Part shown: in pieces, positions 1 to 64,000 of the stretch
Layout: each line of letters begins with the position of its first letter
Numbering within the stretch: the first letter of the stretch is position 1
NCBI RefSeq assembly: GCF_003814705.1
Contig: NZ_RKRA01000001.1
Coordinates: 3,726,776-3,790,775, forward strand
Length of the DNA: 64,000 bases
Direction of reading: 5' to 3'
DNA from: Georgenia muralis
GTDB taxonomy: Bacteria; Actinomycetota; Actinomycetes; Actinomycetales; Actinomycetaceae
The notes under the pieces: generated by a model
The model's input: the letters and a program-made list of their open reading frames with translations, nothing else
Database searches by the model: none
What the model was told of the DNA's origin: nothing
Position numbers and translations under genes: made by a program

Positions 1-1213
1 GCGGCCGGACCCCGGCGTCCACCAGACCGAGCGCGAGGTGTCTGACGTCGGCGGCGAGGCGCCGCCACGTCACGGTCGTCGCGGCGCCGTCGCGCAGGGA
101 GACGACGGCCGGCCCGTCGGTGTCGGCGAGGGAGTCCAGCGCCGCCCACAGCGGCTCGTACGGGGCGCTGTCCGCGCGGAGCTCTCCACCCGGCCCGAGG
201 GCCGCCGAGTCGGTCTCGTGGCGGAGCAACGCCGTCACGTCGCGGTCGAGAGCTTGCGGATCCGCGGCCGGCAGCCCGATCCCGCGCGCCGCCAACCATC
301 GCACCAGCACGCCGGCGACATCGGCGTCCTCGACCACGAGGTGCCCGGCGCCCTCGAAGCGGTGGACGTCGGCCTGTGGGAGTCGCTCGCGGAGATCCCG
401 CAGGTAACGCTCGTAGAACACCGGGTCGCGGGGCCCCCACATGAGCAGCGCGGGAACGTCCAGGGCGGCGACCCCGTCGGCGATGCGGCCCAGCTCCCGG
501 TGGCTGGGGTGCCGGGCGTCGACCGGGATGTCCTCGACGAACGCGCCGATCCCCCGGCGCCGCTCCGCCGTCGTGTACGGCGAACGGAACGCCGCGCGCA
601 CCGCCGGGGAGAGCGCCGGGCTCGCCAGCGACAGGGTGACCTCGAGGAACGCCGGCGTGAGCACGGTGGCGGCACTGTGGACGGCGGTGCGGCGCGCCAG
701 GCGCAGCAGCCCCGGTACCGGCACCGCGTCGTCGTGGTGGACGGCCGTGTTCGTCAGCACGAGGGCTGCCAGCTCCCGCGGGTGGTCGACGGCCCACCCC
801 GACACGACGACGCCGCCCCAGTCGTGGCCCACGGCGACCACGGGGAGTGCACCGCCGGGCTCCGGCTCGCCGTCGCCCGAGATCCCGAGGGTGTCGGTGA
901 GCCGGCCGAGCTGGGCCACGCGGTCGGCGAGGCGGTGGTGCGCCCCGGAGCGTTCGGACCACCCCATCTCCAGCTGGTCGACGGCCACGACGCGCCAGCC
1001 CGCGGACGCGCCGGCAGCGAGCACCGAGCGCCACAGGTACGACCAGGTGGGGTTGCCGTGCACGCACAGCAGGACGCCGCGGGCGGGAGCGGTGAGGGAG
1101 GGTGCGTTGTCGAGCAGGTGCCACTCGTGCCCGTCGACGGCGACGCGGCGTGACCAGGCCGGGTCGACGCCGGGCCACGCCTGGGCTCCCGGCGCGGCAG
1201 AGCGTGCGCTCAC
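1..1213 (-). CDS. oleBC: OleBC fusion (beta-lactone decarboxylase + OleC ligase), 3' end outside window
   Basis: About 404 codons are visible from a GTG start that overlaps the oleA stop by 3 nt; the frame stays open to the left edge. Residues ~40-310 form an alpha/beta hydrolase of the haloalkane-dehalogenase type: HGNPTWSYLWR near 52-62, a nucleophile elbow GHDWGG with Asp131, and a C-terminal GAGH with His290. Such an Asp nucleophile is typical of OleB, which decarboxylates cis-beta-lactones to olefins. From about residue 350 the chain (PLWAALDSLADTDGPAVVSL) looks like the N-terminus of an AMP-binding enzyme, as expected for OleC beta-lactone synthetase. Fused OleBC next to OleA is known in actinobacteria such as Micrococcus. 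The protein should take the 2-alkyl-3-hydroxyacid made from OleA product to the alkene. OleD should lie beyond the edge but cannot be seen. Confidence 0.85.
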   Translation of the reverse strand, partial: MSARSAAPGAQAWPGVDPAWSRRVAVDGHEWHLLDNAPSLTAPARGVLLCVHGNPTWSYLWRSVLAAGASAGWRVVAVDQLEMGWSERSGAHHRLADRVAQLGRLTDTLGISGDGEPEPGGALPVVAVGHDWGGVVVSGWAVDHPRELAALVLTNTAVHHDDAVPVPGLLRLARRTAVHSAATVLTPAFLEVTLSLASPALSPAVRAAFRSPYTTAERRRGIGAFVEDIPVDARHPSHRELGRIADGVAALDVPALLMWGPRDPVFYERYLRDLRERLPQADVHRFEGAGHLVVEDADVAGVLVRWLAARGIGLPAADPQALDRDVTALLRHETDSAALGPGGELRADSAPYEPLWAALDSLADTDGPAVVSLRDGAATTVTWRRLAADVRHLALGLVDAGVRP

Positions 1214-2238
1214 CAGGCGAGCTCGAGCATCGTGGTGTTGAGGCCGGACCCGACGCCGAGGCACATCACCCGGTCCCCGGGGTTGAGGCTCTCCGCCTGC
1301 TCGGAGAGGGTCATCGCGATCGCGGCCGGGCCGACGTTGCCCCACCGGTCGAACGTGATCGGCACCGCCGCGGGGTCGAGGTCCACCGCCTCGATGATGG
1401 CGTTGGTGTACGGCGTGGAGATCTGATGGGTGACGTAGCGGTCCAGACGGCGCCAGTCCCAGCCCGAGCGCTCCGCCTCGTGCCACGCGTCGGTGACGAG
1501 CTTGAGCCCGTGGGTGAGCAGGCTCTTGGTGTCGGTCGTCATCTTGCCGAACGACCCCACGCACAGGCGGTGGTGCTGGGTGCCGGCACGGGAGACCCCA
1601 CCGAGGATGCGGTGCCCGTCGGGCCGGTCAGAGGCACGCCCCACGACCGCCGCTGCGGCGCCGTCACCGAGGGTGAGCGACGCGAACTGGTCGGTGTAGT
1701 CCCCGCGCGTGACCCCTTCCGTCGCGAGCCTGCGGAGCGTGTCCTCCTGCGTGGGACGCACGTCCTCGGCGTCGACGACGACGGCGTAGTCGATCTGGCC
1801 GGAGTCGATCATCGCCGAGGCCATCTGCAGCCCGTTGACGAACCCCAGGCAGGCGTTGGTGATGTCGAAGTTCAGGGCCGAGCTCGGCAGGCCCATGCGG
1901 TGGTGCACCCCGACCGCCACCGACGGCTCCAGGTGCGGCCGCGAGACAGAGGTGTTGACGAGCAACCCGACGTCGCCCGCGTCGACCCCGGCCGCGGCGA
2001 GCGCCTTGGCGCCGGCCTCGGCGGCCATGTCCTCGAAGTCGGTTCCTTCGGCCCACCACCGCCGCTCGCGCACGCCCGACACGCGCTCGAGGAGGTTCGG
2101 GGGCAGGCGCAGCGCGCGCCGCGTGGGCGCCAGCCGTTCCTCGAACTCCGCCGAGGTCACCACCACCGGCGCCTCGATGTGGGCCAGGCCGACCACGGCG
2201 CTGTCCCGGTACCGCGCACTCGCGTTTCCGTCTCTCAC
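1210..2238 (-). CDS. oleA: OleA, thiolase-superfamily acyl-CoA condensing enzyme
   Basis: 342 residues, GTG start, first gene of the ole locus. OleA joins two fatty acyl-CoAs head to head to give a 2-alkyl-3-ketoacid, the first step of long-chain olefin synthesis. The thiolase fold residues are in place: Cys130 in TNACLGFVNG, His271 in THQIS and Asn301 in DRWGNVGPAA. Length and N-terminus (GNASARYRDSAVVGLAHIEAP) match OleA rather than FabH, which is shorter and lacks this start. The downstream OleBC gene overlaps by 3 nt, so the two are translationally coupled. No other start fits; the GAGGGA purine run lies directly against the GTG, so the ribosome site is not ideal. Confidence 0.88.
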   Translation of the reverse strand: MRDGNASARYRDSAVVGLAHIEAPVVVTSAEFEERLAPTRRALRLPPNLLERVSGVRERRWWAEGTDFEDMAAEAGAKALAAAGVDAGDVGLLVNTSVSRPHLEPSVAVGVHHRMGLPSSALNFDITNACLGFVNGLQMASAMIDSGQIDYAVVVDAEDVRPTQEDTLRRLATEGVTRGDYTDQFASLTLGDGAAAAVVGRASDRPDGHRILGGVSRAGTQHHRLCVGSFGKMTTDTKSLLTHGLKLVTDAWHEAERSGWDWRRLDRYVTHQISTPYTNAIIEAVDLDPAAVPITFDRWGNVGPAAIAMTLSEQAESLNPGDRVMCLGVGSGLNTTMLELAW

Positions 2239-2320
2239 TCCCTCAGGTTACGGACCACCCCGCCCCTGCGCCTCCGGGTCCGTCCCGTGGCACGGCGTCA
2301 CGGTCGGCGGGGCGGCCACG

Positions 2321-2479
2321 TCACCAGGTGGTGTCGGCCTCCGGGCCGTCCTCGAGGATGGTCTCGAGCTCGTCCCGGTCGTCCAGGGGGTGCCGGGCGA
2401 GGAAGTGGATGGACGCGGCCAGCCCTCCCCACACGACGACGATGGCGACGATCATCATGACGACGGCGACGGTGCTCAT
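2321..2479 (-). CDS. metS: MetS-like small subunit of NSS-family transporter
   Basis: 52 residues: one hydrophobic helix (about residues 3-24) followed by an acidic cytoplasmic tail. Its ATG overlaps the stop of the large transporter gene by 4 nt (ATGA). The arrangement matches MetP/MetS of Corynebacterium glutamicum, where the tiny MetS protein is needed for methionine and alanine uptake by MetP. Function here is inferred from size, topology and position, since the sequence is too short for confident homology by eye. Confidence 0.75.
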   Translation of the reverse strand: MSTVAVVMMIVAIVVVWGGLAASIHFLARHPLDDRDELETILEDGPEADTTW

Positions 2480-4071
2480 CGGGTCACCTCCCCGTGCGTG
2501 GTGCCGGTATCCGGGCCCGTGCCGCGCCGGCCCAGCGGTCGTCCGACCGGGTGGGCGGTGAAGTCGTCGACGGGGCGGCGCCACGGGATCACGGAGTACA
2601 GGACCGAGGCCAGCACGGCCAGGCCGACCACGCCCCAGCCGAAGGTGTTGAGGAACCAGCCCGGGTAGCCGGAGTAGGGCTCGGCGAGGAGGTTGATCAC
2701 GGTCGCCACCAGCATCACGACGAGCACGACCGGCACCACGACCGCGACCAGCACCCGCCACCACGTCCCGACCTGCGCCGTCGACGTGCCGTTGAGGTGC
2801 GACTGGAGCTCGGGGAGCTTGCGGGCCACGAACGCCACGAGGAGCGACATGAGGATGGCGGAGGAGACCACGCCGATCTCGTTGATGTACTTGTCGACGG
2901 TGTCCAGGACCGGCAGGCCGGTGGTGGTGGAGTACAGCGCCAGGGACAGGATCGCCGCGAAGCCGCCGATGAAGATCGACGCCTGCACCCGGGACAGGCC
3001 GAACTTCTCCTGGAACGCGGCGGAGACCACCTGGAGGAGGCTGAGCAGCGAGGTCAGACCGGCCAGGGTGAGCGAGGAGAAGAAAAGGACGCCGAAGATC
3101 GGCCCGCCGGGCATGAGGGAGATGATCTGCGGGAACGTCATGAAGCTCAGGCTCACGCCGGTGATGCCCTCGAGCTCCCCCACCCCGACGCCCTGCTGCG
3201 CAGCCATGTACCCCAGGGTCGCGAAGACCCCGATGCCCGCGAGGAGCTCGAAGGAGGAGTTCGCGAAGGCGGCCACGTAGCCGGTGGGGACCAGGTTGGA
3301 GCGGCGCTTGAGGTAGCTCGAGTAGGTGAGCATGATCCCGAACGCGATCGACAGGGAGAAGAAGATCTGGCTGTAGGCGGCGATCCACACCTGCGGATCC
3401 GCCAGGGCCGCCCACTCGGGCGTGAAGAAGGCGTCGATGCCCTCGACCGCGCCGGGCAGGAACAGGGCCCGCACGACCATGATCGTGAACAGGATCGCGA
3501 GCAGGGGCAGGAAGACCCGGTTCGCCCGCTCGAGACCGCGCTGCACACCGAGGGCGAGGATGATGAGGACGACCACCCACACCACGAGCAGCGGCCAGAA
3601 GATCGCCGGCACGATGTCGAAGGAGACCCCTGCGTCGCCGGCCTGCAGGAACTCACCCACGAAGAACGCGGTGGGGTCCGAACCCCACGCCTCGGTCACC
3701 GAGAAGCCCACGTAGCGCACCGACCACGCGATGATCACCGTGTAGTACGTGATGATGACGAACGAGATGGCCACCTGGAACCAGCCGAGCGCCTCGAACG
3801 GGCGCCCCAGCCGGCGGAAGGTCGCCGGGGCGGACCCGCGGTAGCGGTGCCCAAGAGCGTAGTCGAGCAGGAGGATGGGCACACCGGCGGTCAGCAGCGC
3901 GACGAGGTACGGGATGAGGAACGCCCCGCCGCCGTTCTCGTAGGCGACCCCGGGGAACCGCCAGATGTTCCCGAGTCCGATCGCGGAGCCGATGGCGGCG
4001 AGCAGGAACCCGTACTGGCTCGACCACTGCTCCCGTTCGGGCGCCGAGGCGGACGGTCGTGAGGTGGCCAT
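2476..4071 (-). CDS. metP: Sodium-dependent NSS-family amino acid transporter (MetP-like)
   Basis: 531 residues, chosen from the ATG at 4071 because the chain then begins with a short hydrophilic N-terminus followed by the family signature in helix 1 (SQYGFLLAAIGSAIGLGNIW, then RFPGVAYENGGGAFLIPY). About twelve membrane segments follow. The family (neurotransmitter:sodium symporters) moves amino acids with sodium; paired with the MetS-like gene just downstream the likely substrates are methionine and small neutral amino acids. Substrate is inferred, not visible. The upstream 285 bp holds a 64-bp tandem repeat and the divergent deoD gene. Confidence 0.88.
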   Translation of the reverse strand: MATSRPSASAPEREQWSSQYGFLLAAIGSAIGLGNIWRFPGVAYENGGGAFLIPYLVALLTAGVPILLLDYALGHRYRGSAPATFRRLGRPFEALGWFQVAISFVIITYYTVIIAWSVRYVGFSVTEAWGSDPTAFFVGEFLQAGDAGVSFDIVPAIFWPLLVVWVVVLIILALGVQRGLERANRVFLPLLAILFTIMVVRALFLPGAVEGIDAFFTPEWAALADPQVWIAAYSQIFFSLSIAFGIMLTYSSYLKRRSNLVPTGYVAAFANSSFELLAGIGVFATLGYMAAQQGVGVGELEGITGVSLSFMTFPQIISLMPGGPIFGVLFFSSLTLAGLTSLLSLLQVVSAAFQEKFGLSRVQASIFIGGFAAILSLALYSTTTGLPVLDTVDKYINEIGVVSSAILMSLLVAFVARKLPELQSHLNGTSTAQVGTWWRVLVAVVVPVVLVVMLVATVINLLAEPYSGYPGWFLNTFGWGVVGLAVLASVLYSVIPWRRPVDDFTAHPVGRPLGRRGTGPDTGTTHGEVTR

Positions 4072-4150
4072 GAGCTGCCTTTCCCGCAGGTGCCCGCCCG
4101 GACAGCACGGCACGTGGTGCCGCCGAGGGTAGCGCCACCGCCTGCGCCGG

Positions 4151-4278
4151 GCGACCCATGTCCGCACCCCGACAGCGCAGGGGTTGGCCCGTATCCGAGC
4201 CGGCACAGGGTGGGGCGACCCAGGTCCGCAGCCCGACAGCGCCGGGGTGACCGGTATCCGCGCCGGCACAGGGTGGGG
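4151..4278. repeat. 64-bp tandem repeat, two copies
   Basis: Two imperfect copies (4151-4214 and 4215-4278) between metP and deoD. Each holds GACAGCGC, a GTATCCG core and GCCGGCACAGGGTGGG; the start of a third copy follows. Differences are single-base changes. No coding frame is convincing. It lies between two divergent promoters, so it may affect either, but nothing in it identifies a binding protein. Confidence 0.7.
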
Positions 4279-4356
4279 TCGACCTGAGCCCGGTTCCGCG
4301 CGCCGCCGTGGGAGCATGGTCGCCGCACCGTAGCCCCCATCCTCAGGAGAGACGCC

Positions 4357-5064
4357 ATGGCCACCCCGCACATCGCCGCCGAGAAGGGCGACATCGCGCC
4401 CGCCGTCCTCATGCCGGGTGACCCCAGGCGCGCCGAGCGCATCGCGGCGCAGCTCATGCCGGACGCTCGCAAGGTCTCCGACGTGCGCGGCATCGGGGCG
4501 TACACCGGCACGGTGGACGGACGGCCGCTGTCGGTGATGGCCTCGGGGATGGGCATGCCGTCCCTCGGCATCTACGCCAACGAGCTCTTCCAGTTCTACG
4601 ACGTCCAGCGGATCATCCGCGTGGGCACCGCGGGCGGGCTCTCCCACAAGGTCAAGGTCGGCGACGTCGTCGTCGCGCTGGGCGCCCACACGGACTCGGC
4701 GATGAACACGACTCGCATCCCGGGGATCCACTTCTCCGCCGTCGCCTCCTACCCGCTCGTCGCGGCCGCCGTCGCGGCCGCGGGCGGGGCGGACGACGTC
4801 CATGTCGCCCCGGTGGTCTCCCGCGACCACTTCTACGGCAACCCCGCCGAGCAGATCCAGGCCCTGGCCGACTACGGCACCCTCGCCGTGGAGATGGAGG
4901 CAGCGGGCCTCTACGGCATCGCCGCCGAGCACGACCGGGAGGCGCTCGCCGTCCTGACGATCTCGGACCACCTGCTCGACGGCTCGCGGGACATGAGCGC
5001 CGAGGAGCGGGAGCAGAACTTCGGCCGGGCGCTGCGGCTGGCCGTGGCCGCCGCGCACTGCTGA
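4357..5064 (+). CDS. deoD: Purine-nucleoside phosphorylase, DeoD type
   Basis: 235 residues, ATG preceded by AGGAGAG. The trimeric/hexameric NP-I family DeoD cleaves purine (deoxy)nucleosides with phosphate to base and (deoxy)ribose-1-phosphate. Visible family marks are MPGDPRRAERIA (phosphate loop, residues ~19-30), SGMGMPS, VGTAGG, SRDHFY and VEMEAAGLYG, and the ISDHL stretch with the catalytic Asp region. Full length for the family. It could feed free purine bases to the guaD/xdh operon 34 kb away, but there is no physical link. Followed by GC-rich repeats rather than another gene. Confidence 0.93.
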   Translation: MATPHIAAEKGDIAPAVLMPGDPRRAERIAAQLMPDARKVSDVRGIGAYTGTVDGRPLSVMASGMGMPSLGIYANELFQFYDVQRIIRVGTAGGLSHKVKVGDVVVALGAHTDSAMNTTRIPGIHFSAVASYPLVAAAVAAAGGADDVHVAPVVSRDHFYGNPAEQIQALADYGTLAVEMEAAGLYGIAAEHDREALAVLTISDHLLDGSRDMSAEEREQNFGRALRLAVAAAHC

Positions 5065-5065
5065 C

Positions 5066-5240
5066 GGTCACGGCGGCGCACCGCTGACGGCGACGTCACG
5101 GCGCGCTGCTGCCGACGGTCACGGCGCACCGCTGGCCACGGCCCGGCGCACCGCTCACGGACACGCCGCGGCGCAGCGCCGACCGCGGCCCGGCGCAGCG
5201 CTGACCGCGGCCCGGCCCGGCCCGGCCGCAGGCTCACGCG
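5066..5240. repeat. GC-rich degenerate short repeats
   Basis: Irregular copies of GCGCACCGCTGACGG and CGGCCCGGCGCAGCGCTGAC-like strings fill the space after deoD. No coding frame or clear terminator with a T-run is seen; the copies could fold into several weak hairpins. Confidence 0.5.
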
Positions 5241-5241
5241 A

Positions 5242-5305
5242 GGGACCAAAGTCCCGGAACCCGTTGCACACCGCCAGGTCCCGGCGCAGACTTGACCTAC
5301 GTCCC
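5242..5305 (+). promoter_or_regulatory. Two DosR-like boxes upstream of a conserved hypothetical gene
   Basis: GGGACCAAAGTCCC at 5242-5255 is a near-perfect inverted repeat, followed by GGAA as in the mycobacterial DosR consensus (GGGACTWWAGTCCC core). A weaker site, TGACCTACGTCCC, sits at 5293-5305. The nearest gene starts 18 bp after the second site. Similar boxes precede two other genes in this window (28522 and 53705). The match is seen; binding by a DosR-family regulator is inferred. Confidence 0.6.
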
Positions 5306-5323
5306 TCAGGCGCGGCGGAGGTC

Positions 5324-6010
5324 ATGATGCGAACCGACCAGCTGGACATGCTCCCGATGCTCTCGCGCGGCAAGCACCGCAACCCTCGGCGCGGTGCCTG
5401 CTTCATGGAGCTGGCGTCCTTCCTCGCCGGCGAGCGGTGGAGCGACCGCCCGCGCTGCACCCATCCGCTCCTCGCCCACCTGGCGCGTCTGGTCAACGAC
5501 TGCACCTCCGACGCGGCCCGGCCGGCACTGGCCACGATGATCCCGTCGGTCATCGGGCTCGTGAGCGACGACCCCCGGTGGAACCACGAGATCGCCCACC
5601 TGGCGGCGCGCCGTGCCCTGCCGGTGGTGGCCGAGGAGACCCAGCGGGCCCTCGCCGTGGGGCTGCTCAGCCTCGACCGGCTGCTCGCGCCCGGTGACGG
5701 GCGGGACCCGGACACCCTGCGCGGAACGACCGCGGCGGCGCTGGAGACCGTTCCGCTCGCCACCCGGTGGGCTCGCGACTTCGTCGCCCGCGGTGTGGTG
5801 GGACCGGTCCGCTTCCATCCCGGCCCGGTGATCCTCGACTTCGCGATCCCCGGCATCGCGGCGGCCTGCGTGCCCGACTCGGACGAGCGGCTGCGTGACC
5901 TGCTCGACTCGGCGATCCGGCTGTGCGAGTCGCTCCGCGGTCGCTCCGACGCCGCTCCCCTCCTGCCGGAACAGTGGGTCGACGTGTGCCGGCCCGCCAC
6001 CGTCGGGTAA
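5324..6010 (+). CDS. Conserved actinobacterial hypothetical protein
   Basis: About 228 residues from the ATG at 5324 (another ATG at 5327); GGAG lies just upstream. A longer TTG-start reading from 5264 would overlap the regulatory boxes and is less likely. The segment RGACFMELASFLAGERWSD near the N-terminus, then a Cys-His pair (RCTHPLLAHLARLVND), looks like a conserved helical family of unknown role that I recognise only as 'hypothetical' in actinobacteria. No signal peptide or membrane helix. The DosR-like boxes suggest expression under low oxygen or redox stress. Function unknown. Confidence 0.75.
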   Translation: MMRTDQLDMLPMLSRGKHRNPRRGACFMELASFLAGERWSDRPRCTHPLLAHLARLVNDCTSDAARPALATMIPSVIGLVSDDPRWNHEIAHLAARRALPVVAEETQRALAVGLLSLDRLLAPGDGRDPDTLRGTTAAALETVPLATRWARDFVARGVVGPVRFHPGPVILDFAIPGIAAACVPDSDERLRDLLDSAIRLCESLRGRSDAAPLLPEQWVDVCRPATVG

Positions 6011-6088
6011 CCGCCAGCCACCCGGGCGAGGTGCCGTCAGCCCGCCCGGGAGGGCAAGTCCGCCGACCGGTCGTGGAGTGGGCCCGAG

Positions 6089-6223
6089 CGAGCACGCTGC
6101 GGCGCCCGGGCGAGCACGCTGCGGGCGCCCGGGCGAGCACGCTGCGGGCGCCCGGGCGAGCACGCTGCGGCGCCCGGGCGAGCACGCTGCGGCGCCCGGG
6201 CGAGCACGCTGCGGGCGCCCGGG
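6089..6223. repeat. 22/23-bp tandem repeat, six copies
   Basis: The unit begins CGAGCACGCTGC and ends GCGCCCGGG, with copies starting at 6089, 6111, 6134, 6157, 6179 and 6201. Units differ mainly by one extra G (22 or 23 bp). Each unit holds a self-complementary GGGCGCCC/GGCGCC core. The rest of 6011-6465 has no convincing gene; it ends with the promoter region and ribosome site of the TetR gene. There are no spacers, so it is not a CRISPR array. Confidence 0.9.
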
Positions 6224-6465
6224 CGTTCCGCCGACGGGTGCGGCTCGGTGCTGAGCAACCACCCCAGGTCTTGCCCGACGCGGGCATCCCTCGGCGACAC
6301 CGTCCCGTCGGGTCCTCCTCGCGAGGGTACGACCAGCCTCCGTGGGGGTCGGGGCCCCCGCCCGACTGATCTCTTCACGACAGGCGTGGACAACTGGGCA
6401 AATCAGTCTCCAGACCTGCGCCGCGAAGGTATTGTCCAGACCAGACGCTCAGGAAGGCGGTCCCG

Positions 6466-7119
6466 ATGACTCAGTCTGAGACGCACACGATCGACGAGGC
6501 ATCCCCGCCGGTCCGCCGAGGGCCGGGCCGACCTCGCCACGCCGACACCGAGGAGCGTGCGTTCCGCGCGGTCCTCGAGCTCTTCGGCCAGAAGGGCTGG
6601 TCCGGTCTCAGCCTGGACGGCGTCGCGACGCATGCCGGCATCGGGAAGTCCTCCATCTACCTGCGCTGGAAGGACAAGCGCGACCTCCTCCTCGACGCCA
6701 TCCGGCACCTCGAGGCGCAGAACGTCACGCCGGCGGGTGAGGATCTCGACATCCGCGAGTACCTCAACCAGCACGCCTGCGCGCGTGCCGAGTTCTTCCT
6801 CGGTGAGTACGGCCCCGCGATGGCGCACATGTTCTCCGCGGCCGTGGTCAACCCGGAGGAGTTCAAGGAGATCCGGGAGGAGAACATCAGCCGAGGGGTG
6901 CTCGCCCTCGCCGGTCGCATCGAGAAGGCCATCGCGGACGGTGAGCTGCCCCCCGGCACCTCGGTGCACCATCTCCTCGACGCGATCGAGGGCGCGATCT
7001 TCGTGCACATGCTCATCAGCTCCTCCCGGAGCAGCCGGGAGGAGCTCGAGGCCGGGCTCAAGGACTACGTCCGTGAGCTGGTGGACATCCAGCTCCGCGG
7101 GGTGGGCGTCAGCGTCTGA
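6466..7119 (+). CDS. TetR-family transcriptional regulator
   Basis: 217 residues, ATG with AGGAAGG upstream. A basic N-terminal arm (RRGPGRPRH) is followed by the TetR helix-turn-helix at about residues 28-75 (GWSGLSLDGVATHAGIGKSS, then IYLRWKDKRDLL). The C-terminal part resembles the TetR_C ligand domain of the AcrR type. It faces away from the alkylation-repair operon that ends just after it, and no target operator is obvious. It stands alone on its strand, so it may regulate itself; ligand and targets are unknown. Confidence 0.9.
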   Translation: MTQSETHTIDEASPPVRRGPGRPRHADTEERAFRAVLELFGQKGWSGLSLDGVATHAGIGKSSIYLRWKDKRDLLLDAIRHLEAQNVTPAGEDLDIREYLNQHACARAEFFLGEYGPAMAHMFSAAVVNPEEFKEIREENISRGVLALAGRIEKAIADGELPPGTSVHHLLDAIEGAIFVHMLISSSRSSREELEAGLKDYVRELVDIQLRGVGVSV

Positions 7120-7143
7120 GCGCTGGTGTGCCGCAGGCCCTGA

Positions 7144-8040
7144 TCAGTGCGCCCGCCTCAGGTAGGCCGCTGCGGTCCACAGATGGGTGACGGCGTAGGC
7201 GCGCCACGGACGCCAGGCACCTGCCGCGGCCACCGCCGCGGCGGCAGAGGCTCCCCCGAGGGCGCGTCGCAGCACGAGGTCACCCGAGGGCAGGGCGTCA
7301 CGGTCCCCCATGGCGCGCAGGGCGAGGTAGTCGACCGTCCAGGGACCGACACCGGGCACCGCGAGGAGGGCGGCCCGGGTGGCGACGGGATCCTGGTCGG
7401 GCTCGATCCGGAGCCCTGCGGCGCACGCCGTGGCCAGGGCGTGGAGGGTGCGGGCCCTGCTCCCGGTCACTCCCGTCGCCTCCCTCACCACGGAGGCTCC
7501 GGCGTCGGCGAGCACCTCCGGCGACGGGAAGGTGCGCAGCCCGGCACCCCCTGACCCCGTGGCCGGGACCGGGCCACCGAGCGCTGCGACGAGACGCGCC
7601 GCGAAGGTCCGGGCAGCGGCGAGGGACACCTGCTGACCGAGCACGGTGGTCGCCGCCGCCTCGAAGCCGTCGACGTGCCCGAGCACCCGCAGACCGGGCC
7701 GGGCGGCCACCAGCGGTGCGAGCACCGCGTCCGTCGCCAGGTGGGCGTCGACGGCCGCGACGTCGGTGTCGAGGTCGAACCAGCGACGCAGCCGGGCGAC
7801 GACGGCGTCGCCGTCCCCCGGGTGCGCGAGCGCGACCTCCGCTCGCACAGCGGTCGGCGTCAGCCGCAGCGAGACGACGGCCGGCCCGTGGGCGCCCCGG
7901 ACCGTCCGGCGTACCGACCCCGCGGCGCGGTCCACCTCCTCGACCCCGGGCACAGCGTGCGCGGCGAGCGCCGCGAGGATCGGCCCGACGGCGAGCGGCG
8001 TGGCGGCCGGCAGGAGGACGTCCACGTCGGTGCCGCTCAC
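7144..8040 (-). CDS. alkA: DNA-3-methyladenine glycosylase II (AlkA-like)
   Basis: 298 residues from a GTG that overlaps the tag stop (GTGA). Last gene of the four-gene alkylation operon. It carries the HhH-GPD core: GQQVSLAAARTFAARL, the hairpin LLAVPGVGPWTVDYLALRA, then the catalytic Asp in PSGDLVLRRAL. The N-terminal ~100 residues resemble the AlkA N-domain. The family removes a wide range of alkylated bases (3-meA, 7-meG, 1-meA) as monofunctional glycosylases. A second, more distant relative is encoded at 51352-52272. Confidence 0.88.
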   Translation of the reverse strand: MSGTDVDVLLPAATPLAVGPILAALAAHAVPGVEEVDRAAGSVRRTVRGAHGPAVVSLRLTPTAVRAEVALAHPGDGDAVVARLRRWFDLDTDVAAVDAHLATDAVLAPLVAARPGLRVLGHVDGFEAAATTVLGQQVSLAAARTFAARLVAALGGPVPATGSGGAGLRTFPSPEVLADAGASVVREATGVTGSRARTLHALATACAAGLRIEPDQDPVATRAALLAVPGVGPWTVDYLALRAMGDRDALPSGDLVLRRALGGASAAAAVAAAGAWRPWRAYAVTHLWTAAAYLRRAH

Positions 8041-8696
8041 ACCGGCGTGCCGTCGGCGCGCCACAGCCCGGACGCGCCGCGCCGGTGCGACCCCACGAGA
8101 TGGGTGTCGACGATGCCGAGCGCCTCCATGAGGGCGTGGACCGTGGTCGGGCCGACGAAGGCGAAGCCGCGGCGCTTGAGCTCCCGGGACAGCGCCACCG
8201 ACTCGGGTGACGTCGTCGGCACCTCGTCCGGCCGGGTGGGCACCGGTGTCCTGGCAGGACGGTAGGACCACACGAGCTGCTCCAGCCCCCCGTGCTCACG
8301 CAGCGCGATCACAGCACGGGCGTTGGTCGTGGCCGCGAGGATCTTGGCGCGGTTGCGAATGATCCTGGGGTCCGCCATGAGCCGCTCGACGGCGTCGGCC
8401 CCGAAGGCCGCGACCACGTCGGGCTCGAAGTCGTGGAACACCTCGCGGAAGGCGGGACGTTTGCGCAGGACCGTCGCCCAGGACAGCCCGGCCTGGAACG
8501 CCTCGAGGCTGAGCCGTTCGAAGAGCGCGCGCTCGCCGTGCACCGGCATGCCCCACTCGGTGTCGTAGTACGTGCGCAGGAGTGGGTCGGTCGCCGCCCA
8601 CGCCGGGCGGGCGAGGCCGTCGTCGCCCACGACGAGCCCTTCGGGGAGGGCCGGTCCGCCGTCCCCCGGCAGGCCCCCGCCGTCGCCTCGACTCAC
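8037..8696 (-). CDS. tag: DNA-3-methyladenine glycosylase I (Tag-like), without the zinc ligands
   Basis: 219 residues from GTG at 8696, overlapping the ogt stop by 4 nt. Tag family marks: DPLLRTYYDTEWGMPVHGE, AGLSWATVLRKR, RGFAFVGPTTVHALMEALG. In Escherichia coli Tag a structural zinc is held by Cys4, His17, His175 and Cys179. The chain here has no cysteine, and the HDNEW-like motif reads YDTEW, so only the His of THLVG remains. Either this branch folds without the zinc snap or activity differs. Predicted role: excision of 3-methyladenine, together with AlkA and Ogt of the same operon. Confidence 0.85.
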   Translation of the reverse strand: MSRGDGGGLPGDGGPALPEGLVVGDDGLARPAWAATDPLLRTYYDTEWGMPVHGERALFERLSLEAFQAGLSWATVLRKRPAFREVFHDFEPDVVAAFGADAVERLMADPRIIRNRAKILAATTNARAVIALREHGGLEQLVWSYRPARTPVPTRPDEVPTTSPESVALSRELKRRGFAFVGPTTVHALMEALGIVDTHLVGSHRRGASGLWRADGTPV

Positions 8697-9337
8697 GCCG
8701 CCCGCTCGAGGTCGAGCAGGACCCGCTTGGCGGGCAGACCGCCGCGGTAACCGCCCAGCGAGCCGTCGGAGCGCACCACCCGGTGGCACGGCACCACGAG
8801 CGGGACCGGGTTCGTCGCACAGGCCGACGCCGCGGCCCGCACGGCCGTGGGTCGGCCCGCCGCGGCCGCAAGCGCGGTGTAGCTGGCGGTGGCGCCGTAC
8901 GGGATCTCGCGCAGGTGCGCGAGGACCTCCCGGCGAAAACCGGCGGTCAGACGCAGGTCGACGGTGACGTCGAAGTCGTGCCGGCGACCCCTGAAGTACT
9001 CCTCGAGCTGGCGGGCGACGGTGTCGAGCCTGCGCGGGTCTCGCAGGATCCGGGGGCTGATGCGCTCGCCGAGCGCGGCGAGGACGGCATCCTCGCCCTC
9101 GCCCTCGAACGCCACGCGCACCAGGCCCACGGGCGTCGCCGCGAGCAGGAGCCGCCCCAGCGGCGAGTCGACCGTCCGGTAGGCGACGTCGAGCAGGCCC
9201 TCGGCATCGGCGAGCTCGGCGAGGCGTCGGTGCAGCGTCGCGAGGTGCGCGGCGTCGATCTCCCGCGCGGGGGCCAGGGCGTCCGTGGGCGCTGCCGGTC
9301 GCTGCTCGTGGACGGGCCCGTGTCGGGTGATGCTCAT
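8693..9337 (-). CDS. ogt: Methylated-DNA--protein-cysteine methyltransferase
   Basis: 214 residues, ATG overlapping the sigma-factor stop (ATGA). The suicide-repair active site VVPCHRVV is intact, followed by GSLGGYRGGLPAKRVLLDLE; the HTH-type DNA-binding stretch (IPYGATASYTALAAAAGRPTAVRA) comes before it. An extra ~45-residue N-terminus precedes the Ogt N-domain. The enzyme transfers alkyl groups from O6-alkylguanine to its own cysteine. Unlike Ada it lacks the N-terminal zinc/AraC module, so the transcriptional role may be taken by the upstream sigma factor. Confidence 0.93.
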   Translation of the reverse strand: MSITRHGPVHEQRPAAPTDALAPAREIDAAHLATLHRRLAELADAEGLLDVAYRTVDSPLGRLLLAATPVGLVRVAFEGEGEDAVLAALGERISPRILRDPRRLDTVARQLEEYFRGRRHDFDVTVDLRLTAGFRREVLAHLREIPYGATASYTALAAAAGRPTAVRAAASACATNPVPLVVPCHRVVRSDGSLGGYRGGLPAKRVLLDLERAA

Positions 9338-9804
9338 GAGGACGCTCCCAGTCTTTCGCGCAGGTTCCGGATGCCGTCTGCGGCGGCGCGCCGGGCGGCC
9401 GGTGCGGTCCCGCCGACGAGCGCCGCGACCTGGTCGTAGGGCAGCCCCGCGAGGTGGTGGTAGGCCACCGCCTCCCGTTGACGCTCGGTGAGCTCCCCCA
9501 GCGCCCGCCACAGGTCCACGACCTCGTGGCCGTGCGTGCCCGCCGCGGCCGCGCGCTCCGGCAGCTCGGCCACCGGCACCGCCCGGCGGGCCCGGGAGCG
9601 CAGGAGGTCGATCGCCTTGTGCCGGGCGATCGTCACCAGCCACGCCTCGACGTTCGCACCGTCGTCGAGGGCCGGGTAGGCCCGCATGGCGGCCAGGAAG
9701 GTCTCGGACCAGGCGTCGTCGGCGTCGACCGGGCCCACGAGGGCGCGGCAGACCCGCATCACCGTGGGGCCGTGCTCGGTGACCACCTGCTCGAAGGGAC
9801 TCAC
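9334..9804 (-). CDS. ECF-type RNA polymerase sigma factor
   Basis: 156 residues, GTG start, first gene of the alkylation-repair operon. Region 2 covers about residues 5-75 (DADDAWSETFLAAMRAYPAL, NVEAWLVTIARHKAIDLLRS); region 4 is at the C-terminus (LTERQREAVAYHHLAGLPYD, then QVAALVGGTAPAARRAAADG). No anti-sigma gene is adjacent. Overlap with ogt, and of ogt with tag and tag with alkA, shows one translationally coupled unit. I infer that it directs, or is co-induced with, DNA-repair transcription; no promoter match was established. Confidence 0.88.
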   Translation of the reverse strand: MSPFEQVVTEHGPTVMRVCRALVGPVDADDAWSETFLAAMRAYPALDDGANVEAWLVTIARHKAIDLLRSRARRAVPVAELPERAAAAGTHGHEVVDLWRALGELTERQREAVAYHHLAGLPYDQVAALVGGTAPAARRAAADGIRNLRERLGASS

Positions 9805-9877
9805 GCCCGGTAGACGTCCTTCCGCGCCCGGATGTGAGGGGTGGGCGCACGCCGATCGTAGGACGTGACCCGCGACG

Positions 9878-10462
9878 TCAGCGCCCGGCAGGCGTCAGTG
9901 CCAGGCGGGGCGAGAGCCGGGGCTCGAGCGTCTCAGCGACGTGCGCCACCGACTCGCGCAGCCGCAGGGTCTCGTCCTCGTCGAGCGTGTCGACGACGGC
10001 GTCGAGGAGTCGGACCTGCAGCGCCTGCGCCTGCTGGAGGAGGACGGTGCCCGCGGGGCTGACGTGGATCAGGCCCGGGGTGCTCCCGTCGTCCGCGCGG
10101 TCGTGGGCGTGCCGGCCGAGCAGACCCCGCTCGGCCAGACCCTCGACGGTCACGCGGGCGGCGGCGTCGGGCTGGCCGGTCCGCCGCGCCACCTCCCGGA
10201 AGTGGTCGGCGCCCTCGGCGACGGCGGTGAGGGCCTGGAGCTCGCCGAAGCGGATGCCGATGAGGGTTTCGATGTGGCGGAAGATCTGCTCGCGCGACCG
10301 CGTCATCACGGCCATCTCCTCGACGAGGTCGAGGGTGTCGACGAGGTGGTCGCTGGGGTCGGACCGCTGGACGGCCGAACGGGCCCGGCGGTTGCGGACG
10401 AGCTGGTCGCCCGCGGGACGGGCGGGGTCGGAGGCGGTTTCCTGGGGTGTTTCGTGACTCAC
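9878..10462 (-). CDS. MarR-family winged-helix regulator
   Basis: About 194 residues from a GTG at 10462; an upstream extension is possible but starts less naturally. The winged helix spans roughly residues 70-150 (FGELQALTAVAEGADHFREV, then ARRTGQPDAAARVTVEGLAE, then RGLLGRH) with a short acidic wing (DRADDGSTPG). A long N-terminal tail (about 55 residues) is unusual for the family. Neighbours are the sigma operon (same strand, 70 bp downstream) and gamma-glutamyltransferase upstream. Targets unknown. Confidence 0.8.
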   Translation of the reverse strand: MSHETPQETASDPARPAGDQLVRNRRARSAVQRSDPSDHLVDTLDLVEEMAVMTRSREQIFRHIETLIGIRFGELQALTAVAEGADHFREVARRTGQPDAAARVTVEGLAERGLLGRHAHDRADDGSTPGLIHVSPAGTVLLQQAQALQVRLLDAVVDTLDEDETLRLRESVAHVAETLEPRLSPRLALTPAGR

Positions 10463-10548
10463 ACCAAGGACAACGGTGGCGATGCCCTCACTGTTCCGTG
10501 ACCCGCCCTCGACCGGGTTCTTGACCTCCTCGGCGGCCGTCACGCGCG

Positions 10549-12348
10549 TCACCGGCCCGCCGCGTAGCCCTGGACCCCGCGGGGGTTCGCCGCCGCCGAG
10601 AGCACGCCGGTGTCCGGGTCGAGCGTGACGGCGGACAGGCGCCCCAGCGACCAGTCCCCCGCCCGCGTCACCCGGTGGCCCCGTCGACGCAGCTCGGCGA
10701 TGACGTCGTCGCCGAGCCGGTCCTCCACGACCGCACCCGCAGGAGTCCACGTGCGCGGCCAGAACGAGCCCGGCATCGATGTGGTGTGCAGGGCGGGGGC
10801 GTCGATGGCCTGCTGCGGGGAGTAGCCGCCGACGATGGTGCGCAGGAGGTACAGCAGCTGCCACTGGTCCTGCTGGTCGCCGCCGGGCGACCCCAGCGCC
10901 GTCACCGGCCTGCCGCCGCGCAGCACGAGGGTGGGAGTGAGGGTCGTGCGCGGCCGTCGCCCGGGGGTGAGCGTGGCGGGCGAGCCCTCCTCCAGCCAGG
11001 TCATCTGCAGACGGGAGCCGAGGCAGAACCCGAGCGCAGGGATCGCCGGCGAGGACTGGAGCCACCCGCCCGAGGGCGTCGCCGAGATGATGTTGCCCCA
11101 CCGGTCGACGATGTCGAGGTGGCAGGTGTCGCCCCGGGTCTCCCCCGTGGGGGCGACCGTGGGCTCGCCGAGCCCGGCCCGGGAGTTCTCGTGGCCGGGG
11201 TCGTACTCCGTGCGCAGGGGCGGCAGGAACGGCTCGTGGCCGGGCACCTGCCCCGGCCGCAGCTCCGCCGACGCCTCGGCGGTGATGAGGGCGCGCCGAC
11301 CGGTGGCGTACTCCGCGCTCAGGAGGGTCGCCAACGGGACGTCGGTGTCGCCGTAGTAGGCGTCGCGATCGGCCAGGGCGAGCTTCTGCGCCTCGAGCAC
11401 GGTGTGCGCGCCAAGGGCGGTGGACGGGTCGAGATGGGCGTCGTCGAAGCCGTCGAGGATCGCGAGGGTCTGGAGCAGGGCCGGTCCCTGCCCCCAGGCA
11501 CCGGTCTTGGCGACGGTGTGCCCGCGGAAGTCGTAGGTGACGGCCGGCTCGTAGGTCGCGGAGAAGGCGGCGAAGTCCTCGGCCGTGATGACGCCGGCGT
11601 GGTCACCGCCGGTGGAGTGCCGGTGCGGCACCGCGAGGAACGACGCCGCCTCCCGGGCGACGAACCCCTCGCGCCACTGGCGCCGGGCCTCCTCGATGCG
11701 CCCGGCCCGGTCGGTCGCGCCCGCCTCCCCGGCCGCGACGAGACGCTCGAGCGTGCGCGCGTACGCCTGGTTGCGGACCATCTCGCCGGGCGCCGGCGGC
11801 CGCCCGTGCGGCATCCACTGCTGCGCCGACGTGGGCCAGTGCTCCGTGAAGAGGTCCTCCACCGTGGCGATCGTCTCCCCCACCCGCGCCAGCACGGGGT
11901 GCCCGTCCCGGGCGTAGCCGACGGCGTACGCCAGGACGTCCGCCAGCTCCCACGTGCCGTGATCGCGCAGCAGCACGAACCACGCGTCGACCGCACCGGG
12001 AACCGCGGCGGCCAGGGCCCCCGAGCCGGGGACGAGGTCGAGCCCCTCGGCGAGGTAGTGCTCGCGTGACGCGCATGCCGGGGCAGGGCCCTGCCCCATG
12101 AGGACGGTGGGCGTGGGGTCCTCGGCGGTGGCGAAGATCGCCGTCATGTCTCCGCCGGGGCCGTTGAGGTGGGGCTCGACCACGTGGAGGACGAAACCGG
12201 CGGCGACCGCCGCGTCGAACGCGTTCCCGCCCCGCTCGAGGACCGACTGCGCCGTGCCGGTCGCGAGCCAGTGCGTCGTGGCCGACATCCCGAAGGTGCC
12301 GTGCAGGGTGGGCCGGGTGAGGAAGGTCGGGGGTGGGGTGAACTTCAC
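10549..12348 (-). CDS. Gamma-glutamyltransferase family protein (YwrD-like)
   Basis: 599 residues, GTG start. The Ntn-hydrolase precursor is complete: GGNAFDAAVAAGFVLHVVEPH and NGPGGD near the N-terminus, then the autoprocessing/catalytic Thr408 in TRGDTCHLDIVDRWGN, and GSPGGDQQ in the small subunit. No signal peptide is visible, unlike periplasmic or secreted GGT, so a cytoplasmic YwrD-type enzyme acting on gamma-glutamyl compounds is more likely. An insertion sequence lies 52 bp upstream of the start and may have cut the gene off from its former promoter. Confidence 0.87.
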   Translation of the reverse strand: MKFTPPPTFLTRPTLHGTFGMSATTHWLATGTAQSVLERGGNAFDAAVAAGFVLHVVEPHLNGPGGDMTAIFATAEDPTPTVLMGQGPAPACASREHYLAEGLDLVPGSGALAAAVPGAVDAWFVLLRDHGTWELADVLAYAVGYARDGHPVLARVGETIATVEDLFTEHWPTSAQQWMPHGRPPAPGEMVRNQAYARTLERLVAAGEAGATDRAGRIEEARRQWREGFVAREAASFLAVPHRHSTGGDHAGVITAEDFAAFSATYEPAVTYDFRGHTVAKTGAWGQGPALLQTLAILDGFDDAHLDPSTALGAHTVLEAQKLALADRDAYYGDTDVPLATLLSAEYATGRRALITAEASAELRPGQVPGHEPFLPPLRTEYDPGHENSRAGLGEPTVAPTGETRGDTCHLDIVDRWGNIISATPSGGWLQSSPAIPALGFCLGSRLQMTWLEEGSPATLTPGRRPRTTLTPTLVLRGGRPVTALGSPGGDQQDQWQLLYLLRTIVGGYSPQQAIDAPALHTTSMPGSFWPRTWTPAGAVVEDRLGDDVIAELRRRGHRVTRAGDWSLGRLSAVTLDPDTGVLSAAANPRGVQGYAAGR

Positions 12349-12391
12349 CCTTCGACCCTAACGGCGGCCACCGACGTCGCGCCCGGACCCG

Positions 12392-12400
12392 CGCACCGGT
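12392..12400. repeat. Target-site duplication, left copy (right copy 14313-14321)
   Basis: CGCACCGGT occurs immediately outside each terminal inverted repeat of the insertion sequence. The match stops at 9 bp (flanking G versus C). Confidence 0.85.
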
Positions 12401-12409
12401 GGGTGTGCG

Positions 12410-13825
12410 TCAGGTTTGTGGTGTCGGGCTCGTGGTCGTGGGCCAGAGGAGGTCGTCGCGTCTGGATTGGTGGAGGGTGCGGAGGGCGAGGACGGGGTCG
12501 AGGCCGTGGATGGTCCAGTGCATGCCGGCTCGTTTTGCGCGTTGTTTGACGATGGTGTTGCAGGCGGCCTCGACGGGTCCGGAGCCGATGTAGTAGCCGT
12601 TGGCGCGGAAATCGGCGTACTGCATGCGGTGGTGATTGGTGGTGAAGTAGGCGACCTCGGTGGCGGCGGGGCGGGCCAGGTCGGGGGCGTGGTCGGATAG
12701 GTCGAGGCGGTCGACGGCGGCGGCGATCGCGGCGGTGTGGCCCAGGTCGAGCTGGTCGACGAGGTCGGCCTCGAACGCGCCGGGGTCGTCCAGGACGAGG
12801 GTGAGGAGCTTGGTCAGGTCGGCGAGGTGCTCGCGGGCGTGGAAGTAGTCCACGATCTGGGTCGCGTGGGTGAAGTGGGTATCGGCGATGTTCCAGATCC
12901 ATTTGGCGCCGTCGCCCAGGACGATGGGTTGGCGGATGTGGTCGAAGCCGCGCCGGTGGTACTCGGCCTTGGCGTGGGTGGCGAAGGTGGCGGCGGGTTC
13001 GAAGGTGGAGATGTAGGTCGCGGAGTCGGGGTCCTGCACGGGCTCGCCGGTGGCCGGGTCGCGGCCGGACTGGGTGAAGAAGCAGCCGATCTTGACCTCC
13101 CGCGTCCCGGCTCTGCCGCCATCCTTGCCGGGCCGGCCGGTGGTCTCGCTGGGCAGCATGGGGGCGCCGGTGCCGTCCAGCACGATGTAGCACACGTCCG
13201 GGCCCTCACCCGGTGCGGGCGCGGGCGTGGCGGTGGCTCTGGCCGCGGTGGTGTGCTCGGCGCCGATCAGGACCCGGGCCCGTCGTCCCTGGGCCCGGGT
13301 GGTCCGGGCCAGGGTCGAGGTCGAGGCCAGGTCCAGGCCCGTCACGGTGGCGATGAACTGTCTGGACTTCTCGTACGGCATCTCGGCCCCGGCCAGCGCG
13401 CAAGCCCGGGACAGGCCCGGTGACAGGCTCGTGCCGGCCACGTCCAGGACGAGGTCCAGGGGGGCGAACCCCTCCCGGCAGGTGGCGCAGTGGTAGTAGC
13501 CACGGCTGAGCTGCAGGGCGCCGAGCAGGGTCCGGACCGTCCGGGCGCGCCGGGTGACCAACCGCGCGCCGTGCCCCTGGCCCGGGCACGGCGCCTGGGT
13601 CGGGGTGTCCCGGCCGGCCCAGTCGATGACCCCGGCGAGCGCGGCCAGCCCGATCCGTGCCCCGGCTTGCTGGGCGGCGCGCTCGATCGCCTCCAGCACG
13701 CCCTGCTCCCCGCCGCGCAGCAGGCCGGCCGCGCCATGGACCAGCCGGCGGGCCTCGGCCGCGGCGAGCTCGCCGACCCGCTCGGCCAGGACGCTCAGCT
13801 CTTCGGGGTCGCAGAGCCCCCTTTT
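12410..13825 (-). CDS. ISKra4-family transposase (orfB part)
   Basis: About 470 residues read after the A6 run at 13822-13827. DDE residues are recognisable: Asp in YIVLDGTGAPM, Asp in VLGDGAKWIWNIAD, and Glu in GPVEAACNTIVKQRAKR. A zinc-ribbon-like CxxC...CxxC region precedes them (APCPGQGHG and YYHCATCREG). The stop lies inside the left inverted repeat. No good start codon is seen near the frame's beginning, so expression probably needs a -1 shift from orfA. The frame is open upstream to 14098 but overlaps orfA there. Confidence 0.85.
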   Translation of the reverse strand, partial: KRGLCDPEELSVLAERVGELAAAEARRLVHGAAGLLRGGEQGVLEAIERAAQQAGARIGLAALAGVIDWAGRDTPTQAPCPGQGHGARLVTRRARTVRTLLGALQLSRGYYHCATCREGFAPLDLVLDVAGTSLSPGLSRACALAGAEMPYEKSRQFIATVTGLDLASTSTLARTTRAQGRRARVLIGAEHTTAARATATPAPAPGEGPDVCYIVLDGTGAPMLPSETTGRPGKDGGRAGTREVKIGCFFTQSGRDPATGEPVQDPDSATYISTFEPAATFATHAKAEYHRRGFDHIRQPIVLGDGAKWIWNIADTHFTHATQIVDYFHAREHLADLTKLLTLVLDDPGAFEADLVDQLDLGHTAAIAAAVDRLDLSDHAPDLARPAATEVAYFTTNHHRMQYADFRANGYYIGSGPVEAACNTIVKQRAKRAGMHWTIHGLDPVLALRTLHQSRRDDLLWPTTTSPTPQT

Positions 13826-14220
13826 TTCCCGTCCGTCCCGGAAGGGGCGACGCGGCGCGAGCGAGGCCCCGGGGGCCCGACCCGGGCCCGGCACAACGCC
13901 TCGTTGATCTCCACGTAGTCCTCCACCAGCGCCGCGAACTCGGCGTAGTGGTCCAGCTCGGCGCGGACCTGGTCGATCTGGTCGACCGGGACGTACTGCC
14001 CGCGCGAACCCTCGCCCTTGACCGTACGGGTCCACAACCCGCGCGGCCCGTGGCCCTGCTCGCCCGGGCGGGCGCACCGGCACGTCGCCCGCCCGCACTT
14101 GCGGTAACCGACCTGCAACGACCCGCGCCGGAACGCCGGCACCGCGGCGATCCGGTCCAGAACCAACGAGCGCAGCTCGGCCAGCTCCCGCTCGCTCTTC
14201 CTCGAGTAGTCCTTGCCCAT
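13795..14220 (-). CDS. IS-associated DUF6788-like orfA
   Basis: About 141 residues, ATG at 14220 (GTG at 14223 is also possible). It has a Cys pattern CGRATCRCARPG typical of small zinc-binding proteins encoded upstream of ISKra4-type transposases. It ends shortly after GGGAAAAAAGGGGG (13817-13830), where the transposase frame lies at -1. The 0-frame reads GGG AAA AAA GGG, so ribosomal or transcriptional slippage on A6 would make an orfAB fusion. Confidence 0.75.
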   Translation of the reverse strand: MGKDYSRKSERELAELRSLVLDRIAAVPAFRRGSLQVGYRKCGRATCRCARPGEQGHGPRGLWTRTVKGEGSRGQYVPVDQIDQVRAELDHYAEFAALVEDYVEINEALCRARVGPPGPRSRRVAPSGTDGKKGGSATPKS

Positions 14221-14232
14221 CACTACCCCCCG

Positions 14233-14261
14233 ATGCTGATTATGCTACCCACAATCAGCAT
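14233..14261. promoter_or_regulatory. Inverted repeat in the IS promoter region
   Basis: ATGCTGATT (14233-14241) and AATCAGCAT (14253-14261) are exact 9-bp arms around an 11-bp AT-richer loop, just upstream of the transposase orfA start. Base composition here is clearly lower in G+C than the surroundings. It could be an operator or a transposase-binding site; which is not determined. Confidence 0.55.
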
Positions 14262-14334
14262 ATGGAGCCACCAGCACAAACACCCTCAACGACACGGCCA
14301 CGACTCACACCCCGCACCGGTTGTGGACGAGCGC

Positions 14335-15351
14335 TCAGCGTTCGTCGTCCTCACGGTGGTGCAGCTCGGCGACGGCCCGGAGCTTCTCCATGTCGAGGCG
14401 GTCGGCGGCGGCGACGGCGAGCCGCACGGGCGTCAGCGCGGTGAGGGTGGAGGTGCGGGTGCCGCCCTCGAGCACGGCGCGCTCCCCCAGCACCGCTCCG
14501 GGACCGACCTGGGCGATCTCCCTGCCGTCGACGTCGACCGTGAGGACGCCGTCCAGCACGAGGTAGATCTCGGTGCCAGGCTCGCCCTGGCGGGTGACGG
14601 TGGCTCCCGCGGGGAGGCGGCGGATCTCCGGCCGTTCGCCGCCGTGCATGATGCCGCCGGAGAGCTGACGCTCCAGCGCGCTCTCGGCCTCGACGACGAG
14701 CGCCTCGGAGTCCAGGTTGCCCCAGGGGGTGCGCGGGCCGAAGGAGTGCGCCAGCCACGAGTCCAGGTCGGTGAGCCCCGACTTCAGGCTCAGCGCACCG
14801 TCGGGGCCGTAGACCCAGTGCCGGGGGAACGCGGACGCGCCGGGCATCGCGACGTCGACCTGGCCGTCGGGGTGCAGGGTGAGCGCGAGGGTCGTCCACA
14901 CGATGGGGGCCTGCCACATCGCGAACGGCGCGTGCGGCACGGGCCGCGGCAGCGGCACCCCGGTACGGCCGCCGACCGTCTGGGTGAAGTGGACGCTGCC
15001 CTGCTCGACCACCGGCTCCTCGCGCAGGGTGGGCAGCGCGTAGCCGCCGAAGGTGGCGCCCACGGAGGCGACCCGCACCGTCGTCGAGCCCATGACGACC
15101 CCGGACTCCGGCGCGAAGCCCCACTCCAGGGGCGTGCCGGTCTCGTCGAAGTCCGCCCAGGCGGACAGGACGTTGGCGAAGCGGAAGCGGTCGTCGGCGC
15201 GCAGCCGGTGGACCTCCTCCGCGCCGCTGAGGTGGTCCACGGGCGGGGCGTCGTAGTGCGAGAGTCCCAGGTCCATCCCGGCCTTGAGCCACCCCCGCAT
15301 GGAGTCCGACGGGATCCAGGACAGGGAGGTGATGGTGGACTCGACCCGCAT
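14335..15351 (-). CDS. Cyclic-nucleotide-binding domain protein
   Basis: 338 residues, ATG start. The C-terminal ~100 residues form a CAP_ED/cNMP-binding barrel: LPAGATVTRQGEPGTEIYLV, VDGREIAQVGPGAVLGERAV, LEGGTRTSTLTALTP; the GERAVLEGGTRTST loop corresponds to the phosphate-binding cassette. The N-terminal 220 residues are a separate conserved domain of unknown function. No HTH is visible, so it is not a CRP-type activator. Upstream on the same strand is a class III cyclase homologue, which makes a shared cAMP-type signal plausible. The IS has inserted just after its 3' end. Confidence 0.75.
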   Translation of the reverse strand: MRVESTITSLSWIPSDSMRGWLKAGMDLGLSHYDAPPVDHLSGAEEVHRLRADDRFRFANVLSAWADFDETGTPLEWGFAPESGVVMGSTTVRVASVGATFGGYALPTLREEPVVEQGSVHFTQTVGGRTGVPLPRPVPHAPFAMWQAPIVWTTLALTLHPDGQVDVAMPGASAFPRHWVYGPDGALSLKSGLTDLDSWLAHSFGPRTPWGNLDSEALVVEAESALERQLSGGIMHGGERPEIRRLPAGATVTRQGEPGTEIYLVLDGVLTVDVDGREIAQVGPGAVLGERAVLEGGTRTSTLTALTPVRLAVAAADRLDMEKLRAVAELHHREDDER

Positions 15352-15553
15352 GGTGTGCTCCGCCCGTCGGTGACGCGATGGTCGTCATTCAACACGAGGC
15401 GGCGCTTGCCGGTCGAGGGTTCACGCACCAGGCGACGACCGGGCTCCGACCGGCCTCCGACCGGGCGCACCAGGTCGCCCAGGTGGTCGTCGACAACAGC
15501 CACCGTGGCAACCTCACCTGCAGCAGTCGCACCAGGGAGGAACGCCGCGCTCG

Positions 15554-18199
15554 TCAGCGCGAGTCGGTCCCCTCACCATCGCCTCGCCCGGACCCGGCCG
15601 GCGCGTCGACGAGGACGAGCGCCTCGTCGACGGCGGCGTCCGCGTCGAGCTCCGCCCCGGCGGCGCGGTCACGGTCCCAGTCGCCGTGGCCCTCGCGGAC
15701 CTCCCCGACGGCGGCGGCGAACCACGCGCGGTCCGGGGCCGGCAGAGGCAGGTCCGCGCGGGCGCGCATCTCCCCCGCGGCGCCCACGAGCCGGGCGGCG
15801 GCCCTGGCGCGGCCGCGCTGGGCGGCGACCACGGCGGCGTGCTCGACGACGATCGCGGTGAGGTCCACGTCGCCCATCGAGGCGATCTCGCGACCGTGGC
15901 GGCGCAGCACCGCGGCGGCGTCGTCGGTGCGGCGCTCGTGCAGGTGGGTCCCGGCGATGTTCACGCGGGTGACGGCGATGCCCCACCGGTCGTCCAGCTC
16001 GAGGGTGTGCCGGAGCACCCGGTGGAAGATCTCCAGCGCCTCCGCCGGCCGGCCGGTGTCGAGGTGCACCAGGGCCAGGTTCGACATGGCGCTGCACTGG
16101 CGGATGCGGTCGCCGACCCGCTCGGCGACGGCGGCCGCCTCCGTGAGCAGCTCGCGCGCCTGGTCCGGCTCGCTGAGGACCCGGTGGACCACGCCGAGGG
16201 CGTTGAGCTCGCGGGCGACGCCGGCGTCGTCGCCCGTGCGCCGCCAGTACTCCAGGCACTCGGTGAGGAGCTCACGCGCCGCCGGCACCTCGCCGTGCTC
16301 GAGGAGCAGCACCCCGAGCCCGTGCAGGGCCCCGACGAGGTCCGCGGACTCGACGTCGCTGGCCACCTGGACGGCCTGGGCCAGCCAGCGCCGGCCCTCG
16401 GCCTGGTAGCCGCAGCCGTACCAGAACCAGCCCAGCTCCTCGCACAGCCGCAGGGCCAGGCCCAGCGCGCGTGGCGACCCGTCCGGTCCCGCCCCCAACG
16501 CCCAGCGCAGCGCCCCGCGCAGGTTGCTCAGCCGGTCCTCGATGCGACCCCGGGCGCGCAGGTACTCCGGGCCGCGCAGCCGCGGGACCTCCCGCTCGAC
16601 GATGGCGAGGAAGTGCTCGGCGTGCCGCCGTCGGACGTCCGGGGCCTCGCCCGCCTCTGCGAGCCGCTCCCGGCCGAAGTCGGCGATGGTGCGCAGCAGC
16701 CGGACCCGCGGCTCCCCGTCGGGTCCTTCGGCGACGACGACGAGGTTGACGTCCATGAGCGCCGCGACCGTGTCGAGCGGGTCGTCCTCGTCGCCGAGGA
16801 GCGCGGCCACGTCGTCGAGGTCGAACTCCCCCTCGAAGACGCTGAGGTGCCGCAGCGCCCGCTGCCGCGCGGGGTCGAGGAGGTCGTAGCTCCAGGCGAC
16901 GGCGTCGCGCAGGGTTCGCTGCCGGCCCGGCCGGCCTGCCTCGGACGCGGCGATGCCCAGGCTCTGGTCCAGGCGGGCCCGCATGGCCCGCGGGCCGAGC
17001 AGCTTGGCGCGGGCGGCGACGAGCTCGATGGCCAGCGGGAGCCCGTCGAGGCGGCGGCAGATGGCCGCGACGTCCTCGGCGTTGTCGGGCCCGACGGCGA
17101 ATCCCGGGCGCACGAGCCTGGCGCGCTCGGCGAAGAGGGTCACCGCCGGCGAGCCCGCGACCGGCCGGCCGGGTCCGGGGACCGCGAGCGGGTCGAGCGG
17201 GTGCTCGTGCTCGCCCACGACGTGCAGCGCACGGCGGGACGTCGCCAGGACGCGCGGCCCGGCGTCGGCGAGCGCGCGCACGACCTCCGCCGCGTCGGGG
17301 ATCTGCTCGAGGTTGTCCAGGACCAGCAGGACCCGGCGGGGCGCGAGGTGGGCGAGCACCATCTCGGGGGTGAGCTCCGCACCGGCCAGGCCCACCGTCT
17401 CGGCCACCGTGGTCCACATGACCTTGCCCGTCCGCACCGCCGCGAGGGAGACGAAGTAGACGCCGTCGGGGAAGGCGGCCTCCAGGCTCGCCGCCACCGC
17501 CATCGCGAGGCGGGACTTGCCCACCCCGGCCGGCCCGGTGAGCGTGACGACCGCGCCGGGACCGCCGGTGACGAGGCGCGTGAGGTCGGCCAGCTCCGCC
17601 TCCCGGCCGACCAGCGAGGTGCGCGGGACCGGGACGTTCGAGCCCGAGCCGAGGCTCCGGGGCGGCGGGAAGTCCGCCGGCAGGTCGTCGTCGAGGAGCT
17701 GGAAGAGACGCTCCGGGTGCGGGAGGTCCTTGAGCCGGTGGGCACCGACGTCGGCGGCGCGGGCGCCGCCGTCGCCGCGCACCAGCTGCCACGTCGCCTC
17801 GGTGAGCAGAACCTGGCCGCCGTGGGCGGCCCCGCACACGCGGGCGGCGCGGTGGACGTCGAGGCCGACGTAGCCGTCCTCGTGGCGGACCGGCTCGCCG
17901 GTGTGCAGGCCCATGCGGACCCGCACCTGGACCCCGCCCGGCCACGTCGCGGCGGTCAGCTCCCGCTGGGCCTCGCGCGCGGCGGCGACGGCGTCGGCGG
18001 CGGAGGCGAAGGTGACGAAGAAGCTGTCGCCCTCGGTGCCCATCTCGTGCCCGTCGTGGCGTCCGACGGCGGCGCGCACGATCGAGCGCTGGAGCGAGAG
18101 CACCTCCGCGTACCGGGGCCCGAGGTCGCGCAGGACCGCGGTGGAGCCCTCGATGTCGGTGAACAGCATCGAGACGGTGCCCTCGGGCAGGTGCGTCAC
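15554..18199 (-). CDS. Adenylate/guanylate cyclase-like ATPase with TPR repeats
   Basis: About 881 residues from the GTG at 18199 (frame open to an ATG at 18256). Domain order: class III nucleotide cyclase (residues ~5-170; LFTDIEGSTAVL, MGTEGDSFFVTF, VRMGLHTGEPVR), NB-ARC/AAA-like ATPase (Walker A GPAGVGKSRLA, Walker B VLLVLDNLEQI, sensor LATSRRAL), then TPR-rich C-terminus with LGALGV-like helices. This architecture is common in actinobacteria as a sensory regulator. The metal-binding Asp of the cyclase (FTDIEGS) is present; whether substrate-specifying residues support real cyclase activity was not settled. No DNA-binding domain is visible. Confidence 0.85.
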   Translation of the reverse strand: MTHLPEGTVSMLFTDIEGSTAVLRDLGPRYAEVLSLQRSIVRAAVGRHDGHEMGTEGDSFFVTFASAADAVAAAREAQRELTAATWPGGVQVRVRMGLHTGEPVRHEDGYVGLDVHRAARVCGAAHGGQVLLTEATWQLVRGDGGARAADVGAHRLKDLPHPERLFQLLDDDLPADFPPPRSLGSGSNVPVPRTSLVGREAELADLTRLVTGGPGAVVTLTGPAGVGKSRLAMAVAASLEAAFPDGVYFVSLAAVRTGKVMWTTVAETVGLAGAELTPEMVLAHLAPRRVLLVLDNLEQIPDAAEVVRALADAGPRVLATSRRALHVVGEHEHPLDPLAVPGPGRPVAGSPAVTLFAERARLVRPGFAVGPDNAEDVAAICRRLDGLPLAIELVAARAKLLGPRAMRARLDQSLGIAASEAGRPGRQRTLRDAVAWSYDLLDPARQRALRHLSVFEGEFDLDDVAALLGDEDDPLDTVAALMDVNLVVVAEGPDGEPRVRLLRTIADFGRERLAEAGEAPDVRRRHAEHFLAIVEREVPRLRGPEYLRARGRIEDRLSNLRGALRWALGAGPDGSPRALGLALRLCEELGWFWYGCGYQAEGRRWLAQAVQVASDVESADLVGALHGLGVLLLEHGEVPAARELLTECLEYWRRTGDDAGVARELNALGVVHRVLSEPDQARELLTEAAAVAERVGDRIRQCSAMSNLALVHLDTGRPAEALEIFHRVLRHTLELDDRWGIAVTRVNIAGTHLHERRTDDAAAVLRRHGREIASMGDVDLTAIVVEHAAVVAAQRGRARAAARLVGAAGEMRARADLPLPAPDRAWFAAAVGEVREGHGDWDRDRAAGAELDADAAVDEALVLVDAPAGSGRGDGEGTDSR

Positions 18200-18383
18200 G
18201 GCCACCCCACGGTTCGCGACCCCATGCCCTCTCCCGTCCACCGGCCCTGGGGCCATTGAACAGCAGACGACGCGCGACGGGGTGCAGCTGGATGTCCGGG
18301 AAGTCGTTGGCAGCGCCGCACCGCCGCACTAGGCTGCGACGCGCAGGGGGGCCTGCCACCACGAGCACTCCCAGGAGCCACGT

Positions 18384-18533
18384 ATGTCGACCTTCGAGAC
18401 CGACGAGCCGTTCGAGAACACCGACGCCGAGACCGACGCCGAGACCGAGGCGGTGCGCGGCCGCCCCGAGAGCAAGGACCACCACGACAAGGGCCTCAAG
18501 GGCGGCAAGGACGGCGAGAAGCACATGCTCTGA
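18384..18533 (+). CDS. 49-residue acidic/charged small protein
   Basis: ATG with CAGGAG upstream at proper spacing. The chain begins MSTFETDEPFENTDAETDAE and ends in a Lys/Gly/His-rich tail (HHDKGLKGGKDGEKHML). The N-half is acidic with a TDAE repeat, the C-half basic. Codon use fits the genome. I do not recognise the family; the fold is probably disordered. It is divergent from the cyclase-like gene across about 180 bp. Confidence 0.6.
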   Translation: MSTFETDEPFENTDAETDAETEAVRGRPESKDHHDKGLKGGKDGEKHML

Positions 18534-18606
18534 CGGCGCCCAGCGACCGTCCGACGCACCCGGACCAGCACCTCCCAGACCCCTCCGTCTGCGCCCCCGT
18601 CGTAAG

Positions 18607-18633
18607 CGTCCTCACGCCTTGCACGTGAGGACG
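18607..18633. terminator. Hairpin, possible terminator
   Basis: CGTCCTCAC (18607-18615) pairs with GTGAGGACG (18625-18633) around a 9-nt loop, 75 bp after the small acidic gene. No T-run follows. The rest of 18534-18888 holds no gene; it carries the presumed promoter of the DUF485/actP pair. Confidence 0.5.
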
Positions 18634-18888
18634 GCCGCGCCCGTTCTCACGCGTCAGCGCGGATCCACCCTCGGCGGACCGGGTCCGACCTCGTACGCGC
18701 GCGGGACCGGGTCCGCCCTCGACGCGCCCGGCGGCCCCCGCCCGGACCCTTCGTTCCGGTATGTCCGGTACTACCCGCCAGCATGCCGCCAAGATCTCTC
18801 GACATAGAGACTTTCGTCCCTGGCGGGTGCTACCTTGACGCCGTTCACGCCGCTGTGAGCCCGTTCACACACCGATGGGGGTCCGTGC

Positions 18889-19290
18889 ATGACGCACTCG
18901 CACTACGACGCGGAGGCGCATCTGCCGCCGCACCACAACCCGCTCCCCGAGCTCGTCGAGGAGGAGCGGACGCGCGAACCCAGCGCCGAGGACTTCACCC
19001 GGGTGCAGTCGTCGGAGGAGTTCGTCCACCTGCGCAAGTCCTTCCGGAGCTTCGCCTTCCCGATGACGGCGGTGTTCCTCGTCTGGTACTTCGCCTACGT
19101 CCTGCTGTCGACGTACGCCGAGTCGTTCATGTCGACCAAGGTCCTCGGCAACCTCAACCTCGGTCTGCTCCTCGGCCTGGCCCAGTTCGCCTCGACGTTC
19201 CTCATCACGTGGCTCTACGTCCGCCACGCCAACAAGTCGCTGGACCCCGTCGCGGCGAAGCTGCGCGGCGAGCTGGAGGGTGAGATCTGA
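18889..19290 (+). CDS. DUF485 membrane protein (acetate-permease partner)
   Basis: 133 residues, ATG. A 50-residue hydrophilic N-terminus precedes two membrane helices (about 58-80 and 92-112; FPMTAVFLVWYFAYVLL and LLLGLAQFASTFLITWLYV), as in DUF485/YjcH. Its stop shares one base with the actP start (TGATG). DUF485 genes are regularly cotranscribed with ActP in many bacteria; the molecular role is not established. Confidence 0.88.
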   Translation: MTHSHYDAEAHLPPHHNPLPELVEEERTREPSAEDFTRVQSSEEFVHLRKSFRSFAFPMTAVFLVWYFAYVLLSTYAESFMSTKVLGNLNLGLLLGLAQFASTFLITWLYVRHANKSLDPVAAKLRGELEGEI

Positions 19291-20873
19291 TGGACGTCGG
19301 AAACCCGTGGCTGAACATCGCGATCTTCCTCGCGTTCGTCGTCGTCACCCTGGTCATCGTCATCCGTGTCTCGCGCACGACGACGTCGGTCAGCGACTTC
19401 TACCACGGCGGCCGAGCCTTCTCCGGCCGCCAGAACGGCATCGCCATCGCCGGTGACTACCTCTCGGCGGCGTCCTTCCTCGGCATCGTCGGCGCCGTCG
19501 CGCTCTACGGCTACGACGGCCTGCTGTACTCCATCGGCTTCCTCGTCGCCTGGCTCGTGGCGCTGCTCCTCGTCGCCGAGCCGCTGCGCAACACCGGCAA
19601 GTACACGATGGCCGACGTGCTCAGCTTCCGCATGAAGCAGCGCCCGGTGCGAACCGCCGCGGCGACCTCCACGCTCGCGGTGTCCTTCTTCTACCTGCTC
19701 GCCCAGATGGCCGGCGCGGGCGGCCTGGTCGCACTGTTGCTGGGCATCGACGGCAAGTTCGGGCAGGGCCTGGTCATCGCCGTCGTCGGGGCGCTCATGA
19801 TCGTCTACGTCCTCATCGGCGGGATGAAGGGCACCACCTGGGTGCAGATCATCAAGGCCGTGCTCCTCATCATCGGCGCCGGCGTCATGACGATCTGGGT
19901 GATGGCCCTCAACGGGATGAACCTCTCCGAGGTCGTCGGCTCCGCCATCTCGGCCCACCCCGAGGGGGCACGGATCGCCGAGCCGATGCTGCAGTACGGG
20001 GCTTCGGGCACCTCCAAGCTCGGGTTCGTCTCCCTGGCCATCGCGCTCGTCTTCGGCGCTGCCGGCCTGCCGCACGTGCTCATGCGGTTCTACACGGTGC
20101 CCACCGCCAAGGAGGCACGCCGCTCGGTCACCTGGGCGATCGGTCTCATCGGCGCGTTCTACCTCTTCACCCTCGTCCTGGGCTTCGGGGCGGCCTACCT
20201 CGTGGGTGCCGACGCGATCCGCGCGGCGCCCGGCGGGGCGAACTCCGCCGCCCCGGCGCTGGCGTTCGAGCTCGGCGGCACCCTGCTGCTGGGGGTCATC
20301 GCGGCCGTCGCCTTCGCCACGATCCTCGCGGTCGTCGCGGGTCTGACCATCACCGCCGCCGCCTCCTTCGCCCACGACATCTACAACGGTGTCATCAAGA
20401 ACGGCGAGGCGGACCCGGCCCAGGAGGTCAAGGTCGCCCGTCGCACGGCGGTGACCATCGGGGCGATCTCGATCGTCGGGGGTGTCCTGGCGAACGGGCA
20501 GAACGTCGCGTTCCTCGTCTCGCTCGCCTTCGCCATCGCGGCGAGCGCGAACCTGCCGTCGATCCTGTTCTCCCTGTACTGGAAGCGGTTCAACACCCGC
20601 GGGTCGGTGTGGAGCATCTACGGCGGTCTCGTCAGCGCGCTCGTGCTCATCATCTTCTCCCCGGTCGTCACCGGTTCGGAGACGGCGATGATCCCGGGTA
20701 TCGACATCGCCTTCTTCCCGCTGTCGAACCCCGCGCTCGTCTCGGTCCCGCTGGGCTTCTTCCTCGGCTGGCTCGGCTCGGTCACCTCCGCCGAGCACGA
20801 CGTGGCCAAGCAGGCCGAGATGGAGGTCCGGTCGATGACCGGTGCCGGCGCCGAGAAGGCCATCGTGCACTGA
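19290..20873 (+). CDS. actP: Cation/acetate symporter (ActP-like, SSS family)
   Basis: 527 residues with about thirteen membrane helices. Sodium:solute symporter marks: SVSDFYHGGRAFSGRQNGIA, GDYLSAASFLGIVG, and VFGAAGLPHVLMRFYTVP in the middle, characteristic of the ActP subfamily. It should take up acetate or other short monocarboxylates with a cation. Translationally coupled to DUF485. A strong hairpin follows the stop. Confidence 0.9.
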   Translation: MDVGNPWLNIAIFLAFVVVTLVIVIRVSRTTTSVSDFYHGGRAFSGRQNGIAIAGDYLSAASFLGIVGAVALYGYDGLLYSIGFLVAWLVALLLVAEPLRNTGKYTMADVLSFRMKQRPVRTAAATSTLAVSFFYLLAQMAGAGGLVALLLGIDGKFGQGLVIAVVGALMIVYVLIGGMKGTTWVQIIKAVLLIIGAGVMTIWVMALNGMNLSEVVGSAISAHPEGARIAEPMLQYGASGTSKLGFVSLAIALVFGAAGLPHVLMRFYTVPTAKEARRSVTWAIGLIGAFYLFTLVLGFGAAYLVGADAIRAAPGGANSAAPALAFELGGTLLLGVIAAVAFATILAVVAGLTITAAASFAHDIYNGVIKNGEADPAQEVKVARRTAVTIGAISIVGGVLANGQNVAFLVSLAFAIAASANLPSILFSLYWKRFNTRGSVWSIYGGLVSALVLIIFSPVVTGSETAMIPGIDIAFFPLSNPALVSVPLGFFLGWLGSVTSAEHDVAKQAEMEVRSMTGAGAEKAIVH

Positions 20874-20887
20874 GTCCGCGCGCAGCG

Positions 20888-20920
20888 ACGACGGCGGCCG
20901 GGTCACCCGGCCGCCGTCGT
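20888..20920 (+). terminator. Rho-independent-like terminator after actP
   Basis: A GC-rich inverted repeat of about 15 bp (ACGACGGCGGCCGGG with its complement) around a very short loop, 14 bp after the actP stop and followed by TTCGTCC. T-rich tail is weak, as usual in high-GC actinobacteria. Confidence 0.8.
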
Positions 20921-21051
20921 TCGTCCGCCACCCCGTGCCGCCGCGACCCGCATCCCCGCCGCCGCAGCTGACGCGGTGCGGACGACGCGGTCGGGCTCCC
21001 CGCGCGGATCTCGCGGTGCGGCTCACCCGCCGCGGCCCGGCGGGGATGCTC

Positions 21052-22026
21052 TCAGAACGGGGCGACCCGGGGAACCGTCGGGAAGATCTCGTCCAGCTCG
21101 GCCAGGTCCGCCGCGGACGGCACCCACGCGGCCGACACCGCGTTCTGGTGCACCTGCTCCGCCGACGTCGCGCCGGCGATCACCGAGGCGACGGCCGGTC
21201 TGGAGGCGAGCCACGAGAAGGCGACCTCGACCTCGCTCAGCCCCCGGTCGCGCGCGAAGGACCCGAACCGCGCGAGCTGGTCGAAGTCGGTGTCCTCGAG
21301 CAGGTGCTGGCGAGTCCGGGTGAGGCGGCTGCCCTCGGGGGCGGTGCCGCGCGAGTACTTCCCGGTGAGGAGGCCGTTGGCCAGCGGGAAGTACGGCAGG
21401 ACGCCCAGGCCGTAGGCCTGCGCGGCCGGCAGCACCTCGAGCTCGGCTCGCCGGTCGAGGAGGTTGTAGTGGTTCTGCGCGGAGACGAAGCGGGTGAGCC
21501 CGCGGGCCCTGGCCACGTGCTCGGCGTCGGCGATCTGCCAGCCGGCGCGGTTGGAGTGGCCGACGTAGCGCACCTTCCCGGCGCGGACCAGGTCGTCGAG
21601 GGCCGCCAGCGTCTCCTCGACGGGGGTGCACGGATCGGGCGCGTGGAGCTGGTAGAGGTCGATCCAGTCGGTGCCGAGCCGGCGCAGGGACGCCTCGACG
21701 GCCCGCATGACGTAGCGCCGGGACCCTCTCGCCCCGAAGTCGGCGCCGTTGACGCCGTTCATGTCCATGCCGAACTTCGTCGCCACGACGACGTCCTCGC
21801 GGCGTCTGCCCAGCGCGCGCCCGAGCAGCTCCTCACTGAGCCCGGGCTCGCGACCGTAGACGTCGGCGGTGTCGAAGAGCGTGATCCCCGCGTCGAGCGC
21901 CGCGTGCACGACCTCCGCAGCGCCCCCGGCGCTCTCGGTCCTCGTGCCGACGCGGCCGAGGTTGTTGCACCCCAGGCCCACGACGGAGACGGACAGGCCT
22001 GAGGTGCCGAGCTGGTTGAGATCCAT
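21052..22026 (-). CDS. Aldo/keto reductase
   Basis: 324 residues, ATG at 22026. AKR signature elements: GITLFDTADVYGREPGLSEE with the Tyr of the catalytic tetrad, VATKFGMD with Lys, YVGHSN, and the NADPH-binding C-terminus (VASVIAGATSAEQVHQN). Resembles the YhdN/oxidoreductase group that reduces aldehydes and ketones with NADPH. Substrate cannot be told. It is 32 bp downstream of the MBL hydrolase gene and may be cotranscribed. Confidence 0.9.
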   Translation of the reverse strand: MDLNQLGTSGLSVSVVGLGCNNLGRVGTRTESAGGAAEVVHAALDAGITLFDTADVYGREPGLSEELLGRALGRRREDVVVATKFGMDMNGVNGADFGARGSRRYVMRAVEASLRRLGTDWIDLYQLHAPDPCTPVEETLAALDDLVRAGKVRYVGHSNRAGWQIADAEHVARARGLTRFVSAQNHYNLLDRRAELEVLPAAQAYGLGVLPYFPLANGLLTGKYSRGTAPEGSRLTRTRQHLLEDTDFDQLARFGSFARDRGLSEVEVAFSWLASRPAVASVIAGATSAEQVHQNAVSAAWVPSAADLAELDEIFPTVPRVAPF

Positions 22027-22058
22027 GCTCCCGACACTATCGACCGTGTGGCGTCCGC

Positions 22059-22832
22059 TCAGGTCCGGGGCACGATCCCCAGGTGCGCGAGCTGGGTGCG
22101 GGCGCTCTGGCCGGCCGCCGACTCCAGCGCGGGGTCGACGTCTCCGTAGACCCGCCGGACGACGTCCTCGGGGGTCCGGGCGCCGGCGGCCACGGCGGCC
22201 CGGACCTCGGCCAGCCGGGCGTTGCGGTGGGTGCGGATGTTCTCCAGCGCCGCGGCCGGCTCGTCCACGTGGGGACCGTGGCCGGGAGCGATGGAGCTGA
22301 CCTCCCTGCGGGCGAGGGCGAGGAGCCGGTCGAGTGTGGCGAGGTAGGCGGTGACGTCGCCGTCCGGCCACGCGAGGACCGTGCTGCCCCGTCCCAGGAC
22401 GGTGTCCCCGGTGAGGAGCAGGCCGTCGGCGGGGAGCAGCAGGCACACCGAGTCGGCCGTGTGTCCGGGCGTGGTGAGCACCGTCAGGCTCAGCGCACCG
22501 GCGGCCAGCCGCTCGCCGTCGGCGAACGGCTCGCCCCGCCCGGCCCCGCGGACCGGGGCACCGGTGCGCTCGGCGAGCGCGTCGGCCCCGGCCGTGTGGT
22601 CCCGGTGGTGGTGGGTGAGCACGACGAGGGCGACCCGTCCGCCGTCGGCGGTGGCGACCTCGAGCACCCGCTCCAGGTGACCGGCGTCGTCCGGGCCGGG
22701 GTCGACGACGACGACGTCGGTGCCCTCGCGCAGGACGTACGTGTTCGTGCCGTCCAGGGTCATCGGGCCGGGGTTGGGGGCGAGCACACGGGTGGCCCGC
22801 TCGCTGACCTGCCGCACCGTCGTGGCGTCCAT
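22059..22832 (-). CDS. MBL-fold metallo-hydrolase (glyoxalase II / LACTB2-like)
   Basis: 257 residues; ATG at 22832, with another in-frame ATG at 22844. Metal-binding motif THHHRDH (THxHxDH), then TPGHTADS, LTGDTVLG and APGHGP provide the dinuclear zinc ligands. The N-terminal NPGPMTLDGTNTYVLRE matches the actinobacterial hydrolase group near LACTB2. A C-terminal ~60-residue winged-helix-like tail (TPEDVVRRVYGD... TQLAHLGIV) is typical. Exact thioester or lactone substrate unknown. Confidence 0.88.
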   Translation of the reverse strand: MDATTVRQVSERATRVLAPNPGPMTLDGTNTYVLREGTDVVVVDPGPDDAGHLERVLEVATADGGRVALVVLTHHHRDHTAGADALAERTGAPVRGAGRGEPFADGERLAAGALSLTVLTTPGHTADSVCLLLPADGLLLTGDTVLGRGSTVLAWPDGDVTAYLATLDRLLALARREVSSIAPGHGPHVDEPAAALENIRTHRNARLAEVRAAVAAGARTPEDVVRRVYGDVDPALESAAGQSARTQLAHLGIVPRT

Positions 22833-22945
22833 GGTCCGGAGCATACGGCGCAGGGCACGGCCGGGAGCGGGACTCGGGTCCGGCCGCGGACGTGCCCCGG
22901 CCGACGGGACGGCAGGCGGCGGGCGGCGGGGCGGACCGGGCCGGG

Positions 22946-24547
22946 TCAGTCGACCCGTACCCGCACGCCGTGCCAGCCCGTCGCGCCGTCGGGCAGGACC
23001 GGGCGGGTCTGTCCCGTCTGGACCTCGCCGTCCTGGTCGGTGGCCCGCACCTCGAGGAGGTGCTCGCCCGCACCCGCCCGCCACCGGTAGACCCACTGCC
23101 GCCAGGTGTCGACGTCGAGCTCCCCCGCCAGCTCGGCGTCCTCCCACGCCCCGCCGTCGACACGGACCTCGACCCGCGCGATCCCCGTGTGCTGCGCCCA
23201 CGCGACGCCGGCGACCGCGATCTCGCCCGTCGCGAGCGAGGCCCCGGACCGCGGCACGTCGATGCGGGAGGAGATCTTCACCGGCCCCCGCTCGGACCAC
23301 CCGCGGTCGGTCCAGTACGCGGTCTGGTCCGCGAAGCGGGTGACCTCGAGCTCGCTCACCCACTTCGTCGCCGAGACGTACCCGTAGAGACCGGGTACGA
23401 CCAGGCGCACGGGGTACCCGTGCTCGGGCGGCAGGGGCTCGCCGTTCATGGCGACGGCGAGGAGGGCGTCGCGCCCGTCGGTGAGGACCTCCAGCGGGGT
23501 CGAGGCTGAGAAGCCGTCGACGCTGCGGGACAGGACCATGTCCGCCCCCGCGGTCGGGCGGGCGCGGGCGAGGACCTCGCGCACGGGGACACCGACCCAG
23601 GCCGCGTTGCCGATGAGCGGCCCCCCGACCTCGTTGGAGACGCAGCACAACGTCACCCACGCCTCGGTCAGCGACTCGGCGAGGAGGTCCTCGTAGGTCA
23701 GGACGACCTCCTCCTCGACCATGCCGTGCACCCGCAGCTGCCAGGTGGTCGCATCGACCCGCGGGACGATGAACGCGGTGTCGATGCGGTAGAAGTCGTC
23801 GTTGGGCGTCACGAGCGGCGTCAGCCCGGCGACGGCGAGCTCGGCGCCGGCGGGGACCGGCGGGGCGGGGACGTCCGGCTCGGGCAGGGCGACGGCGGGC
23901 GGCGCGGGCCGTGCGGTCGAGCGGGCGACGGCAGCCGCCGCCACCGCGACCCCGGCGAGGAGCCCGGCACCGATGAGGAGGGTGCGCCGGGCCGGGTCCG
24001 GGCGCGTGACGGGCTGTCCAGCGGCGGGCCCGACGGGCGAGGCCGGCGTCGAGCCGTCGTGCGCGGTGCCGTCGCGGCCCGGCGCGCCCCGCTGGGCGAG
24101 CCCGGCGTCCCGCGGCGTCAGCGCGGCGTCCCGCGGGGTCAGCGCGGGCAGCGCGAGCACGCCGACGACCGTGGCGGCCAGGACGGGCCACACCGCCGGC
24201 GCCCCGCCGTCGGGACGTGACACCGTCGCCAGGGCTGCGACGGCGCCCAGCACCGCCACCAGCGCGCCCCCGGCAAGACGCCGGCGACGCTCCTCGGTCC
24301 CGGCGACGGTGGCCAGCGCCGTGACGACGACGGCGATCCCGGCGCCGAGGGCGACCTTGTCCGACGTCCCGAACCAGGCGATGGCGAGGTCCTTGAGCCA
24401 GCCCGGCGTGAGGTCGATGAACGCCTCGGCGACCGCCTCGACCGGGCCGGGGCCCGTGCCCGCCAGCGCGGCGAGGACCTCGGCGAGAGCGATGGTGACG
24501 CCGGTGACGGCGATCCCGAGGAGCGCCGCCGCGCCGCGGCCGGTCAT
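22946..24547 (-). CDS. Membrane-anchored molybdopterin-dependent oxidoreductase
   Basis: 533 residues. Several N-terminal membrane helices (residues ~5-25, 60-85, 95-150, 190-210) lead to an extracytoplasmic sulfite-oxidase-fold domain from about residue 235. The molybdenum cysteine lies in VTLCCVSNEVGG; GYPVRLVVPGLYGYVSATKW and GISSRIDVP-like strings follow, then a C-terminal dimerisation domain (VEVRVDGGAWEDAEL, WRQWVYRWRAGAGEH). Family members include plant-type sulfite oxidase and YedY relatives; the natural substrate is unknown. A short tandem duplication, LTPRDAALTPRDAG, lies in the linker. Confidence 0.88.
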   Translation of the reverse strand: MTGRGAAALLGIAVTGVTIALAEVLAALAGTGPGPVEAVAEAFIDLTPGWLKDLAIAWFGTSDKVALGAGIAVVVTALATVAGTEERRRRLAGGALVAVLGAVAALATVSRPDGGAPAVWPVLAATVVGVLALPALTPRDAALTPRDAGLAQRGAPGRDGTAHDGSTPASPVGPAAGQPVTRPDPARRTLLIGAGLLAGVAVAAAAVARSTARPAPPAVALPEPDVPAPPVPAGAELAVAGLTPLVTPNDDFYRIDTAFIVPRVDATTWQLRVHGMVEEEVVLTYEDLLAESLTEAWVTLCCVSNEVGGPLIGNAAWVGVPVREVLARARPTAGADMVLSRSVDGFSASTPLEVLTDGRDALLAVAMNGEPLPPEHGYPVRLVVPGLYGYVSATKWVSELEVTRFADQTAYWTDRGWSERGPVKISSRIDVPRSGASLATGEIAVAGVAWAQHTGIARVEVRVDGGAWEDAELAGELDVDTWRQWVYRWRAGAGEHLLEVRATDQDGEVQTGQTRPVLPDGATGWHGVRVRVD

Positions 24548-24632
24548 GCAGGCAGCCTACCGGGGTGGCCACGAACCCGGTGGGGGCGAGGCGCGACCGG
24601 GGAACCGCGACGCTCCCGCGCGACGGCAGAGC

Positions 24633-25199
24633 TCAGCCGGACGGGGCCCGCTCGGCGTCGTGCATCCGCGGGTCGGCGTACTGCAGGACCAGCCACGGGC
24701 TGAAGGCCCACGGTGCGGAGGAGACGGCGAGCGCGAGGTCCGCCCGAGCCACCCAGCGGTACTCAGCCACCTCGCCCGGCGCGGGACGGGGCACGCCGGC
24801 CGCGGTCGCGGTGAACACCGGGCAGACCTCGTTCTCGACGACGCCCGAGGCGTCGACGGCCCGGTAGCGGAAGTCCGGCAGGACGGGCCGGACGTCGGCG
24901 ACCTCGAGGCCGAGCTCGTCACGCCCGCGGCGGTGGACGGCGTCGACGATGTCCTCCCCCGGGCCGGGGTGCCCGCAGAAGGAGTTGGTCCAGACTCCGG
25001 GCCAGGTCCGCTTGGTCAGGGCCCGCCGCGTGACGAGCACGCGGCCGGCGCGATCGACGACGTGGCAGGAGAACGCCAGGTGCAGCGGGGTGTCGGTGGT
25101 GTGGACCGTGGCCTTGTCCGCCGCCCCGACGGGGCGACCCTCGTCGTCCAGCAGCACCACCAGCTCGCCGTCGCCGCTCGCCTCCGGCACGCGGGCCAC
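24633..25199 (-). CDS. idi: Isopentenyl-diphosphate delta-isomerase, type I
   Basis: 188 residues from GTG at 25199 (GAGAGG just upstream). Interconverts IPP and DMAPP. Type I Nudix-like features: HLAFSCHVVD, RALTKRTWPGVWTNSFCGHP with the catalytic Cys, GEDIVDAVHRRGRDELGLE (Nudix-like helix), and ENEVCPVF with the catalytic Glu. Full length for the family. No other isoprenoid genes are adjacent, so it serves the general or carotenoid pathway. Confidence 0.93.
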   Translation of the reverse strand: MARVPEASGDGELVVLLDDEGRPVGAADKATVHTTDTPLHLAFSCHVVDRAGRVLVTRRALTKRTWPGVWTNSFCGHPGPGEDIVDAVHRRGRDELGLEVADVRPVLPDFRYRAVDASGVVENEVCPVFTATAAGVPRPAPGEVAEYRWVARADLALAVSSAPWAFSPWLVLQYADPRMHDAERAPSG

Positions 25200-25309
25200 C
25201 GTCCTCTCGTGCGCCCGCGGGCGGGGCGCTCGTCCCCGCGATCCTACGGCGGCCCCCCGCCCGCCCCGCCACAGGTCCACCATGGGAGGGACGGCGGTCT
25301 GGAGGCCCG

Positions 25310-25746
25310 GTGACCGATGCTGACGGCACGTCCGGCGCGTCCTCGAAGCAGCAACGACGACCTCGCCCTCGTCATGGGGATGAACCGGCTGCGCCGGGGC
25401 CACGTCGACCTCGACGCGGGCGTCGAGCCGGACCTCATCACCGGGACGACCGAGGACCCTGCCGGCGTCGGCCGGACGTGCCGGACGTACACGATGGTCG
25501 GTCGGCGCAGCGCGAGCCAGCTCTCCGGGAGCACGGCGCTGTTGCTGCTCGTCGTCGACGTCCTCGTCGCCGGGGTGTTCGCCGCCCTGGTGGCCGGGTC
25601 GTGGGACCTCGAGCGACCGGTGGGCCTGCTCGGGCTCCTCGGCGGGGCCGCCTACGTCCTGGTCGTCGCCGCGCTCAATGCGTCGCACCTTCGCCCGCGA
25701 CCACCCGGACTTCACCGGCGTGCCGACCTCCGAGCCGTCACCGTGA
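25310..25746 (+). pseudogene. Probable small membrane protein, apparently frameshifted
   Basis: Two frames look coding in turn. From about 25374 the frame gives MGMNRLRRGHVDLDAGVEPD, then two hydrophobic helices (GSTALLLLVVDVLVAGVFAA and VGLLGLLGGAAYVLVVAALN). After about 25677 a different frame gives a natural-looking end (MRRTFARDHPDFTGVPTSEP, stop at 25746), while the first frame runs on as low-complexity Arg/Pro. GGAGG precedes a GTG at 25310 in a third frame. I do not recognise the family. A one-base error or mutation near 25675 would explain the pattern; confidence is low. Confidence 0.35.
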
Positions 25747-25924
25747 GCCGCCGCGGCGAGCCCGCGTGCGGTCCGGGCCCGCGGTCGACGCCGCTGCGCG
25801 GTCGTGAGCCCGGACCGCGCCCACCGCCCCGGACCTTCCGCTCCGGTGCTCCGGCGCCTACCGTGGACATGTCCGGTTCGTCCGTCCCGGCCGGTGACCC
25901 GGCCCCGCAGGGAGGGAGCTCGCG

Positions 25925-26830
25925 ATGACGCGACGCCCGATCGGAGTTCTCACCGCCGCGCTGGTGCTGCTCCTCACCGCCCCGGCCGCTGCCACCCCGT
26001 ACCCCGACCGGCTCGAGCTGCCCGCCGGGTTCCAGCCGGAGGGGATCGCCATCGGGGCCGGTCCGACCGCCTGGCTCGGCTCCCTCGCCGACGGCGACAT
26101 CTACGCCGTCGACCTACGCACCGGCGCGGGCGAGGTGGTCAGCGAGGGCCCGGGCACGCCGTCGGTCGGTCTCGCGGTCGACAGCCGCGGGCACCTCTTC
26201 GTCGCGGGCGGCCCGGCCGGTGACGCACGTGTCGTCGACACCGCCACCGGCGAGGTCCTGGCCACCTTCGCCCTCACCGGTGAGAGCACGACGTTCGTCA
26301 ACGACGTCGTCCTCACCCGGGAGGCCGCCTGGTTCACGGACTCCTTCAGGGCGGTGCTCTACCGGGTGCCGCTCGGACCGGCGGGCGCCCTCCCAGACCC
26401 GGGCGAGGTCACCGAGCTCCCGCTCACCGGTGACTGGGAGCAGCTGGCCGGCTTCAACGCCAACGGCATCGAGACCACGCCGGACGGCAAGGCGCTGCTC
26501 GTGGTGAGCTCCGCCACCGGGGTGCTGCACCGCGTGGACCCGGCCACCGGCGAGACCCGGGCCGTCGACGTCGAGCCGCTGCCCGCGGCCGACGGCCTGC
26601 TGCTCCAGGGCCGCACGCTGTACGCCGTGCAGAACGCGGTCGGGGAGATCGCCGTCGTCGAGCTCGACCCGGCCGGCACACGCGGCACCAGCGTCGACAC
26701 CCTCACCAGCCCCGACCTCGACGTCCCGACCACCGTCGCGGCGTTCGGGTCGGACCTCTACCTGCCCAACGCCCGGTTCGGGACGCCCCCGGCCGGGGCG
26801 GTGTACTGGGTCACCGCCGTCGACCGGTGA
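25925..26830 (+). CDS. Secreted SMP-30/NHL-type beta-propeller protein
   Basis: 301 residues with a Sec signal peptide (MTRRPIGVLTAALVLLLTAP, cleavage after AAA). The mature part shows repeating propeller strands: GFQPEGIAIGAGPTAWLGSL, SVGLAVDSRGHLFVAGG, FNANGIETTPDGKALLVVSS, ADGLLLQGRTLYAVQN. This resembles gluconolactonase/SGL-fold proteins. The Asn/Asp metal-site residues of that fold may be present but enzyme activity is not proven. Ribosome site GGAGGG 6 bp upstream. Confidence 0.8.
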   Translation: MTRRPIGVLTAALVLLLTAPAAATPYPDRLELPAGFQPEGIAIGAGPTAWLGSLADGDIYAVDLRTGAGEVVSEGPGTPSVGLAVDSRGHLFVAGGPAGDARVVDTATGEVLATFALTGESTTFVNDVVLTREAAWFTDSFRAVLYRVPLGPAGALPDPGEVTELPLTGDWEQLAGFNANGIETTPDGKALLVVSSATGVLHRVDPATGETRAVDVEPLPAADGLLLQGRTLYAVQNAVGEIAVVELDPAGTRGTSVDTLTSPDLDVPTTVAAFGSDLYLPNARFGTPPAGAVYWVTAVDR

Positions 26831-26885
26831 GGGCGGCGTCCCGCCGCGCCGCCTCCGCTCTTGGTCGCCTCAGCGCTCGGCCGCC

Positions 26886-27575
26886 TCAGCCCTCGGTCGG
26901 TGCGCCGCCGCGGGCGTCGAGCATCTCGCGCAGCACCGTCAGCTCGGCCTCCTGGGCGGTGACGATCGCGCCCGCGAGGTCGCGCACGACGTCCTGCTCG
27001 GCCAGGTCCACCGCCGCCTCGGCCATCTCCACACCGGCCTCGTGGTGCGGGATCATCAGGCCCAGGAAGATCCGCTCCGCCTCCGCACCGTCGGCCTCGG
27101 CGAGCGCGGTGAGCTCGTCCCGGGTCGCCATGCCCGGCATGAGCCCGTCGGGGGCGGCGCCGTGGTCGCCGTGTCCCGTCATCCACGCCATCGGCTCCGC
27201 CGGGCCCGACTGCGGCAGGCCCCACGTCTCGAGCCACGCGTGCATCTGCCCGGCCTGCTGCTGCTGGGTGAGCACGATGTCGAGCGCGAGCTGGCGCACC
27301 TCAGCGTCCTCGGTCGCCTCACGCACAAGCACCCCCATCTCGACGGCCTGGAGGTGGTGGACCCGCATGTCCCGGGCGAACCCGGCGTCGGCCGACCCCT
27401 CCGCCGGGGTCGCCGCCGACGGTGCGAGCCGGGTGCCGGTGAGCAGCCCGCCCACCGCGCCGAGCGCCACCAGCAGCGCGGCGACGGCGACGAACGTGCC
27501 CTGGCGACGCGCTCCGCCCGCGGCCGGTCCGACCTGCTCGTCCGAGTCGTCGGGCAGCGTCGTGGTGCCTGGCAT
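26886..27575 (-). CDS. DUF305 membrane-anchored protein
   Basis: 229 residues: cytoplasmic N-terminus, one helix at ~30-50 (GTFVAVAALLVALGAVGGLL), then a DUF305 four-helix, ferritin-like domain with the conserved DMRVHHLQAVEMG and MIPHHEAGVEMAE motifs; these His/Met residues are likely metal ligands. A Met/His/Gly-rich segment (MAWMTGHGDHGAAPDGLMPG) separates them. The start shares one base with the DUF3105 stop. DUF305/DUF3105 pairs recur in actinobacteria and are often linked with copper handling; that role is inference. Confidence 0.88.
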   Translation of the reverse strand: MPGTTTLPDDSDEQVGPAAGGARRQGTFVAVAALLVALGAVGGLLTGTRLAPSAATPAEGSADAGFARDMRVHHLQAVEMGVLVREATEDAEVRQLALDIVLTQQQQAGQMHAWLETWGLPQSGPAEPMAWMTGHGDHGAAPDGLMPGMATRDELTALAEADGAEAERIFLGLMIPHHEAGVEMAEAAVDLAEQDVVRDLAGAIVTAQEAELTVLREMLDARGGAPTEG

Positions 27576-28219
27576 CAGGCGGGCGTCCCGACGCCGCCGA
27601 AGCAGGCGGCGCCGGGCTCGGGCGTCTGCGCGCCCTGGAGGTACCGCTCGAGGAAGACCTCGAGCCGCTCGTCGCCCGCGTCCTCGACCTGGAGCTGGAT
27701 ACCCCACGCGCTGGCCACCACCGGGGCGGGCATGTCCGCCTCACCCGGGCTGAGGAGGCCGTACGCCTCTCCCTCGACGAGGTCGGTGAGAACCTCGACC
27801 TGCTCGGCCGGGAGGTCGGGGTCGTAGGTGATCCACGCGGCGCCGTGCTCGAGGGAGTGCACCGCGTTCTCGTTCGGGACGGGCTCGGTGTAGACCCCGC
27901 AGTTGAGCCACGCAGGGTTGTGGTCACCGCCGACGGGCGGCAGCGGCTCGTACGCCACGGCCGTCTCGACGTGGTTCGAGGTGAGCTCGGTGAACTCCTC
28001 GACGCCGTCGATCGGCGCGTTCGCCGCGGCCTCGACGGCGGCGCGCTCCCGCGAGGCGTTGACGAGCGGGACGGCGACCGCCGCGACGAGGGCGAGGCTC
28101 AGCCCCGCGGCACCACCGACGATGACGTTGCGCTGGCGCCGGTCCCTGCGCTGCTGCTCCGCCCGCATGGCGGCCACCTGGGCCGCGCGGTCCTTGGCGT
28201 CCACCTTGCGGCTGCTCAC
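27575..28219 (-). CDS. DUF3105 membrane-anchored protein
   Basis: 214 residues; basic N-terminal coil (AAMRAEQQRRDRRQRN), one membrane helix (~32-53), then the extracytoplasmic DUF3105 domain with PPVGGDHNPAWLNCGVYTEP, NAVHSLEHGAAWITYDPDL and two cysteines that could pair or bind metal. First gene of a two-gene unit with DUF305. Biochemical role unknown. Confidence 0.87.
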   Translation of the reverse strand: MSSRKVDAKDRAAQVAAMRAEQQRRDRRQRNVIVGGAAGLSLALVAAVAVPLVNASRERAAVEAAANAPIDGVEEFTELTSNHVETAVAYEPLPPVGGDHNPAWLNCGVYTEPVPNENAVHSLEHGAAWITYDPDLPAEQVEVLTDLVEGEAYGLLSPGEADMPAPVVASAWGIQLQVEDAGDERLEVFLERYLQGAQTPEPGAACFGGVGTPA

Positions 28220-28521
28220 GTGGGGTCCCCCAGAAGTTGTGCTTTCACCTCGATGCTAACCCGGGCGTCGGCCACGGGCCAAGAACGTCCGAGCGCGCGG
28301 GGGCGAGAAGGCCGACCGCGACGGGCGCGCTGATGACCCCGGAGCGTGCGGCGCGGCGAACTGCGACGGCCGCCTCGTCGGGGAGGTCGACCGTCGCGCC
28401 GGGCGCCAACGGTCCGTTCAGGGGTACTACGGTGCCGCGCGCTCCCTGGTGAAGGTCCAGGTGGCGCCACGTCCTCGTGGGCGCCGCGCCACACGTTAGG
28501 CAATCCTCGGTCGGGGCTGGC

Positions 28522-28536
28522 GGGACCTAGGTCCTC
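28522..28536 (+). promoter_or_regulatory. DosR-like box upstream of universal stress protein gene
   Basis: GGGACCTAGGTCCTC contains the perfect palindrome GGACCTAGGTCC (28523-28534). It lies 111 bp before the usp start. Same core as the boxes at 5242 and 53705. The remainder of 28220-28646 has no gene; it holds divergent promoters for the DUF3105 unit and usp. Confidence 0.6.
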
Positions 28537-28646
28537 CCGCGGTGGAGACCGGGACCTCCGGGCCTGTCCGACCCCGTTGCGGGTGGCAGGCTGAGAGGGA
28601 CCGTCGAGGTCCCGGCACCGGCGCCGGGCGGGCAGGAGGACATCCC

Positions 28647-29537
28647 ATGAGCACTCAGAACGTCCCGCCGGGTGCGGTGGTCGTCGGTGTCGACGGCACC
28701 GGGAAGGACCGTCGTGCCCTCGCCTGGGGTGCCGTCGAGGCCGCGCGCCGCCGGACCGGTCTGCACGTGCTCTACGCCTACCCGTGGACCGTCTTCGCCA
28801 GCGAGTACGGGATCGCCCCGAGCGCGGAGATCCTCCGTGACGCCTCGTCCGTCACGGACGCCGCCGTCGACGAGGCGCTGGAGTCCGTCCCGGGCCTCGA
28901 CGTCACCACCCAGGTGGTCGTCGCCGACGCCGCCGTCAGCCTGGTGACGGCGTCCGAGCAGGCCTCGGTCGTCGTCCTGGGGGCGCGCGGGCGCGGGGCG
29001 GTCGCCGGCGCGCTGCTGGGCTCGGTCTCGCAGTCGGTGGCCGCCCACGCGCACGGGCCGGTGGTGGTCATCCGGGAGCACGGGGGCGCACCCGACGGCC
29101 CGGTGGTCGCCGGGGTGGAGCCTGCCCAGGGAGCGGCCGCCGTCCTGGAGTTCGCGTTCGACCAGGCGCGTGCCCACGGCGTGGGTCTGCGGGCCGTCCA
29201 CGCCCACTCCCTCGCGTCGCTGCGCACCGACTTCTTCGGGGCGCGAACCGAGGAGTTCCTGGCCCTGGCCGCCGAGCAGGTGGTGGTCACGGAGCGGTCC
29301 GCCATCGACGCGCTCGTCGCGGCCGAGGCCGGTCGGGGCGTGGCGGTCGAGGTGGTCGACGTCGAGGGCCACCCGGTCGACGTCCTCGCGGAGGAGGCCG
29401 TCGCAGCCAGCCTCGTCGTCGTCGGCAGCCGTAGCCGCAGCGGCCTCGCCGCGCTGCGCCTGGGCTCGGTCAGCCGGGGGGTGCTGTGCCGTGCCCCCGT
29501 CGTGGCCGTCGTCCGGGTGCCGGTCACCGGGGGGTAG
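28647..29537 (+). CDS. Universal stress protein, tandem UspA domains
   Basis: 296 residues, ATG with AGGAGGA 6 bp upstream; an earlier ATG in frame lacks a ribosome site. Two UspA domains (about 10-145 and 155-292). Each has an ATP-binding signature: GARGRGAVAGALLGSVSQSV in the first and GSRSRSGLAALRLGSVSRGV in the second (G-2X-G-9X-G-S/T). Tandem UspA proteins are classic members of the mycobacterial DosR hypoxia regulon, which agrees with the box upstream. Role: nucleotide-binding stress protein of uncertain mechanism. Confidence 0.92.
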   Translation: MSTQNVPPGAVVVGVDGTGKDRRALAWGAVEAARRRTGLHVLYAYPWTVFASEYGIAPSAEILRDASSVTDAAVDEALESVPGLDVTTQVVVADAAVSLVTASEQASVVVLGARGRGAVAGALLGSVSQSVAAHAHGPVVVIREHGGAPDGPVVAGVEPAQGAAAVLEFAFDQARAHGVGLRAVHAHSLASLRTDFFGARTEEFLALAAEQVVVTERSAIDALVAAEAGRGVAVEVVDVEGHPVDVLAEEAVAASLVVVGSRSRSGLAALRLGSVSRGVLCRAPVVAVVRVPVTGG

Positions 29538-29661
29538 CGCACCACCCGCTCCGGACCCTTCCTCCACAGCCGGGGTCCGCACCGTGCGCCGGGTGCTGCG
29601 GTGCACGGCGGGCACGCGCGTGGGTGGGGAGCGCTTTGCTTCCCTCAAGGAGGCGAACCCC

Positions 29662-30732
29662 ATGACCAACGAGTCGCTGCAGTCGCTGAACGTCAACACC
29701 CTCATCGGCAACACCCGCCACCGGGGAACGGCCTGGCACTACCGCGCCGATCTCCAGGGCGAGGAGCCCAACCACTATCCCGGTCCCATCCCTGTCGAGG
29801 ACGTCGCCCGACGGCTCTTCGGGTGGGACGCCCTGACGCGCCGGATCGCCGTCGAGGTGCCGGCCGACGTGCGGTCGATGACCCACGTCAGCTCCACCGG
29901 TGCCCCCATGCGCTGGGTGGACGTGCCCGGCCGCAAGGCGGTGGTGCGCTCGGACCGTGACGACGGCGCCGTCCTGGGCGTCTTCACCGACGCCTACGTC
30001 CCCCACCAGTACGCCCAGTACCTGCTGCGGACGCTGTCGGACATCCTCGACGACTCCCTCTCCATCAGCTCCGCCGGACTGCTCAAGGACGGCGCGGTCG
30101 CCTGGGTGGAGGTCTCCGTCCCGGAGTCGATCGTCACGCCCGAGGGTGTGGAGTTCCGGCCGAACCTCCTCGCGACGACGACGCTCGACGGCTCACTGGC
30201 CACGACGTACAAGCGCACGGTCACCGACGTCGTGTGCGACAACACCCGCAACGCCGCCCTGCGCGAACGGGGCGAGCACGTCAAGATCCGCCACTCCCGC
30301 AACTCCCTGCTGCGGCTGGACGCCGCCCGGCAGGCCCTGGCGATGGTCCACACCACCGCGGAGGGGTTCGCCGCCGAGGTCGCGAGGCTGTGCCGGATCG
30401 AGGTCGACCACCGCACCTGGAGCCGGTTCCTCGACTCCTGGGTGCCCCGGACCGCTGCGGACGGTGCCAGGCTCGCTCCGCAGGCGGCCCGGATGGCCGA
30501 GCGCAAGCGGGAGGCCCTGGCCGGGCTGTACGCGCACGACCAGCGCGCGGCGCCGTGGGCGGGGACGGCCCACGCGGTGCTGCAGGCGGTCAACACCTAC
30601 GAGCACCACCTGAGCCCGATGCGCGGGACCTCACGCCCGCAGCGCAACATGCTCCGGACCGTCAGCGGACGGTACGACAGCCTCGACCGTGCGGCGTGGC
30701 AGACCCTGGAGAAGGTCCTGGCCACGGTCTGA
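29662..30732 (+). CDS. DUF932 (phage/plasmid-like, TIGR03299) protein
   Basis: 356 residues, ATG with AAGGAGG. The family has the central motif TTYKRTVTDVVCDNTRNAAL and the C-terminal YEHHLSPMRGTSRPQRNMLR. DUF932 proteins are usually encoded on phages and plasmids, sometimes near anti-restriction genes, but there are no other mobile genes next to this one. It follows usp by 124 bp with a possible hairpin between, so cotranscription with usp is possible. Function unknown. Confidence 0.82.
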   Translation: MTNESLQSLNVNTLIGNTRHRGTAWHYRADLQGEEPNHYPGPIPVEDVARRLFGWDALTRRIAVEVPADVRSMTHVSSTGAPMRWVDVPGRKAVVRSDRDDGAVLGVFTDAYVPHQYAQYLLRTLSDILDDSLSISSAGLLKDGAVAWVEVSVPESIVTPEGVEFRPNLLATTTLDGSLATTYKRTVTDVVCDNTRNAALRERGEHVKIRHSRNSLLRLDAARQALAMVHTTAEGFAAEVARLCRIEVDHRTWSRFLDSWVPRTAADGARLAPQAARMAERKREALAGLYAHDQRAAPWAGTAHAVLQAVNTYEHHLSPMRGTSRPQRNMLRTVSGRYDSLDRAAWQTLEKVLATV

Positions 30733-30770
30733 GCGCCCGGGCCGCGTCACATGGCCCGAGCCAGGCTGCG

Positions 30771-30870
30771 TCATATGGCCCGCGCCAAGCTGCGACGCAG
30801 CGCCCAGGACCCGATCAGCAGCAGGACCACGGCCATGGCGGCCAGCACCCCGAGCTCGGGGGCGACGTCG
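30771..30870 (-). pseudogene. Possible remnant of an ABC-2 type permease C-terminus
   Basis: The last ~33 codons of a minus-strand frame end ELGVLAAMAVVLLLIGSWAL then RRSLARAI, a single helix with basic end as in daunorubicin-type ABC-2 permeases. Codons upstream look non-coding. The rest of 30733-31129 shows no gene; it has a direct repeat GCGTCA(C/T)ATGGCCCG at 30746 and 30769 and an imperfect DosR-like half site at 31106. Confidence 0.3.
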
Positions 30871-31129
30871 GACCTGCGTCGTGCCGCTGGATCTCGGCAA
30901 AGGCGTCGTGGCCCCAGGGGTGCGGGGTGATGTGGGCGGCTGCAGCTCAGACCATCGGGCAGCCGGCGCACCAGGGCTCGTGACCCGGGCGCGCCCGACC
31001 CGCGCGATCGTCGCACACCGACGTTCGCGTCAGCGCGCCTGGCGACCGGCAAGGTCCGACCGTCGGCGACACACCTACCGTAGAGATACCCCCGGGCGTA
31101 TCAACGAGACCTACGTCCCGCCCGGATCC

Positions 31130-32119
31130 CTAGAGGCTTCGCGGACGGTAGGCGGCGACGAGCGCGTCGAGGAGCCGGTCGGTGTCCTCGTCGACCGCAC
31201 GCCGGGCGGGGTCGGCGTCGTACCAGTCGACGATCTCGCGCGCGCCCCGGGCGAAGGGCACCTTCGCGGAGAAGTCGGGGACGAGCCGGCGCACCTTGGC
31301 GTTGTCGAAGATGACCGAGTGGGCCTTGTCGCCGAGCAGGGACGCGCCGAGCTCGGGGTCGGCCGCCGCGATCGCCTCCGACGCGACGTGCACCAGGCGC
31401 GGCTCCACGCCGGCCGCCTCGGCCATGAGCGTGTAGATCTGGTTCCAGGTGAGCACCTCGTGGGAGGTGATGTGGAAGGCCTCGCCGATCGCGGACGTCG
31501 CCCCGAGCAGTCCGGTGAAGCCTGCGGCGAAGTCGCTGTTGTGCGTGAGGACCCACAGCGACGTGCCGTCCCCGGGGACGACGACCTCGGCGCCGCGCCG
31601 CATGCGCTCGACCGTCGTCCAGCCGCCGGGCAGGGGCACCATCGTCGCGTCGTAGGTGTGCGAGGGCCGCACGATCGTCGCCGGGAAGCCGTCCTCGCGG
31701 TACTCGCCGACGAGCACGTCCTCCGCGGCGATCTTGTTGCGGGAGTAGCCCCAGAAGGGGTTGCGCAGCGGGGTCGACTCGGTGATGGGCAGCCGGGCCG
31801 GCGGCGTCTGGTAGGCCGAGGCCGAGCTGATGAAGACGTACTGCCCGGTCCGTCCGGCGAAGGTCTCCACCGCTGCGCGCACGTGCGCCGGCGTGAAGGC
31901 GAGGAAGTCGGCGACGACGTCGAAGGTCTCCTCGGCCAGCGCGTCGCGCACCGCGGGAAGGTCGCGCACGTCGGCCCGCAGCTCACGCACCCCCGCAGGC
32001 AGGGGGCGGGTCGTGGACCGGCCACGGTTGAGCACGGTGACGTCGAACCCGTCGTCCGCCGCCCGGCGCACGCACGCCGAGCTGATGACGCCGGACCCGC
32101 CGATGAACAGGGCCTTCAT
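31130..32119 (-). CDS. NAD-dependent epimerase/dehydratase (extended SDR)
   Basis: 329 residues, ATG at 32119 with GAGGAGGAACC before it. Rossmann motif MKALFIGGSGVISSACVRRA at the N-terminus (GGxGxxxSA), YSRNK active-site Tyr/Lys at about 165, SSASAY Ser. Resembles the RNA-binding-protein CSP41-like/epimerase group. Substrate (probably a nucleotide sugar or reductone) is not evident. Start further upstream (32269) would lose the ribosome site. Confidence 0.88.
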   Translation of the reverse strand: MKALFIGGSGVISSACVRRAADDGFDVTVLNRGRSTTRPLPAGVRELRADVRDLPAVRDALAEETFDVVADFLAFTPAHVRAAVETFAGRTGQYVFISSASAYQTPPARLPITESTPLRNPFWGYSRNKIAAEDVLVGEYREDGFPATIVRPSHTYDATMVPLPGGWTTVERMRRGAEVVVPGDGTSLWVLTHNSDFAAGFTGLLGATSAIGEAFHITSHEVLTWNQIYTLMAEAAGVEPRLVHVASEAIAAADPELGASLLGDKAHSVIFDNAKVRRLVPDFSAKVPFARGAREIVDWYDADPARRAVDEDTDRLLDALVAAYRPRSL

Positions 32120-32205
32120 GGTTCCTCCTCGTCGCGGTCGGGATCTCGGCCGCTCACCCATGCTGCCAGCAAGGCCGCGCGGGCGCCGACCGCTGCCGGC
32201 AGAGG

Positions 32206-33147
32206 TCAGCGCGCGCCCACCGACGACAGGGCCTCGACGACCCGGGTCATCGGGGAGCCGAGGTTCCACCGCTCCGCCAGCGCCAGGACCGCCTCGGGGT
32301 CGGCGGGGGTGGCGGGCAGCGCGTCGTCGACCTGCCCGACCGGGGCGTCGCGCGCCACCCGGACCACGAGGGGCGCGACGTCGAGGTAGTCCCGGGCCGC
32401 GCGGAGCCGCGCCCGCTGGGTGGCCGAGACCGTCCCGTCCTCGGCGTCGACGGCAGCGCGGAGGCCCGCGAGGCTGCCGTGCCGCGCGAGGAGCCCGGCC
32501 GCCGTCTTCTCCCCCACGCCGGCGACCCCGGGCAGCCCGTCACTGGGGTCGCCGCGCAGGATCGCCATGTCGGCGTAGGCCTCGCCCGTCGCGACGCCGT
32601 AGCGCTCGCGCAGCCGCGCCTGGTCCACGTGCTCGAGGTTCCGCAGCCCGCGGGCGGTGTACAGCACGACCACCCCGGCGTCGTCGTCGACCAGCTGGAA
32701 GAGGTCGCGGTCCCCGGTGACGATCTCCACGCCCCCGCGCGCCCGGGACGTGACCGCCCGGTCGGTGAGGGTCCCGATGACGTCGTCGGCCTCGTAGCCG
32801 GGGGCACCCACCCGCGCGACCCCCAGGGCCGCGAGCGCCTCGACGATGACGGGCACCTGCGCGGTCAGGGCCGGCGGCACCTCCTCGCCGCCGTCGGCGG
32901 CGAGCCGGTACTCCTTGTAGGACGGGATCACCGCGACGCGGAAGGCCGGGCGCCAGTCGTCGTCCCAGCACGCGACGAGGCGCGACGGCCGACGGTCGGT
33001 CACCAGGCGCGCGATGGTGTCGAGGAACCCGCGGACCGCGTTGACGGGGGTGCCGTCCGGGGCGGTGACGGAGTCCGGGACCCCGTAGAACGCCCGGAAG
33101 TACAGCGAGGCACTGTCGAGAAGCAGCAGCGGGCCGGTCGAGGTCAT
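32206..33147 (-). CDS. 5'-3' exonuclease (FEN/PIN domain, Pol I N-domain type)
   Basis: 313 residues. Stand-alone version of the DNA polymerase I 5'-nuclease domain: LLLDSASLYFRAFYG, GYEADDVIGTL, VTGDRDLFQLV (acidic metal site), and the helix-hairpin-helix GVAGVGEKTAAGLLARHGSL. Such ExoIX/Xni-like proteins act on flap or gapped DNA during repair and replication. Alone on its strand between unrelated genes. ATG at 33147 chosen as the frame further upstream is Gly/Arg-rich and unlike coding sequence. Confidence 0.9.
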   Translation of the reverse strand: MTSTGPLLLLDSASLYFRAFYGVPDSVTAPDGTPVNAVRGFLDTIARLVTDRRPSRLVACWDDDWRPAFRVAVIPSYKEYRLAADGGEEVPPALTAQVPVIVEALAALGVARVGAPGYEADDVIGTLTDRAVTSRARGGVEIVTGDRDLFQLVDDDAGVVVLYTARGLRNLEHVDQARLRERYGVATGEAYADMAILRGDPSDGLPGVAGVGEKTAAGLLARHGSLAGLRAAVDAEDGTVSATQRARLRAARDYLDVAPLVVRVARDAPVGQVDDALPATPADPEAVLALAERWNLGSPMTRVVEALSSVGAR

Positions 33148-33221
33148 GGGTCCAGCATGCCCTGCGGGCGCCGCCCGAGGGCGCGCCCGGTCCTCAGGGG
33201 CCCACCGAGGGTGCGCGGGCC

Positions 33222-33440
33222 TCAGGCGCCGGCCGCGGCCGCCGTCGGGGTGGCGGTCGACACCGCCGAGCCTCGCCGGCGCCGCGAACGACCCAGGACC
33301 AGCGGCGACCACCACGGACCGCGCGCCTCGCGCGCCACCCGGCGGGCCTCCTCGCGTCGCCAGGCACCCTCGTCGTAGCTCCACTGGTTCCGCAGCCGCT
33401 CCTGCGTGAGCACCATCTCCACGATCTGTCCGCTCTCCAC
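33222..33440 (-). CDS. 72-residue Arg-rich small protein
   Basis: GTG at 33440 with GGAGGAGAAC at ideal spacing. N-half: VESGQIVEMVLTQERLRNQW, then SYDEGAWRREEARRVAREAR, an amphipathic helix; a Trp/Pro segment and Arg-rich run (GRSRRRRGSAV) follow. No recognised family. The strong ribosome site and codon use support a real gene, length does not allow more. Confidence 0.55.
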   Translation of the reverse strand: MESGQIVEMVLTQERLRNQWSYDEGAWRREEARRVAREARGPWWSPLVLGRSRRRRGSAVSTATPTAAAAGA

Positions 33441-33692
33441 GTTCTCCTCCTCGTCGGGGTCCTGCCGACCCGGTCGGGCCGGCGTGGCGTCCTGCGCCGG
33501 ACACGACGATCCCGGCCGGCGCCCGGCCCGCGCATCGGGGGCGCATGCCCATCTACCGGGGACCGGGTGCCTACGGCAGCGCCGCCCCACCGAGATGGGC
33601 ACCCCCGTCCGGCGAGATGGGCAGCGGCTACCGATGTGGCGCCCGGCGGCGGGTGTCCGGCCAGCTTCCAACCGACACCCAGGAGGACTTCC

Positions 33693-34264
33693 ATGAACCA
33701 GGTCACCACCGAGGCCACGACCCGCAACGGGGTCAACGCCGCGACCCTTCTCGCCACGCTCGACGCGGTCAGCGCCGATCCCGCGATCGCCGACTTCCGG
33801 TTCCGTGCGCACAAGCGCTGGGTCAGCGGCACGCACAGCCAGGGACGGATCAGCGGGTTCTACGGCGCCGGCCAGGAGATGAGCCACCTGCGCGAGACCG
33901 TCCTCGACGCCGACCACCCACAGGTGCTCGTCGGCAAGGACACCGGGCCCACGCCGGTGGAGTACGTGCTGCACGGCCTGGCCGCGTGCCTCACCGCAGG
34001 GCTGGAGAACATCGCCGCCGTCCGCGGGATCACCCTGACCTCCGTGGAGTCGACCGTCGAGGGTGACATCGACCTCATGGGGATCCTGGGGCTCTCCGAG
34101 AACACCCGCAACGGCTTCTCGCAGGTGAGGGTGCACTCACCATCAGCGGCGACGCACCCGAGGAGGTGCTGCGGGACCTGCTCGAGCGGTCCGCGGGCCG
34201 CTCCGCCGTCCTCGACGTCGTCACCGACGGCGTCCCGGTGACGATCGACGCCACCCTCCGCTGA
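33693..34264 (+). pseudogene. OsmC-family peroxiredoxin-like gene with 1-nt frameshift
   Basis: ATG with CAGGAGG. The first ~148 codons are good OsmC: RWVSGTHSQGRISGFYGAGQ, ATPVEYVLHGLAACLTAGLE with the peroxidatic Cys (here PTPVEYVLHGLAACL). After RVH at about 34136 the frame becomes Arg/Pro-rich, but the +1/-2 frame continues normally as TISGDAPEEVLRDLLERSAG, RSAVLDVVTDGVPVTIDATL, stop at 34264. Sequence reads GTGCACTCACC where GTGCACTTCACC would restore it, so one T appears lost. Real mutation or sequencing error. Confidence 0.8.
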
Positions 34265-34326
34265 GCGGCTCGGCCTCGCCGGGGACCGGTCGGTTCCCGG
34301 CATGGCCCGCCAGGAGAGGGACGCAC

Positions 34327-34868
34327 GTCCGCACGATCATCATCGGTGCCGGCCAGGCAGGTCTCGCGCTGACCCGCGAGCTGACCGAGGCCGGGCAGGA
34401 CCACGTCGTCCTCGAACGCGGCCGGCCCGCGGAGCGCTGGCGCAGCGAGCGCTGGGACTTCTTCCGACTACTCAGCCCCAGCTGGCTCACGCGCCTGCCG
34501 CACTACCGCTACACCGGCCCGGACCCCGACGGGTTCATGACCGGCGCCGAGGTCGTCGACTTCGACGTGTACGTGCGCTCCTTCGACCCGCCGCTGCTCA
34601 CCGGTGTGGAGGTCACCGCCGTCGCGGCGTCCACACGGGGCCGGAAGGTGCGCACCGCCCCCGGCGCTCGCTGGTCGGCCGAGAACGTCGTGGTCGCCAC
34701 CGGCCACTACGACGCACCCTCGGTGCCCGCGCCGGCACGTGACCCCCCGAGGGACGTCCACCAGCTGCACACCTCCGGGGTACTGAAACCCGCACCCTGC
34801 CCGGCGGCGCCGTCCTCGTGCCGGCCGGCGACCTCACGGGCGCCGTCGGTGCGCTGCTCCGCGACTGA
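34327..34868 (+). pseudogene. Truncated FAD-dependent oxidoreductase remnant
   Basis: From 34327 the frame gives VRTIIIGAGQAGLALTRELT (FAD-binding GxGxxG), SERWDFFRLLSPSWLTRLPH, and later VVVATGHYDAPSVPAPARD, as in flavin monooxygenase-like proteins of about 400 residues. The expected start position carries GTC instead of GTG behind a GGAGAGGG site. After HQLHTSG (about 34780) the frame fails; another frame ends TRTLPGGAVLVPAGDLTGAV, stop 34868. Roughly half the usual protein is missing. Follows the damaged osmC gene directly. Confidence 0.75.
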
Positions 34869-34912
34869 GTGGCCGGACTCCCGGCGGGTGCGACCCCGCC
34901 TACAGTGGCGCC

Positions 34913-35383
34913 ATGAGCCACCCCACCGCCCTGCACGAGCAGATCCTCGCCGAGGAGTCCGAGCTCCGCTTCACCTCCTTCACCCGCCGGCACGCCTGGG
35001 AGCTGGGCTGCCTGCTCCGGGACGCGGCGCAGGACCGGTCGCTGCCGATCGCGATCGGGATCATGCTGGGCGAGCAGCGCGCCTTCCACACGGCACTGGA
35101 CGGCTCGAGCGCGGACAACGACGCGTGGCTCGCCCGCAAGATGGCGGTCGTGCGCCGCTACGGCCGCAGCTCCTTGGGCGTCGGCGAGCAGTTCCGGGTC
35201 GGCGGGAGGGACTTCGACACCGACAGCCGTCTCGACACCGACCGGTTCGCCGCGCACGGCGGTGCCTTCCCGCTCACCCTGGCCGGCGGGGAGATCGTCG
35301 GGGTCGTCGGCGTCTCCGGGCTGCCGCAGCGGGAGGACCACGCCTTCCTCGTCGAGCAGCTCAGGGTCTACCTGGGGCGGTAG
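34913..35383 (+). CDS. UPF0303 / heme-degrading-domain (GlcG/HbpS-like) protein
   Basis: 156 residues. UPF0303 marks: LRFTSFTRRHAWELGCLL, IAIGIMLGEQRAFHTAL, DNDAWLARKMAVVRRYGRSS, and GGEIVGVVGVSGLPQREDHA. The fold is the HbpS/GlcG type; some relatives bind heme or cobalamin or act in protein sorting, so a precise role cannot be given. Single gene between a decayed locus and the convergent asparaginase. Confidence 0.85.
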   Translation: MSHPTALHEQILAEESELRFTSFTRRHAWELGCLLRDAAQDRSLPIAIGIMLGEQRAFHTALDGSSADNDAWLARKMAVVRRYGRSSLGVGEQFRVGGRDFDTDSRLDTDRFAAHGGAFPLTLAGGEIVGVVGVSGLPQREDHAFLVEQLRVYLGR

Positions 35384-35456
35384 CTCCGGGCGTCGTGCGG
35401 CGCGGTGTCACGCCCGCCGCGACCGCCGCGGCGTACACGGCGTCGCGCCGTACAGC

Positions 35457-36437
35457 TCACGGCGTCGCGCCCGCCGCGCCTAGCCAGTCGCGCACGCGCC
35501 CGGCCCAGCCCTCGCGCCCCCGGGCGAGCACCGCGGCGAGGAGCAGCCGGGCCTGCCAGTGGGAGAGGTCGCCCGCCATGACCGCTCCCGCCGCGGCGAG
35601 GTCGGCTCCCCCGCCGGCGTAGAGGCCCGCGACGGCGCCGGACCCGGTCCGGGACGTCACGACCACGGGCAGCCCCGCGCCGAGGAGCTCGACGAGCACC
35701 GCCGTGACCGGCGGGGTGGTGTTCCCCGCGCCGAACCCCGCCACGACCAGCCCTTCGGCCCCGTCCCGCACCGCCGCCTCGACGGCAGCGGCGTCGGCGC
35801 CGAGGTACTGGGGCACGACCGTCACCCGCGGCAGGTCGACGGCGTCCATGGGCAGGATCGGGGCGGGCAGCTCGGGCCGGGCGTGGCGGCGCACCCCGGT
35901 CTCGTCGACGTGCCCGAGGGGGCCGCGGGTGGGTGCGGCGAACGCCTCGAGACCCAGCGACTTGGCCTTGTGGGTCCCGATGGCCGGCAGCACCGCATCG
36001 GCGAAGGCGATGGTCACCCCGGTGCCCCGGCTCGTCGGCGACGCGGCCCAGGCCAGGGCGGCGGCGAGGTTGCGGGGCCCGTCCGGGGCGGCGTCGTCGA
36101 AGGGCCGCTGCGACCCGGTGAGGGTGACCGCCCGCTCGGTGTCGTGGCCGAGGGCGAGGAGGAACGCCGTCTCCTCCATCGTGTCGGTGCCGTGGGTGAC
36201 GACGACGCCGTCGGAGGTCACCAGGGCCTCCCGGACGGTCCGGACGAGCCGGAGCACGCGCGGCACGGTCAGTGCCGAGGAGTCGACCCCCTCGACGTCG
36301 CGGACCACCACGTCGACCTCCAGCGGCCAGACGGTCCGGGCCCGCTCGAGGAGCTCCGCCCCGGCGGCCCCCACGGTGAGCCCGCGCGCGCTCCTGCGGG
36401 CCGCGATGGTCCCGCCGGTGGCGAGCAGGGTGATCAT
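35457..36437 (-). CDS. ansA: L-asparaginase (type I/II family)
   Basis: 326 residues, ATG with CAGGAGGC upstream. Hydrolyses L-asparagine to aspartate and ammonia. Catalytic triad regions are intact: Thr10 in LLATGGTIAARR, Thr84-Asp85 in THGTDTMEE, and Lys in GTHKAKSL. No signal peptide, so cytoplasmic. Possible additional glutaminase activity is not visible from sequence. Single gene facing convergent UPF0303 gene. Confidence 0.92.
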   Translation of the reverse strand: MITLLATGGTIAARRSARGLTVGAAGAELLERARTVWPLEVDVVVRDVEGVDSSALTVPRVLRLVRTVREALVTSDGVVVTHGTDTMEETAFLLALGHDTERAVTLTGSQRPFDDAAPDGPRNLAAALAWAASPTSRGTGVTIAFADAVLPAIGTHKAKSLGLEAFAAPTRGPLGHVDETGVRRHARPELPAPILPMDAVDLPRVTVVPQYLGADAAAVEAAVRDGAEGLVVAGFGAGNTTPPVTAVLVELLGAGLPVVVTSRTGSGAVAGLYAGGGADLAAAGAVMAGDLSHWQARLLLAAVLARGREGWAGRVRDWLGAAGATP

Positions 36438-36600
36438 GGTGCCTCCTGGGGACGAGATGCCGCGGGTCAGGCTACCGAGCGCCACCGCCCCGTGCGGCAC
36501 TGGGCGAACTGGCAGGTCCGCGTCAGCGTCCTCCCAGGTCGCGGAGGGAAGGTGGTGCTCGCGGGATTCGACGACCGGGCCCCCGCACCCGAAGAGACGG

Positions 36601-37266
36601 ATGGAAGACATGAAGCGCACACTCTCCGCCCTGGCCGCCGCTGGGGCCCTGGGGATCGCCGGGGTCGCCGGGGTCGCCCTGCTGCCCGCGGGCGCCGCGA
36701 CGACCAGCGGGACGACCACCGAGGAGGACTCCGGCTCCTTCCTCGCCGACCGCGTCCAGCGTGTCCGCGACGCACTCGCCGGTCTCGTGGAGGACGGCAC
36801 CATCACCGAGGACCAGGCCGACGACGTCGCCGAGACGCTCGGTTCCTCCGACGCCCGCGGCGGCCACGGTCTGCGCATGCTCGCACTCGGCAGCGCCGCG
36901 GAGGCGCTCGGGCTCGACGAGGACGCGCTGCGCGAGCAGCTGGTCGACGGCGCGACGCTCGCCGAGGTGGCCGAGGCGCAGGGGGTCCCGACCGCCGAGC
37001 TCGTCGACGCCCTCGTCGCCGCCGCCGGCGAGCGGATCGACCAGGCGGTGGCCGACGGCGACCTCGACGAGGAGCGTGCGGCCGACCTGCGCGCGGACCT
37101 CGAGGGCCGCGTCACCACCGCGGTCGAGGAGGGACTCCCGATGGGTGGGCCTGGACACGGCCCCGGCGGGCACCGCGGGATGGCCGGCCTGACCGACGAG
37201 GGCACCTCCGACGACGACGCCACGACGGACGACGCCACGGCGCAGACCTCGGCCTGGCGGGCCTGA
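36601..37266 (+). CDS. Secreted helical Gly/Asp-rich protein (YckD-like repeats)
   Basis: 221 residues from ATG 36601 (a second ATG at 36610 gives MKRTLSALAAAGALGIAGVA). Signal peptide cleaved near GAAT. Mature part has a repeated helix pair: LVEDGTITEDQADDVAETL, LGLDEDALREQLVDGATLAE, VADGDLDEERAADLRADLEG. The tail is Gly/His-rich then Asp/Thr-rich (DDDATTDDATAQT). Such 'IT-x-DQAD' repeats occur in exported proteins of unknown role in actinobacteria. Ends in a bidirectional hairpin. Confidence 0.75.
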   Translation: MEDMKRTLSALAAAGALGIAGVAGVALLPAGAATTSGTTTEEDSGSFLADRVQRVRDALAGLVEDGTITEDQADDVAETLGSSDARGGHGLRMLALGSAAEALGLDEDALREQLVDGATLAEVAEAQGVPTAELVDALVAAAGERIDQAVADGDLDEERAADLRADLEGRVTTAVEEGLPMGGPGHGPGGHRGMAGLTDEGTSDDDATTDDATAQTSAWRA

Positions 37267-37289
37267 CCGGCGCGCCGGAGCCGGACGGT

Positions 37290-37324
37290 GGGGCGGCACG
37301 GGCGCAGGGGGCCCGTGCCGCCCC
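37290..37324. terminator. Bidirectional hairpin terminator
   Basis: A 14-bp perfect stem (GGGGCGGCACGGGC with its complement) and a 7-nt loop between convergent genes: secreted protein gene (plus) and purine permease gene (minus). Confidence 0.85.
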
Positions 37325-37329
37325 GTCCG

Positions 37330-38644
37330 CTACTCGCTGAGGAAGACGTACCTCGCCACGAGCAACAGGGCGACGACGTACAGGATCGGGTGGACCTTGC
37401 GGCCGTCGCCGGTGAAGAGCTTGATGGCGCAGTAGCTGATGACGCCGAGGCTCACGCCGTTGGCGATGGAGAACGTCAGCGGCATCGAGATGATCGCCAG
37501 GAACGAGGGCACACCCTCGGAGACCTTGTCCCACTCGATGTGGCGGATCCCGTCCATCATCATCGCCCCGACGAGGATGAGCGCCGGCGCCGTCGCCGCG
37601 CCCGGGATCGCCCCGGCGAGCGGCCACAGGAACATCGACAGAGCGAACAGCACGCCCGTCGTCGCCGACGTCAGGCCCGTCCGTCCGCCGTCCTCGATGC
37701 CCGAGGCGCTCTCGACGTAGGCGGTGGTGGTCGAGGTACCCGGCGCGCTGGGCCAGCCCGGTGAGGGTGCCCGTGGCGTCGAAGAAGTCCACGAAGAAGA
37801 AGGTGAACACCACCGACAGGACGCCGAGCCCGAGGGCACCGGCGATGTCCAGCGCCCCCACGAGGTCACTGGGCCAGATCGGCGCTGCGACGACGCCGTC
37901 ACCGAAGCCGGGGAACGCCTGGAGGCCGCCGTCGGCGCCCCCGGCGAAGACCTGGGCCCCGGAGACGATCGCGATGACCGAGGAGCCGAGGATGCCCCAG
38001 AGGATGGCGCCCTTGACCTTGAGCTGGAGCAGGACCGCGGTGATGAGCAGGCCGACGATCGCCACCCAGGCGGTGGGGCTGCCCAGTGAGCCGAGGGTGA
38101 CCATCGTCGCCTCGTTCGGCACGACGATCCCGGCGGTGCGCAGCCCGAGGAACGCCAGGAACGTGCCGATGCCGGCGGTGATCGCCAGCTTGAGGCTCAT
38201 GGGGATCGCCATGACGATCGCCTTGCGGGCCCCGATGACGCTCAGGACGACGAACAGCACGCCGGAGATGAACACCGCGCCGAGCGCGGTCTGCCACGGT
38301 ACGCCCATCCCCTGCACCACGGTGAAGGAGAAGAACGCGTTGAGCCCCATGCCGGGGGCCTGGGCGAACGGGTAGCGGGCGATCACGCCCATGACGATGG
38401 AGCCGAACGCCGCCGCGATGGCCGTGACCATGAGCAGCTGGACGAAGGAGTTGGGGACGTCGATCGCCCCGGAGAGGACCTGCGGGTTGACGAAGAGGAT
38501 GTAGCTCATCGTCAGGAACGTGGTGAAACCCGCGCGCAGCTCGCGCGGGATCGTCGAGCCCTCGGCGGTGATGCCGAAGTAGCGGTCCACCGGGCCGGGC
38601 CCGGTGCGGACGGGACCGGACTTCTTCGTCGCGGTCGTGCTCAT
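37330..38644 (-). pseudogene. NCS2 purine permease (AzgA/PbuG type) with internal deletion and frameshift
   Basis: ATG overlaps the guaD stop (ATGA). Frame 1 is a clean NCS2 protein to LTGLAQRAGYLD (about codon 305); then it turns into Arg-rich noise. A second frame continues correctly from GTSTTTAYVESASGIEDGG to ARYVFLSE at 37330. By comparison with the family, about 25-30 residues that should lie between the two parts are absent. The junction 37730-37741 reads GGTACCTCGAC, which fits both sides, so a deletion between two short direct repeats is likely. Its role was import of guanine, hypoxanthine or xanthine for the enzymes encoded upstream. Confidence 0.85.
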
Positions 38645-39975
38645 GCTGCCTCCAGGGGAAGGGACGGGGGCACGGGCTGGGGCGCGGAGCTGACCGCCCG
38701 GCCGGCTACCCAGACGACGGCGACGTCGCCGGGTGTGCCCAGGGTGAAGATCTTGGCAAGGGCGTCGGTCGCGTCCGCCGGGTGGCGGAGCACGACGTCG
38801 AGGGTGCTGCCCGGCTGGGGTCGGACCCAGACGGCGTCGAACTGCTTGCCGACCGAGAGGTCGCCGACGTCGTCGCCGAGCCCCAGCGCCAGGGCGCCGG
38901 ACCTCGTCGCGAGATGGAGGAGCGCGGCGGGGCCCAGTGCCACCCCGCGCGGGCCGAGGAGGCGCTGGACGAAGTACGCCTGCAGGCCCTCCTTGAGCAG
39001 GGAGAAGCCGGTGCCGGCCCCGACGTCGGAGCCGAGGGCCACCCGCACGCCGGCCGTGAGGTGCTCGGCGAAGGGGAACAGCCCGCTGCCGAGGGCGCAG
39101 TTGGAGGTGGGGCAGTGGGCGACGGCGGCGCCCGCGCGGGCGAGCACCTCCAGCTCGTGGCCGGTGGGGTGGACGTTGTGGGCCAGGACCGAGCGCGGGG
39201 TGACCAGGCCGTGCCGGTCGTAGGAGTCGAGGTAGTGCCCGGCGCCGGGGAAGAGCCGGGCGACCTCCTCAATCTCGGCGGTGTTCTCGTTGAGGTGGGA
39301 GGTGAACCAGACGTCGTCGCGGGCGGCGAGGAGCTCGGCGCACGCGTCGAGCATGGGCTCGGAGCTGGAGAGGGAGAACCGCGGCGTGACGGCGTAGCGC
39401 AGGCGTCCGCGGCCGTGCCACGTCTCCAGCAGGGCCCGGCCGTGCGCGAGCGCGGCCTCGGGGGTGGTGAGCAGGGGCTCGGGGAGGATCCGGTCGCTGA
39501 CGACCAGGCCGCTGGTGATCCGCAGCCCGACCCGCTCGGCCTCGGCGAACAGGGCGTCGACCGCCTCCGGGAAGTGCGAGCCGAAGACGAGCGCGGTGGT
39601 GGTGCCGGCCCGGACGAGGCCGTCGACGAACTCCCCGGCGACCTCCTCGGCGTAGGTCCGGTTCACCAGGCGCGTCTCCTCGGGCAGCGCGCACCGGTCG
39701 AGCCAGTCCAGCAGGGGCATGCCCAGGCCGCCGATGGCCCGCACCTGCGGGAAGTGCACGTGGGTGTCGACCATCCCCGGCAGGAGGATGCCCTCGCGCA
39801 GGTCGACGACCTCCTCGCCGGGGTGGGCGGCGGCGACGTCGGCGAAGCGGCCGCGGGCGGCGATGACGCCGTCGCGGACGAGGAGCCCGCCGTCGTGCTC
39901 GGCGCGCAGGGCCTCGGGGCCGTCCTCGAACGGGTCGCTCGGGGTGTCGAGGACGGTGGCGCGGTAGAGGGTCAT
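38641..39975 (-). CDS. guaD: Guanine deaminase
   Basis: 444 residues, ATG overlapping the xdhC stop by 4 nt. Amidohydrolase with metal ligands in PGMVDTHVHFPQ, TSHLNEN, LAHNVHP and GSDVGAGTG; the LLDWLDRCALPEE stretch is characteristic of GuaD. Converts guanine to xanthine, the substrate of the xanthine dehydrogenase encoded upstream. Translational coupling with xdhC and with the permease gene shows a single purine catabolism unit. Confidence 0.93.
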   Translation of the reverse strand: MTLYRATVLDTPSDPFEDGPEALRAEHDGGLLVRDGVIAARGRFADVAAAHPGEEVVDLREGILLPGMVDTHVHFPQVRAIGGLGMPLLDWLDRCALPEETRLVNRTYAEEVAGEFVDGLVRAGTTTALVFGSHFPEAVDALFAEAERVGLRITSGLVVSDRILPEPLLTTPEAALAHGRALLETWHGRGRLRYAVTPRFSLSSSEPMLDACAELLAARDDVWFTSHLNENTAEIEEVARLFPGAGHYLDSYDRHGLVTPRSVLAHNVHPTGHELEVLARAGAAVAHCPTSNCALGSGLFPFAEHLTAGVRVALGSDVGAGTGFSLLKEGLQAYFVQRLLGPRGVALGPAALLHLATRSGALALGLGDDVGDLSVGKQFDAVWVRPQPGSTLDVVLRHPADATDALAKIFTLGTPGDVAVVWVAGRAVSSAPQPVPPSLPLEAA

Positions 39976-40853
39976 GCGCGGCGGCCCTCGGCGGGTGCCG
40001 GCGCGGCGGGCGCCGCACGGTCGGCCCGGGCGAGGACGTGGGCCGGCCCGGCGGCCCCGGCCTCGCGCTCGATGGTCTGCAGCAGGTCCGCCGCGACGGA
40101 GACGGCGATGACGGCCGGGGCCTTGCCCGTGATGGTCGGCAACCCGATGGGGCAGGTGATGGTGGAGATGACGGCGTCGTCGTGGCCCTCCGCACGCAGG
40201 CGGACCCGGAACCGCGACCACTTGGCGCGGGAGCCGATGAGGCCGACGTCGAGGTCGCCGCGGCGCAGGGCCGCGTCGCACAGGAGGAGGTCCTCGGCGT
40301 GGTCGTGCGTCATGACGAGCACGTGGGACCCCGCCGGGAGGGCGCGCAGCACGGTCTCGGGGGCGACGGCGTGGTGGACGGTGACGCTCGCGTGCCCGCC
40401 GGTGACGTCCGCCAGACGCAGCGGGTCCAGCTGCTCGGCGCGGCTGTCGACGAGGTGGAGGTCCAGGCGCAGCCGGGACAGGATGCGGGCGAGCTCGAGA
40501 CCGACGTGCCCGACGCCGAAGACGGCGACGGTCGGGGCCGTGCGCAGCGGCTCGAGGAGGACGCTGACCTCTCCCCCGCAGCACTGACGCCCGTGCCGGT
40601 TCTCGGCGTGGTCGTTGAGGGCGAACGTCAGGGTCTCGGGCGCGGTCGCGCCCTCGTCGATCATCGCCCGCGCCCGGTCCACGACCGTGGCCTCGAGGTT
40701 GCCCCCGCCGACGCTGTCCCATGTGGCGCCTCTCGCCACGACCATCTTCGCGCCGGCCTCGCGCGGGGCGTGGCCGCGGACCGCGGTCACGGTCACGAGG
40801 ACGCCCGGGCGAGCGTCCGCGCGCAGGCTCTGCACCGCCTCCAGCCAGTCCAC
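39972..40853 (-). CDS. xdhC: XdhC, molybdenum cofactor insertion factor for xanthine dehydrogenase
   Basis: 293 residues, GTG start two bases after the xdhB stop. N-terminal XdhC/CoxI domain (VLVTVTAVRGHAPREAGAKM, WDSVGGGNLEATVVDRAR, RHGRQCCGGEVSVLLEPL with the Cys pair) and C-terminal Rossmann domain (TVAVFGVGHVGLELARIL, GLIGSRAKWSRFR, CPIGLP). The protein sulfurates and delivers Moco to XdhB. C-terminal ~30 residues are Ala/Pro-rich and probably disordered. Confidence 0.92.
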   Translation of the reverse strand: MDWLEAVQSLRADARPGVLVTVTAVRGHAPREAGAKMVVARGATWDSVGGGNLEATVVDRARAMIDEGATAPETLTFALNDHAENRHGRQCCGGEVSVLLEPLRTAPTVAVFGVGHVGLELARILSRLRLDLHLVDSRAEQLDPLRLADVTGGHASVTVHHAVAPETVLRALPAGSHVLVMTHDHAEDLLLCDAALRRGDLDVGLIGSRAKWSRFRVRLRAEGHDDAVISTITCPIGLPTITGKAPAVIAVSVAADLLQTIEREAGAAGPAHVLARADRAAPAAPAPAEGRRA

Positions 40854-40855
40854 GG

Positions 40856-43539
<2,684 letters not shown>

Positions 43540-43543
<4 letters not shown>

Positions 43544-45033
43544 CGGGCCACCTCCAGGGCGGTCTGGGCGAAGAAGCGCAGGACGGACTGCTCGAGCATG
43601 GCCGAGCGGTAGCCCGAGCTGGCGCGGTGGTCGTCCATGGGGGTGCCCTCGCCGGCCATGACGGCCGCGGCCGACCGGGCCGTCTCCTCGGTCCACCGGC
43701 GCCCCACGAGGGCGCCCTCGGTCGCCCGTGCGCGGACCGGCGTCGCGGCGACGCCGCCGAGCCCGATCCGGACCCCGCTCACCTCGCCGTCGTCACGGGT
43801 GGTCAGGGCGAACGCGACGGCGACCGAGGAGATGTCGTCGAAGCGCCGCTTGGCGATCTTGTAGAACGCGGTGGCGGGGGCCAGCGGCAGGGGGATGCGC
43901 ACCGCCCGGATGATCTCACCGGGCCGGCGCACCGTCGTGCGGTACCCGGTGAAGTACTCGTCCAGGCGGGCCTCCCGCTCGCCGGTGGCGCCGGTGAGGA
44001 CGAGGGAGGCGTCCAGGGCGAGGAGCGCGGGCGCGGAGTCGCCGATGGGCGAGCCGGTGCCGAGGTTGCCGCCGAGGGTGGCGGTGTTGCGGATGAGGCG
44101 CGAGGCGAACTGCGGGAAGAGCTGGGCCAGCAGCGGCACCCGCCCGTCGAGGGCCCGCTCGACCTCCGAGAGGGTCAGGGCCGCACCGATCTCGATGCGT
44201 TCCTCGGTGACCTCGAGGCCGCGCAGCTCGGGGAGGCGGTCCACCGCCAGGACGAGCGGGGGCCGGGCGTGACGGATGTTGCGCTCGACCCCGGTGTCCG
44301 TGGCGCCGGCGACGACGAGGGCGTCGGGGTCGGCGGCGAGCCGCTCGAGGAGCTCGGCGAGGTCGGCCGGCCGCACGAACCGCCCGGTGGCGTCGGACAG
44401 GTCGGTGCTCCGGACCGCGGGCGCGGGGCGTCCCTGGCGCTCGGCGAGCGGGTCGCCGGCCCCGGGGCCGGCGAGGGCGAACGCCGCGTCGCGGATGGGC
44501 CGGTACCCGGTGCAGCGGCACAGGTTCCCGCTCAGGGCGTGCAGGTCGAACCCGTTGGGACCGGTCTCGTCGTCGGCAGCGTGGTCCTCCCCGACGGCGG
44601 ACGTCCCGGTGGCCCCGGCCGCCACCTTGGCCCGGCGGTCGGGCCGGTAGTACTCCGCGGCCATCGAGCACACGAAGCCGGGCGTGCAGTAGCCGCACTG
44701 CGACCCGCCCCGCTCGGCCATCTCGCGCTGGACGGGGTGCAGGTCCTGCGCCCGGCAGGCGCCGGGCGCGGTGCCCAGACCCTCGGCGGTGACGATCTCC
44801 TGCCCGTCCAGCGCGGCGGCGGACGGCAGGCAGGCGTTGATCGCGGTCCAGCGGGTGCGGCCCTCGCCGTCCGGGCGGGCGACGAGGACGGCGCACGCAC
44901 CGCACTCACCCTCCGCGCAGCCCTCCTTGGCGGCGGTCAGGCCCTGCGCGCGCAGCCAGTCCAGCAGGGACGTGTGCGGCCCGGCCGCGACGTCGGCCCT
45001 GACCCGGCCGTTGACGGTGACCTCTAGGTCCAT
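43540..45033 (-). CDS. xdhA: Xanthine dehydrogenase, 2Fe-2S/FAD subunit
   Basis: 497 residues from ATG 45033. The N-terminus MDLEVTVNGRVRAD begins a plant-type ferredoxin domain: cysteines in EGCAEGECGACAVLV and INACLP; second cluster domain QCGYCTPGF and LSGNLCRCTGYRPI. FAD domain from ~200 (VVAGATDTGV, RNTATLGGNLGTGSPIGD). With XdhB it oxidises hypoxanthine and xanthine to urate. First gene of the operon xdhA-xdhB-xdhC-guaD-permease; all junctions overlap or nearly so. A ~20-residue Ala/Asp insertion sits before the last Cys pair. Confidence 0.93.
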
Positions 45034-45217
45034 GCCTCGTGCTCCTGCTTCGAACTGCCCGTGGGGTCCGCCGGTGCCGGTGGTCCGCGAGGGGCATGGT
45101 TCGGTGCTTGAGCTGCCGGGCCGCAGGTTATCCATGCCGAACAACGGCGCCGGTGTGCGCAGGACGTTAGTCCCTTGCCGGCGGTGCCCACAAGCATTTC
45201 GGAAGGCGAGTTCCCAT

Positions 45218-45236
45218 CGATGTCCGGACGACATCG
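45218..45236. promoter_or_regulatory. Inverted repeat in xdhA-SRPBCC intergenic region
   Basis: CGATGTC (45218-45224) and GACATCG (45230-45236) are exact arms around CGGAC. The 364-bp space 45034-45397 holds promoters of two divergent genes and no gene of its own. The repeat has the size of a dimeric regulator operator; which regulator is unknown and no purine-regulator site was recognised. Confidence 0.45.
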
Positions 45237-45397
45237 GGACGACACATCTCGCAGCCGGGGCGGGACGTGGCGCGGCCCGTCGTGCACCCGCCACCGGACC
45301 GGGGCCGGCGTCCCCGTGATGCGGGACACCGCCGGGGGTCGCATGCTGGGCGAAAGACGCGGGCGTCAGCGCCTCGTCCCGAGCAGGAGGAGATGTC

Positions 45398-46276
45398 ATG
45401 ACCACGAAGGTCCACAAGTCGATCATGGTCGACGTCCCGGTCGCCACGGCCTACAACCAGTGGACGCAGTTCGAGGACTTCCCCCACTTCATGGGTGGCG
45501 TCACGTCCGTCACCCAGCTCTCCGACGACCGCCTGCAGTGGGTCGCCGAGATCGCGGGGGTCAAGCGCGAGTGGGAGGCCCGGATCCTCGAGCAGGTCCC
45601 CGACCGCAAGATCGCCTGGGCGGCCACGGAGGGCGCCACCAACGCCGGCGCGGTGACGTTCGAGGACGTCGGCGGCGGCCAGACCCAGATCCACCTCGAG
45701 CTGGAGTACGAGCCCGAGGGCCTGGTCGAGACGGCCGGCGACAAGCTCGGCCTCGTCGAGCGGCAGGCGGTGGCCGACCTCGAGCGCTTCAAGGAGATCA
45801 TCGAGTCCGAGGGGTACGCGAGCGGCGCCTGGCGCGGCACGGTGAACCCCGGCGCGACGATCGGCGCCCCGGGTGTCGGCGCAGCAGCGCCCTCCGAGGG
45901 CGACTCGGGCAGGGCGGGGGTCTCCGGCAAGGCCGCCGCGGCCGCCGTCGGCGCGGCCGCCGCGGGTGCCGCCGCGGTCGCGGCCGCCAAGGGCGGTGAC
46001 GACCGCCCCACCCGCACCGCGCCGTCCGCACCGGCGGAGGGCTTCGACCCCGGGGCCCCTCCCGGGACCCCGCCGGCGTACCCGCCCACGGTGGCTGACG
46101 ACGAGTCGATCCCGCCGGCCGTGCGGGCACAGGCCAACGTCGACCCCGAGACCGGGCTCGCCCCCGGCGAGGGGGACCGGACGGACGTGGACGCGTCGGG
46201 CACCGGGCTCACGGAGGGCGAGCCTCGGCACCGTGACGACGACGCCCGCCGCCGCGACGACGAACCGCTCCGCTGA
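45398..46276 (+). CDS. SRPBCC (polyketide cyclase/dehydrase-like) protein with Ala/Pro-rich tail
   Basis: 292 residues, ATG with GAGGAG. Residues 1-145 are a START/SRPBCC domain: VHKSIMVDVPVATAYNQWTQ, FEDFPHFMGGVTSVTQL, WEARILEQVPDRKIAWAATE; this type is frequent in actinobacteria as a small 'cyclase/dehydrase'. A helix RQAVADLERFKEIIES ends the domain. The tail of ~140 residues is Ala-, Gly-, Pro- and Asp-rich and ends basic/acidic. Ligand unknown. Confidence 0.85.
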   Translation: MTTKVHKSIMVDVPVATAYNQWTQFEDFPHFMGGVTSVTQLSDDRLQWVAEIAGVKREWEARILEQVPDRKIAWAATEGATNAGAVTFEDVGGGQTQIHLELEYEPEGLVETAGDKLGLVERQAVADLERFKEIIESEGYASGAWRGTVNPGATIGAPGVGAAAPSEGDSGRAGVSGKAAAAAVGAAAAGAAAVAAAKGGDDRPTRTAPSAPAEGFDPGAPPGTPPAYPPTVADDESIPPAVRAQANVDPETGLAPGEGDRTDVDASGTGLTEGEPRHRDDDARRRDDEPLR

Positions 46277-46338
46277 GCAGCGGGCACCAGGACACCCCGG
46301 TGCGTGCCGAACCCGGCACGAGCTGAGCTGATCCTCCC

Positions 46339-46367
46339 GACGGCCCCGGCCCCGCGCCGGGGCCGTC
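46339..46367. terminator. Bidirectional hairpin terminator
   Basis: A 12-bp stem (GACGGCCCCGGC with its complement) around CCCGC lies between the convergent SRPBCC and coiled-coil genes. Confidence 0.85.
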
Positions 46368-46379
46368 GCGCGTCACGGG

Positions 46380-47294
46380 TCAGCGGCCCTGCTCCAGGCG
46401 CAGGGCCGCCAGCGCGGCGCGCGCGGCCTCGACGTCGGAACGGGCGCCCGCGTCGTCCGCGACGGCCACCTCCCGGTCGTCCTCGGCGTCGGCGAGCTCG
46501 TCCTCCACACGCTCCAGGGCGACCTCGGCCGACTCGAGGCGCCGCCGCAGGTCCTCGGTCTCGGCCCGGGCCTGCAGGACGCCCGCCTGCAGCGACCGCA
46601 CGTGCTCCTCGGCCTTGCGCCGCCGCCGGTCGGCGGTCGCGGCCTCCGCCTCGGCGGAGGCGAGATGTTCCTGCGCCTCGGCGAGCCGGCGGGCTGCCGC
46701 CTCCCTCGCCCGCGCCCGCTCGGCGTCGCGCGCGGCCCGCTTGCGCGCCAGGGGCGCCACCCCCTCGGGGGCCCGCTCCCCCGCCGCCCCGGGAACGGCC
46801 AGCACCCCGTCGAGGTCCACCCGGCCGAGCCCGGCGGACTCCATCGGCCCGACGAGGAGCCCGGTCCGCAGGGCCTCGGCGGCGTCCTTGTCCGTCATGG
46901 CCGCGTTGAGGGTCGCCGCGAGCTGCTCGACGACGCCCGGGCCCACCTTGTGCCCGAGCTCGCCCGCGAGCTCCCGGCCGCGGCGCGCGAGGGCCGAGAC
47001 GAGACGACGGCGCTGCGCGGTGAGCTCGCGGAGCTGGGCGGCGTCGAGGTCGGCCTGGGCGCGCCGCAGCTCCTCGCCGAGCTCGAGCAGGCCGGTGACC
47101 TCCTCGCCGAGGTGGCGCACCATCGCGTTGGCCAGCCACGCGGCGGCCGAGGGCCTCGGCATCGCGCGCACGGCGTCCGCGAGCTCCTTCTCGCCGGCGG
47201 CCCGCAGCTCCTTCGCCCGCGCGTTGCGCGCCGGCGTGAACTCGGCGGGGGTCAGCCCGTAGAGCTCCTGCGCCACGGCGCTGAGGTCGGTCAC
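46380..47294 (-). CDS. Actinobacterial coiled-coil protein of unknown function
   Basis: 304 residues from GTG 47294. N-terminal conserved block LYGLTPAEFTPARNARAKEL, VRAMPRPSAAAWLANAMVRH, recognisable as a widespread hypothetical family. From about residue 190 to 295 it is one long Ala/Glu/Arg heptad coiled coil (ARAREAAARRLAEAQEHLAS and onward). Probably a structural or nucleoid-related protein, but that is guesswork. Single gene. Confidence 0.8.
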   Translation of the reverse strand: MTDLSAVAQELYGLTPAEFTPARNARAKELRAAGEKELADAVRAMPRPSAAAWLANAMVRHLGEEVTGLLELGEELRRAQADLDAAQLRELTAQRRRLVSALARRGRELAGELGHKVGPGVVEQLAATLNAAMTDKDAAEALRTGLLVGPMESAGLGRVDLDGVLAVPGAAGERAPEGVAPLARKRAARDAERARAREAAARRLAEAQEHLASAEAEAATADRRRRKAEEHVRSLQAGVLQARAETEDLRRRLESAEVALERVEDELADAEDDREVAVADDAGARSDVEAARAALAALRLEQGR

Positions 47295-47390
47295 GGCGCC
47301 AGTCAACCCGACAAGGCCCTTCCCGCTCCAACCCGACCCTCCCGCGGACCTACCACCCGGCACCGGCCCGCTCCCGGCACCGGCCCGTCG

Positions 47391-47475
47391 CGGTGTGGTG
47401 ACCGGCGCCGCCTCACCGCGCGGACCGGCCTCGTCTCGGTGTGGTGACCGGCCCCGCCTCACCGCACGGACCGGC
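47391..47475. repeat. Tandem repeat, period 46 bp, two copies
   Basis: CGGTGTGGTGACCGG through GGACCGGC at 47391-47429 and again 47437-47475 with two or three substitutions. Each copy holds a weak inverted repeat (GGTGA/TCACC). Lies upstream of the DUF2254 gene and may carry its promoter. Confidence 0.75.
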
Positions 47476-47496
47476 ACGTCCTGGCAGGGTGAGGCC

Positions 47497-48825
47497 GTGA
47501 ACATCCTCCAGCGCCTGCGCGAACGCTTCTGGTTCGTGCCGGCCGTCATGGTCGTCGTGGCGGTCCTGCTCGCCGAGGCCCTCATCGCCGTCGACGAGCT
47601 GGCGATCCTCCCCACGCTGCCCGGCTGGCTCGACGCGATCATCTACCGCGTGGGCGAGAGCGGCAGCCGCGACATCCTCGGCGCGATCGCCGGGTCGTCC
47701 CTCGCCGTCGCCGGCACGACGTTCTCCATCACGATGGCGGTCCTCGCGCTGACGTCCTCCAGCTACGGCCCGCGCCTCGTGCGCAACTTCATGGCCGACC
47801 GCGGGAACCAGGCCGTCCTGGGCGTGTTCGTCGCGACGTTCCTCTACAGCCTGCTGGTGCTGCGCTCGATCCGGGCGCTCGGCGACCCCGGCGACCCCGA
47901 GGCCGAGGTGTTCATCCCCCACCTGGCGGTCAACGGCGCGGTCGTCCTGGCCGTGCTGAACATCGCCGTGCTCATCTACTTCATCCACCACATCTCCGAC
48001 TCGATCCAGGTCTCGACCATCGCCCGCCGGGTCCGGCAGGACCTGCACGCGACCGTCGACCGGCTCTACCCCGAGCAGATCGGCCGTGACCTCGACGTCG
48101 ACGCCCGTCTGCCGGACCGGCTCGAGGAGGAGGCCGCACCCGTGCGCGGCGGACGGACCGGCTACGTCACCTACGTCGACGAGGAGGCGCTGCTCGACGC
48201 CGCCCGCTCCGGCGACGTGCTGCTCGCCCTGCGGGTCGTGCCCGGTCGCTACGTCCTGGAGGACACCGTGCTCTGCCTCGTCCACCCGGGTGAGCGCCGG
48301 GACGACGGGCTCGCGGCGAAGGTGCGCGACGCCGTCGTCGTCTCCGACGCCCGAACGCCCTACCAGGACGTCGACTTCGCCGTGCAGCAGCTCACCGAGC
48401 TCGCGGTGCGGGCCCTCTCCCCCGGCACGAACGACCCGTACACCGCCGTCAACGCCCTGGACGACCTGTCCTCGGGCCTTGCCCTCCTCGCCGCCCGCGA
48501 GCTGCCCTCGCCGTGGCGGGCGGACGACGACGGCGTCCCGCGCGTCCACGCCCCGCGGCCCGACGCCGTCTCCCTCACCTCCGACGTCCTGGACCACGTG
48601 CGCTGGTACGCCGGGACCGCGCCGTCGGTCATGCACGCCGGCCTGACCCTCGTGCGGCGGGTCGGCCGGCACGCCCAGGACCAGGCCCTGCGCGCGCGGC
48701 TGCTCACCCAGGTCCGTCTGCTCACCGAGGCCTTCGAGCGTGCAGGGCACCAGGCGCACGACGTCGAGGTGTTCCGCGAGCGGGCCGACGAGGTTGCTCG
48801 GGGCCTCGCCCGCACGGGCGCCTGA
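47497..48825 (+). CDS. DUF2254 membrane protein
   Basis: 442 residues, GTG. Four membrane helices: ~12-32, 55-80 (GAIAGSSLAVAGTTFSITMA), 102-125, 145-170. The typical family motif SSSYGPRLVRNFMADRGNQ follows helix 2; the cytoplasmic C-terminal half has DVDFAVQQLTELAVRALSPG and NDPYTAVNALDDL, conserved in DUF2254. Function unknown; some have suggested channel-like behaviour, but nothing here shows this. Confidence 0.9.
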   Translation: MNILQRLRERFWFVPAVMVVVAVLLAEALIAVDELAILPTLPGWLDAIIYRVGESGSRDILGAIAGSSLAVAGTTFSITMAVLALTSSSYGPRLVRNFMADRGNQAVLGVFVATFLYSLLVLRSIRALGDPGDPEAEVFIPHLAVNGAVVLAVLNIAVLIYFIHHISDSIQVSTIARRVRQDLHATVDRLYPEQIGRDLDVDARLPDRLEEEAAPVRGGRTGYVTYVDEEALLDAARSGDVLLALRVVPGRYVLEDTVLCLVHPGERRDDGLAAKVRDAVVVSDARTPYQDVDFAVQQLTELAVRALSPGTNDPYTAVNALDDLSSGLALLAARELPSPWRADDDGVPRVHAPRPDAVSLTSDVLDHVRWYAGTAPSVMHAGLTLVRRVGRHAQDQALRARLLTQVRLLTEAFERAGHQAHDVEVFRERADEVARGLARTGA

Positions 48826-48891
48826 GAGCTGCACGGGCCTTTGACACCTGGCCCGGTCACGCACGCCCGGTGGCCCGCCGGGCGCCATGCC

Positions 48892-48986
48892 GCAGGGTGG
48901 GACCCGCAGGGTGGGACCAGCAGGGTGGGACCCTGCAGTGCGCTACGCCGGAGGGTGGGACTCGCCGGTGGACCCCGCAGGGTGGG
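48892..48986. repeat. GCAGGGTGGGACC repeats
   Basis: Copies start at 48892, 48906 and 48920 (14-bp spacing) with degenerate copies near 48950 and 48977. Found between the DUF2254 and glycosidase genes; the rest of 48826-49051 contains no other gene. Confidence 0.8.
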
Positions 48987-49051
48987 TGGGTCGACGGACC
49001 GGCCCCCGGCGGGGCTAGCGTGGACGCCCGACGCCGACCCGAGGGACCACC

Positions 49052-50899
49052 GTGACCCCTGCACCGCACCTGCTCGACCAGCCCCACCACGACGGCTCCG
49101 AGGTGTACGTCCCGCCCGGGACGCCGCACCTGGGTGACGTCGTCCCCGTGCGCCTGCGGGTCCCGGGAGCCCGGCGCGAGGTGTGGGTGCGCACCGTGCG
49201 CGACGGCGAGCCGATGATCGCCCCGGCCCGGCTGGACCGGTCGGTCGGCGACGAGCACTGGTACGTCGCCGAGGTGGACGTGCACAACCCGGTCACGGGC
49301 TACCGGTTCCTCGTCGCCGAGCCCGGCGGCTACCGCTGGCTCAACGGCCGCGGCGTCCACGCCCGGGACGTGCCCGACGCCGCCGACTTCCGGCTCAGCG
49401 TCCACGAGCCCGCACCGGCGTGGACGGCGTCGTCGGTGGTCTACCAGGTCTTCCCCGACCGGTTCGCCCGCTCCTGCGGCCACGACGGTCCACCGCCCGG
49501 CCCGCTGCCCGACTGGGCGCTGCCCACGGCGTGGGACGAGGTCCCCGGCGCCCGCGGCCGGGGCGTCGGCAGCCAGCTCTACGGCGGGGACCTGCCCGGG
49601 GTCGAGTCCCGCCTGGACCACCTCGAGCGCCTCGGGGTCGACACCCTCTACCTCACCCCGTTCTTCCCCGGCCGGTCCAACCACCGCTACGACGCCCGCA
49701 CGTTCGACCACGTCGATCCCCTGCTCGGCGGCGACGAGGCGCTCGCCTCGCTGCGCGCCGCGCTGCGCTCGCGCGGCATGCGGCTGGTCGGCGACCTCAC
49801 GACCAACCACACCGGTGTGGCCCACGAGTGGTTCGACCGGGCGCGCACCGACGTGGGCAGCGCCGAGTCGTCCTTCTACCACTGGGACGACGGCGAGCCC
49901 GGGTACGTGGGGTGGCTCGGCCACGCCTCGCTGCCCAAGCTCGACCACCGCTCCCCCGAGCTCGCGCGGCGCCTGGTCGAGGGGCCGGGCTCCGTCGTCG
50001 CCCGCTGGCTCGCCGAGCCCTACGCGCTGGACGGGTGGCGGATCGACGTGGCCAACATGACCGGCCGGTACGGCGCGGTGGACCTCACCCACACCGTCGC
50101 CCGGACCATCAGGGAGACGATGCGCGCGGTGAACCCCGAGGCCGTGCTGGTCTCGGAGCACTTCCACGACGCCGGCGCCGACCTCGTCGCGGGCGGCTGG
50201 CACGCCAACATGAACTACTCCGGGTTCACCCGGCCGGTGTGGACCTGGCTCGTCGAGCCGGGCTCCTCGCTGCCGTTCCTGGGGATGCCGGTGCCGGTGC
50301 CGCGCCGCGGCGCCGGCGCGGCGGTGGCCACGATGCGCGAGTTCGACTCGGCGGTGCCGTGGTCGGTGACGGCCCGGCAGTGGAACATGCTCGGCTCGCA
50401 CGACACCGCCCGGATCCGCAGCGTCGTGGGCGGCCGCGAGCGGGCGGAGGTGGCGGCGGCGCTGCTGCTGACCTACCCCGGGACGCCGGTGATCTTCGCC
50501 GGCGACGAGGGCGGGATGACGGGCGTCAACGGTGAGCACGCCCGGCGGACCATGCCCTGGGCGCAGGTCGACGCCGGCGGCGGGCCGGACTGGGACGCGG
50601 CCACGTTCGAGATCTACCGGTCGCTCCTCGCCGTGCGGCGGTCCTCGCGGGCGCTGCGCGAGGGCGGCCTGCGGTGGGCCGTGGTCGACGACGACGCCGT
50701 CGCGTACCTGCGCGAGACGAGCGACGAGCGGGTGCTGGTCCTCCTCGCGCGGGCGCCGTGGTCGGGCGCACGGCTGCCCGCCTCGCTCGCCGCGGACGGC
50801 GCCGAGAACCTCTACGGCGGGGCGCCGCTGCGCGTCGGCCCGGGCGGGGTCGAGCTGCCGGGCGACGGTCCCGGCGCGCAGGTCTGGCGTCTCGGCTGA
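49052..50899 (+). CDS. GH13 alpha-glucosidase/neopullulanase-like enzyme
   Basis: 615 residues, GTG with GAGGGA. N-terminal ~120 residues form a beta-sandwich starch-binding-like domain (CBM34-type); then the TIM barrel. The four GH13 regions are present: GDLTTNHTG, GWRIDVANM (nucleophile Asp), VLVSEHFHD (acid/base Glu) and LGSHDTARI. No signal peptide, so it is a cytoplasmic enzyme acting on maltodextrins or cyclodextrins. Upstream stretch lacks sugar-uptake genes; induction unknown. Confidence 0.9.
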   Translation: MTPAPHLLDQPHHDGSEVYVPPGTPHLGDVVPVRLRVPGARREVWVRTVRDGEPMIAPARLDRSVGDEHWYVAEVDVHNPVTGYRFLVAEPGGYRWLNGRGVHARDVPDAADFRLSVHEPAPAWTASSVVYQVFPDRFARSCGHDGPPPGPLPDWALPTAWDEVPGARGRGVGSQLYGGDLPGVESRLDHLERLGVDTLYLTPFFPGRSNHRYDARTFDHVDPLLGGDEALASLRAALRSRGMRLVGDLTTNHTGVAHEWFDRARTDVGSAESSFYHWDDGEPGYVGWLGHASLPKLDHRSPELARRLVEGPGSVVARWLAEPYALDGWRIDVANMTGRYGAVDLTHTVARTIRETMRAVNPEAVLVSEHFHDAGADLVAGGWHANMNYSGFTRPVWTWLVEPGSSLPFLGMPVPVPRRGAGAAVATMREFDSAVPWSVTARQWNMLGSHDTARIRSVVGGRERAEVAAALLLTYPGTPVIFAGDEGGMTGVNGEHARRTMPWAQVDAGGGPDWDAATFEIYRSLLAVRRSSRALREGGLRWAVVDDDAVAYLRETSDERVLVLLARAPWSGARLPASLAADGAENLYGGAPLRVGPGGVELPGDGPGAQVWRLG

Positions 50900-50975
50900 C
50901 CCGCCGCCGGCCCGCCACCCGCCACGGTCGCGGCGTGGCGGTGGCCCTGCCCGGGCCGGCGTGACGACGCGCCGG

Positions 50976-51341
50976 TCAACGCGTCGTGTCGACGACGCAG
51001 AACCGGTTGCCCTCCGGATCGGCGAGGATGACGTAGTCGGCGTCGGCGGGCTGCTTGTCCCAGTGCACGCGGGTCGCGCCGAGCCCGACGAGCCGCGCAA
51101 CCTCGCCGCGCTGGTCCTCGGTGTACAGGTCCAGGTGGATCCTCGGCGGGACCTGGACCGGCGCGGGCACCCGGTCGAGGGAGACGTTCGGCCCGGACCG
51201 GCCGGGCCGCGGGCGGAGCAGGACGAAGTCGTCCGCCTCGACGCTGCCGCCGCGGGGGACGTAGTCCAGCGCGGCCGACCAGAACGCGACCTGCCGGGGC
51301 AGGTCGTCGACCCGGATGACGATCGAACCGACGGTGAGCAC
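50976..51341 (-). CDS. VOC-family (glyoxalase/bleomycin resistance-like) protein
   Basis: 121 residues with two beta-alpha-beta-beta-beta modules (VGSIVIRVDDLPRQVAFWSA and IHLDLYTEDQRGEVARLVGL, then VILADPEGNRFCVV). Conserved His/Glu metal ligands: IHLDLY His and ADPEGNRF. Single-domain VOC proteins of this kind have various or no enzymatic role. Downstream of the AlkA-like gene by 10 bp and possibly cotranscribed. Confidence 0.85.
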   Translation of the reverse strand: MLTVGSIVIRVDDLPRQVAFWSAALDYVPRGGSVEADDFVLLRPRPGRSGPNVSLDRVPAPVQVPPRIHLDLYTEDQRGEVARLVGLGATRVHWDKQPADADYVILADPEGNRFCVVDTTR

Positions 51342-51351
51342 GCCGCCCTCC

Positions 51352-52272
51352 CTACACCGGTAGGTGGGCCCGCAGCGGCATGCGCGGGCCGAAGCGCTGG
51401 TGACGGATCCCGCTCAGCTCGACGAGGCGCTGCACGCGGTAGCGGTGCCCGCGGAACGGCTCGAGGAGCTCGGCCATGCCGGCGTCGTCGGTCCGGCGCC
51501 CGGTGAGGGCGTAGCCGACGTCCTTGGCCACGTTGTAGTCGCCGAAGCTCACGGCGTCGGGGTCGCCGTGCGCGCGCACGCGGACCTCCGCGCTCGTCCA
51601 CACCCCGATGCCGGGGATGGAGCGCAGGCCGCGGTCGGCACCGGCGTGGTCGCGCTGGAGGGTGCGCTCGAGCGCGTCCGCCCGCCGCGCCGCGGCCACG
51701 ATCGTCGAGGACCGGGAGTGGTCGATGCCCAGCCGCAGCCACTCCCACGACGGGATCGCCACCAGGGCCGCCGGGGCGGGCTGGACCCGCAGGCCCAGCC
51801 CCGCGCCGGGCCCCGGGGCAGGCTCACCGAAGCGGCGCACGAGGCGCCGGTAGCCGGCGAACGCCTCCGACCCGGTGACCTTCTGCTCGATGACGGCCGG
51901 CACCAGCGACTCCATGACCAGCCCGGTCCGCGGGACCCGCCAGTGCGGGTGGGCGCGCCGCAGCCGGTCCACGACCGGGTGCCGCTCGGCCCGGAAGCCC
52001 GACGGGTCGTCGCCGGCGCCGAGCATGGCGGGGACGGCGTCGAGCACCCAGTCCGCCCCGTCACCCCAGGCGGTGGCGAGCACCTCGCCGTCCGCCGGAC
52101 GCAGGCTCAGCCGCAGGGTCGCCGTGCCGACGGGGGTGCGCACGCCGCGCCAGGCCGCTCCGTGGGCGGCGGCGAGGAAGGTCGGGTCCCCGGGGCCGTG
52201 ACGCAGGACGGCGAGCTGCTGCGCCACCCGGCAGGGCCAGGTGGGTCGCCAGGTGCGCTCCGCCGTCGTCAC
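51352..52272 (-). CDS. HhH-GPD DNA-3-methyladenine glycosylase
   Basis: 306 residues from GTG at 52272. HhH-GPD marks: VPAVIEQKVTGSEAFAGYRR, RSIPGIGVWTSAEVRVRAHG (hairpin) and SFGDYNVAKDVGYALTG with the catalytic Asp. It is more distant from E. coli AlkA than the gene at 7144 and belongs to the actinobacterial 'AlkA-like' group. Presumed excision of alkylated bases. Downstream is the small VOC gene. Confidence 0.87.
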   Translation of the reverse strand: MTTAERTWRPTWPCRVAQQLAVLRHGPGDPTFLAAAHGAAWRGVRTPVGTATLRLSLRPADGEVLATAWGDGADWVLDAVPAMLGAGDDPSGFRAERHPVVDRLRRAHPHWRVPRTGLVMESLVPAVIEQKVTGSEAFAGYRRLVRRFGEPAPGPGAGLGLRVQPAPAALVAIPSWEWLRLGIDHSRSSTIVAAARRADALERTLQRDHAGADRGLRSIPGIGVWTSAEVRVRAHGDPDAVSFGDYNVAKDVGYALTGRRTDDAGMAELLEPFRGHRYRVQRLVELSGIRHQRFGPRMPLRAHLPV

Positions 52273-52340
52273 GTGACCAGGGTAGGCGCGCGGGGAACCG
52301 GCGGAGCGGCTGCGCCGCCGGGCCGCCGGGGCCGCCGTTC

Positions 52341-53543
52341 CTACTTCCCCGGACCCTTGCCGCCGCCCTTGCCCTTGCCGCTGACGACCGGCTCGGCCGC
52401 GGCCGGCGCCGGGGCGAGCTCGGCGACGGTGAGGTCCGAGCGCAGGACGGTGCTCGTGGTCGTGCCGAGGTAGATGTGGCCGTCCGCGACCGCGATCGAG
52501 CGCGCGTCCTCCGGGACGGAGGTGGTCACCTGCTGCCAGGTGACGCCGTCGGCGGACCGGGCGATGCCGCCGCCGCCGAGGACCCACACGTGCTGGTCGT
52601 CGCTGAAGACGTCGATCGCCCCGATGCTCCCGCCCGTGGTGGTCTGCCGCGTGGGAGCCGGCGACTGGTGCAGCGTCCGGCCGTCGAAGGTCGTCACGAC
52701 CGTCCCGCGGCCGCAGACGAGGGTGTCGGCGAAGACCTCGATGTCGGAGGCGTCCGAGGGGAGGCAGACGTTGCCGAGCCGCGTGCTCCCGGTGGTCCAG
52801 CGTCGGCCGTCGAAGACCCGCACCGGACCGGAGGAGCTGGTGGTGCCGTAGTGGCGCGCCTGGACGTAGATCTTCCCGCCGAGCTCGGCCACCCAGTAGT
52901 AGCGCTCGTAGCCGCTGGCGGTCGCGGGCAGGTCGGTGACCGCCTGCTCCCACGTGGTTCCGCCGTCGACGGACCGGTACGCGACGGCGCCGACCCGGTC
53001 GGTGCCGTCGAGGTAGGCGGAGCCGGCTACCCAGAGGTCGCTGCCGTCCATCGTGGTGACGTCGTAGGCGTGGACGACCGGCACCGCGGCGGCGTTCTCC
53101 CACCTCCCGGAGGCGTCCGTGGCGAAGCCCGAGGGTGTGCGCCAGCTGGCCCTGGGGTCGGCCATCGGGGCGAAGCGGCTCCCGCCGACGTCGCGGACCA
53201 CCTGGATCTCCTCGGTGGGGACGCCGGCGAGGGCGACGGCGACCTCGCCCGTCGCGGGGTCGAGCGTGACGAGGTCGATTGGCCCGGTGTTGTCCCCGTA
53301 GTCCCCGTAGCCGAGGTGGATGAGACCGTCGTGGACGGACAGGTCGTCGATGATCCGGCCCTGGGCGGAACGCTGCGCCGCGACCGGGGCGACGGTCGCG
53401 ACGGTGCTGTACCCCGGCTCGCCGGCCGGGGCCTCGACGGCGGCGCCGGCGGGAACGGCCGCGGCTGCCGCGGCGACGAGCGCGGCGGCGAGGGCGGGAG
53501 TGGCGATGAGGGGGGCTGCGCGGCGCGCGCGGGATCGCGACAT
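52341..53543 (-). CDS. Secreted beta-propeller (sialidase/BNR-like) protein with Gly/Lys tail
   Basis: 400 residues, ATG with GGAGATC. Signal peptide (SRARRAAPLIATPALAAALV... AGAA). The mature part has BNR-like Asp-box motifs: RSVDGGTTWEQAV, ARSADGVTWQQV, and repeated blades (DLWVAGSAYLDGTD, HVWVLGGGG). C-terminus is GKGKGGGKGPGK, a basic low-complexity tail. No catalytic residues for sialidase identified; likely cell-surface or extracellular. Divergent from the thioredoxin gene across 249 bp. Confidence 0.78.
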   Translation of the reverse strand: MSRSRARRAAPLIATPALAAALVAAAAAAVPAGAAVEAPAGEPGYSTVATVAPVAAQRSAQGRIIDDLSVHDGLIHLGYGDYGDNTGPIDLVTLDPATGEVAVALAGVPTEEIQVVRDVGGSRFAPMADPRASWRTPSGFATDASGRWENAAAVPVVHAYDVTTMDGSDLWVAGSAYLDGTDRVGAVAYRSVDGGTTWEQAVTDLPATASGYERYYWVAELGGKIYVQARHYGTTSSSGPVRVFDGRRWTTGSTRLGNVCLPSDASDIEVFADTLVCGRGTVVTTFDGRTLHQSPAPTRQTTTGGSIGAIDVFSDDQHVWVLGGGGIARSADGVTWQQVTTSVPEDARSIAVADGHIYLGTTTSTVLRSDLTVAELAPAPAAAEPVVSGKGKGGGKGPGK

Positions 53544-53661
53544 GGGGATCTCCGGGGTGGGGCGGCTGGTCGGCGACGAGGTCGGACGACGGATGTCGCG
53601 CACACCATCCCGGCCGCAGGACACGCCACACGGACCGCCACGCACCGCCCCGCAAAAGTGT

Positions 53662-53718
53662 GTCGCAGATCACTGCGACCCCGGGACCTGGGACGCCCGT
53701 TTGGGGGACTTAGGTCCC
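53662..53718 (+). promoter_or_regulatory. Inverted repeat and DosR-like box upstream of thioredoxin
   Basis: GTCGCAG-ATCA-CTGCGAC (53662-53679) is an exact inverted repeat. After it come GGGACCTGGGACGCCC-like half sites and then GGGACTTAGGTCCC (53705-53718), a strong match to the DosR core, 74 bp before the thioredoxin ATG. The whole cluster lies in the divergent promoter region. Confidence 0.6.
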
Positions 53719-53792
53719 AGGTTCAGGGCGTACCGCGGGTCACCGATCGGTCCTGGCGGCAGGGCCGGTCCGGGCAGGGGAAGAATGGGGAC

Positions 53793-54224
53793 ATGGCATC
53801 CCGCGTCGTGTCGTGTACCACCTGCGGGACGAGGAACCGCGTGCCCGTGACCGCCGGCGGCCGGCCGCGGTGTGCCGCCTGCCACGCCGATCTGCCCTGG
53901 GTGGTGGACGTCTCCGGCACCGAGTTCGCGGCCGCCGTCGAGGGCAGCGCCGTCCCGGTGCTGGTGGACGTGTGGGCACCCTGGTGCGGCCCCTGCCGCC
54001 AGGTCTCCCCCGTCGTCGAGCAGCTGGGGCGGGAGAACGCAGGGCGGCTCAAGGTCGCCAAGGTCAACTCCGACCTCGCACCCGAGGTCGCCGTCCGCCA
54101 CAACATCAGCGGGATCCCGACGCTGCTGCTCTACTCCGGCGGCCGGGAGGTCTCCCGCGTCGTCGGTGCCCAGCCGGCCGGACAGCTGCGTCGTTGGCTC
54201 ACCGACGCCCTCGCGAGCATCTGA
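53793..54224 (+). CDS. trxC: Thioredoxin 2-like protein with N-terminal zinc ribbon
   Basis: 143 residues. A zinc ribbon (Cys8, Cys11, Cys27, Cys30: VSCTTCGTRNR and RPRCAACHADL) precedes the thioredoxin fold with WCGPC at 64-68. This matches TrxC (thioredoxin 2), a stress-responsive disulfide reductase. DosR-like box and inverted repeat upstream suggest redox/oxygen control. cis-Pro (GIPTLLLY) present. Ends 21 bp before the convergent heme oxygenase gene. Confidence 0.9.
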   Translation: MASRVVSCTTCGTRNRVPVTAGGRPRCAACHADLPWVVDVSGTEFAAAVEGSAVPVLVDVWAPWCGPCRQVSPVVEQLGRENAGRLKVAKVNSDLAPEVAVRHNISGIPTLLLYSGGREVSRVVGAQPAGQLRRWLTDALASI

Positions 54225-54245
54225 GCGGGAGGTGCCGGGTCCGGC

Positions 54246-54986
54246 TCACGAGCGCAGGTGCCGGTCCGCAAGGTCGTCGAAGACCTCCCGGTTCAGCCGC
54301 AGGGCGTACCGCGCCTCCGCGACGACGGCGGCGCGCTCGGTCGCGCCGAACGGCAGAGCGTCCAGGCGGGCGCGGTAGGCGTCCTTGTAGGGCTTGACCT
54401 TCTCGATGCCGTCGAACCGGTAGAACCGCAGCCCCTCCTCGGCGACGCCGTAGTGCCGGCGGAGCATCGCGGCGACCACCTGCCCGCCCGAGAGGTCGCC
54501 CAGGTAGCGCACGTAGGCGTGGGCCGCGTACCCGACGTCGGTCGCGGCGACGGCGTCGAGCCTGCTCACGTAGCGGCGGACGGCGGGTACGGGCTCGACC
54601 CGGCCCCGCCAGGCCGGTCCCCACAGGTGGGCCAGGTCCGCCTCCAGCGCAGCGGTCCGGGCCAGCTCGGGCGCGACGAGCACGGCCGCGGCGCCGGTGA
54701 GCCGGCCGCCACCGGCCTCGAGAGCCCGGTACACCCCCAGCTGCTGCGCGGCGAGGTCGGCGTACGCGTCCGGTCCGAGACGGCCGTCGAGCAGCGCGGT
54801 CACGAAACCGGCCGACTCCGCCGCGCGGTGCTCGGCGCGGGTTCCCTCGCGCAGCTCGGTCGCGAGCCCGGCCGAGGCCCCGGTGGGGGCTCCGGTGGAG
54901 CGCCCGGCCGACTCCTCGGTCGAGGCTGCCGTCGAGGTTCCGGTCGGTCGCCCGGCCGGGAGCTCCGCCGTCAGCTGGTGCTTCAC
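54246..54986 (-). CDS. hmuO: Biliverdin-producing heme oxygenase
   Basis: 246 residues, GTG with AGGAGAAGG. First ~40 residues are a Ser/Thr/Ala-rich extension, then the HO domain: proximal His53 in TRAEHRAAES, GDLSGGQ (164-169) of the distal helix, and YRFDGIEKVKPYKDAYRARL of the C-terminal helix. Opens heme to biliverdin, CO and iron. The gene is transcribed away from the phytochrome gene across a shared 228-bp region, so it most likely supplies the phytochrome chromophore. Could also serve iron acquisition. Confidence 0.92.
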   Translation of the reverse strand: MKHQLTAELPAGRPTGTSTAASTEESAGRSTGAPTGASAGLATELREGTRAEHRAAESAGFVTALLDGRLGPDAYADLAAQQLGVYRALEAGGGRLTGAAAVLVAPELARTAALEADLAHLWGPAWRGRVEPVPAVRRYVSRLDAVAATDVGYAAHAYVRYLGDLSGGQVVAAMLRRHYGVAEEGLRFYRFDGIEKVKPYKDAYRARLDALPFGATERAAVVAEARYALRLNREVFDDLADRHLRS

Positions 54987-55214
54987 GCCTTCTCCTGTCC
55001 GTCCGTCCGGGGGTGCCGCAGCAGGGGTCGTCATTCGATCACGTCCGGTGGCCCGACCGCGCGCCACGGCCGCGCCACGGCGCGCCGCCTCCTGGGCCCG
55101 GGAGGACAGGACCGCCTCCGATGCTGCACGCTGGGACCCGGCGCCGAGCACACGGCGCACCGGATCGCTGCGCTGGGAGACCCGCGTGATCCGCACCCCG
55201 GGGACGGAGACTGC

Positions 55215-57662
55215 GTGGACGACTCGCTGGTGGCGCCGCAGGTGCCCGTCGACCTGGACAACTGCGCCCGGGAGCCGATCCACATCCCCGGGTCGATCCA
55301 GCCGCGCGGCGTCCTGCTGGCCCTCGCGGCGGACGACCTCACGGTTCTCCACGCCTCCGACAACACCGAGGTCCTCCTCGGGGTCCCGGCCCGTGCGCTC
55401 CTCGGCGGCCCGCTGGCCGGTGCGGTGGGCGCGGAGGCGGCTGCCGTCCTCGCGGCCCGCTTCGCCGAGCCCGGTGAGGTCCGTGACCGCAACCCGCTCA
55501 CGCTCACGGTGCGCGGCGCGGGCGTGGACGCGATCCTCCACCGCCCGCCGCGTCCGGACGGCGCGCGTGAGCGACCGGCCACGGCCTCGCCGGTCCCGGG
55601 TACCGGAACGGTCGCAGGCACCGGCACCGGCGCGCAGGGCGCCGGCGGTACGGCTGCCGGGGTCGTCGTCGTCGAGCTCGAGGCGGTCTCGGGCGACCGC
55701 CCCCTGACGTACACCGGCACGTACCAGGCGGTGCGCGGCGCGGTCGAGGCGCTCAACCGCGGCCACAGCCTCACCGCCCTGTACGACACCACGGCCCGCG
55801 AGGTGCGCGAGCTCACCGGGTTCGACCGGGTGATGGTCTACCGGTTCGACGAGGAGTACAACGGCGAGGTCGTCGCCGAGGCGCGTCGCGGCGACCTCAA
55901 CCCCTTCGTCGGCCTGCACTACCCGGCGACCGACATCCCCAGCCAGGCCCGCGCCCTGTACGAGCGGAGCTGGATCCGCCTCATCTCCGACGTCGGGTAC
56001 ACGCCCGCGCCGATCGTGCCCACGCTCGACCCGCGCACCGGCGCACCGCTGGACCTGACGTTCGCGACCCTGCGCAGCGTCTCCCCGATCCACGTCGAGT
56101 ACCTGCAGAACATGGGCGTCACGGCGTCGATGTCCATCTCCCTCCTCAAGGACGGGAGCCTGTGGGGCCTCATCGCCTGCCACCACTACTCCGGCCCGTT
56201 CGCCCCGCCCTACGGCGTGCGCGCGGCGGCCGAGTTCCTCGGCTCGGCCCTCTCGCTGCGCCTCGTCGCCCAGGTGGAGGACGAGCGCATCGCCGCGGCC
56301 CGCCGGGTGGCGCGCGACCTGGCCGGCCTGGTCGCGGCCTCGCGCGACGAGGCAGTGCCGCTGGCCGAGGCTCTCACCGCCGACGACGCGATCCTCGAGC
56401 TGCTCGGCGCCGACGGCGTGGTCGTGCGCGCCCAGGGCGACACCCGCACGCTGGGCCACGCCCCCGGCCCCGCCGGACGCGAGGCCCTCCTGGCGTGGGC
56501 GGGTACGTCCACCGGTGACTACGCCTGCACCACCTCGCTCGTGCGTGACGTCCCGGAGGTCGCCGCGCTGGTTCCCGACGTCGCCGGTGTCCTGGCGATC
56601 ACGATGTCCGGTGGGGACGCCGTGGCGTGGCTGCGCCGGGAGGTCGTCCACTCGGTCGACTGGGGCGGGGACCCGCACAACAAGGCCATCGCCCGCCTGG
56701 AGGGTGACACGGTGCGGCTGAGCCCGCGCAGGTCCTTCGACCGGTGGCGCGAGACCGTCCGCGGGTCCTCCCTCCCCTGGACCGACGACCAGGCCGACAC
56801 CGCGAGGCTGCTGCGCCGCCACGTCGTGGAGGCGATGTACACCCGCACCCAGCGCGACGCCCGCGCCGCCGAGACGCTCCAGTCCTCCGCGCTGCCCGCG
56901 CACCTGCCGCAGGTCCCCGGCTGGGTGCTCGACGCGCGCTACTCCCCCGCCGACGGCGGCCGGGTCGGCGGGGACTGGTACGACGCCCTCACCCTGCCCG
57001 ACGGCCGGCTCGCCGTGGTGGTCGGCGACGTCGCCGGGCACGGCCTGCACGCCGCGTCGACGATGGGTCAGCTCCGCAACGGCCTGCGCGCCCTCCTCGT
57101 GCGCGACCCGGACCCCGCTGCGGCGGTCACCGCGCTCGACGAGCTCGTCCGCGCCACCATGCCCGGCGAGATGGCGACGCTGCTCGTCGCCGTCGTCGAC
57201 CCCGGCACGGGTGAGGTCGTCTACGTCCGCGCCGGCCACCTGCCGCCCGTGCTGCTCGACGCCGACGGCGACGCGGTCCTCACCGACGACGTGCACACCA
57301 CCCCGGTCGGCTTCGTCACCGGGCACGTCTCGCCGGGCCGCCTCACCGTCGCTCCGGGCGGCTCCCTGATCCTCTTCACCGACGGGCTCGTCGAGCGTCG
57401 CGGGACCTCGCTGCGCTCGGCGCTGGTGTCGCTGCGGGAGGCGTTCGGGCGGGCGCACACGGCGGCCGCGAGTCGCGGCCGTGACGGCTCGGGCGGCGAC
57501 CCGGACGAGGGTGCCGGCCCTGACGGCGGTGCCGGTCCGGACGGGGGCGTCGACCTCGACGCCGTCGTCGCCCAGGTGCGTGACCCACGTTCGGACGACG
57601 ACGCCACCGTGGTGGTGGTGCGCCGGGTTAGGCTCGAGGCGATGACGGACGTGACCTCATGA
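55215..57662 (+). CDS. bphP: Bacteriophytochrome with PP2C/SpoIIE phosphatase output
   Basis: 815 residues, GTG with GGAG upstream. Order: N-terminal biliverdin-attachment Cys17 in DNCAREPIHIPGSIQPRG, PAS (~20-115), Gly/Thr-rich linker (~116-145), GAF (~165-345; PATDIP with Asp240, SPIH His293, ACHH His323/324), PHY (~350-530; WGGDPHNKA, tongue PRRSF 504-508), then PP2C (~570-805; GGRVGGDWYDA, VGDVAGHG, FTDGLVER, DDDATVVV metal ligands). No histidine-kinase domain. Predicted red/far-red sensor that dephosphorylates a serine/threonine-phosphoprotein, most likely the STAS partner encoded next. H of QPHG is replaced by Arg. The linker in PAS is longer than usual. Confidence 0.93.
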   Translation: MDDSLVAPQVPVDLDNCAREPIHIPGSIQPRGVLLALAADDLTVLHASDNTEVLLGVPARALLGGPLAGAVGAEAAAVLAARFAEPGEVRDRNPLTLTVRGAGVDAILHRPPRPDGARERPATASPVPGTGTVAGTGTGAQGAGGTAAGVVVVELEAVSGDRPLTYTGTYQAVRGAVEALNRGHSLTALYDTTAREVRELTGFDRVMVYRFDEEYNGEVVAEARRGDLNPFVGLHYPATDIPSQARALYERSWIRLISDVGYTPAPIVPTLDPRTGAPLDLTFATLRSVSPIHVEYLQNMGVTASMSISLLKDGSLWGLIACHHYSGPFAPPYGVRAAAEFLGSALSLRLVAQVEDERIAAARRVARDLAGLVAASRDEAVPLAEALTADDAILELLGADGVVVRAQGDTRTLGHAPGPAGREALLAWAGTSTGDYACTTSLVRDVPEVAALVPDVAGVLAITMSGGDAVAWLRREVVHSVDWGGDPHNKAIARLEGDTVRLSPRRSFDRWRETVRGSSLPWTDDQADTARLLRRHVVEAMYTRTQRDARAAETLQSSALPAHLPQVPGWVLDARYSPADGGRVGGDWYDALTLPDGRLAVVVGDVAGHGLHAASTMGQLRNGLRALLVRDPDPAAAVTALDELVRATMPGEMATLLVAVVDPGTGEVVYVRAGHLPPVLLDADGDAVLTDDVHTTPVGFVTGHVSPGRLTVAPGGSLILFTDGLVERRGTSLRSALVSLREAFGRAHTAAASRGRDGSGGDPDEGAGPDGGAGPDGGVDLDAVVAQVRDPRSDDDATVVVVRRVRLEAMTDVTS

Positions 57663-57952
57663 TCGGGACCCCTGGCGACATAGCGCTGCGCGCGCACGAG
57701 GGCGAGGTGCACGCCGTCCTCGTCGGAGAGGTCGACCTCGACGCCGTGAGCCGCCTCAAGGAGGAGCGCGACCACGTCGGTGTCGTCCACGCCGTCGACT
57801 CCTCGGCGCTGACGTTCCTCGACTCCTCCGGCCTGCGCTTCCTGCTCGGCCTCACCGCGCTCAACCCCGGGATCCGGCTCGTCGACCCCTCCCCGGTGCT
57901 CCTCGAGCTGCTGGAGATCACCGGCACCGCCGGCATGTTCCGCGTCGCCTGA
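57659..57952 (+). CDS. STAS-domain anti-anti-sigma protein
   Basis: 97 residues; ATG overlaps the phytochrome stop (ATGA). A single STAS domain with the phosphorylatable serine site TFLDSSGLRFLLG (Ser56/57), like SpoIIAA and RsbV. The N-terminal half is atypically short of beta strands for canonical RsbV but fits in length. As the translational partner of a PP2C phosphatase, it should be the substrate in a partner-switch: dephosphorylated STAS would bind an anti-sigma kinase, which is not encoded in this window. Confidence 0.88.
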   Translation: MIGTPGDIALRAHEGEVHAVLVGEVDLDAVSRLKEERDHVGVVHAVDSSALTFLDSSGLRFLLGLTALNPGIRLVDPSPVLLELLEITGTAGMFRVA

Positions 57953-57962
57953 CCGCCGCCGC

Positions 57963-58469
57963 TCAGTCGCTCAACAGGTCCTGGACCCCCGCGACGACCT
58001 CGACGTCGACGCCTCGGGCTCCGTCCCGCACGACCCGGTCCCCCAGCGCCTCGCCCAGGCGGACGGTCTGGAGCATCGGCACGCTCGCCGCGCTGCACGA
58101 GAACCCCTCACGGGTGGCGCGGCGGGCGACCGTGAACGCCGAGACGACCACCTCGTCCGCGTCCTCGGCGACCTCGACCCGGAGCGGGTCCCCGCACCCC
58201 GGCACGCCCCCCAGGTAGCGCACGAGCAGCTCGCGCTCACCGACGACCGCCACGGCCTCGACCGGCGCGGGGCGGACCCGGTCGAACCCGACGACGAGGG
58301 CGTACCCGCCCACCGCGGCGAGGGCCAGCACGATCGCGCCGACGAGGTACAGGCTCAGCGCCCGCAGCCGCGTCCGCCCCTCCGCCGACAGGTCATCCAC
58401 CCGTGCATCGTCGCCTGCCGGGAGCACCGAACGCCAGAGGCGCAGCCGAGACGCTGGTCCCTCGGACAT
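57963..58469 (-). CDS. Single-pass membrane protein, unknown
   Basis: About 168 residues from ATG 58469; GTG at 58400 is an alternative. One membrane helix (LSLYLVGAIVLALAAVGGYA) in the N-third; two cysteines (PGCGDP and SCSAAS) in the exported part may pair. No recognised domain. Convergent with the phytochrome unit, 10 bp after the STAS stop. Confidence 0.65.
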   Translation of the reverse strand: MSEGPASRLRLWRSVLPAGDDARVDDLSAEGRTRLRALSLYLVGAIVLALAAVGGYALVVGFDRVRPAPVEAVAVVGERELLVRYLGGVPGCGDPLRVEVAEDADEVVVSAFTVARRATREGFSCSAASVPMLQTVRLGEALGDRVVRDGARGVDVEVVAGVQDLLSD

Positions 58470-58573
58470 CACCGCGACGAACTGGGACGATGGAGTCGTG
58501 AGGCCGACGCATGGCCGATCCGGCTGTGCGTCGCGACGGCGCCCCGCCGCCGCGGCCGACGAGGAGGTTGTCG

Positions 58574-59458
58574 ATGAACGAGCAGCAGCTCGAGAAGATG
58601 CGCACCGGCACGGGCTTCGTGGCCGCCCTCGACCAGAGCGGCGGCAGCACGCCCAAGGCGCTGCGCCTGTACGGCATCGAGGACGACGCCTACGCCTCCG
58701 AGGAGGAGATGTTCGACCTCGTCCACCAGATGCGCGCCCGTATCATGACCAGCCCCGCCTTCACCGGTGAGCACATCCTGGGCACGATCCTCTTCGAGAA
58801 CACCATGGAGCGCGAGGTCGAGGGTCGCCCGACCGCCGAGTACCTGTGGGACATCAAGACCATCGTCCCCATCCTCAAGGTCGACAAGGGGCTCGACGCC
58901 GAGACCGACGGCGCTCGCACGATGAAGCCGATGCCGGGGCTGGACGAGCTCCTGGCCCGGGCCGTCGAGAAGGGCGTGTTCGCCACGAAGATGCGCTCCG
59001 TCGTCTGCGGCCCGGGGGCCGGGCTCGACGCCGTCCTCGACCAGCAGTTCCAGGTGGCGCACCGCATCATCAAGGCCGGGCTCGTGCCGATCATCGAGCC
59101 GGAGATCGAGATCCGCTGCCCCGAGAAGGAGGCCGCCGAGGACCAGCTCCACGCCGGCCTGCTCGCCCACGCGGAGCGGCTCGGGCCGGACGAGCTCATC
59201 ATGCTCAAGCTCACCCCGCCCGAGCGGGACGACCTCTACGCCGACCTCGTCGCGCACCCGCAGGTGCTGCGCGTGCTGTTCCTCTCCGGCGGGTACTCCC
59301 GCGACGAGGCCTGCGAGCGCCTGGGTCGCAACCACGGCTGCGTCGCGAGCTTCTCCCGCGCCCTCACCGAGGGGTTGCGCGCCGAGATGAGCCCGGCGGA
59401 GTTCGACGCCGTGCTCGCCGCGTCGATCGCGCAGATCGCGGCCGCGTCGGCCACCTGA
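58574..59458 (+). CDS. fda: Fructose-bisphosphate aldolase, class I
   Basis: 294 residues from ATG 58574 with GAGGAGG 6 bp upstream; a longer reading from 58511 lacks a ribosome site. Class I signature: MNEQQLEKMRTGTGFVAALD, QSGGSTPKAL, ILKVDKGLD, FATKMRSVV, PIIEPEIEI and LSGGYSRDEAC, with Schiff-base Lys in the barrel. It splits fructose-1,6-bisphosphate in glycolysis/gluconeogenesis. Many actinobacteria have class II instead or in addition. Confidence 0.93.
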   Translation: MNEQQLEKMRTGTGFVAALDQSGGSTPKALRLYGIEDDAYASEEEMFDLVHQMRARIMTSPAFTGEHILGTILFENTMEREVEGRPTAEYLWDIKTIVPILKVDKGLDAETDGARTMKPMPGLDELLARAVEKGVFATKMRSVVCGPGAGLDAVLDQQFQVAHRIIKAGLVPIIEPEIEIRCPEKEAAEDQLHAGLLAHAERLGPDELIMLKLTPPERDDLYADLVAHPQVLRVLFLSGGYSRDEACERLGRNHGCVASFSRALTEGLRAEMSPAEFDAVLAASIAQIAAASAT

Positions 59459-59489
59459 GCCCACCGGCCCCGAGCGGTGCCACCGACGT

Positions 59490-59543
59490 GCACGAGCACC
59501 GTCGGGACGCACGAGCGCCGTCGACGCGCACGAGCGCCCTGGG
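59490..59543. repeat. 19-bp repeats, three copies
   Basis: GCACGAGCACCGTCGG, GCACGAGCGCCGTCGA and GCACGAGCGCCCTGGG start at 59490, 59509 and 59528. They lie before the next gene (59606). Confidence 0.7.
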
Positions 59544-59605
59544 CGTGCCTAGCATCGGGGCGGCGGGTCAGCGCGGGCCCGTCGTTCCGAGCCCCAGGAG
59601 CCTGC

Positions 59606-60433
59606 ATGATCCCCGTCGGTGTCACCGCCATCCCCACGCAGGGCGCCGAGCTCGCCACGCGGGTCGCTGCCTCGCTGCGCGAGGCGCTCGACCTGCGCGA
59701 GGAGCACGTCCGCGTCGAGGCCGGCATCTCCGCGCCGGAGCAGGTGGACCACGTCCGCATCGACCTCACCCACGCCGTCGTCGACCGCCACCACCTCGCG
59801 GTGCGCCCCTGGCGGCCCCCGGCCCCCCGGGGCGGGGTCGCGGCCACCGTGACGTCCCTCGCCGTGACGGGCGCGCCAGTGGTGCTGTTCGGCGCGTCGG
59901 TCGCCGCCGACCTCGAGGCCGGGAACGTGCCCGCGCGCTGGGTCCACGACGCGCAGTCCCGCCTGTGGCTCGTCTTCACCGAGGAGACCTCGCCCGCCGG
60001 TCCGGCCCGCGGCCGCCTCGCCGTCACCGGGGACGTCGCCGCGATGACGGCCGCAGTCGAGCAGGTCGCCGGCGAGCTCGCCCGCAGCAAGGGCCTGACC
60101 CTGCGGGAGCTGAGCGTCGTGCCGCGGACCGTGGGACCGGACCGTTGGCAGGTCGAGGTCCGCGCGACCGTCACCAAGGGCTTCGTCTCGAGCCGGGTCA
60201 GCGCCGACGCGCAGGTGCACCTCGACCCCGCACTGGTCCTGCACGTCGAGCAGGTCGACGTCCGCGCGGGCGGCATGCTCGGGAGGATCGCCGAGGGGCT
60301 CGCGGAGGGCTACCTGCGCCGCGTGCGGGGCCGGCGGATCCCGCTGGGCGCACGACCGGTGGCCGGCGCCCGGCTGACCTCCCTCGACGTCGACCTCGGA
60401 GGCCGCTTCCACCTCGCCGCGACGCTCGGCTGA
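59606..60433 (+). CDS. Hypothetical protein
   Basis: 275 residues, ATG with CCAGGAG upstream. No motif, signal peptide or membrane helix recognised. Composition is beta-rich with two similar halves around DLEAGNVPARWVHDAQSRLW and VEVRATVTKGFVSSRVSADA; a propeller or lipid-binding fold is possible but unproven. It precedes the FkbM methyltransferase by 5 bp and is probably cotranscribed. Confidence 0.6.
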   Translation: MIPVGVTAIPTQGAELATRVAASLREALDLREEHVRVEAGISAPEQVDHVRIDLTHAVVDRHHLAVRPWRPPAPRGGVAATVTSLAVTGAPVVLFGASVAADLEAGNVPARWVHDAQSRLWLVFTEETSPAGPARGRLAVTGDVAAMTAAVEQVAGELARSKGLTLRELSVVPRTVGPDRWQVEVRATVTKGFVSSRVSADAQVHLDPALVLHVEQVDVRAGGMLGRIAEGLAEGYLRRVRGRRIPLGARPVAGARLTSLDVDLGGRFHLAATLG

Positions 60434-60438
60434 CGGCG

Positions 60439-61206
60439 GTGCCCCGGACCGCCCCCCTCGCGCGGGCTCGCGGGCTGGCCCGCTCGCTCCTCTGGTCGTA
60501 CGGGACCGTGTGGCGCCGCCGACGGATGGTGGCCTTCTACGGGGCCTTCCTCGCGCCGGGCGACCTCGCGTTCGACGTCGGCTCCCACGTCGGGAACCGT
60601 GTGCGGGCCTTCCGACGGGCCGGGGCCCGGGTGGTCGCCGTCGAGCCGCAGCCGGACCTGCTCGCGGTCCTGCGCACGCTCTACGGGCGCGACCCGCGGG
60701 TGCGGATCGAGCCGTGTGCGCTGGCCGCCGAGCCGGGCGAGGGGGTCCTGCACCTCGCGACCCGGGCGCCGACGGTCTCCAGCCTCGCGCCGGGCTGGAT
60801 CCGCGATGTGCGCGCCGACCCGCGCTTCGCCCAGCTCCGGTGGGACCGCGAGGTGGTCGTGCCCCTGCGCACCCTCGACGAGCTCATCGCCCGCCACGGG
60901 GAGCCCCGGTTCTGCAAGATCGACGTCGAGGGCCACGAGCTGGAGGTCCTGCGCGGGCTGACGCGGGCCCTGCCGGCGCTGTCGTTCGAGTACATCCCGG
61001 TGGTGGCCGACCGGGCGGTGGCCTGCGTGGAGCGGCTGGCGGAGCTCGGGGAGTACCGGTTCGCATCCTCCCCGGTGGAGACCTGGCGGTGGGCGACGCC
61101 CTGGGTGACGCCCGAGGACATGGTGCTCCGCCTCAGCGCCCTCTCCCCCGACGCCCCGCCCGGCGACGTCTACGCGGTGCGGTCGGACGTGACGCTGCAC
61201 GGCTGA
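60439..61206 (+). CDS. FkbM-family SAM-dependent methyltransferase
   Basis: 255 residues, GTG five bases after the previous stop. SAM motif I LAFDVGSHVGNRVRAFRRAG, ... VVAVEPQPD, later FCKIDVEGHELEVLRGL and EYIPVVADRAVACVE, as in FkbM methyltransferases that methylate glycans or polyketides. Substrate not evident. Its last 37 nt overlap the convergent CDP-alcohol transferase gene. Confidence 0.85.
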   Translation: MPRTAPLARARGLARSLLWSYGTVWRRRRMVAFYGAFLAPGDLAFDVGSHVGNRVRAFRRAGARVVAVEPQPDLLAVLRTLYGRDPRVRIEPCALAAEPGEGVLHLATRAPTVSSLAPGWIRDVRADPRFAQLRWDREVVVPLRTLDELIARHGEPRFCKIDVEGHELEVLRGLTRALPALSFEYIPVVADRAVACVERLAELGEYRFASSPVETWRWATPWVTPEDMVLRLSALSPDAPPGDVYAVRSDVTLHG

Positions 61207-62095
61207 GCGGCGAGCGCCCCGGCGGTCCGCACGAGCCGGAGGTCCCACTGCCGGCGTGCGTCACGGCCGAACGACCAGCTCAGCGCCACGAGCGCCACCG
61301 CTGGTGCCGCGGTCGTCACCGCGGCCGGGACGAGGGGCGGCGCCCCGAGGACGACGAGGAGCACGACCACCTGCGCGACGCCGACGACCTTGCGGGCGAG
61401 CGAGGGCGGGACCGGTCCCCGGAGCCAGGGGGCCACCGCGGCCGCGGCGAGCTGGCCGTAGCGCATGAGACCGGTCCCCGGAGCCAGGGGGCCACCGCGG
61501 CCGCGGCGAGCTGGCCGTAGCGCATGAGACCGATCGCCAGGACCCACCACCCGGCGGAGCCGGTCACCGCGACGGCGACGGCGAGGACGAGCACGAGCGC
61601 GGCGTCGGTCTCGGAGTCGAACCGAGCACCCGACGCGCTCGTCTCGCCGCGTCGCCGCGCGACCCGGCCGTCGGCGCCGTCGAGGAGGAGCGCACCGGTG
61701 CCCGTGAGGAGCACGGCGAGCGAGAGGACAGCCGACGTGGCCGCTGCCTCACCAGCCGCGGCCAGGGCGGGCAGCAGGGAGGCGATCCAGGTCACGAGCA
61801 CCAGACGCACGAGGGTGACGACGTTCGCGGCACCCATGCCCCGCACCGCCCGGTCGAGGCCCACGGGCTCAGCGGCGACCTCGTTCGTCCTGCGCACGGC
61901 CCGGTCGAGGACCGCGGCACCGACCAGGTACCCGCCCGGTCCGACCAGTGCGCCGGGTCCGCCCGTGCCGGTCGCGAGCAGGACCAGGGGGACGGCCAGG
62001 CTCGCGAACAGGCCGAGCGCGAGCGCCGCCGGCGTCCGGACGAGGTGCCACGCGGCCGGGTGCCCGGCTTCGACGGCCCGGCCCCTGATCGTCAT
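61170..62095 (-). pseudogene. CDP-alcohol phosphatidyltransferase-like gene broken by a 59-bp duplication
   Basis: ATG at 62095 with GAGGAGG. Intact first part carries the family motif DGADGRVARRRGETSASGAR, FDSETDAALVLV (DGxDGxxAR...GxxxDxxxD), with membrane helices around. After GLMRYGQLAAAAVAPWLRGP the frame turns to noise because bases 61411-61469 are repeated exactly as 61470-61528; 59 is not a multiple of 3. Removing one copy restores GPVPPSLARKVVGVAQVVVL to SVTSDRTA at 61170. Role when intact: phospholipid or related alcohol transfer from CDP-diacylglycerol. Confidence 0.82.
61411..61528. repeat. Exact 59-bp tandem duplication
   Basis: 61411-61469 and 61470-61528 are identical, beginning ACCGGTCCCCGGAGCC. 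It falls inside a membrane-transferase gene and shifts its frame. Confidence 0.92.
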
Positions 62096-62193
62096 CCGGG
62101 GCCTCCTCGGCACGTCGGACCGGCACCTCCCGGTGGGCCGAAGCTAGACCACGCCGGGGCTCCCGGCCAGACCACGGCCCGGCCGGACGGCGG

Positions 62194-62841
62194 CTACCCC
62201 TCGAGCAGGCCGAGGTCCAGCGCGCGCAGCACGGCCCGGGTGCGGTCCCGTACCCCGAGCTTGACGAACACCGCGGACAGGTGGTTCTTCACGGTCCCGG
62301 CAGCGAGGTGGAGCGCCCCGGCGATCTCGGCGTTGGAGTAGCCCGCCGCGGCCAGGCGCAGCACGTCGAGCTCGCGCGGGGTGAGCGGTTCCGGGCGCTC
62401 GAAACCCTCCACCGCGGCCGGCCGGGCGGAGACCGCGCGGAAGAGTCGGTCGGTCAGGCCGGGCTGGAGGAGCGTCCCGCCGCCGGCGAGCACCCCGATG
62501 GCACCCACGAGCTGGTCGAGCGTGACGTCCTTGAGCAGGTAGCCGCGCGCCCCGGCGCGCAGGGCCCGCAGGACGAGCTCGTCGTCGTCGAAGGTCGTCA
62601 GCACGAGCACCGGCACCTCGGACCCGCGCGCGGCCAGCTCCTCGAGCGTCGTGATCCCGTCGCGCCGCGGCATGCGCAGGTCCAGCAGGAGGACCTCGAC
62701 GTCGCCGCGCCCGACCAGTGCGAGCGCGTCGTCGCCGTCCTGCCCCTGCCCCACCACCTCGATCTCGTCGCTCAGCGCGAGGAGGCTGAGGATCCCCTGC
62801 CGGACGAGGGTCTGGTCGTCGACGACGGCGACGCGCGTCAT
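62194..62841 (-). CDS. NarL/LuxR-type response regulator
   Basis: 215 residues, ATG at 62841 with GGAGGCCCC. Receiver domain with Asp54 (VLLLDLRMPRRDG), DD at 8-9, Thr and Lys (LVLTTFDD and YLLKDV), and C-terminal LuxR HTH (LTPRELDVLRLAAAGYSNAE, IAGALHLAAGTVKNHLSAVF). The start overlaps the stop of the damaged kinase gene, so it was its partner. Target genes unknown; it is of the same family as DosR, but so are many others. Confidence 0.92.
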   Translation of the reverse strand: MTRVAVVDDQTLVRQGILSLLALSDEIEVVGQGQDGDDALALVGRGDVEVLLLDLRMPRRDGITTLEELAARGSEVPVLVLTTFDDDELVLRALRAGARGYLLKDVTLDQLVGAIGVLAGGGTLLQPGLTDRLFRAVSARPAAVEGFERPEPLTPRELDVLRLAAAGYSNAEIAGALHLAAGTVKNHLSAVFVKLGVRDRTRAVLRALDLGLLEG

Positions 62842-64000
62842 GGGGCCTCCGCGAGGGGCTCGGCTCGTGAGCCCCGCCCCCCTGCGTCCGCGACAGCCGA
62901 GCCCGCACCACCTGCCGCTCCAGGACCTGGCGTCGCGACACCAGCCGCGGCGTGGTCCGCTGCCGCCGGCAGCCGGATCGTCACCGTGAAGCCCTGGCCC
63001 GGCGCCGTCGTCGTGCGCCCGGACCACGAGGCCGTCGACGTCGGAGACCACCGAGATCTCCAGCCGGCTCGCCGCCGCGTGCCGGACCGTGTTCGTCACG
63101 ACCTCCTGCACCGCGCGGACGACGGCGATGGTGCGCTCCTCGTCCAGCGGTGACCGGTCGTCGTCGAGAGGGGCCCGGACGTCGTCGACGTCCAGCACGA
63201 GGGTCAGTCACGGCAGCCGGCCGACGACGGCGCGCAGGGTGGGCACGAGGCCGGCCGGCGCGTCACGGAGCTCGCCGACCGTGGCGCGGACGTCGGTGAG
63301 CAGGCCCTTGGCGATGTCCCTGGCGCGCGAGACGTGGGTCAGGGCCTCGCCGGTCGCCTGGTGGCCGGCCACCTCCAGCTCGAGGGCGAGCGCGGTGAGC
63401 TGGTGGCCGAGGACGTCGTGGAGGTCGCGGGCGATGCGCAGCCGCTCGTCGGTTCGGCTGGACGTCGCCAGCAGGGTGGTCGCCGCCCGCAGGTCGGCGT
63501 GGGTGGCGGCGAGCTCGGCCCGCGCGGCCGCCTCGCGGCGGGTGCCGACGACCACGAGCGCGGTGAAGACCTGGAACGCGAGGTAGGCGGTGGTGCTCAG
63601 CACCATCGTCGTCGTGTCCCACCCGGTGAGCGCCCCGCCCACGGCCACCGCGACCGTCTGGACGACGATGACCGCGGCGACGGCACCCACCGGCATCACG
63701 AAGGCGATCGTCGCCGTCGTGACGACGAAGAGCAGTGACGTGAAGCCGAGATCCGGTGCGAGGAGCCACACCGCCATCCCGGCGACGACGAGGGTCCCCA
63801 TCGTCGCCCGCGGGTCCCACCCCCGCGCCGCCCGCACATCGAGGCTCTCGACGGCGAAGGCGGCGACGTAGACCAGGTAGGCCGCCCACCACAGCGCGAC
63901 GACCGCGGCGTCGTCGCTCAGGCGCACCCCCGAGACGAGCACCGCTAGGCGATGTTCGGGCTGACCAACGCCTCGGCCGTCCTGCCGGGCGGGACGTCGG
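62838..64000 (-). pseudogene. DesK-type sensor histidine kinase, nonsense and deletion, 5' end outside window
   Basis: The frame is open at the right edge. Several membrane helices (from YLVYVAAFAVESL to VVQTVAVAVGG) precede the dimerisation domain with the phospho-His in RIARDLHDVLGHQLTALALE. After VGRLP a TGA (63208-63210) interrupts an otherwise continuing frame (LTLVLDVDDVRAP, VQEVVTNTVRHAAASR = N-box). After DDGAG the rest of the ATP-binding domain is missing and the frame shifts; PGQGFTVTIRLPA continues in another frame to a stop overlapping the regulator ATG. So two lesions: a nonsense codon and a ~35-residue deletion. Confidence 0.78.

What the first reader, a model, noticed from the sequence alone, without database searches (positions are those of the whole stretch)
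54246..57952. Self-contained light-input module: heme oxygenase, phytochrome-PP2C and STAS
The phytochrome (55215-57662) has all chromophore-binding features (Cys17, Asp240, His293, His323) but, instead of a histidine kinase, a PP2C/SpoIIE phosphatase with its metal-binding Asp residues. Its stop overlaps the start of a STAS protein with an intact DSSG phosphorylation site, and a heme oxygenase gene lies divergently upstream. Together they suggest that red/far-red light controls dephosphorylation of an anti-anti-sigma protein and hence a stress sigma factor. Phytochromes with kinase or cyclase output are well known; the PP2C-STAS pairing is much less described.
Basis: partly seen in the sequence, partly recalled or inferred. 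Interest (0 to 1): 0.8.

Follow-up and report, generated by a model that had tools for sequence, protein, structure and literature searches.

The report
Red-light phytochrome phosphatase with STAS partner
An actinobacterium carries a red/far-red light sensor fused to a protein phosphatase and encoded together with its probable target, so light probably throws a protein "partner switch"; but the stress sigma factor such switches usually control is missing from this genome, so what the light signal finally does is open.

Summary
Window 55215-57662 encodes a canonical bacteriophytochrome (PAS-GAF-PHY, all bilin-pocket residues) fused to a complete PP2C/SpoIIE phosphatase. An ATGA overlap joins it to a STAS protein with an intact DSSG site; an HO-1-type heme oxygenase lies divergently upstream. 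The fusion is not unique: I found about 46 relatives across Actinomycetota, and the architecture was catalogued in 2022, without a pathway.

New here:
(1) STAS and/or RsbW-like kinase genes lie beside the fusion in several separate lineages (29 of 194 genes within 1.5 kb; 6 of 436 further out).
(2) The sensor-to-phosphatase helix is exactly 48 residues in 31 of 31 homologues.
(3) The probable kinase here is a distant orphan gene; its relatives sit beside the fusion in other genera, and it co-occurs with the fusion across the family.
(4) The "stress sigma factor" step fails here: a complete 4.14-Mb genome has no SigB/F/G-type sigma, although the same model finds them in Mycobacterium, Geodermatophilaceae and others.

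Best reading: a light-gated phosphatase dephosphorylates the neighbouring STAS protein and flips a partner switch whose final target is unknown. New variant of a known kind; no step has been tested at the bench.

The parts
54246..54986 (-). Heme oxygenase (biliverdin supply); GTG start predicted, alternative ATG at 55034
   Evidence: PF01126 2e-53; 1iw0 1e-43 with the YVRYLGDLSGGQ distal-helix motif intact; the only PF01126 match in the genome
54987..55214 (.). Divergent intergenic region between HO and the phytochrome; site of the promoters if transcription is divergent
   Evidence: gene positions; no promoter was tested
55215..57662 (+). Bacteriophytochrome-PP2C: PAS (17-110), GAF (186-329), PHY (372-545), helical linker (524-559), SpoIIE/PP2C phosphatase (570-804)
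   Evidence: domains; conserved residues and linker length; AlphaFold2 model mean pLDDT 85.6 with one continuous helix 524-559
57659..57952 (+). STAS protein (anti-anti-sigma type) with DSSG phosphosite (Asp55-Ser56), translationally overlapped with the phytochrome (ATGA)
   Evidence: STAS_2 33.7 bits; junction; model pLDDT 87.7, best solved matches SpoIIAA in complex with SpoIIAB and RsbV in complex with RsbW

Best explanation
A light-gated partner switch. Heme oxygenase makes biliverdin, which binds Cys17 of the phytochrome. Red/far-red conversion rearranges the PHY tongue. The change travels down a rigid helix of fixed length that brings the two PP2C domains of the dimer into or out of their active pairing. 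The active phosphatase removes phosphate from Ser56 of the STAS protein translated from the same transcript. Unphosphorylated STAS then binds an RsbW-like serine kinase, most likely the unlinked solo HATPase at genome position 1,616,006-1,616,437 (-), and releases whatever that kinase holds. In this genome the released partner is not a SigB/F/G-type sigma factor; it is an unidentified target. Shown by sequence: intact domains and catalytic or phosphorylatable residues, gene overlap, recurrent linkage, co-occurrence, absence of SigB/F/G. Inferred: photochemistry, direction of the light effect, substrate identity, kinase identity, target.
For: Domains and residues. PP2C closest solved relative is Rv1364c, a stress-pathway phosphatase (3ke6, 8e-28). 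Linker F508-Q556 exactly 48 residues in 31 of 31 homologues that are 40-66% identical to the query, amphipathic with period 3.5-3.6, one helix in the model; this fits the coiled-coil linker mechanism shown for RsbU (PMC12143880) and the length constraint shown for phytochrome cyclases (PMC9587094). STAS and/or HATPase genes are enriched next to the fusion: 29/194 against 6/436 genes, Fisher 8e-11; with near-copies removed 17/144 against 6/335, 1e-5. In Cellulosimicrobium, Isoptericola and Cellulomonas PhB143 a kinase-STAS gene pair is convergent with the fusion; in Aeromicrobium a STAS gene overlaps the fusion's end as here. The solo HATPase occurs in 10 of 13 genomes with the fusion and 1 of 187 without.
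Against: No biochemical data. In this genome kinase and STAS are unlinked, and the family's other members (Oceanitalea, other Georgenia) lack an adjacent STAS, so substrate assignment elsewhere is open. The sister lineage G002 has the adjacent STAS but no close homologue of the solo HATPase. Co-occurrence is confounded by shared ancestry; within the genus it is only 5/5 against 1/4 (p = 0.048). Seven other STAS_2 proteins and four other PP2C proteins are in the genome, so cross-talk is possible.
Confidence: 0.6

Rival explanations
1. The same switch ends, in release of an alternative (stress) sigma factor, here a divergent or ECF-type one rather than a SigB/F/G homologue.
For: In all well-studied RsbV/RsbW systems the kinase is an anti-sigma factor (PMC12143880). 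ECF sigmas exist in the genome (one weak TIGR02980 hit, L019). Several lineages with the fusion do have SigB/F/G.
Against: The only full-length match to the SigB/F/G model in a 99% complete single-contig genome is the principal sigma (130.9 bits against a cut-off of 234). No sigma gene was recognised beside the kinase or the STAS.
Confidence: 0.2
2. The adjacent STAS is not the substrate of the phosphatase; the phosphatase acts on one or more unlinked STAS proteins and the neighbouring STAS is a decoy, scaffold or cross-talk input.
For: Most relatives, including four Oceanitalea-group and three other Georgenia genomes, keep the fusion without an adjacent STAS, so the phosphatase there must use unlinked substrates.
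Against: ATGA overlap here, independently in Aeromicrobium, and a 9-base gap in G002; DSSG intact; STAS homologue found only where it sits beside the fusion.
Confidence: 0.12
3. The phytochrome module senses something other than light in the cell, for example heme or biliverdin status or temperature through thermal reversion, with light a minor input.
For: Some organisms with the fusion have no recognised heme oxygenase (G002, G101, Modestobacter, Kineococcus, Quadrisphaera), so the apoprotein may have a role; PMC9587094 discusses apo-form functions.
Against: All bilin-contact residues are invariant in 31 homologues, including those without a recognised HO; in this genome the HO gene is adjacent.
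Confidence: 0.08

Closest known systems
PAS-GAF-PHY-SpoIIE bacteriophytochromes listed in PMC9587094 (Fig. 2)
   Same: Same domain architecture; listed there as one of several effector classes linked to phytochromes
   Different: Listed only as a branch of a tree; no partner, substrate, linker or pathway analysis found there
RsbU / RsbP of Bacillus subtilis (PP2C phosphatases that activate SigB through RsbV)
   Same: Sensor, helical linker, dimeric PP2C, STAS substrate, RsbW-type kinase; red light activates SigB through RsbP (as cited in PMC3019169)
   Different: No phytochrome in Bacillus; RsbP has a PAS domain; here there is no SigB-type sigma factor
Rv1364c of Mycobacterium tuberculosis (PAS-PP2C-kinase-STAS fusion)
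   Same: Best solved relative of the PP2C domain (3ke6, 8e-28)
   Different: All parts in one polypeptide, no phytochrome
YtvA / RsbL LOV-STAS blue-light receptors
   Same: Light input to a STAS-based switch
   Different: Flavin blue-light sensor fused directly to STAS and working through the stressosome, not a phosphatase sensor
PadC phytochrome-activated diguanylate cyclases
   Same: Phytochrome joined to a dimeric enzyme through a length-constrained coiled-coil linker (PMC9587094)
   Different: Cyclase output; several linker lengths, whereas the PP2C family here shows one length

Membership tests
Bacteriophytochrome (biliverdin-binding) | PAS-GAF-PHY core | tested here: met
   model matches solved phytochrome cores, e.g. 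6bap, 8u4x
Bacteriophytochrome (biliverdin-binding) | N-terminal Cys, DIP Asp, two pocket His, PRxSF tongue | tested here: met
   C17, D240, H293, H323, P504-F508
Bacteriophytochrome (biliverdin-binding) | Red/far-red photoconversion | not testable with these tools
   needs purified holoprotein spectra
PP2C/PPM phosphatase of RsbU-SpoIIE type | SpoIIE fold with metal-binding Asp residues | tested here: met
   PF07228 6e-37; D587, D605, D723, D795/796 invariant
PP2C/PPM phosphatase of RsbU-SpoIIE type | Helical linker N-terminal to the PP2C domain | tested here: met
   helix 524-559, constant length; its dimeric coiled-coil pairing was not modelled
STAS anti-anti-sigma antagonist (RsbV/SpoIIAA type) | STAS fold with phosphorylatable Ser/Thr at the D-S-S-G position | tested here: met
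   for Pfam; for fold matches to SpoIIAA and RsbV; below the NCBIfam anti-sigma-antagonist cut-off (26.7 against 53.45 bits); first helix shorter than in paralogues
SigB-type partner-switching stress pathway | RsbW-type serine kinase | tested here: inconclusive
   solo HATPase_c_2 at 1,616,006-1,616,437 present but unlinked; supported by linkage elsewhere and co-occurrence
SigB-type partner-switching stress pathway | SigB/F/G-family sigma factor | tested here: not met
   no match over cut-off in this genome; the same model finds them over cut-off in 8 of 28 genomes with the fusion
Heme oxygenase (HO-1 type) | HO fold and distal-helix glycines | tested here: met
   PF01126 2e-53; alignment to 1iw0

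The most novel reading that the evidence does not exclude
A phytochrome-controlled partner switch that does not end in a SigB-type sigma factor: in Georgenia, Cellulomonadaceae and Promicromonosporaceae the light-controlled STAS/kinase pair regulates a different, still unidentified class of target, so red light is wired to cell physiology by a sigma-independent or unconventional-sigma partner switch.
Probability: 0.45. Interest if true: 0.65.

Novelty: new variant of a known kind. Interest (0 to 1): 0.5.

Why it matters
Phytochromes with kinase or cyclase outputs are well studied; a phosphatase output leading to a partner switch has, as far as the searched library shows, only been listed as an architecture. 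Here the sensor, its chromophore enzyme and a probable substrate are encoded together, and comparative evidence names a kinase. The question of how shared sensor domains control PP2C phosphatases, raised for RsbU-like enzymes in PMC12143880, becomes testable with a reversible light input and a linker of fixed length. It also poses a clear puzzle: what does an RsbV/RsbW-type switch regulate in bacteria that lack SigB-type sigma factors?

Tried and rejected
Viral contigs: no relative found. Chance or assembly artefact: rejected, because the locus is intact with 96% protein identity in a sister species and the family is spread over Actinomycetota. Chromophore pocket lost or a pseudogene: rejected by conserved residues and an open frame. 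Apparent loss of Cys in G013: a start-codon miscall, the Cys is present upstream. STAS relatives in the PDB by sequence alone: none at E 0.01, so the fold comparison was used instead. Other HATPase_c_2 hits in the genome: by context in the predicted proteins most look like histidine kinases; only the solo gene and the SpoIIE-HATPase fusion look RsbW-like. Functional literature on phytochrome-SpoIIE with STAS or anti-sigma terms: none found; subscription papers are not in the library.
Full report
What is there. The window holds a divergent gene pair and an overlapping third gene: heme oxygenase (54246-54986, -), a phytochrome-phosphatase (55215-57662, +) and a STAS protein (57659-57952, +) that begins inside the ATGA ending the phytochrome. 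The phytochrome has PAS, GAF and PHY domains and, instead of a histidine kinase, a SpoIIE/PP2C domain. An AlphaFold2 model (mean pLDDT 85.6) gives a phytochrome core like solved structures, one uninterrupted helix at 524-559 and a PP2C-like beta-rich domain. The STAS model matches SpoIIAA bound to SpoIIAB and RsbV bound to RsbW best.

Where it comes from. The window is position 3,726,776-3,790,775 of a single-contig 4.14-Mb genome, 99% complete. That is inference.

The fusion is a family. Thirteen of 200 genomes of the bacterial family hold the full fusion, and a scan of named genomes gave about 46 in Georgenia, Oceanitalea, Cellulosimicrobium, Isoptericola, Cellulomonas, Mycobacterium, Geodermatophilaceae, Frankia, Nocardioides, Aeromicrobium, Kineococcus and others. 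A tree places the window's protein with a sister-species copy (G052) and G002, next to the Oceanitalea group; three other Georgenia species carry a distinct, distant lineage of the same fusion in which the heme oxygenase gene overlaps the start of the fusion by ATGA. So the same genus has acquired or kept two versions.

Evidence for the switch. Predicted STAS or RsbW-like HATPase genes make up 29 of 194 genes within 1.5 kb of the fusion but 6 of 436 genes further out (Fisher 8e-11). Removing near-copies leaves 17 of 144 against 6 of 335 (1e-5). The arrangements differ and lie on separate branches: STAS overlapping or directly downstream (this window, G052, G002, Aeromicrobium), kinase-STAS pair convergent (Cellulosimicrobium, Isoptericola, Cellulomonas PhB143), kinase convergent (G013), STAS and kinase upstream (Nocardioides D00038, Geodermatophilus poikilotrophus), kinase only (Blastococcus massiliensis, Quadrisphaera), STAS plus kinase (Mycobacterium asiaticum, whose STAS lacks the DSSG Ser), and a STAS 1.4 kb away in Nocardioides lijunqiniae. 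The local gene caller and local HMMs behind these counts are home-made; the key examples were checked with Pfam, of which the Cellulosimicrobium pair and the Mycobacterium and Aeromicrobium STAS passed, the G013 kinase was below its cut-off, and the Quadrisphaera stretch gave no hit because that query was off frame.

The kinase in this genome. HATPase_c_2 gives 17 hits; apart from histidine kinases the candidates are a solo 144-aa protein (genome 1,616,006-1,616,437, -) and the C-terminus of a SpoIIE-HATPase fusion. The solo protein is 42-46% identical to the kinases that sit beside the fusion in Cellulosimicrobium, Isoptericola, Cellulomonas PhB143 and G013, more than it is to the fusion-type kinase of its own genome (35%). 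Its homologues occur in 11 of 200 family genomes, 10 of which have the phytochrome-PP2C (Fisher 1e-13, not corrected for ancestry); inside the genus the pattern is 5 of 5 against 1 of 4 (p = 0.048). Heme oxygenase follows the fusion even more closely inside the genus: 5 of 5 against 0 of 4 (p = 0.008).

Signal path inside the protein. The distance from the PHY tongue motif (F508) to the helix end at the PP2C domain (Q556) is 48 residues in all 31 homologues, and 30 residues from there to the first metal site in 30 of 31, although they are only 40-66% identical to the query. Hydrophobic positions repeat with a period of 3.5-3.6. PMC12143880 shows that RsbU is switched on when flexible linkers form a coiled coil that pairs the PP2C domains, and argues that this is general for sensor-PP2C proteins; PMC9587094 shows that linker length governs light control in phytochrome cyclases. 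It is not proof of it.

What does not hold. TIGR02980 finds in this genome only the principal sigma factor and a partial ECF hit. The same model reports SigB/F/G sigmas over its cut-off in 8 of 28 genomes with the fusion (Mycobacterium, Nocardioides D00038, Geodermatophilaceae, Kineococcus, Quadrisphaera), but in none of the Georgenia, Oceanitalea-group, Cellulomonas, Cellulosimicrobium or Isoptericola genomes tested. So either the kinase holds an unrelated sigma, or the switch has a non-sigma target. The direction of the light effect, the chemistry and the substrate are untested.

Novelty. The domain architecture is listed as a known effector class in PMC9587094, and red light acting through a PP2C protein (RsbP) on SigB is known in Bacillus (cited in PMC3019169). 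I found no paper in the library that describes the STAS or kinase partnership.

Noticed in passing
G002 (L073) and G101 (L075); also genomes of L110, L123, L131: Genomes with the phytochrome-PP2C, and with the chromophore Cys where aligned, but no match to the heme oxygenase family PF01126; the source of bilin there is unknown.
   Followed up: partly
genome G000:C1:1,886,996-1,891,854 (locus L085: 6943-7311, 7440-9677, 11526-11882): A second partner-switch candidate: a PAS-SpoIIE-HATPase fusion protein flanked by two STAS genes, with a probable transposase gene in between (Pfam).
   Followed up: partly
window 62194-63942: A HisKA_3 histidine kinase piece (63208-63942) and a separate open frame that joins a HATPase domain to a response regulator with LuxR-type DNA-binding domain (62194-63198). 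In the sister genome the regulator is predicted as a separate 215-aa gene, so this may be a frameshift in the kinase gene or a gene-caller artefact.
   Followed up: partly
window 55215-57662, residues 117-147 and about 748-778: Two low-complexity Gly/Ala/Asp/Thr-rich insertions, in the PAS domain and near the end of the PP2C domain; among the compared proteins of A1 they are present only in this genome and its sister G052; largely low model confidence.
   Followed up: partly
window 57659-57952 and L073 5596-5901: The STAS protein has a shortened first helix (deletion of several residues) compared with its paralogues, shared with the G002 homologue.
   Followed up: partly
Georgenia genomes G107, G126, G133 (L080-L082) against window/G052: Two distant lineages of phytochrome-PP2C occur in one genus, one with a divergent heme oxygenase and STAS, the other with heme oxygenase overlapping the phytochrome start and no adjacent STAS.
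   Followed up: partly
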